Shown here: in pieces, positions 1-36,178 of the stretch
Layout: the number at the start of each line of letters is the position of its first letter
How positions within the stretch are numbered: position 1 is the first letter of the stretch
From: Caldilineales bacterium
GTDB taxonomy: Bacteria; Chloroflexota; Anaerolineae; J102
Assembly: GCA_019695115.1 (NCBI GenBank)
Contig: JAIBAP010000013.1
Span: forward strand, 1 to 36,178
Length of the DNA: 36,178 bases
Direction: 5' to 3'
The notes under the pieces: generated by a model
What the model was told of the DNA's origin: nothing
What the model saw: the letters and a program-made list of their open reading frames with translations, nothing else
Database searches by the model: none
Position numbers and translations under genes: made by a program

Positions 1-1855
1 GCGCCGGCAGGTATTCGTTGAGGAAGATGCCTTGCGGTGGCGGCGGCGGGGTGGGGGTGGCGGTGGGCGGGGCCGGGTTGAGTTGGCCAGGGCTTTGGGG
101 CAGGTCGGTGCGCCAGCCGCCGACGCCATCCGGGTAGCGCGACCAGGGGATGCCGCTGCCAGGGTTGGTGGCATAGCTGTGGCTGTCGCGCAGGTCGCCA
201 TCGGGCGCGAACAGGCGGGCCGTGTCGCCGTCGTTGTTGAGGCCGAAGCTGCGTTGGACGAGAAAGACGCCGTTGGCGGCGATGACCGCACCGGCGGGCA
301 GGGTGTAGGGGCTGCTCCCGCCCTCGCTGTCGTCGATCTGCCAGCCGCTGAGATCGACGGCGAAGCCGTTGCTGTTGAATAGCTCGACGTACTCCTCGCT
401 TCCAACCGGCGGCGCCGGCAGGTATTCGTTCAGGTAGACGCCGTCAGGGATGGCTGTGGCGGTTGGTGTCGCGGTGGCGGTGGGGGTGCCGGTGGGGCTT
501 GGGCTGGGGGTAGGGGTAGGCGTCCCGGTAGGCGTCGCTGTCGGGGTGTCGGTGGGGCTGGGGCCGATGGTGGCAGTGGGTGTTACGGTGGGGGTGGGTG
601 TTTCGGATGGGGTTGGGGTGCTGGTTGGCGTGGGGGTGCTGGTGGGGAGGAGGTTGGGGCCGCCGGGGCTGGGGGGAAGGTCAGTGCGCCAATCGCCGAC
701 GCCATCGGGGTAGCGTGATGTGGAGATATCCTTACCGGGATCGCTAGAATAAGCGAGACTATTCGCCACTGAGCCATCGGGCCAGAGTAGGCGTGCAGTG
801 TCACCAGGATCGTTCAGGGCAAAGCTGCGAATCTTGACGATGTACTCGCCAGGGGCAATGACCGTATTGGGATCGAACGTGAACCCACCGCCCGCGACAG
901 AATCATCGAGCTTCCAGCCGCCAATATCGACGCTGGCCGCGCCCTTGTTGTAGATCTCGATGTACTCGTCGCTGGTGGACACGCTGCCATCGCCGTTCCA
1001 GTCACTATCTGGATGCACCATAACCTCGTTGAGGACGACATCTTCGCTGAAGGGCGTAGCAGTAGGGGTAGGGCTTGGGGTGAGGGTTGACGTCAGCGTT
1101 GGTGTGTCGCTGGGGCCAGTCGTGGCGGTGGGGGTGGCAGTTGCACCGGGCGGGGTCGGCGTCGCCGTCGGCAGGGTGGTGGGTGTGGGGGTGTCGGTGC
1201 TTGGGGGTGGGGCGGAGGTGGCCGTGGGGGTGTCGGTGGGGGCCGCGTTTGCGCAGTCGGCCGCGTGAGCGCCCAGGCCATCGAAGCTGTCCTGGGCGTA
1301 GCCATCCCATTCGGCCGCCGGATCGAACGGGTCACTGCCGTTGGCATCGCCGTTGCTCACGGCTGCTTTTCGTCGCAGGGTGTTGTCGGCGGTGCTTGTC
1401 AGCCCCGATCCCCATTCCGTCCCCGGATCAACGCCAATTTGGCCGATCACATCGACAACAGAAGCTCCGTGTTTCAGCACGATGGCGTCGTCACCGTTGA
1501 ACCAGCTGGCTGAGCTCGTTTGGTCAGCCTGAGCAAGAATGGCCGCGGAAGCGCTACTCTGAGCGACTACATACACATCCTTGTCGGCAGTGACGCCCGT
1601 CAGTCCGATGGTCAGGCCGGCGGAGGAGTTGCCATTGAAGTACATCTCGATCGCGTAACCCTCTGCCGCCAAATCGATACTGCTCCCCGTCCCGTTGAAA
1701 ATCTCGACCGCCTTGTTGTTGCTCGACCCCTCGACATACTCCGAAAAGAACAGCCCGCCACAACTGGCTGGCGCGGCCCATTTGGCAGGCGGTTGGCCCC
1801 CCAAGAGGCCGACCATACCGGTCAAGACCACTCCTATCAACATGAGTCGCTTCAC
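1..1855 (-). CDS. Secreted multi-domain lamin-tail protein (3' end outside window)
   Basis: The minus strand is open without a stop from a GTG at 1855 to the window edge (about 618 codons seen). The start is chosen because GGAGGTG lies 5 nt upstream; ATG at 1843 is the alternative. The protein opens with a signal peptide ([13 protein letters not shown]...), then a lamin-tail-like domain (about 36-200, beginning [21 protein letters not shown]). Two further LTD repeats follow ([16 protein letters not shown]... and [20 protein letters not shown]...), and a fourth begins at the edge (FLNEYLPA). Each has the G-W-x-(L/I)-D-D and GDTARL signatures. Thr/Pro-rich linkers separate them. It is probably secreted or surface-exposed; LTDs are thought to serve binding or anchoring. 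No catalytic domain is visible, but the C terminus is missing. Confidence 0.85.
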
Positions 1856-2065
1856 CCGAACACCTCCGCGGGGGGCAGAGTCGAACGGAACCGGTGGCTA
1901 AGCGATGAGCGAACGGATTGTATCAGGCCGAGAGGCGTCGTTCCCGTGGGTTGTCTGTTGCTTGAACCCAACTAATGCGCCAATTGTGCGATCATAGCAC
2001 TACGATTGGATGCCGTCAAGATCGAGGATGCGGCCGTGCGGCCTGCGGCTGAACACAACCGCTGA

Positions 2066-2094
2066 TTGACAGCCCCCCTGTGCGATGATAGGAT
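2066..2094 (+). promoter_or_regulatory. Sigma70-type promoter TTGACA-N17-TAGGAT
   Basis: A perfect -35 box TTGACA (2066-2071) is followed after 17 nt by TAGGAT (2089-2094). It points toward the 24-codon ORF at 2126 and the methylase-like fragment. Seen by eye only. Confidence 0.5.
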
Positions 2095-2125
2095 GAAGTC
2101 ATCGACCCGGCGCCCAAGGGAGGGG

Positions 2126-2200
2126 ATGAAGAAGCTGACACTTCGCCCCAACACACCTCACCTCAAGTATGGTCAGTTCCGCTATAGCCAGCAATCTTAA
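2126..2200 (+). CDS. Possible 24-aa leader or truncated gene start
   Basis: ATG at 2126 follows GGGAGGGG, 32 nt after the -10 box at 2089. It encodes MKKLTLRPNTPHLKYGQFRY and four more residues before TAA. The second half of the ORF lies in sequence related to the region upstream of the intact methylase, so this may be the 5' end of a gene cut off by recombination. No family recognised. Confidence 0.25.
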   Translation: MKKLTLRPNTPHLKYGQFRYSQQS

Positions 2201-2325
2201 TCCTTGCCGCAGCCATCCAACTCCTAACCATGCCCACCCTCCCCCGCAACACCCTCTTCTACGGCGACAACCTGCCCATCTTGCGCGAGTGGATCGAGGC
2301 GGAAAGCGTCGATCTGGTCTATCTC
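2189..2325 (+). pseudogene. Partial copy of the methylase 5' end (copy A)
   Basis: These 137 bp align without gaps to 4074-4210: the upstream leader, the start codon and the first 32 codons of the methylase gene ([20 protein letters not shown]...). Homology stops just before the catalytic DPPF codons, where a reversed hicA tail begins. It cannot encode a working enzyme. Confidence 0.8.
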
Positions 2326-2394
2326 AGCCTTCACCCGCCGAAGAGTGACGCCAGCAACTCGTCCCGTTCCATCCCCAGGTGCTCGGCTACATCC
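2326..2394 (-). pseudogene. hicA 3'-end remnant (copy A)
   Basis: Read on the minus strand this encodes DVAEHLGMERDELLASLFGG-stop, the C-terminal tail of a HicA-type toxin. It is nearly identical to 3713-3782. It joins the methylase fragment tail-to-tail, as in copy B, so both patches descend from one recombination junction. Confidence 0.65.
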
Positions 2395-2414
2395 TCCTCG
2401 ATAAGTGTTCACCT

Positions 2415-2545
2415 TGTGTGTCATTGCGAGGGGGTACAGCCGTCCTGAACGCAGTGAAACAAGCGATCTCTGACTTCCAATGCGATTTGGAGATTGCCTA
2501 CTTTGCTTTGCTCAGCACCCTACGGCCCCGCCATGACAGACGCCC
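2415..2545. repeat. REP-like imperfect inverted repeat
   Basis: The segment opens with GTGTCATTGCGAGG and ends near CCCGCCATGACAG. Internal GCGATCTCTGACTTCC and GGAGATTGCCTACTTTG are roughly complementary. This matches the style of extragenic palindromic elements that scatter through genomes. The boundaries are approximate. Confidence 0.35.
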
Positions 2546-2651
2546 CGAAAACGACCTGCACCCCCCGAACAAACGGGGATTGACGGCCAACCGACCAGGT
2601 AGTAGGATCGGAAGCAACTGCTGCGTTCACCCTTGATTTGTAGGAGTAGTT

Positions 2652-3005
2652 ATGTCAGTCGATACAGCATTAGGCGCCGTAGTTGCGCTAGAGCGTCTAT
2701 ACGCTTCCGGCTTTCGGGATTCGGTCACAGATGCCGTCCTGCGAAAGACCCTTGCCAGCCAGATCAGTCGAGAACAGACGCTACTGCGCCAGCTTGAACG
2801 CGATTTGAGCGAGTTCGAAAACCAATATGGTATGAGTTCGGAGGTCTTCTTCGATCTCTGGGAGGCTGGGGAACTCGATGATACGGCCGATCTCATGGAA
2901 TGGAATGGTCTCTATCGGATGACAGAACGATCGAGGGAACGACTTCGGCTTATGACCGTCGAAAGGACCGCAAACAAGCCAAACTCACAAGAGCGTCGAA
3001 CATGA
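2652..3005 (+). CDS. Coiled-coil-like 117-aa protein, first gene of a TA-like operon
   Basis: It starts at ATG 2652 after TAGGAG. The protein is charged and mostly helical, with a heptad-like middle (SREQTLLRQLERDLSEFENQYG) and an acidic stretch (WEAGELDDTADLMEW). No domain can be named securely. The stop overlaps the next ATG by 4 nt (ATGA, 3002-3005), so it is probably co-translated with the nucleotidyltransferase and HEPN genes. By context it may be a further antitoxin or adaptor of that module; this is inference. Confidence 0.65.
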   Translation: MSVDTALGAVVALERLYASGFRDSVTDAVLRKTLASQISREQTLLRQLERDLSEFENQYGMSSEVFFDLWEAGELDDTADLMEWNGLYRMTERSRERLRLMTVERTANKPNSQERRT

Positions 3006-3274
3006 CCATACAGCCCCAGCAGATCGAGAAGGCGATTGCACTCGCCAAGGATTTCGGAGCGACGCGCTTAGTCCTGTTTGGCAGCGCCCTTGTCGATCTA
3101 GCACAAGCACATGATCTTGATCTGGCCTGCGATGGTGTAGATGGTTGGGAATTGTACGAGCTGGGGGCGCGCATCGAAGAGGAATTGAATACGCCCCTCG
3201 ACCTGGTGCCCCTCAGCCCTCCAACCCGATTCTCGCGCTACATCGAGCGCACGGGAAAGGTGTTGCTGGGATGA
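3002..3274 (+). CDS. MNT-type nucleotidyltransferase (antitoxin of MNT/HEPN pair)
   Basis: This 90-aa minimal nucleotidyltransferase starts at ATG 3002. The Pol-beta signature is visible: FGS at residues 26-28 and D38-L-D40. In MNT/HEPN systems such proteins neutralise the HEPN RNase, in some cases by transferring AMP to it. It overlaps the upstream stop and the downstream HEPN start by 4 nt each (ATGA at 3002 and at 3271). The loop between GS and DxD lacks the usual ARG, which is a mild departure from the family. Confidence 0.8.
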   Translation: MTIQPQQIEKAIALAKDFGATRLVLFGSALVDLAQAHDLDLACDGVDGWELYELGARIEEELNTPLDLVPLSPPTRFSRYIERTGKVLLG

Positions 3275-3603
3275 ACGCAGGGGAGTTACGCGAGCAAATT
3301 GGCATCGAGCTTGAGGCGCTCGATCTCATCGTCGATGAGCTGCTGAGTTTGCAGCAGGATGTGACTGGGAGAAAAGTCTCTGTGCGTGAGAAGACAGCTG
3401 CCGCAGCTTTTCTGGCGCAATTCTACACAGGTATAGAGAACATTCTTAAGCGTATCAGCCAGTTTCAAGGCGTATCTTTGCCCACTGGCGACGCCTGGCA
3501 CATTGAGCTTTTCAAACGTTTTTGCGCGCCATCACACCCTGATCTTCCCGTGCTATTCGATCCCGCATTAGCATCTGCCTATCTCCAGGTAATCGATCTC
3601 TGA
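3271..3603 (+). CDS. HEPN-domain (HepT-like) toxin, apparently truncated
   Basis: These 110 aa resemble the N-terminal two thirds of HepT-like HEPN toxins (ELREQIGIELEALDLIVDEL, then EKTAAAAFLAQFYTGIENIL). Family members go on past the YL position into a segment such as FRHFFRHAY holding the catalytic R-x4-6-H. Here the frame ends YLQVIDL-stop, about 30 nt before the second methylase fragment. A chance RFCAPSH fits R-x5-H but lies too early. It is probably an inactive toxin cut by recombination, with its MNT partner intact. Confidence 0.7.
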   Translation: MNAGELREQIGIELEALDLIVDELLSLQQDVTGRKVSVREKTAAAAFLAQFYTGIENILKRISQFQGVSLPTGDAWHIELFKRFCAPSHPDLPVLFDPALASAYLQVIDL

Positions 3604-3631
3604 TTGCTGCCTCGCCTGGTGCCCGCTCTCG

Positions 3632-3704
3632 CGCAACACCCTTTTCTATGGCGACAACCTGCCCATCCTGCGCGAGTGGATCGAGGCGGAAAGCGTCGAT
3701 CTGG
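3632..3704 (+). pseudogene. Partial copy of the methylase 5' end (copy B)
   Basis: These 73 bp match codons 6-30 of the methylase gene ([20 protein letters not shown]...). The start codon is absent, and the copy follows about 28 nt after the HEPN stop. Like copy A it carries the variant IEAES (the intact gene has IDSES) and runs into a reversed hicA tail, so A and B are closer to each other than to the intact gene. Confidence 0.75.
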
Positions 3705-3717
3705 CCCAACTTAGCCT

Positions 3718-3852
3718 TCACCCGCTGAAGAGTGACGCCAGCAATTCGTCCCGTTCCATCCCCAGGTGCTCGGCTACATCCCTAAGAAGGGCGTTCAGCG
3801 TGCCCGCACGCAAAGGTCGATGATGGGGGATGGTGATGTGATGTTCGGTCGC
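3718..3852 (-). pseudogene. hicA: hicA toxin remnant, 5' part deleted
   Basis: The frame encodes ATEHHITIPHHRPLRAGTLN and on to DELLASLFSG-stop, the C-terminal half of a HicA mRNA interferase. The N-terminal half, including the start and the catalytic Gly-x-His region, is missing. Upstream the sequence becomes hicB in another frame, so one deletion removed the hicB end and the hicA start together. Confidence 0.75.
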
Positions 3853-4007
3853 TCCCTTTCCTCGAAATGACAGCGCACGGCATCCTGCACCATCAGCTTC
3901 AGTTCGCCCCACGTGTCAGCCTCGGTGAAGATCGAGTGACCGAGGGCGCGGGCGACATAGCCCCCCTCGGGCGCCGCCTCGACGAGAAAGATGATTTCGT
4001 TTGACAT
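3795..4007 (-). CDS. hicB: HicB-family antitoxin, C-terminally altered
   Basis: It starts at ATG 4007 after AGAGGA. The 70-aa product begins MSNEIIFLVEAAPEGGYVAR, the partial RNase-H-like fold of HicB antitoxins, with the family hallmark DAVRCHFEE. After ERERPN the frame enters the hicA remnant and ends with about 15 unrelated residues (ITSPSPIIDLCVRAR). Full HicB relatives continue with a segment like RLHFVRDEV. The fold may survive, but no toxin is left to neutralise. Confidence 0.7.
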   Translation of the reverse strand: MSNEIIFLVEAAPEGGYVARALGHSIFTEADTWGELKLMVQDAVRCHFEERERPNITSPSPIIDLCVRAR

Positions 4008-4114
4008 GGCATCCTCTACAGGTTGAGATCGAACGACATAACTCGCTCCAAGTATAGCCAGTTCTTCTGCGTCCAGCAATCTTAATCCTTGCCGCAGCCA
4101 TCCAACTCCTAACC

Positions 4115-5851
4115 ATGCCCACCCTCACCCGCAACACCCTCTTCTACGGCGACAACCTGCCCATCCTGCGCGAGTGGATCGACAGCGAAAGCGTCGATCT
4201 GGTCTATCTCGACCCGCCTTTCAATTCCAGCCGCAGCTACAACGTGCTCTTTCGCGACGAGCGCGGCAAAGAGACCGAGGCCCAGATCACGGCCTTCGAG
4301 GACACCTGGCACTGGAATGAGTCGGCCGAGCACACTTACCACGAGCTGGTGACGATGGGCGACGCCCGCGTGGCGGCGATGATCGGGGCGCTGCGCCAGT
4401 TCATCGGCCCCAACCAGATGATGGCCTATCTGGTGATGATGGCGGCGCGGCTGGTGGAACTGCACCGGGTGCTGAAACCCACCGGCAGCCTCTATTTGCA
4501 CTGCGACCCGACGGCGAGTCACTATCTGAAGATCTTGTTGGATACAATCTTCGGCACACAAAACTTCCGATCTGAAATCGTCTGGAAACGGAGCAGCGCT
4601 CATAGTGACACCAGACAGGGAAGAAAACTGCATGGACGTATTCATGATGTCGTATTCCTCTACACGCGGACTGGCGAGTGGAAATGGAATCCAGTTTTTA
4701 CAGCATATAGCAAGGAATACGTAGATGAGTTCTACCGCTACATCGAGCCAGAAACCGGGCGCCGATTTCGAGTGGATAATTCTACCGCTGCAAAGCCTGG
4801 CGGGGATACATCCTATGAATGGCGCGTGAAGAGGCTATTGGGAGATAACCAGGATTGGCAAGCTGATATTGATGAGGAATTCAAAGATCCCAAGCCAGGA
4901 TGGGAATACGCAGGCGTTCCCCCCTACAAAGGTAGGTATTGGGCGTACTCAAAAGCGAATATGCTTGACTTCGCCCGTACAGGCCGCCTTTACCATACCA
5001 GATCGGGTGTACCGTGCTATAAGCGATACCTCGACGAGATGCCTGGGATACCTCTACAGGATCTATGGGAAGATATTCCACCAGCATTGGGAAATCAGGA
5101 CCTCGGCTACCCCACCCAAAAACCCATCGCCCTCCTCGAACGCATCCTCCAGGCCAGCAGCAACGAAGGCGATGTGGTGCTCGACCCCTTCTGCGGCTGC
5201 GGCACCACCATCGCCGCCGCCCAGCGCCTGGGCCGGCGCTGGATCGGCATCGACATCACCCATCTCTCCATCGCCCTGATGAAATACCGGCTCAAAGACA
5301 TGTTCGATCTGGTGGAGAAGCGGGACTATGACGTGCGGGGCGAACCGGTCGATCTACCCTCGGCCCAGCAACTCGCGCACGACGACCGCTATCAATTCCA
5401 ATGGTGGGCGCTGTCGTTGGTGCAGGCGCAACCCATCGGCGGCGATGGCAAACAGGGCAAGAAAGGCAGCGACAAGGGCATCGACGGCGTCATCCACTTC
5501 ATCGACGACAAGACCGGCAAGCCCAAGCAGGCGATCATCCAGGTCAAGAGCGGCAAGGTCAAGAGCGGCGACATCCGCGACCTGCGCGGGGTGATCGAGA
5601 AGGAAAACGCCGCCCTCGGTCTCTTCCTCACCCTCGAAAGCCCCAGCAAAGACATGCTGGCCGAGGCCGCCGCAGCCGGGTTCTACCACTCGCCTCTCTG
5701 GGGCCAGGACTACCCCCGCCTGCAAATCCTCACCATCACCGACCTGCTCCACGGCGCCGCACCCAGGATGCCTGCCAGCAATATCACCTTCAAGCAGGCG
5801 CAGAAGGCGAAGAGCGAGGAGGCGGCGCAGTTGGGGCTGTTTCCGGGGTAG
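4115..5851 (+). CDS. Beta-type DNA methyltransferase fused to a PD-(D/E)xK nuclease-like domain
   Basis: This 578-aa protein has catalytic motif IV DPPF at residues 33-36, ahead of the SAM-binding motif [10 protein letters not shown] at 357-365: the beta order of N4-cytosine/N6-adenine methyltransferases. The 90-350 stretch between them should hold target recognition. Residues 440-510 look like an Mrr-type nuclease fold: D457 in GIDG, then Q476-V-K478 in IIQVKSG, a D-(Q)xK active-site pattern. It may therefore both modify and cut DNA. No separate restriction subunit or specificity gene is adjacent. The C terminus ends QLGLFPG. Bases 4560-5090 are less GC-rich than the flanks, suggesting exchange of the recognition part. 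Confidence 0.85.
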
Positions 5852-6124
5852 TGCAGCGCCTGTTTTCTGACCTTCCCAAGCCTGGGGCAGGGAATGGGGA
5901 AAAACATCAACAGTGGCTGCCCGCCAGACAAGAGGCCGGTCGCAGCGAGTTTCGGCGAAAACGAAAGCGATCGAATTGCCCGCCACCCCCAAGCCCACAA
6001 GGAACCCGTAATAGTTTGCGTCAGCCCGATTACAGACCTTTCCCGCCCACTTGACGAAAAATGGCTGCCACGGCGCCATCATCACCCCCGGCGCCGCCGC
6101 CACACACACGCAGGGAGATCCACG

Positions 6125-6796
6125 ATGACAACCGCCGCCGACACCCCGCGCTGGGAAGACACCCTGCGCAAGATCACCGTCCTCATCGGCCGCCTGGGCC
6201 TGGCCTACCTCTTCTTCACCCAACTCTTCTGGAAACTGCCGCCCAGCTTCGGCTGCACCAACGACTTCGCCTTCCCCACCGCCGCCGCCGCCCCCAACTA
6301 CTGGCAGGCCAACGGCAGCGGCGGCCTCTGCTACTGGATGGGTCTGGAAAGCGTCTTTGCGCCGCAGAACCGCCAGGTGCTGGTGTCCGACATGCGCCTG
6401 GCCGGGCTGCCCAAACTCGGCCTCAACATCGCCCCCCTGGCCCAGCTCAACGCCCTCGTCATCGACAACGTCTTCAAACCGGGCATCGCTTTCTGGGGCT
6501 GGCTGTTGTGGCTGACCGAATTCTGGGCCTTCATCTCCTTACTGCTCGGCTTTCTCACCCGCCTGGGCGCGCTGGCCGCCCTCGGCGTCTCTTTCCAACT
6601 CTTCATCGGCCTGGCCAACATCCCCCGGCCCTACGAATGGGAATGGAGCTACGGCGGCATGATCCTGCTCTCGCTCCTCATGCTCGGCCTGGGCGTGGGC
6701 CGCTGGGTAGGGATGGATGCTGTGCTGCGGCGGAGGATCGCGGCGCGGCCGGCCCCGCGCCGCCTCCTCGCCCGCCTGCTGCTGGCCCTTTCATGA
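6125..6796 (+). CDS. DoxX/DoxD-like membrane protein
   Basis: ATG 6125 follows GGGAG; an in-frame extension from 5894 is rejected because it has no ribosome site and reads as non-protein. The 223-aa product has several hydrophobic helices (around LIGRLGLAYLFFTQLFW, FWGWLLWLTEFWAFISLLLG and MILLSLLMLGLGVG) and resembles the DoxX / TQO small-subunit DoxD family of quinone-linked membrane proteins. Its exact role is unknown. The stop overlaps the next start by 4 nt (ATGA, 6793-6796), so it is the first gene of the cluster. Confidence 0.65.
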   Translation: MTTAADTPRWEDTLRKITVLIGRLGLAYLFFTQLFWKLPPSFGCTNDFAFPTAAAAPNYWQANGSGGLCYWMGLESVFAPQNRQVLVSDMRLAGLPKLGLNIAPLAQLNALVIDNVFKPGIAFWGWLLWLTEFWAFISLLLGFLTRLGALAALGVSFQLFIGLANIPRPYEWEWSYGGMILLSLLMLGLGVGRWVGMDAVLRRRIAARPAPRRLLARLLLALS

Positions 6797-7482
6797 CGCC
6801 CGCCCCGCGCCGCTTCCTGGGCGTGGTGGCCAAGCGCCCCGCCAACGGCCACACCAAAACCCGCCTCAGCCCGCCCCTGGATGGCGAAACCGCCGCCCAT
6901 CTCTACGAAGGCTTCCTGGCCGACACGCTCGCACTCATCCGCCAGACGCCCGGCGTCGAGCGCGCCATCGCCTTCCTGCCCGATGGCGCCGAACCCTACT
7001 TCCGCCGCCTCGCACCCGACTTCAACCTCACGCTACAACAAGGCGACGACCTGGGCGCCCGGCTGGACAACCTCCTGGCGGCGGCGCTGGCTGCCGGCGC
7101 GGGGCAGGCGGTGGTGATGGACAGCGACAGCCCCACCCTGCCCATCGGTTATCTCGCCGATGCCTTTGCCCGCCTCGACGCCGGCGCCGACGTCGTCCTC
7201 GGCCCCACCGAAGACGGCGGCTACTACCTCATCGGCCTCGCCCGGCCTCAGCCCCGGCTCCTGCGCGAGATCCCCATGAGCACCCCCACCGTCCTGCAAG
7301 ACACCCTCGCCCTGGCCCACACCCTCGGCCTCAAAACCGCCCTCCTCCCCCCCTGGTACGACATCGACACCGCCGCCGACCTCCTCCGCCTGCAAAACCA
7401 CCTGGCCGTCCTATCCGACGACATCGCCCCTCACACCCGCCGCCGCCTGGCCGCCCTATCGGCCACGAAACGCGCAGCCTAA
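6793..7482 (+). CDS. DUF2064 / TIGR04282-type glycosyltransferase
   Basis: This 229-aa nucleotidyl/glycosyltransferase-fold protein begins FLGVVAKRPANGHTKTRLSP, the characteristic N terminus of the DUF2064 family; databases label it an rSAM/selenodomain-associated or arsenosugar-type transferase. Metal/nucleotide motifs VVMDSDSPTLP and GPTEDGGYYLIGL are intact, and it ends near PPWYDIDTAADL as usual. Start ATG 6793 overlaps the upstream stop. The neighbouring GT2 is a common partner. The substrate is not known from sequence. Confidence 0.8.
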   Translation: MTPAPRRFLGVVAKRPANGHTKTRLSPPLDGETAAHLYEGFLADTLALIRQTPGVERAIAFLPDGAEPYFRRLAPDFNLTLQQGDDLGARLDNLLAAALAAGAGQAVVMDSDSPTLPIGYLADAFARLDAGADVVLGPTEDGGYYLIGLARPQPRLLREIPMSTPTVLQDTLALAHTLGLKTALLPPWYDIDTAADLLRLQNHLAVLSDDIAPHTRRRLAALSATKRAA

Positions 7483-7677
7483 CCCACCACCCACCACGCA
7501 ACACGCACCACCCACCACCCACCACCCACCACCCACCACGCACCACCCACCACGCACCACCCACCACGCACCACCCACCACGCAACACGCACCACCCACC
7601 ACCCACCACGCAACACGCACCACGCACCACCCACCACGCACCACGCACCACCCACCACGCACCACGGAACACGCCCC
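7482..7677 (+). repeat. Perfect-register array of 28 heptamers (ACSCAMC)
   Basis: From the last base of the upstream stop codon to 3 nt before the next ATG, the sequence splits into 28 consecutive 7-mers with no slippage. Almost all are ACCCACC, ACGCACC or ACGCAAC; the last two are ACGGAAC and ACGCCCC. It fills the whole spacer and leaves no Shine-Dalgarno for the GT2 gene at 7681. Confidence 0.9.
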
Positions 7678-7680
7678 CCC

Positions 7681-8355
7681 ATGCCCACCACCCTCATCAT
7701 CCCCGCCCTCAACGAAGCCGACTGCCTGGGCCCCCTGCTGGCCGAACTGCCCGCCGGCGTGGTGGATGAAATCATCGTCGTCGACAACGGCTCGACCGAC
7801 GACACCGGCGACGCCGCCCGGCGCGCCGGCGCCAGCGTGGTGAGCGAACCCCGCCGCGGCTACGGCTTTGCATGCGCCGCCGGCGCCGCCGCCGCCAGCG
7901 GCGACATCCTGGCCTTCATGGATGGCGATGGCAGCTTCGCCCCTGCCGAACTGCCCTCCCTGCTCGCGCCCATCCGCTCGCGCCAGGCCGACCTGGTGCT
8001 GGGCACACGGATGGCCGGCAGCATGACCCCCGCCGCCATGCCCCCCCACCAGCGTTTCGGCAACCGGCTGACGGCGCGGCTCCTGCACCTGCTCTACGGC
8101 CTCCACCTCACCGACCTGGGGCCGTACCGGGCCATCCGCCGCGACCTGCTGCTGGCGCTGGACATGGAGGAGCGCACCTACGGCTGGCCGGTGGAGATGA
8201 TGGTCAAATCGGCCCGCCGCCAGGCCCGCATCATCGAGACGCCCGTCAGCTACCGCCCGCGCCTGGCCGGACATTCGAAAGTGGGCGGCACCGTCAAAGG
8301 GTCGGCGCTGGCAACCTACCGCATCCTGGCCACCGTCTTCCGCCATGCCTTCTGA
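7681..8355 (+). CDS. Family 2 glycosyltransferase (polyprenyl-phosphate type)
   Basis: This 224-aa GT-A enzyme has the N-terminal motif LIIPALNEAD, nucleotide-binding VVDNGSTDDT, the DGDG metal site (FMDGDGSFAP), and the C-terminal RTYGWPVEMMVKSAR / YRPRLAGHSKVGGT pattern of dolichyl- or undecaprenyl-phosphate sugar transferases. It has no membrane segments, so it probably acts at the inner leaflet. A product such as a polyprenyl-P-sugar could feed the GT-C enzyme at 11695; this is inference. The start codon follows a heptamer array directly and has no SD. Confidence 0.85.
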   Translation: MPTTLIIPALNEADCLGPLLAELPAGVVDEIIVVDNGSTDDTGDAARRAGASVVSEPRRGYGFACAAGAAAASGDILAFMDGDGSFAPAELPSLLAPIRSRQADLVLGTRMAGSMTPAAMPPHQRFGNRLTARLLHLLYGLHLTDLGPYRAIRRDLLLALDMEERTYGWPVEMMVKSARRQARIIETPVSYRPRLAGHSKVGGTVKGSALATYRILATVFRHAF

Positions 8356-8365
8356 GATGGGAGGG

Positions 8366-8458
8366 GTGGCAGGTGGCAGGCCGCAAGTGGCAGAGCCTGT
8401 CCTGAGTGAAACGAAGGATGGCAGGTGGCAAGTGAGGCGTGAAACGTGAAACGTGAGA
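8366..8458 (+). repeat. Degenerate heptamer-period repeat (GTGGCAG / CGTGAAA)
   Basis: After the GT2 stop comes GTGGCAG, GTGGCAG, GCCGCAA, GTGGCAG, then less regular 7-mers including CCTGAGT, GAAACGA and AGGATGG, then CGTGAAA twice and CGTGAGA. The phase slips once near 8421. The inner phrase also recurs inverted near 22080-22125. Confidence 0.65.
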
Positions 8459-8476
8459 TCCCTTCGCCCTTGCCTC

Positions 8477-8595
8477 ACGCACCACGCACCACGCACCACG
8501 CACTACGGAACCCGGAACCCAGAACTCGGAACACTGAACACGCACCACGCACCACGCACCACGGAACCCAGAACTCGGAACTCGGAACACCCGAC
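8477..8595 (+). repeat. Perfect-register array of 17 heptamers abutting a start codon
   Basis: Seventeen 7-mers (ACGCACC, ACGCACT, ACGGAAC, CCGGAAC, CCAGAAC, TCGGAAC, ACTGAAC, ACCCGAC) run without slippage and end exactly before the ATG at 8596. The unit drifts from ACGCACC to xxGGAAC while the 7-nt period holds. Confidence 0.9.
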
Positions 8596-9408
8596 ATGCC
8601 CAACCCCTGGACCAACCCCGACCTGCTGCCGCCCGACGAGGCCCGCAGCCTGGCCCGCTTCATCGCCGCCCGCGCTGAAATCCCCGACCAGCGCCAGGCC
8701 TACGCCGCCCTGCTCGAAACCCTGGCGCCGCAACCCGGCGAACGGCTGCTGGACATGGGCTGCGGGGCCGGCAACCTGGCCCGGCGGCTGGCCGAACAGG
8801 TGGGCGAATCCGGCGAGGTGGTGGGGGCCGACATCAGCCAGGCCATGCTGGAAGTGGCGCGCGAGGGGTCGGCTTTGCCGCATCTGCGCTACGAACAGAC
8901 CGACGGCCTGGCTCTGCCCTTCCCCGCCGGCTACTTCGATGGCGCCATCCTTGCCCGCACCCTCATGCACGCACAGCACCCGCACGAGATCCTGGTCGAG
9001 TTGCGCCGGGTCGTGCGGCCCGGCGGCCGGCTGGCCATCCTGGAGGCCGATTGGGGGACGTGCACCGTCGACCACAGCAACCGGGCGCTCAGCCGCCGCA
9101 TCATCGACTGGCGCACCGACGCCATCGACGGCGACAACTGGATGGGCCGCCAACTGGTGGGGCGCTGTCTGGAGGCCGGATGGGAGATCGGCGCCGTCAG
9201 CATCCTCGCCACCATTGGCCGCAACGCCTCCACCACCCATTTCGGCAGCCTGCGCCGCTGCGCCGACCTGGCCATCCAGCACAGGATCATCACCCAGGCC
9301 GAGTACGACGCCTGGGTGGGCGAACTGGACGAGCGTTTGGCCGCCGGCCGCTTCTTCGCTACGATCAACGAAACTATTGTGCTGGCCCGCAAACCGGAGT
9401 TCATCTGA
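8596..9408 (+). CDS. Class I SAM-dependent methyltransferase
   Basis: This 270-aa protein is a UbiE/Methyltransf_11-type enzyme: SAM motif I LLDMGCGAGNLARRLAE, acidic loop GADIS, and a post-III LRRVVRPGGRLAILE. It begins MPNPWTNPDLLPPDEARSLA, as stand-alone small-molecule methylases do. The ATG directly follows a heptamer array with no SD; an in-frame ATG at 8446 would translate the array and is rejected. Lying among glycosyltransferases and radical SAM genes, it probably methylates the same product. The substrate is unknown. Confidence 0.8.
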   Translation: MPNPWTNPDLLPPDEARSLARFIAARAEIPDQRQAYAALLETLAPQPGERLLDMGCGAGNLARRLAEQVGESGEVVGADISQAMLEVAREGSALPHLRYEQTDGLALPFPAGYFDGAILARTLMHAQHPHEILVELRRVVRPGGRLAILEADWGTCTVDHSNRALSRRIIDWRTDAIDGDNWMGRQLVGRCLEAGWEIGAVSILATIGRNASTTHFGSLRRCADLAIQHRIITQAEYDAWVGELDERLAAGRFFATINETIVLARKPEFI

Positions 9409-9429
9409 GCGGCCCAAAGGAACGAAACC

Positions 9430-10422
9430 ATGCCCTATTCCGTTGGCATCGGCCTCACCAATGCCTGTAACCTGACCTGCGCCCATTGCTACCGCCCCAC
9501 CGACCGCATCGACTACGTGCCGCTGGCGGCCATCCAGACGATCTGCGAATCGCTGCCGGTGGGCAGCATGGGCATGGGCACGGGCGAGAACATCCTCCAC
9601 CCCGAATTTGGCGAGATCGTGCACTATCTGCACGGTCGCGGGGTCAAACTCAGCCTCGCCTCCAACGGCTTCGGCCTGACGGCGATGAGCGACGAGTTGT
9701 TGGGCATGTTCAACGACCTGGAGGTCTCGATCGATTATCCCACGCGGGCGCAGCAGGATGGGCTGCGCGGTGATGGCAACTGGGAGCTGGTGCACCGGGC
9801 CATCGACCGCTGCCATCGGGCGGGCAAGTCGGTGTCGATCCTGGCGACGCTGATGAAGACCAACTGCGACCAAATGGCCGAGATGGTGGCCCTTGCTCGC
9901 GGCTTGGGGGCGCATCTGCGAGTCAATGTCTATCAGGCCGTGCGCACCGACGCCTTCCGGCTGAGCTACGAGCAGTTCTGGCGGGCCTATCGCCAACTGT
10001 TCGAGGCCGGGCTGGTGGTAAGCTGCAGTGAGCCGATCGTGCGCGCAGTCATGGGCCTGCCAGATGTGGAATCGCCGTGCGGGCGCAACAGCATCCGCTT
10101 CGACATGCGCGGCCGCATCATCCCTTGCGTCTATTGGCCGGTGGATGGCGCCAATCCCTACACCGTGGCCGACCTGGTGGAGAAGCGAGAAGCGGTGCTC
10201 GACCACGCCTACTTCCAGCAAGCCCGCCGCCAACCTGAAGACGCCGCCCACTGCCCCTGCCAGGGTGGCTGCGCCAGCCGCCGCGCCCTCGACCACAAGC
10301 TGGACGGCCACGACGAGTACTGCCCCTGGGCGCACGGCGATGCCATCGACCTGCCCTGGCATCCCGCTCCAGCCGTCGATCTCGTCCGCAGCCGCAACGT
10401 CTGCACAACCATCGTGGTCTGA
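9430..10422 (+). CDS. Radical SAM enzyme with Cys-rich SPASM-like C terminus
   Basis: This 330-aa protein has the [4Fe-4S] motif C13-x3-C17-x2-C20 (CNLTCAHC), a MGTGENILHPEF segment in the place of the usual GGE, and a Cys-rich end: SPCGRNSIRF, IIPCVYWP, CPCQGGC and EYCPW, fitting auxiliary clusters of SPASM/twitch enzymes. The start ATG 9430 has AAAGGA upstream. The stop is followed by the 10473 array and a second radical SAM gene. No precursor peptide was found nearby; a role in small-molecule or glycan-linked chemistry is inference. Confidence 0.8.
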   Translation: MPYSVGIGLTNACNLTCAHCYRPTDRIDYVPLAAIQTICESLPVGSMGMGTGENILHPEFGEIVHYLHGRGVKLSLASNGFGLTAMSDELLGMFNDLEVSIDYPTRAQQDGLRGDGNWELVHRAIDRCHRAGKSVSILATLMKTNCDQMAEMVALARGLGAHLRVNVYQAVRTDAFRLSYEQFWRAYRQLFEAGLVVSCSEPIVRAVMGLPDVESPCGRNSIRFDMRGRIIPCVYWPVDGANPYTVADLVEKREAVLDHAYFQQARRQPEDAAHCPCQGGCASRRALDHKLDGHDEYCPWAHGDAIDLPWHPAPAVDLVRSRNVCTTIVV

Positions 10423-10472
10423 GTGCAGATAGCAAGCGCCCGTTCGCACCTGGGCGTGCTCACTCCCCAACT

Positions 10473-10661
10473 CACGCCTCACGCCTCACGCCTCACGCCT
10501 CACGCCTCACGCTTCACCCCTCACGCCTCACGCCCCACGCCTCACGCCCCACACTTCACGCTTCACGTTTCACGCCTCACGCTTCACGCCTCACACTTCA
10601 CGCCTCACGCCCCACGCCTCACGCCCCACGCCTCACGCCTCACGTTTCACGCCTCACGCCC
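10473..10661 (+). repeat. Perfect-register array of 27 heptamers (CACGCCT)
   Basis: Twenty-seven 7-mers follow one another without slippage: mainly CACGCCT, with CACGCCC, CACGCTT, CACGTTT, CACACTT and one CACCCCT. The array ends 2 nt before the ATG at 10664. Changes are mostly C/T transitions in the last three positions, while CAC stays fixed. Confidence 0.9.
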
Positions 10662-10663
10662 TC

Positions 10664-11707
10664 ATGCCCACCTCGACCATCGAACTGACCACGCGCACGA
10701 CCCTGGCCCCGGCCCTGCCCACACAGCTCTACATCGAGGTCACCAACTACTGCAACTCGCTCTGCGTCTCCTGCCCGCTGACCTACGACCACTTCCTCCC
10801 CATCGAGCCGAAGCATCACCTCAGTTGGGAGAACTTCCGCCGTATCGTCGATCAGGTGCCTGAGATCCGGCGGGCCGTGCTGCACGGCATCGGCGAACCG
10901 CTGCTCAACCGCGACCTGCCGCGCTTCGTGGCCCATCTCAAGGAACGGGGGGCCTGGGTGCTGTTCAACACCAACGCCGTCCTCCTCGACCGGCGCCGGG
11001 GCGACGCCCTGGCCGAGGCCGGGCTGGACGAGCTGCGCGTCTCCCTCGACGCCGTCACACCCGATCTCTATGCCCGGCTGCGCGGCATCGACGCCCTGCC
11101 TCGCATCCTCGACAATCTGCGGGACTTCGTGGCCCGGCACGGCGGGCGCGAACGGCCCCGGCTCTCGCTTTGGTTCGTGGGTATGCACGAGAACCTGCAC
11201 CAATTGCCCGCCTTCGTGCGGCTGGGCGCCGACCTGGGCGCGCCGGAAGTCTATTTGCAGCGGCTGGTGTTCTTTGGCGATGGCGAACGCATCGCCGAAA
11301 ATGCGACCATGGTCCCGGAGCAGTCGCTCTTCGCCAGCCTGGAACAGCAGCAGGCGGCATTGATCGTGGAATGCGAGCGTCTGGCCGCCGAATTGGGCCT
11401 CAAATTCCAGGCTTCGGGTGCGACCACGCCGCACGAGAGCGTAGCCGTCAAAGGCGACCACCCCTGGCAGGGCTGTATGCGACCGTGGCGATTGATGTAC
11501 ATCACCGCCAACGGCAACGCCCTGCCCTGCTGCATCGCCCCCTTCGCCACGCCCGACTACGGCAGCATCCTGCTGGGGAATGTCTTTGCGCAGCCGCTGG
11601 CCGAGGTGTGGAACGGGCCGCGCTATCAAGACCTGCGGGCGGCGGTGCTAAGCCAGGCGCCGTCGCCCCGGCCGTGCCAGTTTTGCGGCGTCAAATGGAG
11701 CTTGTGA
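10664..11707 (+). CDS. Radical SAM/SPASM enzyme
   Basis: This 347-aa protein has C30-x3-C34-x2-C37 (CNSLCVSCP), the GIGEPLLN motif for SAM binding, VSLDAVTPDLYARLRG, and a C-terminal SPASM-type set: GCMRPW, ALPCCIAPF, and CQFCG near the end. It resembles the MoaA/PqqE/anSME branch. The ATG lies 2 nt after a heptamer array and has no SD. It overlaps the downstream membrane gene by 13 nt (or 4 nt if that gene starts at GTG 11704). It differs from the first radical SAM in layout, so the two are not recent duplicates. Confidence 0.85.
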   Translation: MPTSTIELTTRTTLAPALPTQLYIEVTNYCNSLCVSCPLTYDHFLPIEPKHHLSWENFRRIVDQVPEIRRAVLHGIGEPLLNRDLPRFVAHLKERGAWVLFNTNAVLLDRRRGDALAEAGLDELRVSLDAVTPDLYARLRGIDALPRILDNLRDFVARHGGRERPRLSLWFVGMHENLHQLPAFVRLGADLGAPEVYLQRLVFFGDGERIAENATMVPEQSLFASLEQQQAALIVECERLAAELGLKFQASGATTPHESVAVKGDHPWQGCMRPWRLMYITANGNALPCCIAPFATPDYGSILLGNVFAQPLAEVWNGPRYQDLRAAVLSQAPSPRPCQFCGVKWSL

Positions 11708-13242
11708 AACGCCTGGCAGGGCGAGGGTGGGCGGCGCTGGCCGGACTCGGCCTGGTCTCGCTGGCGATCTATGCCTGGCTGGGATGGCGTTATCCGCTGG
11801 CCGAATTTCTGCGCTGGTCGCGCGCGGGCTGGTTCCCGCCCCAAGAGGCCGACCTGGGCAGCCTGCTCCCCCACCTGGCCGCCTACCTGGGCCTGTTTGC
11901 CGCCTACGCCCTGGCCCTGCGCCTCAGCCAGCCCGGCCGGACGCCGGACGCCGGGCGGAGCAAGGTGGGCGTGGTGCTGGTCGTCTGGCTCCTGGCCTCG
12001 CTGCTGATGCTGCGGGTCACGCCCGGCGGCGATTCGCACGATGTCTTCGACTACCTCTACCGGGGCCGGATGCTGGTCGAGCAAGGGGCCAGCCCGCTGA
12101 CGACGACGCCCAACGACCTGCCCCGGCAGCCGTTCTACTATTACACCGCCTGGAAGAAGCACGTGGACACCTACGGCCCGGCCTGGGAATATGCCAGCGG
12201 CGGTGTGGCCGGGGTCGTGGGCCGGGGGTTGGAGCGATTCGAGTTGTCGCCCGCTCAGCACGTCTCCTGCCCCGCCTCCACCGCTTCCTGCCGGGCGCTG
12301 ATGGCCTATGTCAGCGGCTATCGGCTGCTGGCCATCCTGCTGGCGCTGATCTCCGGCGGACTGATCGCGGCCATCGTGCGGCGGGATGACAGCCGGCTGA
12401 TCCTCCCCGCTCTCGTCGCCTGGTTCTGGAACCCGCTCGTGATCAGCTCGACGGCCCTGGGCGCCCACAACGACGCCCTGCTGCTGGCGCTGCTGCTGGC
12501 GGCCTTTGGGTGTTACCAGCGGCGTTGGTGGCTGGCGGGTCTTTTGCTGCTGGCCCTCAGCGCCCATGTCAAGCTCACGGCCTTGATCTGGGCGCCGGCC
12601 ATGGTCTTCTGGCTGTGGCGACAGGTCGGGCTGCGCCGGACGGTTTTCCTCAGCCTCGCCGCCCTGCTGATCACCCTCCCCCTCTCCTGGCTGCTATACT
12701 GGCCGTTGGGCGGCTGGGCCAGCCTGCCGCGGATGTTGCACGAACGGCTGTTGTTTGTGGCCAATTCGCCCTGGCAGCTGCTGCACTACTATCTCTACAA
12801 AGTCCGAGAATGGCCGTTGGATACGGTGCGGCTTTACTCCACGCGGCTGCCGAGCTATCTCTTTGCCGTGGCCGGTCTAGCGGTCTCGGCCTGGCTGGTC
12901 TGGCGGCGTGGGGGAGCGAAATCGGAGCGCCGGCTGTGGGGGGCAGCGACGGCGGTGGCGCTGCTCTATCTGCTGGTGGGCAGCTTCTGGTTCCAGCACT
13001 GGTACATGGTCTGGGCGGCGGCCCCGGCCGCCCTGCTCCCCGACCATCCTTTCACCCGCCGCATCTTGCCCTGGCTGTGTTTCGGGGCGATGTGCAGCAA
13101 CATCGTCTACGACGCCTTTGCCCGGCTCCCGGCCCCGGCGCTCACCCCGCCGCAGTTGCAGGCGCTGGTGGTGGCGTTGGTTTGGGCGCCGGCGGGGGTG
13201 GCGTTTTTGCGGGTGCGAAGTAGTAGGTGCGACGCACTTTGA
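11695..13242 (+). CDS. GT-C family polytopic membrane glycosyltransferase
   Basis: This 515-aa protein has roughly ten or more hydrophobic helices and, in the first extracytoplasmic loop, DSHDVFDYLYRGRMLVEQGA, the acidic signature of GT-C mannosyl/arabinosyl-type transferases that use polyprenyl-phosphate sugars. It would transfer a sugar on the outer face of the membrane and is a logical partner of the GT2. ATG 11695 is used here; GTG 11704, preceded by GGAG, is equally possible. Its last eight codons (RSSRCDAL-stop) come from a palindrome at 13222-13260, suggesting the original C terminus was replaced. Confidence 0.75.
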   Translation: MELVKRLAGRGWAALAGLGLVSLAIYAWLGWRYPLAEFLRWSRAGWFPPQEADLGSLLPHLAAYLGLFAAYALALRLSQPGRTPDAGRSKVGVVLVVWLLASLLMLRVTPGGDSHDVFDYLYRGRMLVEQGASPLTTTPNDLPRQPFYYYTAWKKHVDTYGPAWEYASGGVAGVVGRGLERFELSPAQHVSCPASTASCRALMAYVSGYRLLAILLALISGGLIAAIVRRDDSRLILPALVAWFWNPLVISSTALGAHNDALLLALLLAAFGCYQRRWWLAGLLLLALSAHVKLTALIWAPAMVFWLWRQVGLRRTVFLSLAALLITLPLSWLLYWPLGGWASLPRMLHERLLFVANSPWQLLHYYLYKVREWPLDTVRLYSTRLPSYLFAVAGLAVSAWLVWRRGGAKSERRLWGAATAVALLYLLVGSFWFQHWYMVWAAAPAALLPDHPFTRRILPWLCFGAMCSNIVYDAFARLPAPALTPPQLQALVVALVWAPAGVAFLRVRSSRCDAL

Positions 13243-13260
13243 AAGTGCGTCGCACCTACT
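13222..13260. terminator. 39-nt perfect palindrome between convergent genes
   Basis: Two 19-nt arms (AGTAGGTGCGACGCACTTT and its exact complement) flank a single G at 13241. The stop codon of the GT-C gene sits at the centre, and coxL ends at 13267 on the other strand. It would form a strong hairpin in either RNA, but it has no U-tract. It may be a bidirectional terminator or an inserted repeat. Confidence 0.6.
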
Positions 13261-13266
13261 GCGCGC

Positions 13267-15606
13267 TCACCTCCCCGCCGGCGCCATCAACTCATACAAC
13301 CGATTCGGACTGAGCGGGATCTCCAGGATCTCCAGCTGGTACTCAGGCAGGGCGTCTTCGATGGCCTGGGCGAAGAGCGGCCCCACCGGGATCGCCCCCG
13401 CCTCGCCCGCGCCCTTGATCCCCAGCGGGTTCAGCGGCGAGGGCGTCTCGATGTGGTCCATGTGGATGGGCGGGACTTCCATCGCTGTCGGGATCAGGTA
13501 GTCCATGTACGAGGCGCTGAGCATCTGACCGCTCTCGTCGAAGACCAACTTCTCGTAGAAGGCGTTGCCGATGCCCTGGGCGATGCCGCCCTGCACCTGG
13601 CCCTCCAGGATCAGCGGGTTGATCACCCGGCCGCAGTCGTGTACGGTGACGTATTTCTTGATCTCCAGCATCGCCGTCTCCGGATCGACTTCGACGATCA
13701 TGGCGTGGATGCCGCTGGCCGTGACCCCCCGTTCGGGGCCGTAGTAGGCGGATGCCTCCAGCCCTGGCTCGATCCCTGGCTTCACCGCCCCGCGCAGGGG
13801 ATTGGCCTTGGCCGCCAAATCGCCCAGCTTGATCGCCGAAGCGGGCGCGCCTTTCACGCGCACGGCGCCATCCACCAATTCCAGGTCTTCCTCGGCGGCC
13901 TCAAGTTCCTCGCTGGCGAACTTGAGGATCTTCTTGCGCACCGCCACCGCCGCGGCATGGATGGCATTGCCCGCCACCACCGCCCCCCGGCTGGCAAATG
14001 TGCCCGTGCCCCAGTGGAAATCGGCCGTATCGCCGGTTGACATGCGCACATCGCGCACATCCACCCCTAGCTGATCCGCCACCACCTGGGCAAAGACGGT
14101 GAAATGCCCCTGGCCCTGAGTGCCGATCCCGGTCGCCACGCTCACCTTGCCGCCCGATTCGACGTTGATGCGGGCGCCCTCGTAGGGGCCGATGCCCGTG
14201 CCCTCGATGTAGCTGACGACGCCGATGCCCACATGTTTGCCCTGCGCCCGCAGCTTTGGCTGTTCTTCGCGCACGAAGTGGTCATAGCCGATCATCTCCA
14301 GGGCCTTGTCCAGGGCCGGTTCGTAGTCGCCGCTATCATAGACCAGCGGCACGAAATCCTGGAAGATGACCTCGTTGTTGTAGGGAAAACGGTCGGGCGG
14401 GATGAAATTGCGGCGGCGGATGTCGTTCTTGCTGATCCCCAGCTCTTTGGCGGCGAGGTCGAGCATCCTCTCCATCACAAAGACGCCATGCTGCCGGCCT
14501 GCCCCGCGATAGGGCGTGACGATGGGCTTGTTGGTGAAGACGGCCTTGAACTCCGATTCATAGGCGGGCACATCGTAGCAGCCCAGGAGTGTACACTGGC
14601 TGTTGATCGGCACAGTCAAACCGTAAGGGTCATAGGCGCCGGTGTCGTGCAGGAAGAAATCCTTGAAGCCGAGGATGCGGCCATCCCGGCTGAGGGCTAT
14701 CTCCGCCCAATGCACCTGATCTCGCTCCTGCGTGGTGGCGAAGAAGTTCTCGCGGCGGTCCTCGATCCACTTGACCGGCCGGCAAAGCTGCATCGACGCC
14801 CAGGGAATCAGCATCTCTTCGGGATAGAACATCATGATCTTGGGGCCGAAACCGCCGCCGATGAACGGAGCGATGACCCGCACCTGCGATTGCGCCAGTC
14901 CCAGCTTGTTGGCCAGGCCGTTGCGGATGGGGATGGGGGCCTGCGTGGTGTCCCAGATCGTCAACTGACGCATTTTGCCGTCCCAATTGGCCACCACGCC
15001 CCGGTTTTCCATCGCCTGGGCGCTGCCGTGGTCGTAGTAAAGCCGCCGCGAGAGGACGACATCGGCCCTTGCTTTGGCGGCGGCGTAGTCGCCTTTTTTC
15101 TGGATGGCGTGCGCGGCCAGGTTGTCGGCCAGATCGTCGTGGACCAGGGGGGCGGCCGGGTCGAGGGCCTTCTCCATGTCCACGACCGGCGGCAGGGGCG
15201 CCATCTCGACGAAGATGTCTTCGACGGCGTCCTCGGCAATGTAGCGGCTTTCGGCCACGACCATGACGATCGGCTCGCCCACATAGCGCACTTTGTCCCT
15301 GGCCAGAGGCGTGTGCGTGCGCTTGCTGAAGACGATGCCATCGATGGGCGGCGGCGAGACCAGCAGCGGCCCTGGCTCCCAATAGTCGCCCAGGTCGGCC
15401 GCCTCGTAGACGGCGATGACGCCGGGGCGCTGTTTGGCGAAGGAGGCGTCGATGCTGAGGATGCGGGCGTGGGCATAGTCACTGCGTTTGAAAGCCACGT
15501 GCAGCATCCCCGGCAGGTGCACGTCATCGGTGAACAGCGCCTGCCCGGTCAGCAGGGCGGGGTCTTCGTTGCGGGTGATGCGTTGGCCGAAATAGCGGGT
15601 TGTCAT
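13267..15606 (-). CDS. Molybdenum hydroxylase large subunit (form II CoxL-like)
   Basis: This 779-aa catalytic subunit of the xanthine dehydrogenase/CO dehydrogenase family has the N-terminal a/b hammerhead (VRYVGEPIVMVVAE), MoCo-binding IGGGFGPK (249-256), PYRGAGR (365-371), and the C-terminal catalytic Glu in KGAGEAGAIP. True CO dehydrogenase (form I) has AYRCSFR; the AYRGAGR-type seen here marks form II enzymes, whose substrate is often not CO. Start ATG 15606 (MTTRYFGQRI) is preferred over 15663, which adds 19 unalignable residues. It is separated from coxS by a TA remnant. It should form a complex with the M and S subunits. Confidence 0.9.
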   Translation of the reverse strand: MTTRYFGQRITRNEDPALLTGQALFTDDVHLPGMLHVAFKRSDYAHARILSIDASFAKQRPGVIAVYEAADLGDYWEPGPLLVSPPPIDGIVFSKRTHTPLARDKVRYVGEPIVMVVAESRYIAEDAVEDIFVEMAPLPPVVDMEKALDPAAPLVHDDLADNLAAHAIQKKGDYAAAKARADVVLSRRLYYDHGSAQAMENRGVVANWDGKMRQLTIWDTTQAPIPIRNGLANKLGLAQSQVRVIAPFIGGGFGPKIMMFYPEEMLIPWASMQLCRPVKWIEDRRENFFATTQERDQVHWAEIALSRDGRILGFKDFFLHDTGAYDPYGLTVPINSQCTLLGCYDVPAYESEFKAVFTNKPIVTPYRGAGRQHGVFVMERMLDLAAKELGISKNDIRRRNFIPPDRFPYNNEVIFQDFVPLVYDSGDYEPALDKALEMIGYDHFVREEQPKLRAQGKHVGIGVVSYIEGTGIGPYEGARINVESGGKVSVATGIGTQGQGHFTVFAQVVADQLGVDVRDVRMSTGDTADFHWGTGTFASRGAVVAGNAIHAAAVAVRKKILKFASEELEAAEEDLELVDGAVRVKGAPASAIKLGDLAAKANPLRGAVKPGIEPGLEASAYYGPERGVTASGIHAMIVEVDPETAMLEIKKYVTVHDCGRVINPLILEGQVQGGIAQGIGNAFYEKLVFDESGQMLSASYMDYLIPTAMEVPPIHMDHIETPSPLNPLGIKGAGEAGAIPVGPLFAQAIEDALPEYQLEILEIPLSPNRLYELMAPAGR

Positions 15607-15637
15607 GGTTTTGCTCAGGGGCTGAGGGTCAGTAGAG

Positions 15638-16006
15638 TCAGGAGACGGTCTGATACGGTGCAATCAGAACATCAGCCGAAATGCCCAGGCTGGAGTGCAA
15701 TCTTCGAATCATTGACAAAGTCAGTGGTCGTTTTTTGGTCAGAACTTCTGAAACACGCGCACGACTGCCAATAAAGGGTTCCAAATCCTTGCGCGACAGA
15801 TCACGGCTTTCCATGTAATAATTCAACGCCTCGATAGGATCAGGATCCGGGATACTGTAATGATGATCCTCGTATCCTTCCACAAGCGCAGTCAATACTT
15901 CCAGACGATCTCCTTCCGGTGTTCCTGGCGATGCGTCGAAAAGCAGTTCTATTTCAGCCAAAGCGGCTGTATAGTCTGTCTCTGTCTTGATTGGTCGAAT
16001 ATTCAT
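15638..16006 (-). CDS. higA: HigA-family antitoxin (HTH)
   Basis: This 122-aa protein starts at ATG 16006 after a strong AGGAGG. It has the HigA layout: N-terminal helix region (YTAALAEIELLFDASPGTPE), then an XRE-type HTH with DPIEALNYYMESRDLSRKDL and SRARVSEVLTKKRPLTL. HigA normally binds HigB and represses their operon. The gene looks complete, but the HigB frame upstream is cut to about 27 codons. It lies inside the molybdenum hydroxylase operon in the same direction. Confidence 0.85.
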   Translation of the reverse strand: MNIRPIKTETDYTAALAEIELLFDASPGTPEGDRLEVLTALVEGYEDHHYSIPDPDPIEALNYYMESRDLSRKDLEPFIGSRARVSEVLTKKRPLTLSMIRRLHSSLGISADVLIAPYQTVS

Positions 16007-16019
16007 GGATTCCTCCTGC

Positions 16020-16100
16020 ATACCAGACTTGCAGGGCTTGCCTGGCATTGGTGTGGACTTCCCAAAACTCGCGCAGCGCTCTTCGAGAGATGATTCGCAT
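16020..16100 (-). pseudogene. higB: HigB toxin remnant (first ~27 codons)
   Basis: From ATG 16100 the frame reads MRIISRRALREFWEVHTNAR then QALQVWY, the conserved N terminus of HigB mRNA interferases. It breaks off there and runs directly into the AGGAGG and start of higA, leaving out roughly the last two thirds of the toxin. The deletion is precise enough to keep the higA ribosome site. It begins 5 nt after the stop of the 69-aa antitoxin-like gene. Confidence 0.75.
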
Positions 16101-16105
16101 GTTCG

Positions 16106-16315
16106 TTACTGATCATAACTCGTTCCCACTACGGGAGCAAGAGACGGAAGCTGGGCCAAGTGTGACCATGCCTCATCCTCCTCCGGCCGCTCCCAATCCC
16201 GCGCCAGCGCAGCCTCGCTGAGCAAAGCCAGTTCGCTGACTTCGCTTGTCGCTACTTCGTCGAGAATGGTGACGATGACGCTGTGTGGTTTCGAGTGATG
16301 GATGCGTTGCTTCAT
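16106..16315 (-). CDS. Small antitoxin-like protein
   Basis: This 69-aa protein starts at ATG 16315, overlapping the coxS stop by 4 nt (ATGA). It contains SELALLSEAALARDWERPEEDEAWSHL, a motif familiar from small antitoxin-like proteins found beside PIN or RelE toxins. No toxin follows apart from the 27-codon HigB remnant. It may be an orphan brought in with the higBA cassette, or a remnant of a different TA pair. Confidence 0.6.
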   Translation of the reverse strand: MKQRIHHSKPHSVIVTILDEVATSEVSELALLSEAALARDWERPEEDEAWSHLAQLPSLAPVVGTSYDQ

Positions 16316-16800
16316 GACCCCTCGCCTCGCATTTTCTGCGCCGCCAGCTGCACCGCCTCGACGATGTGCTGGTAGCCGGTGCAGCGGCAGAGATTGCCGG
16401 AGATGGCCAGGCGGATTTCGGCCTCGGTGGGGTTCGGGTTCTGCTCCAGATAAGGCAGCAGTGTCATCAGGAAACCGGGGGTGCAGAAGCCGCATTGCAG
16501 GCCGTGCGCCTGGCGGAACGCCTCTTGCAGCGGGTGCAGGTTCTGCGGGCCGGGGGCCAGGCCCTCCACCGTCATCAGCTGGTGGCCGTGGGCCTGGACG
16601 GCGAACATCAGGCACGAGCGCACGGGCTGGCCGTCGAACAGGACGGTGCAGGCGCCGCAGACGCCGTGTTCGCAGCCGACATGGGTGCCGGTCAGCCCCA
16701 GTTCGTGGCGCAAGAAATCGCTCAGCAGCAGCCGCGGCTCGACCGCGGCCTCATAGACCCGGCCGTTGACGGTGACGCTCACTTTCATCAATTCGCTCAT
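16312..16800 (-). CDS. Molybdenum hydroxylase 2Fe-2S subunit (CoxS-like)
   Basis: This 162-aa protein has both clusters: plant-ferredoxin type C43-x4-C48-x2-C51-x11-C63 (GCEHGVCGAC...C) and the C-terminal C103-x2-C106 ... C138-x-C140 (CGFC, CRC). It passes electrons from the molybdenum site to FAD. Start ATG 16800 follows GAGGAG and lies 1 nt after the coxM stop, showing translational coupling. Length is normal for the family. Confidence 0.93.
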   Translation of the reverse strand: MSELMKVSVTVNGRVYEAAVEPRLLLSDFLRHELGLTGTHVGCEHGVCGACTVLFDGQPVRSCLMFAVQAHGHQLMTVEGLAPGPQNLHPLQEAFRQAHGLQCGFCTPGFLMTLLPYLEQNPNPTEAEIRLAISGNLCRCTGYQHIVEAVQLAAQKMRGEGS

Positions 16801-16801
16801 C

Positions 16802-17686
16802 TCAGGCTCCTCTTCCTTGCGCTCGTGCAAAGGCGGTGGTCAGCACTCGCCCGCCCAACACCCGCGCCAGGTGGCGGCGGTAGGCGGGGGTGGCGTGGAT
16901 GTCGCTGTTGGGGTCTACATCGACGGTAGAAGCCAGTTCGGCGGCCTGGGCGATGCTGTCCGGGCCGGGCCGGGCGCCTTTAAGGGCGGCGGCAGCCTCC
17001 TTCGCCGCCACGGGGCCATCGCCCACGCCAAAGAAGGTGAGGCGGGCAGCCTGGCAGACCCCGGCGGCGTCCAGCTCGACCAGCGCCGCCGCCCCCACCA
17101 GGGCGTAGTCGCCATGCCGCCGCGAGACTTCCTGCACGCTCCAGCCGCTGCGCGGGGGCAGGGGCAAGAAGGCGACCTCGGTCAGCAGTTCGTCCGGCTC
17201 CAGGGCGGTGGTGAAGAGGCCGAGAAAGAAGTCATCGGCCTCGATCCAACGCAGCCCACGCTGGCTGCGCGCCTGCACCCGGCCTTGCAGGGTCAGCAGC
17301 ACCGCTGGCAGTTCCGAGGCCGGGTCGGCATGGGCGATGGAGCCGCCGAAGGTGCCGCGGTTGCGGATCTGCGGGTGGGCGATCAGGGGCATGGCCTCGT
17401 GGATGAGGGGGGCGCGTTCGGCGACGACGGGGCTGTGCTCGACCTGGGCGTGCCGGCTCATGGCGCCGATGCGGACGCCGCCATCGTTGCCGGGCCGGAT
17501 GGAGGCCAGGTCGAGGACGCCGTTGAGGTCGATCAGCACCGACGGTTGCGCCAGCCGGAAGTTCATGGTCGGGATCAGGCTCTGCCCGCCGGCCAGAATC
17601 TTGGCGTCGTAGCCGTGTGTGGCCAGCAGGCCCACGGCTTCGTCGAGGGTCTTGGGGGCGTGGTAGGTGAAGGGGGCTGGTTTCAT
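16802..17686 (-). CDS. Molybdenum hydroxylase FAD-binding subunit (CoxM-like)
   Basis: This 294-aa protein has the two FAD-binding signatures of the CoxM/PCMH family: AGGQSLIP (32-39) and TFGGSIAHADPASE (112-125). It oxidises the Fe-S subunit and hands electrons to the respiratory chain or another acceptor. It starts at ATG 17686, immediately behind a GGAGATT heptamer array. It is first of the M-S-L subunit genes. Maturation needs an XdhC/CoxF-type factor; the only XdhC sequence in the window is the chimera at 29467-29973. Confidence 0.92.
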   Translation of the reverse strand: MKPAPFTYHAPKTLDEAVGLLATHGYDAKILAGGQSLIPTMNFRLAQPSVLIDLNGVLDLASIRPGNDGGVRIGAMSRHAQVEHSPVVAERAPLIHEAMPLIAHPQIRNRGTFGGSIAHADPASELPAVLLTLQGRVQARSQRGLRWIEADDFFLGLFTTALEPDELLTEVAFLPLPPRSGWSVQEVSRRHGDYALVGAAALVELDAAGVCQAARLTFFGVGDGPVAAKEAAAALKGARPGPDSIAQAAELASTVDVDPNSDIHATPAYRRHLARVLGGRVLTTAFARAQGRGA

Positions 17687-17687
17687 A

Positions 17688-17715
17688 GGAGATTGGAGAT
17701 TGGAGATTAGGGATT
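17688..17715. repeat. Four-unit heptamer array (GGAGATT)
   Basis: GGAGATT three times, then AGGGATT. It spans the stop codon of the four-helix gene (17707-17709) and ends 1 nt from the coxM start codon, so it fills the spacer. The same unit appears inverted at 18212-18232 and again inside fdrA at 24516-24564. Confidence 0.8.
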
Positions 17716-18207
17716 GGCGTCGGCAAGAGTCAGGGTTTCAAGCCAAATAAGCTCATCTTCGGTGAAGAGGGAAGTATCGGCGTCGGACGCCCAGACCACA
17801 TAATCGGGTCCGGGTTCGCGCAGATGGCGCGATTCGGTAGTCTCGGTGCGTTGCTTCTTGATATCGGCTGCAAAGGCATTGAGTTGGCGAGCGAGATGGG
17901 TCAGTTCCGAAGCATGGTGTTGGACGACGCTCGGCGACATCAGCGCACGAGCTAAGGCCCGGTTGAGCCAGTACTTGGTCTCGAAGACACTGCCACGGGC
18001 ATAGTACAAGAACTGCAACTTTTCGCCATAGTGAAATCGGCCAAATGCTTCGGCGATGTTGGCGCCTACCGAATCACTGGCTCGGACAAGCTGCGATCCC
18101 ATCGAATCACGGGCGAAACCATCCCAGCGCAGCACATCCTTCCAAATCGCATCAGCAAGCGCTTCTGCCTGTTGCAGCACTCTCAAATCCTCAAGCGGCG
18201 TCGCCAT
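17707..18207 (-). CDS. Four helix bundle protein (23S rRNA intervening-sequence type)
   Basis: This 166-aa protein starts at ATG 18207 (MATPLEDLRVLQQAEALADA). It has the family hallmarks: SDSVGANIAEAFGRFHYGEKLQFLYYARGS with the conserved S-x-x-x-N-I-A-E-x-x-x-R, and ETKYWLNRAL. Members occur in rRNA intervening sequences and mobile or retroelement-linked settings; function is unsettled. It sits inside the catabolic operon, flanked on both sides by inverted copies of the same heptamer unit, which suggests it arrived as a cassette. The C-terminal 25 residues are not typical of the family. Confidence 0.85.
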   Translation of the reverse strand: MATPLEDLRVLQQAEALADAIWKDVLRWDGFARDSMGSQLVRASDSVGANIAEAFGRFHYGEKLQFLYYARGSVFETKYWLNRALARALMSPSVVQHHASELTHLARQLNAFAADIKKQRTETTESRHLREPGPDYVVWASDADTSLFTEDELIWLETLTLADANP

Positions 18208-18211
18208 AGCG

Positions 18212-18253
18212 AATCTCCAATCTCCAATCTCTAATAACCACTCTCTACTCCTC
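18212..18253. repeat. Heptamer array (AATCTCC) upstream of the four-helix gene
   Basis: AATCTCC, AATCTCC, AATCTCT, AATAACC, ACTCTCT, ACTCCTC in one register. It begins 4 nt from the start codon at 18207 and runs over the stop codon of the cyclase gene (18245). The first units are the reverse complement of those at 17688-17708. Confidence 0.75.
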
Positions 18254-19030
18254 CGTAAACGCCGCCGCCCTCGCAAACGCCGCTTCGCCGCCCTTGAACA
18301 GCCAGGGGAAGCAGCCGAGGGTGATGCGGCGGTTGAGCAGGGCCGGGTTGCCGATCTCGCCGCCCAGGTTTTCGACGTGGACGCAATCGTGCGGGAAGAG
18401 GGCGTTATGGGTGAGCTGGTAGGCCGAGTCGGGGAAGAGGACGCTCATGTTCTCCTCGCCGAATTTGGCCACACACTTGGCCCGGACTTTGGCCCAATGC
18501 TCCAGCCCGCCCCTGCCCAGGAAGCGACCGATGGGCAGGTTCATGGGGTGGTCGGTCGAGACCATGTCCACGCCCCACAGGTGGATTTTCTTGCTCAGCA
18601 GCCAGTCGCAGATGCTGTAATGCGGGCCGGGATGGCGATGGATGTATTTTTCCTCGTCGGGCGAGGCCCCAAACTGGCCGTATTTCGACCAGCCGGTGTA
18701 GATGTAGAGGATGTCGCCCTCGCGCACCTCGACGCGCTTCTCGATGTCCTCTGGGCCGAAGATGTCCAGCTCGTCCAGCATGTCGCTGAGATCGACGATG
18801 ACGCCGGGGCCATACAGCCAGTCCAGCGGCAGCTCATCGATGGTTTTGCCGGCGGTGACGAAGTGCCGCGGCGCATCGAGATGCGTGCCCATGTGGTTCG
18901 AGGTCTGGATGTATTGGGCGTTGACGCCGTGCTCCGATTTCCGCTTGAAGTACTTGACCTCGAACGGCGGGTAGAACGGCCAGAACGAGCATTCCTGGTT
19001 GAGGGGTTGGGAAAGGTCGTGGATTTTCAT
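18245..19030 (-). CDS. Cyclase family (kynurenine formamidase-like) metal hydrolase
   Basis: This 261-aa protein starts at ATG 19030 after GGAG. The metal-binding signature HMGTHLDAPRHF (H-x-G-T-H-x-D-x-P-x-H) identifies the PF04199 family, which includes bacterial kynurenine formamidase and isatin hydrolase: Mn/Zn enzymes that open amide bonds. SFWPFYPPFEVKYFKRK and HNALFPHDCVHVENLGGEI fit the larger branch. Next to a molybdenum hydroxylase and FdrA/DUF1116 genes, an amidase step in N-heterocycle breakdown is plausible but inferred. Confidence 0.85.
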   Translation of the reverse strand: MKIHDLSQPLNQECSFWPFYPPFEVKYFKRKSEHGVNAQYIQTSNHMGTHLDAPRHFVTAGKTIDELPLDWLYGPGVIVDLSDMLDELDIFGPEDIEKRVEVREGDILYIYTGWSKYGQFGASPDEEKYIHRHPGPHYSICDWLLSKKIHLWGVDMVSTDHPMNLPIGRFLGRGGLEHWAKVRAKCVAKFGEENMSVLFPDSAYQLTHNALFPHDCVHVENLGGEIGNPALLNRRITLGCFPWLFKGGEAAFARAAAFTEE

Positions 19031-19082
19031 TGTGTTGGGTCTCCATAAACTACGGCTCCTTTCGCTTGCAGGCGCCACGTGC

Positions 19083-19088
19083 TAGAAT
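19083..19088 (+). promoter_or_regulatory. Extended -10 box (TGCTAGAAT)
   Basis: TAGAAT preceded by TGC lies just upstream of the relB-like gene at 19117. The same TGCTAGAATG occurs before the peroxidase gene (26490-26495). No convincing -35 box is seen, as expected for extended -10 promoters. Confidence 0.35.
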
Positions 19089-19116
19089 GGCCTCTGCAAT
19101 CGAATGGAGGTTCGAA

Positions 19117-19335
19117 ATGAGTACGGTAACACTGCAAGGCCCGGTAGTCGTCCTACCGGAAAAGGATTATGAACAACTTCTCGCCCGACTGACGCGACTG
19201 GAACGACTGGTGGCGGAATGGAGCGAGAATCGAGAGGATATCAGAATGATGCGCGAAGCCGAGGTCGAATATCGCACCGGCGATAGCACAGGGTTTACTG
19301 ATCTGTTGGCTGAAATGCGGGCCGAACGCGAATGA
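19117..19335 (+). CDS. RelB/prevent-host-death-like antitoxin
   Basis: This 72-aa protein starts at ATG 19117 after GGAGG. The N terminus STVTLQGPVVVLPEKDYEQL resembles small beta-helix antitoxins of RelE/ParE systems; a charged helical tail (ENREDIRMMREAEVEYRTGD) could wrap the toxin. It overlaps the toxin start by 4 nt (ATGA, 19332-19335). It runs opposite to the surrounding catabolic genes, so it is an insert. Confidence 0.75.
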   Translation: MSTVTLQGPVVVLPEKDYEQLLARLTRLERLVAEWSENREDIRMMREAEVEYRTGDSTGFTDLLAEMRAERE

Positions 19336-19694
19336 AATACCGGATCGACGCCGCTCGTTCTCGCCTCAAGAAGGAACTGAGGCGAATTGCGGCAGTTGAA
19401 TTGGAGCAGATTGCGCAAGCGGTGTTGGATTTGGGGAACGAACCGCGGCCGGCAGGGGTGGTTCAATTGCAGAAAGACGTCTATCGGATTCGGGTGGGCG
19501 ATTATCGTATGGTTTACATTCGCAATAATGACGAGAAGCTGGTTGTGATTCGGTGGGCATGCGCTAGGGTAAAGCTATTTGTCGGGATGCTGACAAACTT
19601 TTCGACCGGCTCGTCCAGTCGGAAATTAAGTAGTCATGTTCAAATTCAACTTTTGTCACGACATAGTGTTTTATCCCCATTTTACCCAATCTGA
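19332..19694 (+). pseudogene. RelE/ParE-type toxin with frameshifted C terminus
   Basis: Residues 1-75 are RelE-like: MKYRIDAARSRLKKELRRIA, then VYRIRVGDYRMVYIRNNDEK with the conserved YRIRVGDYR. Relatives end shortly after with VxVGHRREVY, which carries catalytic basic and Tyr residues. Here the frame changes after KLVVIR: another frame gives VGMR then a stop, a sign of a 1-nt loss. The annotated frame adds about 45 unrelated residues from the AT-rich island. The toxin is probably dead while its antitoxin is intact. Confidence 0.65.
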
Positions 19695-20288
19695 TCCGAT
19701 TAAATGATATCTCGCATCGCAACGAGTACAATGCTTGTATCGATTGCCGTTTGACGAAATCTCAATGTATTCCCAATTATGATATTCGCCACTTGGACAT
19801 GTATCATCATTATGAGATATCCTCGTATTTCCGAAGGTTCTCATGTTTTTATACTTACTTCTATCTATTTTTGCAAGATTGCGCCTATTGTGCTGCATAA
19901 CAGACCAGTTTACTAGAAGTCCAGTCAATGCCCCAATGATTGCGCAGACAAAAATTGGACTTAGCACATAATTAGCTGTAATCGAACTATAAGGAATAAA
20001 ACTCATAATAAACCACAGATATTGATGCATAGGTCTAAACAAGAAGATATATATCAAAGATATGGATATAGCCCATAAATAGTATATAATCAAAAAAATA
20101 GCGTGACTTCCCTCATCTCCACCAGATAGAGGATACATCAAGAAATAATCAAGTATTGTTATAAGAAATAAAGGTCCAATCATTAACAAGAAAATTATCA
20201 CGATATCTGTTCTTAGCAGCAAATGGGTAAATATTCCAACAAAAGCTCCGTAGATGAAGCCGATAATTGCAGTGCGTCGCTTATTCAT
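19671..20288 (-). CDS. AT-rich membrane protein with C-terminal zinc-ribbon-like tail
   Basis: No family recognised. The 205-aa protein starts at ATG 20288 without a clear SD. Four or five hydrophobic helices fill residues 5-130 (for example GFIYGAFVGIFTHLLL, IVIIFLLMIGPLFLITIL and SPIFVCAIIGALTGLLVNW). After a basic linker comes a tail with CPSGEYHNWEY, then HCTRCDARYH: spacing that fits a zinc ribbon. Base composition is far more AT-rich than its neighbours and its codons are A/T-ending (many ATA and AAA), a sign of recent transfer. A phage or defence origin is possible but unproven. Confidence 0.7.
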   Translation of the reverse strand: MNKRRTAIIGFIYGAFVGIFTHLLLRTDIVIIFLLMIGPLFLITILDYFLMYPLSGGDEGSHAIFLIIYYLWAISISLIYIFLFRPMHQYLWFIMSFIPYSSITANYVLSPIFVCAIIGALTGLLVNWSVMQHNRRNLAKIDRSKYKNMRTFGNTRISHNDDTCPSGEYHNWEYIEISSNGNRYKHCTRCDARYHLIGSDWVKWG

Positions 20289-20663
20289 ATAAATATCAGG
20301 ATAGTCAGAAAAATAGATATTGGCAAGTTTCGTCGTCTGTGAAAATGGGCTACCAACAATCTCTCTGGCGAACGCGTTTCAACTACCTATCACCTGCAGT
20401 TCATCATCAAGAATCGCTTCTAGATTGGGCAGTACTCGCAAACTCTCGAACTTCAATGCCATCGTTGGTTCTTTCACGTAAGGGAGCAATATTCAGTTCC
20501 GCCATCTAAACCCAAGTCACTTTGAAAACATAAGTTCGGCTTCTGACGTGACGATGGACGATAGACGGTAGACGATAGCCAACTCCTCATGCAGGGGACG
20601 GATCGTCCATCGTCCATGGTCTATCGTCATTGACAAAACTACTGTTCTCTAGGTGATTTCAGT
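20289..20663. other. Intergenic region at the edge of the AT-rich island
   Basis: No solid gene. On the minus strand two short overlapping frames (20407-20505, MAELNIAPLRERTNDGIEVR...; and 20379-20462, MALKFESLRVLPNLEAILDD...) may be pieces of one frameshifted small gene. From 20551 the sequence is an inverted heptamer repeat. Composition returns to GC-rich near 20660. Confidence 0.4.
20551..20629. repeat. Inverted pair of heptamer arrays (ACGATAG / ATCGTCC)
   Basis: Arm 1 (20551-20578) is ACGATGG, ACGATAG, ACGGTAG, ACGATAG. Arm 2 (20602-20629) is ATCGTCC, ATCGTCC, ATGGTCT, ATCGTCA. The arms are largely complementary with a 23-nt loop, so the RNA could fold downstream of the DUF1116 gene stop (20664). 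Confidence 0.75.
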
Positions 20664-21905
20664 TTAGTATCCATACATCTCCGCAAATGCCACCAATGCT
20701 TCTTCAAAGATCTCCATCGGCGGCCTGACCAGCCCCGCGCCCACCTGCCCGACGCCGGCGTTCTTGTGGGCGATGCCGGTGTTGATGCGGGGCGTGATGC
20801 CCGTTTCCACCACCTTGCGGATGTCGATGCCGGTGGGCGTGCCGCGGAAGTCGAGGGCCGGCATGGTGTAGTATTTGTGCTCGGCGAAGGTGATTTCGAA
20901 CATCTCCATCGTCGTGTTGATGGCGTCTTTGGGCGTACCGCTGACGAAGGTGACGATGGCCGGAGCCGTCGCCATGGCAAAGCCGCCGATGCCCGCCGTC
21001 TCGGTGATGGTGCTGTCGCCGATGTCGCCGCTGGCATCCTCGGCGCTGAAGCCGGGGAAATAGAGGCCGCGCGGCATGCCCACCGGCCCGGTGAACCACT
21101 GCTCGCCCAGCCCGCTGACGCGAATCCCGAAATCGGTGCCATTCCGGGCCATGACCGAGACGATGGTGCTGCCTTCGATGCCGAAGCCGGCGTCGGCGCT
21201 GGCTTTACAAGCCGCCATCACCGGGTTGAGCACGGCCAGGGCGTTGTCGCCGATGGCTTTGAGGATGTCGGCGGCAATCTGCGGCGTGGGCGCGGCTTTG
21301 GCCACGTGCGGGGCCAGCGCCTTCAGGTAGAGGATGGAGCCGGCCTTGTTGCGGTTGTGGCCCTCATCGCCCATGTGCAGGGCCTCGCCCAGCAGCGCCC
21401 GGATGTCGATGCCGCCGCTGGCGGCGATGGCGTCGCCCAGCACCGGGGCCATGACCTGGTTCATCCAGCCCATGCGCGCCATCACGCTGGCATCGTAGGC
21501 GCCGTAGCGCAGCACCTTGCCGTAGCCCTCGTTCAGGTTCGAGTAGGCGAAATTGCCGTGCGTCTTGTTCTCGACGATGTAGACCTGCATCGAGGCCGAG
21601 GTCAGCCCCGCCATCGGCCCCACCGATTGGTGATGGTGGCACGGCTCCAGCCTGATCTCGCCCGACGTCACCAGCCTCTCGGCCTCGGCCTCATCTTTGG
21701 CCTTGCCCTCGAAGATCAGCGCCCCGGTAATGGCCCCGCGCATCGGCCCGGACGCCCGATCCCACGTGATCGGAGGTCCGGCATGTAGAAGCAGATCTTC
21801 GCTCATGCCGGGGATGACATCCAGCGCCTTGCCCACGCCCACCAGCACGGGCCGGGCTTCGATCATGCGGTCGGTGGCTTCACGATTGGCTTGGTCGATG
21901 TTCAT
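20664..21905 (-). CDS. DUF1116 protein (YlbE/AllG-like oxamate carbamoyltransferase subunit)
   Basis: This 413-aa protein has the DUF1116 pattern: RPVLVGVGKALDVIPGM, LLLHAGPPITWDRASGPMRG, EPCHHHQSVGPMAGLTSASM, and RNGTDFGIRVSGLGEQWFTGP. E. coli YlbE (AllG) belongs here and, with FdrA (AllF) and YlbF (AllH), has been described as the oxamate carbamoyltransferase of allantoin breakdown. FdrA lies upstream on the same strand, with Fic and a nucleotidyltransferase between. No DUF2877 (AllH) or carbamate kinase gene is in the window. Length is close to the family norm. Confidence 0.85.
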   Translation of the reverse strand: MNIDQANREATDRMIEARPVLVGVGKALDVIPGMSEDLLLHAGPPITWDRASGPMRGAITGALIFEGKAKDEAEAERLVTSGEIRLEPCHHHQSVGPMAGLTSASMQVYIVENKTHGNFAYSNLNEGYGKVLRYGAYDASVMARMGWMNQVMAPVLGDAIAASGGIDIRALLGEALHMGDEGHNRNKAGSILYLKALAPHVAKAAPTPQIAADILKAIGDNALAVLNPVMAACKASADAGFGIEGSTIVSVMARNGTDFGIRVSGLGEQWFTGPVGMPRGLYFPGFSAEDASGDIGDSTITETAGIGGFAMATAPAIVTFVSGTPKDAINTTMEMFEITFAEHKYYTMPALDFRGTPTGIDIRKVVETGITPRINTGIAHKNAGVGQVGAGLVRPPMEIFEEALVAFAEMYGY

Positions 21906-21952
21906 AGAAAGACAACCTTTGGTGTAGGGATTGAACGTATTGATGAAATGTG

Positions 21953-21987
21953 TTGCGTGGTGCGTGTTGCGTATTGCGTGGGATGCG
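21953..21987. repeat. Heptamer array (TTGCGTG)
   Basis: TTGCGTG, GTGCGTG, TTGCGTA, TTGCGTG, GGATGCG in register, in the 245-bp spacer between the DUF1116 start and the fic stop. Further looser repeats follow (CACGAAT near 22014-22050; GCCACTT/GCGACCT/GCCACCT near 22131-22151). Confidence 0.6.
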
Positions 21988-22150
21988 ACGAAATGCCCTT
22001 TGCTGTCCTCTCAAATCACGAATGACACGAATGGACGAATAACACGAATCGTTCTCCAAGAACTACTTGCGATCTGCGATCCTTCGTTTCACTCAGAGCC
22101 TGCCCTGAACGGAGCGAAGGGACAAGCTCTGCCACTTGCGACCTGCCACC

Positions 22151-23269
22151 TTACACCTCATGCATGGCCGATAAACTGCCGATTGCTTGCCGATAAATTG
22201 CCGATAAACGGTAGGAGCGCGCCCGTCGCGAGGGATCGACGATCTCCAGAAGGCCTTGTTGCACCCAATCGGCGACGAGATTCCGGGCGCTGCGCTCCGA
22301 CAGGGCTAATATACGGGCGACATCGGCGGCGGTGATGCGGTCGGTGCGAGTAAAGAGGCCGAGGACGAGTCGGGCGCGAGGATCGAGTTGGCGCAAGGCT
22401 TCGGGTTCGGGCTGCGGCGGGCGCTGGGACAGGCGCAAGGCTTGTTCCTGCGCCCATTTGAACACGCGCGCCAGGGTATCGACAAAATACACCAGCCACG
22501 GGGTCAGGTCGGCCTCCGCCCTGCCTTCGTAGTAGTTGTGGTGGGGGTGCGTGACCAGCGCCCGATAGTAAGCAGGCAGGTCGTGGGCGTGGTATTCTTC
22601 CAGCGAGAAGAAACCGTTGAGGCCGTAGCCGTTGCGATGAAGGATGAACGTGGCCAGCAGCCGGGCGGTGCGCCCGTTGCCATCGAAATAGGGGTGGATG
22701 GTGACGAATTGATAATGCACCAGCCCGGCGATGAGCGGCGCCGGCAGCCCGTCCGCCTCTGCCTGCCGCGCCCAGGCCGCCAATTCCTGCATCAGACCCG
22801 GCACATCTTTGGCTTCGGGCGGGAGATAGACAATCGCCCCCGTCGCCGCATCGCGAATGACGTTCTGTCCATCGCGATACGGTGTGGGTTTGGCCCGCGG
22901 GCCGTACTCCACCAGTGCGTGCAAACGGCGGATCAAGTCTTCGGTCAACGCCTGGCCTTGAGTAGCCCATGTCTCCACCCGCAAAAGCGCCTGCCAATAA
23001 TTGCGCACCTCCCGCGCATCCCGCTCGCGGCCCGAAAAGATCAGGCGGGCTTGCGTGATCGCTCGTTCGGCCTCCTCCAGGGTCAGGCGATTGCCCTCGA
23101 TCCGGGTCGAGTAGTGGGCAGAGCGCAGCCGCGCCCGCTGCCGCAACTCGGCCTCGGCTGCCACCGAAAGCGGCGTCCGCTCGACCACGGCTTTGGCCGC
23201 CTCGATGGCCATCAAACGTTGGGCCACGAGCGGCGTGATCGTGAACGACGGGCGCCAGGGCGTGGACAT
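22151..23269 (-). CDS. Fic family protein with C-terminal winged helix
   Basis: This 372-aa protein has the full Fic active site HPYFDGNGRTAR (192-203), which transfers AMP or a similar group to a hydroxyl of a target protein. The inhibitory motif S54-x3-E58-G59 (STRIEGN) lies N-terminal, making it a self-inhibited class II Fic. The C-terminal 80 residues form a winged-helix region (RITAADVARILALSERSARN), suggesting DNA binding. The start ATG 23269 lies 3 nt after the stop of an fdrA tail copy, so fic was probably once directly behind fdrA. The target is unknown. Confidence 0.92.
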   Translation of the reverse strand: MSTPWRPSFTITPLVAQRLMAIEAAKAVVERTPLSVAAEAELRQRARLRSAHYSTRIEGNRLTLEEAERAITQARLIFSGRERDAREVRNYWQALLRVETWATQGQALTEDLIRRLHALVEYGPRAKPTPYRDGQNVIRDAATGAIVYLPPEAKDVPGLMQELAAWARQAEADGLPAPLIAGLVHYQFVTIHPYFDGNGRTARLLATFILHRNGYGLNGFFSLEEYHAHDLPAYYRALVTHPHHNYYEGRAEADLTPWLVYFVDTLARVFKWAQEQALRLSQRPPQPEPEALRQLDPRARLVLGLFTRTDRITAADVARILALSERSARNLVADWVQQGLLEIVDPSRRARSYRLSAIYRQAIGSLSAMHEV

Positions 23270-23272
23270 GGC

Positions 23273-23398
23273 CTAACTCTGCCGCATCCTGGCCAGGATC
23301 GCCGCCAGCCGCTCGTTGCCACCGGCGGGCGGGCGAGTATCCAACTGCACGACCGCCGCGCCCTGAGCGGCCAGGCTCTCGGCAAAGGATTCCAGGCC
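23273..23398 (-). pseudogene. Duplicated 3' end of fdrA
   Basis: The frame encodes GLESFAESLAAQGAAVVQLD and on to RLAAILARMRQS-stop. Over 39 residues only three differ from the C terminus of the intact FdrA (23803-23931). With the intact end it brackets a 395-bp block (23399-23793) that contains just the nucleotidyltransferase gene. Confidence 0.88.
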
Positions 23399-23409
23399 AG
23401 TGTGATAGT

Positions 23410-23760
23410 TCATTGAATCAGTATGCCTCGGGTTTTTATTTCCCAAGCCAGTGGGCGTTCATCGCGAAATTGCTCAGGGCGGAAGCCAACCACCTCAAAG
23501 CGCAAGTCTACATCCGTCGCCGTGGTCGTCAATCGCATCCAGTCTTGTAGTCGATCACCGCTTAGGCTAGGCGAGACGATAGCCACATCGATGTCGCTAT
23601 CTGCATCCGCCACACCCGTAGCATAAGATCCGTAAAGATAGGCCGCTTCGACACGTATTTCTTGTAGTTTCAGGATGCGCAGAAACTTGCGCACGAGTTG
23701 CACTGCTTCGACTTGGGGAATTTGCTCTACCACTCTCAGCGAATCTGTGACTTCAGCCAT
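23410..23760 (-). CDS. Solitary MNT-type nucleotidyltransferase
   Basis: This 116-aa protein has the canonical Pol-beta motif: G44-S45-YATG, then D56-I-D58 (GSYATGVADADSDIDVAIV). Such genes are normally paired with a HEPN toxin, but none follows: the stop (23410) runs into the fdrA tail copy. It may be an orphan antitoxin. The cassette is inserted between fdrA and fic. It is only distantly similar to the MNT at 3002. Confidence 0.85.
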   Translation of the reverse strand: MAEVTDSLRVVEQIPQVEAVQLVRKFLRILKLQEIRVEAAYLYGSYATGVADADSDIDVAIVSPSLSGDRLQDWMRLTTTATDVDLRFEVVGFRPEQFRDERPLAWEIKTRGILIQ

Positions 23761-23793
23761 GTCGCCACCTCCAGAATGACATCCATTTCTCGG

Positions 23794-25497
23794 TTAGCCA
23801 TTCCCTCTCATTCTCGCTAAAATCCCCGCCAGCCGCTCATTCCCGCCGGCGGGCGGGCGCCAATCCAACTGCACCACCGCCGCGCCCTGGTCGGCCAGGC
23901 TCTCGGCAAAGGATTCCAGGCCGGCGTTCAGGGCGGCGAGCGGGCGGGTGAGGGTGGCAAGATCGACCGGCGGCAGCCCGGACACGCCCGCCAGATCGCG
24001 CACGATCCCGCCGGCATGCTCCACCGCCGCCTGATTCGTGGTGAAGACCCTGGCCCCCGCCGCCTGGAGCTGCTCGATCTGCCCCCACATCCCCTGCGGA
24101 TCCTCGTCCGTCCCCACCACCACCGCCGTGACTTCCAGCTTGCGGCCTTCCTGCGCGGCGGCGCTGATCGCCTGGCCAATGGCCGGAGCCAGTTCGGAGG
24201 CCGGGTCGGTGTGCGAGCCGTAGCCCAGCACCACATCCAGCAGGATGACGGCCACTTCCGGGTCGGCGGCTTCCTGGCGCAAACGCCGGATGCGCAGGTC
24301 GTTGTCCATCATCGGGTGCAGCCGCCCGACCGTGAACACATCGTCGCCCAGGTCGATCAGGCTGTGCTCGCGGCTTTGCAGCGGGTTCTCCAGCTTGAAG
24401 GCTTTGTCAAGCGGCGTGTTCGAGTAGACGGCGGGCAGGTAGTCCTGCAAAAGCAGCAGGGCCTCGTAGGCCAGGGTGCCGCCGGAGAAGAGGCCGCGGA
24501 GGTAGTGTGAGGAAGTGGAGATTGGAGATTGGTTATTGGTTATTGGAGATGGGTGATTGGAGATTTCGACGGCGAGTTCGGCGGCCTGGTCGAGGGTGCG
24601 GGCGAAGTGGAGATTGCCGGTTTGAGCGGCCGACGGCGTGTAGCCGATGAAGTCGATCACCACCGGTTTGCCCGCGGCCCGCGCGGCCTGCAACACCCGC
24701 GCCGCCACCTGCGCCGCCGGCGGCTTGGAGATCAGCACGATGACTTTCGTTTCGGGGTCGCGGGCCAACAGGTCGAGCGCCTGTAAAGCCGTGATCGCCC
24801 CCACCCGCTCGGAGAGATCCCGCCCGCCCGTGCCCAGCGCCTGCGTCACCCCGCTGCCCAATTGATGGATGCGCGACGTGACCATCTGCAGGCCCGTACC
24901 CGCCGCGGCCACGACGCCGATCGGCCCCCGCCGCACGCGGTTGGCGAAACCCAGCCCCACGCCATTGACGATGGCCGTGCCGCAATCCGGCCCCATCACC
25001 AGCAGGCCCTTCTGGCTGGCCGTTTGCTTGAGGGCGATTTCATCCTCCAGCGGCACATTGTCGCTGTAGAGGAAAACATGCTTGCCCAGCCCCAGCGCCT
25101 GCCGCGCCACCCCGGCCGCGTGCTGCCCCGGCGCCGAAACCAGCACCCACTGCGCTCCTGGCAGCATCTCCGCCGCCGTCGCCAGCGATTTGGGCCGGTA
25201 GTCCTGCTCGCCGCCGCCCCGTTTGCGGGTGAGCAGCGCATCCACCTGGGTGATGGCGGCCTGCGCGTCGGCGGCTGTCGCCCCCTTGACCACGATCAGC
25301 AGGTCATCGGCGCCGGCGGCCTGCGCGTCCAGGGTCAGCAGGCCGCTTTGGGCCAGGATGTCCTTATTGGCGCCCGTGCCCATGACGACCCCGGCATCGA
25401 GCACCCCGGCCAGCGCGGCCAGCGAGCGTTGCAATTGCATGAGAACCACGGAATCGTAATAGGCCCCGCGGCGGATTTCGGCGTTGATAGCTGCCAT
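23794..25497 (-). CDS. fdrA: FdrA family protein (AllF-like oxamate carbamoyltransferase subunit)
   Basis: This 567-aa protein related to succinyl-CoA synthetase alpha/beta has family motifs INAEIRRGAYYDSV near the start, KGLLVMGPDCGTAIVNGVGL, GVVAAAGTGLQMVTS and ALGTGGRDLSERVGA. The start MAAINAEIRR at 25497 is chosen by family alignment over an in-frame ATG at 25557. E. coli FdrA is reported as oxamate carbamoyltransferase subunit AllF. A 49-bp heptamer array (24516-24564) adds an extra Asn/Ser/Pro-rich loop (ISNHPSPITNNQSPISTSS) just before RGLFSGGTLAYEA. It is the most upstream gene of the catabolic block. Confidence 0.88.
   Translation of the reverse strand: MAAINAEIRRGAYYDSVVLMQLQRSLAALAGVLDAGVVMGTGANKDILAQSGLLTLDAQAAGADDLLIVVKGATAADAQAAITQVDALLTRKRGGGEQDYRPKSLATAAEMLPGAQWVLVSAPGQHAAGVARQALGLGKHVFLYSDNVPLEDEIALKQTASQKGLLVMGPDCGTAIVNGVGLGFANRVRRGPIGVVAAAGTGLQMVTSRIHQLGSGVTQALGTGGRDLSERVGAITALQALDLLARDPETKVIVLISKPPAAQVAARVLQAARAAGKPVVIDFIGYTPSAAQTGNLHFARTLDQAAELAVEISNHPSPITNNQSPISTSSHYLRGLFSGGTLAYEALLLLQDYLPAVYSNTPLDKAFKLENPLQSREHSLIDLGDDVFTVGRLHPMMDNDLRIRRLRQEAADPEVAVILLDVVLGYGSHTDPASELAPAIGQAISAAAQEGRKLEVTAVVVGTDEDPQGMWGQIEQLQAAGARVFTTNQAAVEHAGGIVRDLAGVSGLPPVDLATLTRPLAALNAGLESFAESLADQGAAVVQLDWRPPAGGNERLAGILARMRGNG
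24516..24564. repeat. Heptamer array inside the fdrA coding sequence
   Basis: Seven 7-mers in register (TGGAGAT, TGGAGAT, TGGTTAT, TGGTTAT, TGGAGAT, GGGTGAT, TGGAGAT), the same unit family as 17688 and 18212. Read on the minus strand it encodes an in-frame low-complexity loop between two conserved parts of FdrA. Confidence 0.85.
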
Positions 25498-25593
25498 AGC
25501 GATCTCGGTGTGATGTTTGGGGAAGGGTGGAGCGCGGTATGGGGTCGAGTCTAGCACAAGTTCTGGTCGCGGGCAATGGAAGGATGGGTTCTT

Positions 25594-26046
25594 CTACCGG
25601 GCCAGAAACTCCTCCGGCGTCAGCACGGGTAGCGCCGTCTTGCCACGGAAATGACGCGCATTCCAGGTCACGAAGACATCGACGCCGGCTGCGCGTTCCA
25701 CAAGACCCAGGATCAGCGCGTCCAGGAACGGCAAAGGCTGCTGGCGCATGCGCTCCAGCGTCTGGTCAACCAACTCCCGCTGAAAGAACGCCTCGGCGTC
25801 CTCGCCCTGCGCCGGCGGCAAGAGCACGGTCAGATGGTAGCGATCTTGCAACCAGGAGGGCCAGCGCGCCAACCGTTCGGCAAGCAGGGTGAAGGAAAGC
25901 TGGCCGAGCAACTCCATGACCGAGTAAATGGTCACCACGGGGGTCTGGTCCCGCGCCATCTCCAGGAAGCGGGCGTTGGCCTCCTGCCGGGGATCGCGGT
26001 GGAAGGCAAAGGCAAGCACCAGCACATCCGTGTCTACGGCGACCAT
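25594..26046 (-). CDS. PIN-domain toxin (VapC-like)
   Basis: This 150-aa protein has the PIN acidic residues in place: D5 (VAVDTDVLV), E45 (YSVMELLGQL), D109 (FLDALILGL) and a C-terminal TWNARHF in the usual T-x-N/D position. Such proteins are Mg-dependent RNases. It overlaps the upstream HTH gene by 13 nt, as toxin and antitoxin do. No truncation is seen, so this is the one pair in the window that looks intact. Confidence 0.88.
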   Translation of the reverse strand: MVAVDTDVLVLAFAFHRDPRQEANARFLEMARDQTPVVTIYSVMELLGQLSFTLLAERLARWPSWLQDRYHLTVLLPPAQGEDAEAFFQRELVDQTLERMRQQPLPFLDALILGLVERAAGVDVFVTWNARHFRGKTALPVLTPEEFLAR

Positions 26047-26378
26047 GCGCGCCCCCGGCGGCCGGCCATGAACTCATCCAGCGAATGCTCCGCCTCCAAT
26101 TCGGCCAGATCCGCCCGCACCAACTCGGCCAGCGCCTCTGCCTGACGCAGGGACTCGGCATCTGTCTGCGGCGGATGCAGGCGCACCGGCGGCGGCGTTG
26201 CCATCATCGCCGCCTGCAGGCGCTCCACTTCGGCGGCGGGCACGCGGCGATAGCCACTTTTGGGCAAGCGCGCCATGCGGATCAGACCCTGGCGCTCCCA
26301 GCTGCGCAGCGTTTGCTCGTGCACGCCCAGCAAGTGCGCGGCCCGTTTGAGCGTCAGATAGGGGGTTGGCTGTGGCAT
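26034..26378 (-). CDS. MerR/excisionase-type HTH antitoxin of the PIN pair
   Basis: This 114-aa protein has an N-terminal MerR-like HTH (YLTLKRAAHLLGVHEQTLRS, then GYRRVPAAEVERL) followed by a helical C-terminal tail (RADLAELEAEHSLDEFMAGR) that would bind the PIN toxin. It starts at ATG 26378. Its first 35 codons and leader are nearly duplicated at 29869-30033, where they are fused to an XdhC fragment. Confidence 0.85.
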   Translation of the reverse strand: MPQPTPYLTLKRAAHLLGVHEQTLRSWERQGLIRMARLPKSGYRRVPAAEVERLQAAMMATPPPVRLHPPQTDAESLRQAEALAELVRADLAELEAEHSLDEFMAGRRGRAWSP

Positions 26379-26440
26379 GGTTTGGCTCCTGTTTGTTGCC
26401 TGCGTTCACAAACTTTCGCGCTTTTGGTAACTTTTGTCAA
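26379..26440 (-). promoter_or_regulatory. Leader of the HTH/PIN pair with repeated ACTTTTG boxes
   Basis: On the plus strand it reads AAACTTTCGCGCTTTTGGTA then ACTTTTGT, giving spaced copies of ACTTTYG / GCTTTTG. The same arrangement is kept at 29974-30035 upstream of the chimera, so it is a candidate operator for the HTH protein. Confidence 0.4.
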
Positions 26441-26489
26441 TATTCATGCTGCCCTCAGGCCAATAGATGCGCGGCGAACGCTTTGATGC

Positions 26490-26495
26490 TAGAAT
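26490..26495 (+). promoter_or_regulatory. Extended -10 box before the peroxidase gene
   Basis: TGC-TAGAAT, 73 nt upstream of the peroxidase start at 26568, matches the box at 19083. No clear -35 box is seen. Confidence 0.3.
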
Positions 26496-26567
26496 GAAGC
26501 TCGTGTTGACCTCTTGTCGAAGCAAGGGCTTCCAACTGTCAACCATACACACACAGGGAGGCTTTCC

Positions 26568-27935
26568 ATGGCCATCGATTTGAATAGCACCAACATCGAT
26601 CTCACCGACCCGGTCTATGAGTCGCTGTTGCGCGACTTGCAAGGCAACATCCTCAAGAGCCACGGTCGCGAAAACGCACTCCACCTCTTCCTCCGTTTCA
26701 CTGCCGAACCTGCCGCCGTCAGGTATTGGCTGAGGGACTTCAGCCAGCACTACGTAGGCTCGGCAGCCGATCAACTCTTGAAATGCGAAATCTTCCGCAA
26801 AGACGGCACGTGCGGCGGCTTGTTTGCCAACTTCCTGCTGACGGCTGCCGGTTACCGGCGTCTGGGCTACGATGAAGACCAGTTGCCCGCCGATGCCAGC
26901 TTTCGGGCCGGTTTGAAGCGACGCCGAGACCAGCTGAGCGACCCGCCCGTCGCTGCCTGGGAGCCAGGGTTTCAGGACGAGATCCATGCACTGATCCTGT
27001 TGGCCGACGATCAGGCCCCGCGCATGAACGCAGCTGCAGCTGTTATCCGATCCAGCCTGAACGAAATCGCCGAGATCACATCCGCCGAGCCTGGAGCCAC
27101 GTTCAGAAATGGTCAAGGCCAAGCCATCGAACACTTCGGCTTCGTGGATGGCATCAGCCAGCCTCTGTTTCTGGCGATGGACATCGAAGCCGCCGTTGCC
27201 AACGGATCAGATGGCTACAATCCGAGCGCGCCGCTTTCCCTTGTGCTCAGGCGCGACCCGCATGGCGCTGGCGAGACCAGTTTTGGCAGCTTCATGGTTT
27301 TTCGCAAGCTGGAGCAGGACGTGAACGGATTCCGCGCCAGAGAGAAAGAACTCGCCGCCAGACTGGGCGTGGATGCAGAACTGGCCGCAGCCTATACGAT
27401 CGGTCGCTTTCGGGACGGCACGCCGGTGATACTGCACGATCGAGCGATGGGCGCTGAAGAACCGGCCAACGATTTCAACTATGGCGCTGATCCTCACGCC
27501 GCTCGCTGTCCCTATCACGCCCACGCCCGCAAGGTCAATCCGCGGGGCGAAGCCGCGGCCCTGGATCACACGCCTTTCGAGCAAGAGCTGGGCCACCGCA
27601 TCGTCCGGCGGGGCATCAGCTATGGCCCGTTGACGTTCGAGCCGGCGACTGATGAGAGGGTGGGATTGCTGTTCATGTGCATGCAGAGTGACATCGGCAA
27701 TCAGTTCGAGTATATGCAAAGCGCCTGGGCTAACAAGACGAACTACGCCGCCGTGGACGCCGGCCTGGATGCCATCGTCGGGCAGGGCAAGCAAACAGAT
27801 GGAGGCCAACGTTGGCCCCGCCGTTGGGGCGACGAAGCTGACAAAGCGCAGTTCAATTTCGCTAACTTCGTGACCATGCGCGGCGGCGAGTATTTCTTTG
27901 CCCCCAGCTTGAGCTTTCTCAGGCAAGGCGCCTGA
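26568..27935 (+). CDS. Dyp-type heme peroxidase
   Basis: This 455-aa protein has the distal GxxDG motif GFVDGISQP (191-199, catalytic D194), the proximal heme-ligand region HARKVNPRG (H319), and a C-terminal heme-pocket stretch (RGISYGPLTFEPATDERVGL, then LFMCMQSDI, and FVTMRGGEYFFAPS). ATG 26568 is chosen for the GGGAGG just upstream; an earlier in-frame start at 26514 lacks one. No signal or Tat peptide is present, so it is probably cytoplasmic or encapsulin-borne, though no encapsulin gene is near. It stands alone between two TA-derived segments. Confidence 0.92.
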   Translation: MAIDLNSTNIDLTDPVYESLLRDLQGNILKSHGRENALHLFLRFTAEPAAVRYWLRDFSQHYVGSAADQLLKCEIFRKDGTCGGLFANFLLTAAGYRRLGYDEDQLPADASFRAGLKRRRDQLSDPPVAAWEPGFQDEIHALILLADDQAPRMNAAAAVIRSSLNEIAEITSAEPGATFRNGQGQAIEHFGFVDGISQPLFLAMDIEAAVANGSDGYNPSAPLSLVLRRDPHGAGETSFGSFMVFRKLEQDVNGFRAREKELAARLGVDAELAAAYTIGRFRDGTPVILHDRAMGAEEPANDFNYGADPHAARCPYHAHARKVNPRGEAAALDHTPFEQELGHRIVRRGISYGPLTFEPATDERVGLLFMCMQSDIGNQFEYMQSAWANKTNYAAVDAGLDAIVGQGKQTDGGQRWPRRWGDEADKAQFNFANFVTMRGGEYFFAPSLSFLRQGA

Positions 27936-28111
27936 TCCGTCGCCGCCTTCCCTATGTGACTCGTCCGCCAAACAAGATACACTACCACGTTGCTAACAAT
28001 CGCTTTGCCTGAAGCCCGAGTTGCCGCTGTTCACCCGGCCGGTGTGCTCGCTGTCCCCGTCTCGCGCAGATACTGAAGCACTATCGCTTGCCAAACGACT
28101 GAGATTATGCT

Positions 28112-28140
28112 ATAGTCTAAACTAGCTTAGTTTAGACTAT
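28112..28140. promoter_or_regulatory. 12-bp inverted repeat upstream of the ATPase gene
   Basis: ATAGTCTAAACT and its exact complement AGTTTAGACTAT are separated by AGCTT, 20 nt before the ATPase start at 28161. The low GC and position fit an operator, perhaps for self-regulation. Confidence 0.55.
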
Positions 28141-28160
28141 CTTGCTTGATGAGGTGTGAG

Positions 28161-29561
28161 ATGTTCGTCAATCGCGTGCGCGAGCTGGCCTTTCTTGAAA
28201 AACGTTTTGCTTCTGGCCAAGCCGAGATGGTGGTGCTGTATGGCCGGCGCCGCGTGGGCAAGACAGAGCTGCTACGGCGCTTCTGCGAGGGAAAACGCTG
28301 CTTCTTCTATGTAGCCGATTTGGGCACCGAGGCCAGCACGCTGGCCGAGATGAGCCGTCGCTACGGAGCGATATTTCACAACGACCCCGAAAGCACGCAC
28401 TTTGCCACCTGGGATCAAGCCTTCAAAGCTCTGGCGCGACAGGCAGGCGAGGAACGGCTGATCGTTGTACTCGACGAATTCACTTACCTCTTGCAAACAA
28501 GCCCGGCTCTGCCATCTATCCTGCAACGACTATGGGACGAGACATTGCAGCATACCAATATCATGCTCATTCTTAGTGGCAGCTACGTTGGCATCATGGA
28601 ACGTGAAGTGCTGGCCTACCGCGCGCCTCTATACGGCCGTCGCAGTGGGCAGTGGCATCTCCAGCCGCTGAGCTTTGCCGATGCTCGACTCTTCCTCCCT
28701 GGCTACAGCCTATTCGATCAAGTACGAGCCTACGCCATACTTGGAGGCGTCCCTGCTTATTTGCGCCAGTTTTCAGACCGGCGACCACTCTTAGACAATA
28801 TCGAGGAGGAGATCCTCAGTCAGGGAGCGTTCCTATATGATGAGCCGCGCTTTCTCTTGCAGATGGAATTGCGCGAACCTCGTGTCTACTTTGCCATTCT
28901 AGAAGCTATCGCCACCGGGCATCTGCGACAAGGTGAGATCAGCCAGGCAGTAGGGGTAAAGGGCGCCTCGCTTGGCTACTACTTGAATACACTCCGCGAG
29001 CTTGGCTTGATCGATCGCATGGCGCCAATCACTGACACCGATGCGCTGTCTTCACGACAGGGCCGCTACCATTTGAACGATCCATTCTTCCGTTTCTGGT
29101 TTCGTTTCGCCTACCGCGAGCGCGTTCACCTGGAGCAGGGAGAAACGGGTACAGTGCGCCTACTAATTGACGATCAGCTGGATGCATTAGCCGGCCGGGC
29201 GTTCGAGGACATTTGCCGGTCTCGCGTTTTGGACCTGTCAGCGGCCAACCGCATTCCCTTCCGGCCCAGGCGAGTTGGGATGTGGTGGGATTCGCAGACG
29301 CAGATAGACGTGGCAGCCCTTGACGACGAGTATATCCTCCTTGCTGAGTGTCGCTGGCGTTCGCGTCCCATCGGCCCTGATGTTTTGGCTGAACTCAAGC
29401 GCAAGACAGGACGCGTTCCGGGCGGTCGGCATCAGGTGCTGGCGCTTTTTTCGCGAGCAGGATTCACTACGGCGCTACAGAAAGAAGCGACGAGTCAGGG
29501 TGTGTTGTTGTTCGGCCAGGAAGACGTGCTTGGTTCCTCACCACCACCATCTCCGCCATAG
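28161..29561 (+). CDS. Archaeal-type ATPase with DUF234-like nuclease-fold C terminus
   Basis: This 466-aa STAND-related AAA ATPase has FVNRVRELAFLEKRF at the start, Walker A GRRRVGKT (28-35) and Walker B LIVVLDEF with D105-E106. A winged helix follows (LRQGEISQAVGVKGASLGYY). The C-terminal domain (PRRVGMWWDSQTQIDVAALD, then ILLAECRW) matches DUF234, a degenerate PD-(D/E)xK fold with D..E-x-R/K. Start ATG 28161 follows GAGGTG. These proteins are common near mobile DNA; function is unknown. The last eight residues (SSPPPSPP) are read from the antisense of the XdhC fragment, so the 3' end was joined to foreign sequence. Confidence 0.85.
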   Translation: MFVNRVRELAFLEKRFASGQAEMVVLYGRRRVGKTELLRRFCEGKRCFFYVADLGTEASTLAEMSRRYGAIFHNDPESTHFATWDQAFKALARQAGEERLIVVLDEFTYLLQTSPALPSILQRLWDETLQHTNIMLILSGSYVGIMEREVLAYRAPLYGRRSGQWHLQPLSFADARLFLPGYSLFDQVRAYAILGGVPAYLRQFSDRRPLLDNIEEEILSQGAFLYDEPRFLLQMELREPRVYFAILEAIATGHLRQGEISQAVGVKGASLGYYLNTLRELGLIDRMAPITDTDALSSRQGRYHLNDPFFRFWFRFAYRERVHLEQGETGTVRLLIDDQLDALAGRAFEDICRSRVLDLSAANRIPFRPRRVGMWWDSQTQIDVAALDDEYILLAECRWRSRPIGPDVLAELKRKTGRVPGGRHQVLALFSRAGFTTALQKEATSQGVLLFGQEDVLGSSPPPSPP

Positions 29562-29973
29562 TCGCCAACGCCATCTCTTCGGGCGTGCGCCCGCCCAGGT
29601 CGAGGCCGATGGAGTTGTGAATGCGCCGCAGCTGTTCCTCGTTCACGCCCAGCTCGCGCAGCCGTTTGGCCCGTTTGGCCATGGTCTGGCGCGAACCGAG
29701 GGCGCCGATGTAGCGGACGGGGCTGCGCACGGCCAGGACCGGCAGGTCGATCTTGTCGTCGTGGCTGAGGACGTCCAATGTCCGGCGCACCAGGCCGCTG
29801 TTCACCCAACGCTCGTCCACCGTGGGGAAGAAGTCGCGGTCGAGCAGCCATTTGCGCAGCCAATAGCCCATGCGGATCTGACCCTGGCGCTCCCAGCTGC
29901 GCAGCGTCTGCTTGTGCATACCCAGCAAGTGTGCGGCCCGTTTGAGCGTCAGATAGGTGGTTGGCTGTGGCAT
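29467..29973 (-). CDS. Chimera: MerR-type HTH fused to an XdhC C-terminal domain
   Basis: Residues 1-35 (MPQPTTYLTLKRAAHLLGMH...) differ at only four positions from the antitoxin at 26378. From about residue 36 the protein becomes the XdhC/CoxF Rossmann part: LSHDDKIDLPVLAV, PVRYIGALGSRQTMAKRAKR, RIHNSIGLDLGGRTPEEMAL. XdhC inserts or sulfurates the molybdenum cofactor of hydroxylases like the one at 13267-17686. The XdhC N-terminal half is missing, and the last about 20 residues are antisense to the ATPase. The frame is open, but it is probably a remnant created by recombination. Confidence 0.75.
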   Translation of the reverse strand: MPQPTTYLTLKRAAHLLGMHKQTLRSWERQGQIRMGYWLRKWLLDRDFFPTVDERWVNSGLVRRTLDVLSHDDKIDLPVLAVRSPVRYIGALGSRQTMAKRAKRLRELGVNEEQLRRIHNSIGLDLGGRTPEEMALATMAEMVVVRNQARLPGRTTTHPDSSLLSVAP

Positions 29974-30035
29974 GGTTTGGCGCCTGTTTGTTACCGGCGT
30001 TCACAGACTTTTGCGCTTTTAGCAACTTTTGTGGA
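29974..30035 (-). repeat. Duplicated leader of the HTH antitoxin
   Basis: It aligns with 26379-26440 over its whole length, including the ACTTTTGCGCTTTT boxes. With the 35 shared codons the duplicated block is about 165 bp (roughly 29869-30033 versus 26274-26438). Confidence 0.75.
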
Positions 30036-30040
30036 CATCC

Positions 30041-30430
30041 TTATGGCGCCCGATCACGCGACGCCGCCAACTCCACCCAAAACCCACTCCCCCTTCCCAC
30101 CTCACTCTCCACCCCCACCCGGCCGCCCTGGGCCGCGACCCACTCCAGGCCCTCGATGCGGTCGGCGGCTTCGACGCGGGCGGTGAGCATGATGATCGGC
30201 GTCCCCGCCAGGTGCTTATCCTCCCGCACGATGCGGGTGATCTCCCAGCCATTGCGGCCGGGCAGCATCAGGTCGAGCACGACCAGATCTGGTCGTTCGC
30301 TGCGCAACAGGGCCAGGGCGGCCTCGCCATCGAAGGCGGTGAGCACGCTGAACCCGGCCTGTTCGAGATAGGAGCGCACAAGCCGGGCGATCTGGCGGTC
30401 GTCATCGACGACGAGGATGCGGTGGGGCAT
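30041..30430 (-). pseudogene. Chimera: response-regulator receiver domain joined to a histidine kinase tail
   Basis: Starting at ATG 30430, residues 1-85 are a receiver domain: [20 protein letters not shown], phosphoacceptor D in [15 protein letters not shown], and T in IIMLTAR. It should go on with GADDYVTKPF and an output domain. Instead, after RIEGLE, it becomes [20 protein letters not shown] then FWVEL, the final G2-type segment of a histidine kinase ATPase domain. One internal deletion of a regulator-kinase pair explains this. The K of the receiver is lost, so signalling is unlikely. Confidence 0.8.
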
Positions 30431-30539
30431 GGAGGGAGTGGAGCGTGAGGTTTGGTTACTATCCACGATCCATGATGGATTCGTCAACTCTGTTCCCGGG
30501 CGTTCATCACGGCAACCAGGCAACTTCGCCCGCCAATTG

Positions 30540-30568
30540 TTGACAACGCCGATGCCCGATGCTACTAT
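30540..30568 (+). promoter_or_regulatory. Near-consensus promoter TTGACA-N17-TACTAT (URO-D-family gene)
   Basis: The -35 TTGACA (30540-30545), 17-nt spacer and -10 TACTAT (30563-30568) with a TGC extension lie 68 nt before the ATG at 30636. An inverted TATAC-CTTA-GTATA (30566-30579) overlaps the -10 and could bind the GntR regulator. Confidence 0.75.
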
Positions 30569-30635
30569 ACCTTAGTATACCTTAATAGTCATCGCTATAC
30601 AATTGCTGTTGTTTCCATCTCCGAGGAGCGATCCA

Positions 30636-31820
30636 ATGCCGTCAGCATCCCGCACGCCCACCCACCGCCAGCGCGTTCAGACTGCGTTGCGCCACCAACA
30701 GCCCGACCGCACCCCGGTCGATTTCCTGGCTACGCCCGAAATCTGGACGCGATTGGTGGAGCGCCTGGGCATCGAAGCCCCCGCCCCAGCCGAGGCCGAT
30801 TTCTTCGACCGGCGCTGGGAGGCCGTTCAGCAGCATTTCGAGGTGGACATGCGGCTGATCTCTTACGACCAGTTCTGCGCCCCGCCCGAATCGGCGCTGC
30901 ACCCCGGCGCCGAGGTCGATTGGTGGCATGCGCTCAGTCGCTCGACGCCAAACCGCATGTGGCGGCAGAAGCTGCCGGATGGCTCCTGGCGCGACATCTG
31001 GGGTCATGTGATCGGCATCGTCAATAATCCCACCGGCGCCTATGAGGAATTCAGCGAGTGGCCGCTGAGCAAGGCGCGCAGCGTCGAAGACCTGAAAAGC
31101 CATCCCTGGCCCAACCCCGACTGGTGGGATTTCAGCTCGCTGCCCAATTTGACCCGGCAGTACGAGGCGATGGGCGACTACTATCTGCGCTTCCGCATCG
31201 GCTCCGTCTTCGAGATCGCCTGGCAAATCCGGGGCATGCAGGAGTTTCTGATGGATTTGGTGAATCAGCCCCAGATCCCGGCCTACATCATGGAACGACT
31301 GACCGAAATCTATGTCGAGAACACCAAACGGGTGCTGGAGATCGCCGGGGATCGGCTGGATATGGTCTACTTCTACGATGATGTAGCGACGCAGAATTCG
31401 CTGATGATCTCGGAGCGGATGTGGCGCAAGCTCGTGCGCCCACTCCACGCCCGGCTGATCGAAGTCGCCAAGTCCTACGGCAAGCCGGTCATGTATCATT
31501 GCGACGGCGCCATCTACCGTCTCATCCCTGAGATCATCGACATGGGCGTGGATATGCTCAACCCGGTGCAGGCCGACGCCGCCGGCATGGATCCGCAGCG
31601 CCTGAAGGATCAGTTCGGCGACCGCCTGTGTTTTCATGGCGGCATCGACATCATCAAGACGCTGCCTCGCGGCACGGTGGACGACGTGCGCCACGAGGTG
31701 TCCGAACGCATCCGGGTGTTGGGCAACGGCGGCGGCTATGTCATGGCCAGCTCGCATCACATTCAATCGGATACGCCGTTGGATAACATTTTTGCCATGT
31801 ACGATCTGGCTTTGCGCTAG
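30636..31820 (+). CDS. Uroporphyrinogen decarboxylase (URO-D/MtaA) family protein
   Basis: This 394-aa TIM-barrel protein has the URO-D superfamily start (THRQRVQTALRHQQPDRTPV), VMYHCDGAIYRLIPEIIDMG and LNPVQADAAGMDPQRLKDQFG, then CFHGGIDIIKTLPRGT. The H-x-D/C region and the missing heme-pathway Arg pattern suggest a MtaA/CmuA-like or catabolic relative and not HemE. ATG 30636 follows GAGGAG. Such genes often sit beside ribose-type ABC transporters, where they are thought to act on the imported compound; the reaction is unknown. It is the first gene of the right-hand cluster. Confidence 0.85.
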   Translation: MPSASRTPTHRQRVQTALRHQQPDRTPVDFLATPEIWTRLVERLGIEAPAPAEADFFDRRWEAVQQHFEVDMRLISYDQFCAPPESALHPGAEVDWWHALSRSTPNRMWRQKLPDGSWRDIWGHVIGIVNNPTGAYEEFSEWPLSKARSVEDLKSHPWPNPDWWDFSSLPNLTRQYEAMGDYYLRFRIGSVFEIAWQIRGMQEFLMDLVNQPQIPAYIMERLTEIYVENTKRVLEIAGDRLDMVYFYDDVATQNSLMISERMWRKLVRPLHARLIEVAKSYGKPVMYHCDGAIYRLIPEIIDMGVDMLNPVQADAAGMDPQRLKDQFGDRLCFHGGIDIIKTLPRGTVDDVRHEVSERIRVLGNGGGYVMASSHHIQSDTPLDNIFAMYDLALR

Positions 31821-31851
31821 CGGCGGTGAGCCGCGAAGGACGCCCAATTTT

Positions 31852-31880
31852 TTGACACCAAGTGTAGCTTCTGCTACTAT
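31852..31880 (+). promoter_or_regulatory. Near-consensus promoter TTGACA-N17-TACTAT (gntR)
   Basis: TTGACA (31852-31857), 17-nt spacer and TACTAT (31875-31880) share TGCTACTATACCTT with the promoter at 30540. The boxes match position for position, while the spacers differ. The identical ACCTT downstream of the -10 suggests a shared control site. Confidence 0.75.
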
Positions 31881-31957
31881 ACCTTGCTAGATGTCACCCC
31901 GAAATCGTTGTCCATTCACACTCACTCAATCTTGCGAGGCAACACAGAAGGTGAATT

Positions 31958-32755
31958 GTGTTCGATCGCACCGGGCCGACGCCTATCTACGTGCAGGTCA
32001 AAGAATGGATACGGCAACAAATCCTGAGCGGCGTCTGGCCCAGGCACTATCGGCTGCCCCCTGAGATCGACCTGGCCGCAACCTGGCAACTCAACCGGGG
32101 GACGGTGCGAAAGGCAATTGGGGAGCTGGTGGAGGAGGGGACGCTTCTGCGGACGCACGGGCGAGGGACTTTTGTCGCCTCCGACGCCCTGGATCAGGCG
32201 CTAGCCGAGCGTTTGGTAACCTTTTCGGAAGACCTGATCAACCGCGGCATTCCCTTTTCGACCAGGGTGTTGGAGCAAGTTGTATTGCACGCGCAGGAGG
32301 AGTTGGCTGCCAGATTCGAGCTATCACCTGAGGCAAAACTGTTCTTTCTCAAACGTCTGCGTCTGGTGGATGGCGTGCCGATCATCGTGCTGCACAACTA
32401 TGTCGTCTACGGCTACTGTCCAGGCATCGAAAGGGTTGATTTCACGCGCCATCGCTTGTTCGAGGTGTTGGAAAAGCACTTCGGGCTGCAATTGCACCAC
32501 GGGCGGCGTTGGTTTCAGGCGCAGCGCGCCGACGCCGAAGCCGCCGATCTGTTGGGCATCCCCGGCGGCGAGCCGGTGATGTACATCGAACAACGCTCGC
32601 AGTTGGAAGACAACGCCCTGGTCGAATTTTCGGAACTGTGGCTGCGCGGCGATCGTTTCCGGCTGACGGCAGAACTGCGGCGCGATGCGTTGCGCGCCGA
32701 CGCGGTGACACTGAACATGGTGCAGCATGCAGACAACGCCGTCCATTCGATCTAA
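31958..32755 (+). CDS. GntR family (HutC/UTRA) transcriptional regulator
   Basis: This 265-aa protein starts at GTG 31958 after GAAGGTG. Residues 8-75 are the GntR winged helix (PIYVQVKEWIRQQILSGVWP, LPPEIDLAATWQLNRGTVRK, LLRTHGRGTFV). Residues 95-235 are a UTRA ligand-binding domain (PVMYIEQRS, FSELWLRGDRFRL). It probably represses the surrounding transport genes and is released by a sugar or sugar phosphate. Both promoters with the TATACCTT box are candidate targets. Located 12 nt before the permease start. Confidence 0.92.
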   Translation: MFDRTGPTPIYVQVKEWIRQQILSGVWPRHYRLPPEIDLAATWQLNRGTVRKAIGELVEEGTLLRTHGRGTFVASDALDQALAERLVTFSEDLINRGIPFSTRVLEQVVLHAQEELAARFELSPEAKLFFLKRLRLVDGVPIIVLHNYVVYGYCPGIERVDFTRHRLFEVLEKHFGLQLHHGRRWFQAQRADAEAADLLGIPGGEPVMYIEQRSQLEDNALVEFSELWLRGDRFRLTAELRRDALRADAVTLNMVQHADNAVHSI

Positions 32756-32767
32756 GGAGCACTGACC

Positions 32768-33811
32768 GTGAGCGAACTGGCAACGACAGACACCGACAGT
32801 CACAGAGAAGCGATGGGGCTGGCAAACCGGGTGCGGAGGCTGTTCCTGGCGCGGGAGACGGGCGTCTTCATCGCCCTGCTCCTGATGTCTTTGTTCTTGT
32901 GGCAAGCCACGCCGGCCTTCATGAGCGTCCGCAATTTGCTCAATGTGGGCCGGCAGGTGTCGCTGCTGGGCATCATGGCCGTGGGCATGACCTTCGTCTT
33001 GATCAGCCGCGAGGTGGACCTGTCGGTGGGGGCCACCTACGCTCTGGCCGGGCTGACGGCGGGTATGTTGATCATCGCTGGCTGGAATCTCTGGCTGGCG
33101 ATTGCCGTTGGTCTGCTGATCGGCACGATCATCGGCGGCATCAACGGCGTCATCTCCACCTATGGTCTGCTGCCTTCTTTCATCACCACGCTCGGCATGA
33201 TGAGCGTGGTGCGCGGGATCGCTTTGCTCATCACCGATGGCCAGCCGGTGACGGTGAACGCGCAGAAGGGCGCCAATCCCGCCACATTGGAGACGTTCTA
33301 CTTCCTGGGCCAGGGCCAGCTCTTCGGCGTGATCCCGATGCAACTGGTGTTCTTCATCATTGTCGCCATCATGGGCTGGATTCTGCTCTCGCGCACCGTG
33401 TTCGGGTTCCGGGTCTATGCCGTGGGCGGGAGCGACAAAGCGGCGCGGGTGTCGGGCATCAAGGTCTTCAACATCAAAATCCTGGCCTTCGTGCTCATAG
33501 GCTTTCTGGCCGCGCTCTCTGGCATCCTCAGCCTGGCCTTTCTCCCCAGCGGTCAGGCCGGGCGCACGGGCGTCGGCACCGAATTGGACGTCATCGCTGC
33601 CGCCATCGTCGGCGGGGCATCGCTGAGCGGCGGCGAAGGCACCATCCTCGGCACCATCCTCGGTGTGCTGATCATCGGCGTGTTGCGCAATGGTTTGGTG
33701 CTCATGGGCATTTCTCCCTTCTGGCAACAGGCGATCATCGGCGCTGTCATCATCCTGGCCGTTGGCATCGACAAATGGACGGGCGTCCGCCGCCGAGCCG
33801 CGCGTCGCTAA
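32768..33811 (+). CDS. Ribose-type sugar ABC transporter permease (RbsC-like)
   Basis: This 347-aa protein has eight or more membrane helices and the family stretches LNVGRQVSLLGIMAVGMTFV with SREVDLSVGA, GINGVISTYGLLPSFITTLG, YAVGGSDKAARVSGIKV, and the coupling region IVGGASLSGGEGT. Start GTG 32768 follows AAGGAG. It forms the membrane channel of a CUT2-class importer with the binding protein at 33901 and the ATPase at 36010. Length is slightly long at the N terminus. Confidence 0.93.
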   Translation: MSELATTDTDSHREAMGLANRVRRLFLARETGVFIALLLMSLFLWQATPAFMSVRNLLNVGRQVSLLGIMAVGMTFVLISREVDLSVGATYALAGLTAGMLIIAGWNLWLAIAVGLLIGTIIGGINGVISTYGLLPSFITTLGMMSVVRGIALLITDGQPVTVNAQKGANPATLETFYFLGQGQLFGVIPMQLVFFIIVAIMGWILLSRTVFGFRVYAVGGSDKAARVSGIKVFNIKILAFVLIGFLAALSGILSLAFLPSGQAGRTGVGTELDVIAAAIVGGASLSGGEGTILGTILGVLIIGVLRNGLVLMGISPFWQQAIIGAVIILAVGIDKWTGVRRRAARR

Positions 33812-33900
33812 ACACACAAGGAGGTCACCCGCTTTATCGATCTGGTTGTTCGCATCATCTATCGATCATTTCTACGTTCTGCTGTGGAGGAAGACTCAAC

Positions 33901-35892
33901 ATGAAGCACAAAATTCGATTCGTTCCCCTCTTCGTGGTCGTGATCCTGGCGCTCTTGCTGGCCGCCTGCGCGGCTCCCGCGCCTGCGCCCGCCACCCAGG
34001 CCCCCGCCGAACCGACCGCAGCCCCGACCGCAGCCCCGACCGCAGAGCCAACAGCGGCCCCGACCGAGGCGCCAACCGCAGCGCCAGCGGAAGGTGCGTT
34101 CACGCTGGCGCCGGCCATCGCCGACGACGTGAAGGCAGGCAAGCCGCTGAAGATCTACGTCTCGTACCACGATGTCTCCAACGAGTTCGCGCCCTTCCTC
34201 AAGGCCGGCGTCGAGAAGGCCGCCGCCGACCTGGGCGTGGAGGCCAAATTCGTCGGCCCTGTCGGCGCTGACGCCGAGAAGCAGATCGCCGAACTGGAGA
34301 ACCTGGTGCAGGCAGGCGTGGATGGCCTGGCCATCTCCTCGGTCAGCACCGACGCCCTCGCCCCCGTCATCAACCGCTTCCTCGAGGCCGGCATCCCGGT
34401 CGTCACCTACAACACCGACAACCCCGACTCCAACCGCCTTGCCTTCGCCGGCCAAGACCTGGTCACCTCCGGCTACGAGGCCGCCAAAGTCCTGGCCGAA
34501 CTCCTCGGCGGCAAAGGTGACGTCATCATCACCACCCTCGACGCCGCCGCCCAGTGGTCCATCGACCGCGAGAAAGGCGCTCGCCAGGGCTTCGCCGAGT
34601 ACCCCGACATCAAAGTCCTCACCACCGTCAACACCGGCACCGAACCCCAGCAGATCTACGCCGCCGTCGAGAACGCCATGCTCGCCAACCCCACCGTCAC
34701 CGGCGCCCTCTCGCTGGAATGCTGCTCGACCCCGGCCCTGGGTGAATACGTCAAGCGCAACAACCTCAAGGACAAGGTCACCGTTGTCGGCTTCGATGAA
34801 CTGCCCGCCACCCTCGAATTGATCAAGGACGGCTACATCGCCGGCTCCGTCTCCCAGGCCCCCGAACGCCAGGGCTACGAGGCCGTCAACATGCTCGTCA
34901 AGTTCCTCAAAGAGGGCCAGGCCGCCAGCGTCGATACCGGCATCGAGGTCATCGACCTCAAAAACCTCGACAAATACCTGGGCGGGGAGGCCGCAGCGCC
35001 GGCGTTCACGCTGGCGCCGGCCATCGCCGACGACGTGAAGGCAGGTAAGCCGCTGAAGATCTACGTCTCGTACCACGATGTCTCCAACGAGTTCGCACCC
35101 TTCCTCAAGGCCGGCGTCGAGAAGGCCGCCGCCGACCTGGGTGTGGAGGCCAAGTTCGTCGGCCCTGTCGGCGCTGACGCCGAGAAGCAGATCGCCGAAC
35201 TGGAGAACCTGGTGCAGGCAGGCGTGGATGGCCTGGCCATCTCCTCGGTCAGCACCGACGCCCTCGCCCCCGTCATCAACCGCTTCCTCGAGGCCGGCAT
35301 CCCGGTCGTCACCTACAACACCGACAACCCCGACTCCAACCGCCTTGCCTTCGCCGGCCAAGACCTGGTCACCTCCGGCTACGAGGCCGCCAAAGTCCTG
35401 GCCGAACTCCTCGGCGGCAAAGGTGACGTCATCATCACCACCCTCGACGCCGCCGCCCAGTGGTCCATCGACCGCGAGAAAGGCGCTCGCCAGGGCTTCG
35501 CCGAGTACCCCGACATCAAAGTCCTCACCACCGTCAACACCGGCACCGAACCCCAGCAGATCTACGCCGCCGTCGAGAACGCCATGCTCGCCAACCCCAC
35601 CGTCACCGGCGCCCTCTCGCTGGAATGCTGCTCGACCCCGGCCCTGGGTGAATACGTCAAGCGCAACAACCTCAAGGACAAGGTCACCGTTGTCGGCTTC
35701 GATGAACTGCCCGCCACCCTCGAATTGATCAAGGACGGCTACATCGCCGGCTCCGTCTCCCAGGCCCCCGAACGCCAGGGCTACGAGGCCGTCAACATGC
35801 TCGTCAAGTTCCTCAAAGAGGGCCAGGCCGCCAGCGTCGATACCGGCATCGAGGTCATCGACCTCAAAAACCTCGACAAATACCTGAAGTAG
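33901..35892 (+). CDS. Substrate-binding lipoprotein with two near-identical binding domains
   Basis: This 663-aa protein has a lipoprotein signal (LLLAAC, lipid-anchored C23), a Pro/Thr/Ala linker (24-65), then two CUT2-type periplasmic binding domains in tandem. Each has KIYVSYHDVSNEFAPFLKAG, DGLAISSVSTDALAPVINRF, GIPVVTYNTDNPDSNRLAFA and KVTVVGFDELPATLELIKDG. The second copy begins at residue 369, offset by exactly 302 codons, joined by GGEAAAPA. The copies are identical in protein sequence. Start ATG 33901 follows GGAGG. Binding proteins of this class normally have one such domain. Confidence 0.9.
   Translation: MKHKIRFVPLFVVVILALLLAACAAPAPAPATQAPAEPTAAPTAAPTAEPTAAPTEAPTAAPAEGAFTLAPAIADDVKAGKPLKIYVSYHDVSNEFAPFLKAGVEKAAADLGVEAKFVGPVGADAEKQIAELENLVQAGVDGLAISSVSTDALAPVINRFLEAGIPVVTYNTDNPDSNRLAFAGQDLVTSGYEAAKVLAELLGGKGDVIITTLDAAAQWSIDREKGARQGFAEYPDIKVLTTVNTGTEPQQIYAAVENAMLANPTVTGALSLECCSTPALGEYVKRNNLKDKVTVVGFDELPATLELIKDGYIAGSVSQAPERQGYEAVNMLVKFLKEGQAASVDTGIEVIDLKNLDKYLGGEAAAPAFTLAPAIADDVKAGKPLKIYVSYHDVSNEFAPFLKAGVEKAAADLGVEAKFVGPVGADAEKQIAELENLVQAGVDGLAISSVSTDALAPVINRFLEAGIPVVTYNTDNPDSNRLAFAGQDLVTSGYEAAKVLAELLGGKGDVIITTLDAAAQWSIDREKGARQGFAEYPDIKVLTTVNTGTEPQQIYAAVENAMLANPTVTGALSLECCSTPALGEYVKRNNLKDKVTVVGFDELPATLELIKDGYIAGSVSQAPERQGYEAVNMLVKFLKEGQAASVDTGIEVIDLKNLDKYLK
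34099..35886 (+). repeat. 906-bp in-frame tandem duplication in the binding-protein gene
   Basis: Unit 1 is 34099-35004 and unit 2 starts at 35005. By eye they differ at four third-codon positions only, all within the first 170 bp (GGC/GGT, GCG/GCA, GGC/GGT, AAA/AAG); the remaining roughly 700 bp appear identical. This means a very recent event, gene conversion, or an assembly artefact. Confidence 0.88.
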
Positions 35893-35920
35893 TAGACTCG
35901 AGCCAGTTTACGCAGAATCG

Positions 35921-36178
<258 letters not shown>

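Follow-up and report, generated by a model that had tools for sequence, protein, structure and literature searches.

The window, meaning the whole stretch of 36,178 nucleotides that was analysed, belongs to contig C13 of a Caldilineales genome (G000) and carries part of a sugar-import operon at its 3′ end. The genes and features of this region are as follows.

30603..31820, forward strand: gene for a URO-D/MtaA-like protein (PF01208), operon neighbour
31958..32755, forward strand: GntR/UTRA transcriptional regulator (PF00392 and PF07702)
32768..33811, forward strand: RbsC-like permease, with PF02653 (BPD_transp_2) at 32768-33808
33901..35892, forward strand: tandem substrate-binding lipoprotein, 663 aa and stop (CDS translation, Pfam)
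33901..33969, forward strand: predicted signal peptide up to the lipobox LAAC with lipidated Cys23 (translation, by inspection)
33970..34095, forward strand: Ala/Pro/Thr-rich tether from the lipid anchor to the first domain (translation, 12-nt repeats)
34096..34980, forward strand: binding domain copy 1, 295 codons, with PF13407 at 34153-34917
34249..34980, forward strand: 732-nt exact stretch, equal to 35155-35886 (exact-run comparison)
34981..35001, forward strand: linker GGEAAAP between the copies, 7 codons (translation)
35002..35886, forward strand: second copy of the binding domain, 295 codons, with the protein sequence of copy 1 and PF13407 at 35059-35823
35926..35989, forward strand: strong hairpin in the gap that separates the binding-protein gene from the ATPase gene (z -6.8), built from an ACGTGAA-like heptamer repeat
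36010..36178, forward strand: start of the RbsA-like ATPase gene, which runs on to C13:37527
C13:37806-38735, on the contig beyond the window: PfkB kinase after the RbsA-like ATPase gene

The order of GntR regulator, RbsC-like permease, 663-aa binding protein, RbsA-like ATPase and PfkB kinase, together with the domain families, resembles that of CUT2/RbsABC importers (Peripla_BP_4, BPD_transp_2 and double-cassette ATPase). The BPD_transp_2 permease adjoins the binding-protein gene, and the ATPase has two ABC cassettes on one chain (PF00005 in two stretches, L178:6010-7524). Standard binding proteins of these importers have one domain, whereas the 663-aa protein is an in-frame duplicate. Ribose and arabinose permease models were the best NCBIfam matches of the permease, all below cut-off, and no NCBIfam equivalog model reached its cut-off on the sugar importer (best TIGR02637, 146 bits against 342). 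The operon is syntenic with that on contig L015 of G010, a genome from the source organism's own family and the closest relative with this gene order, where the counterpart is 82% identical and has a single domain; the duplication is therefore not needed in such an operon. In this relative, the URO-D/MtaA-like gene lies 3′ of the operon (9012-10223). The hairpin at 35926-35989 possibly stabilises mRNA and could favour the binding protein over the ATPase at the mRNA level. The heptamers ACGTGAA/GCGTGAA occur 11 times in intergenic spots of the window (35922-35989, 8437-8456 and 10556-10652), against 0.4 expected.

The 663-aa protein begins with a signal peptide and a lipobox with its cysteine, MKHKIRFVPLFVVVILALLLAAC, both recognised by inspection only, followed by the tether, in which a PT-repeat match stayed below the Pfam cut-off. 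Peripla_BP_4 (PF13407) matched in two stretches with 418 bits against a cut-off of 35.1, covering profile positions 1-256 of 258 in each half. The closest PDB relatives were Thermotoga sugar-binding proteins (E 1e-37). With a lipobox and two full PF13407 domains in one CDS, the initial annotation's description of a 663-aa protein bearing two binding domains on one lipid anchor holds. The block 34096-34980 recurs at 35002-35886 with an offset of 906 bp (302 codons). What had been called an exact 302-codon duplication is indeed a duplication with a 302-codon period, but the period comprises a duplicated block of 295 codons and the 7-codon linker, and the block is exact at the protein level only. 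As had also been noticed, the copies differ at four nucleotides at the 5′ edge of the unit (34140, 34191, 34236 and 34248, compared with +906), all at third positions, synonymous and inside the first 153 nt; the following 732 nt are exact. An 885-bp direct repeat at 99.5% identity rules out chance, and the duplication is confirmed as real in the sequence.

About ten binding proteins of the source genome contain two or three in-frame copies with 81-99.7% nucleotide identity, namely seven Peripla_BP_4 proteins above the cut-off, the weak C33 (below the Pfam cut-off) and two SBP_bac_1 proteins. Re-alignment of the copies within proteins by split-half Smith-Waterman gave nucleotide identities of 81.5% (C43a), 86.3% (C35), 95.9% (C16), 96.9% (C40), 97.4% (C43b), 98.5% (C3, SBP_bac_1), 99.2% (C3 triple), 99.3% (C24), 99.4-99.5% (C13, the 33901-35892 gene) and 99.7% (C33). 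No tandem repeat of at least 300 nt averaging at least 80% identity was found at offsets of 200-4000 nt in 800 kb of other DNA of this genome, sampled as 40 stretches of 20 kb. In the triple binding protein of C3 (L177:6814-9753), copies 2 and 3 were assembled fully identical, and copy 1 differs at 8 synonymous sites only, near the 5′ edge. Either the assembly passed through a loop twice here, or the gene is truly triplicated.

Relatives in the class also carry tandem copies: three copies occur in two proteins of G001 and in one of G008, and doubles occur in G002, G005, G015 and G025. Across the class sample, 22 multi-domain proteins were found among about 150 matches listed, compared with none among about 150 matches from ten alphaproteobacterial genomes rich in Peripla_BP_4 (Fisher p ~1e-8). 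The tandem Peripla_BP_4/SBP_bac_1 proteins of the class share the architecture of the 663-aa protein, with two to three in-frame copies and often a lipobox, but copy age differs (copy identity about 70-99.7% at the nucleotide level) and some orthologues have no lipobox. The doubles G113 C108, G122 C10 and G072 C17 have no exact run longer than 66 nt between copies, so that short reads resolve the copies unambiguously. In G084, a genome of three contigs, a double lipoprotein of 747 aa is encoded in the interior of a contig of 1.0 Mb; its copies are 94.8% identical, with differences spread along the unit. The tandem duplication is neither an isolated oddity nor a plain assembly artefact, and in-gene doubling or tripling appears to be a genuine means, used repeatedly, of adding binding sites per anchor. 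Tandem free binding lipoproteins of Chloroflexota were not described in the literature searched; this absence is not proof.

Contig ends may point to further cases. Two Chloroflexota contigs (L047 and L065, near 5000 to the end) stop just inside the second copy, and seven more (L069-L072, L081, L082 and L089) end within the orthologous gene. Contig ends thus fell inside the binding-protein gene in 9/16 Chloroflexota records against 1/48 from other phyla (p 4e-6), an excess of which part may be fragmentation because the Chloroflexota records are mostly MAGs. Such ends can serve in practice to flag tandem repeats that are hidden in MAGs. Short-read genomes mask copy number and divergence in tandem genes and break contigs there; therefore, tandem binding proteins are under-counted in MAGs. 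In L047 and L065 the orthologue starts with an ordinary signal peptide (AHAQ/AQAQ) in place of a lipobox, which indicates that tandem domains do not depend on lipid anchoring.

In a tree of 71 domains, copies 1 and 2 of the 33901-35892 gene were sisters, placed beside the single-domain G010 orthologue. The double of L016 (Bin_81R), in the same orthologue group, paired with itself, and may represent either a separate event or separate homogenisation. The orthologue sets C16/C204/C497 and C35/C9 clustered per genome and not per position, indicating repeated duplication or homogenisation. The set of C43a, G001 C151, G005 C122 and G008 C5, however, kept domain 1 with domain 1 (100/100), and the C43a-type pair is therefore older than the split of four genera; its domains in C43a differ at about 20% of residues. 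For other genes, copy number varies among same-genus orthologues, with two copies in the source genome against three. dN/dS between copies ran from 0 to 0.46, and was 0.04-0.46 where measurable, so that both copies are under constraint, but this purifying selection fits a dosage benefit and ordinary maintenance alike and does not distinguish them.

The identity of the copies has to be read against the assembly. Contig ends of the source genome overlap by exactly 127 nt (C6/C12 and C11/C15), which makes the genome look like a de Bruijn assembly of short reads at k=127, probably by an assembler of the SPAdes type. Eight near-identical pairs in this genome each contain one exact run longer than 127 nt (338 to 1538 nt), all other runs being at most 119 nt; their differences lie at unit edges, and none has at least 127 identical nt on both sides. 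In simulations with uniformly placed differences at 0.5-1% divergence, about 9/10 pairs gave two or more exact runs longer than 127 nt, and the uniform divergence model was rejected for these pairs (longest-run P <=0.0015). Because the 732-nt exact stretch exceeds k, its exactness is not independently established, and because a graph loop can be walked once or more, copy number is the assembler's choice. The initial annotation had deduced very recent copying or conversion from the edge-only differences. This deduction does not survive as the only reading, since one run longer than 127 nt per pair is the footprint of graph collapse at k=127.

These observations bear on two alternatives concerning the repeat itself. 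One is that the duplication is an assembly artefact and the true gene has a single domain, for which the k=127 short-read assembly, a repeat longer than k and the existence of single-domain relatives could be invoked. However, a de Bruijn assembler could, we reason, join copy 1, linker and copy 2 only if that junction was present in reads. The same architecture occurs with clearly diverged copies in independent assemblies, including the 1.0-Mb contig of G084, and the breaks within the gene are what would be expected if such repeats break assemblies. We consider a pure artefact, which had been flagged for exclusion, extremely improbable and reject it on the independent, diverged and highly contiguous examples; what stands of that caution is that the perfect identity may be inflated by collapse. 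The other alternative, possible though it falls somewhat short of an even chance, is that the copies are truly identical over 732 nt through very recent duplication or ongoing gene conversion. The per-genome clustering in the tree fits homogenisation or repeated duplication. Gene conversion is weaker beside heterologous flanks, and differences confined to edges can arise either by conversion that spares repeat edges or by bubble removal at repeat collapse. The match to k favours collapse: in 8/8 near-identical pairs no difference has flanks of at least 127 identical nt to its left and right, a pattern that does not require very recent copying. Recent divergence spread uniformly is rejected as the sole cause for these pairs, and the differences in the G084 double are spread along its unit. 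The identity of the two copies would thus stem at least partly from repeat collapse.

Two further alternatives concern what the second domain is for. Frequent slippage or unequal crossing-over in CUT2 binding genes might carry along a selectively neutral extra domain, as could be suspected from the relative that retains one copy in the same operon and from the copy number differences between close species. We regard this as rather unlikely, since the tandem repeats cluster in binding-protein genes and did not turn up in the 800 kb of other sequence, neither domain of the old pairs has decayed and their dN/dS is far under 1, and one pair was kept across four genera. It is also conceivable that the two domains have different jobs, such as docking versus scaffolding or sensing, or bind different ligands. 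The two domains of GlnPQ differ in specificity (PMC8025302), and the residue differences between the C43a domains would be compatible with such a division. In the 663-aa protein, however, the domain sequences are identical, so that position alone could differentiate them, and a division of labour there is very doubtful.

We instead favour, as a reasonably probable explanation, recurrent in-frame tandem duplication of a CUT2-type (ribose/sugar-type) binding domain, by which each anchor would hold more binding sites close to the permease. In this reading, the complete binding domain of the ABC importer was duplicated in frame within its own gene, so that one exported lipoprotein displays two equivalent domains on a single Ala/Pro/Thr-rich tether. 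Both domains may bind the same sugar and alternate in docking on the permease. Two domains on one tether would mean twice the binding sites per chain near the permease, which may raise the number of loaded sites there per secreted and lipidated chain, and an increase in capture rate is plausible. Recombination between the repeats would change the copy number, as suggested by two copies here against one in the G010 orthologue, and by two against three among same-genus orthologues of other genes.

Characterised importers offer partial parallels for this explanation. The 663-aa protein shares with GlnPQ of Lactococcus lactis (SBD1-SBD2) a pair of complete, consecutive binding domains on a single membrane-tethered chain that serves one ABC importer. 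In GlnPQ the tandem domains bind independently and show no cooperativity, and the length of the linker affects transport (PMC8025302). However, GlnPQ domains belong to SBP cluster F-IV, have diverged in specificity and are fused to the transmembrane subunit, whereas those of the 663-aa protein are protein-identical Peripla_BP_4 domains on a separate lipoprotein. We therefore do not assign the system to the GlnPQ-like importers: it has the tandem but not the fusion, the binding protein being a separate CDS with its own lipobox and the permease a separate gene. OpuA of L. lactis also presents two identical binding domains per transporter complex, and the tethered domains are held at an effective concentration of about 4 mM (PMC11065425). 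In OpuA the domains come from two chains, one per transmembrane subunit, while both domains of the 663-aa protein are on one lipid-anchored chain.

Binding domains are also joined to other proteins in these genomes. Between the two ABC cassettes of a sugar ABC ATPase of about 850-874 aa lies a binding domain of unit length in circularly permuted order (profile 68-257, then 1-63), at the following places.

L169:4925-7549 (G000 C24:23924-26548): ATPase with inserted binding domain
L236:2595-5147 (G001 C18): ATPase with inserted binding domain
L287:3123-5684 (G159): ATPase with inserted binding domain
L288:1382-3943 (G127): ATPase with inserted binding domain

The insert is at the same place in four genomes from three families, with dN/dS of about 0.2 between G000 and G001. 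It shows 62% identity to the part of the neighbouring tandem protein between the middle of domain 1 and the middle of domain 2, linker included. A cytoplasmic ATPase seems to have taken up a piece of a tandem array, which could be more surprising than the tandem lipoprotein itself. DeoR-family regulators fused to a Peripla_BP_4 domain were found in the source genome at L174:3285-5207 (C16) and L171:2126-3937 (C18), in two orders (HTH-DeoRC-binding domain and HTH-binding domain-DeoRC). Among the matches listed, relatives too have single-match frames of roughly 570-645 aa.

A broader and more speculative proposal, which we hold to be unlikely as it stands, is that the number of domains per lipoprotein (one, two, three or more) is a fast-changing dosage setting in this class, in which in-gene repeat recombination would raise or lower the number of sites on each anchor across many sugar importers simultaneously, and neighbouring genes would capture array slices, as in the ABC ATPase with the inserted domain. 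Tandem binding domains have so far been known mainly as transporter fusions, such as GlnPQ. With its repeated doubling or tripling of free binding lipoproteins, this class would offer many natural replicates in which to ask whether uptake is limited by how many binding sites lie close to the permease.
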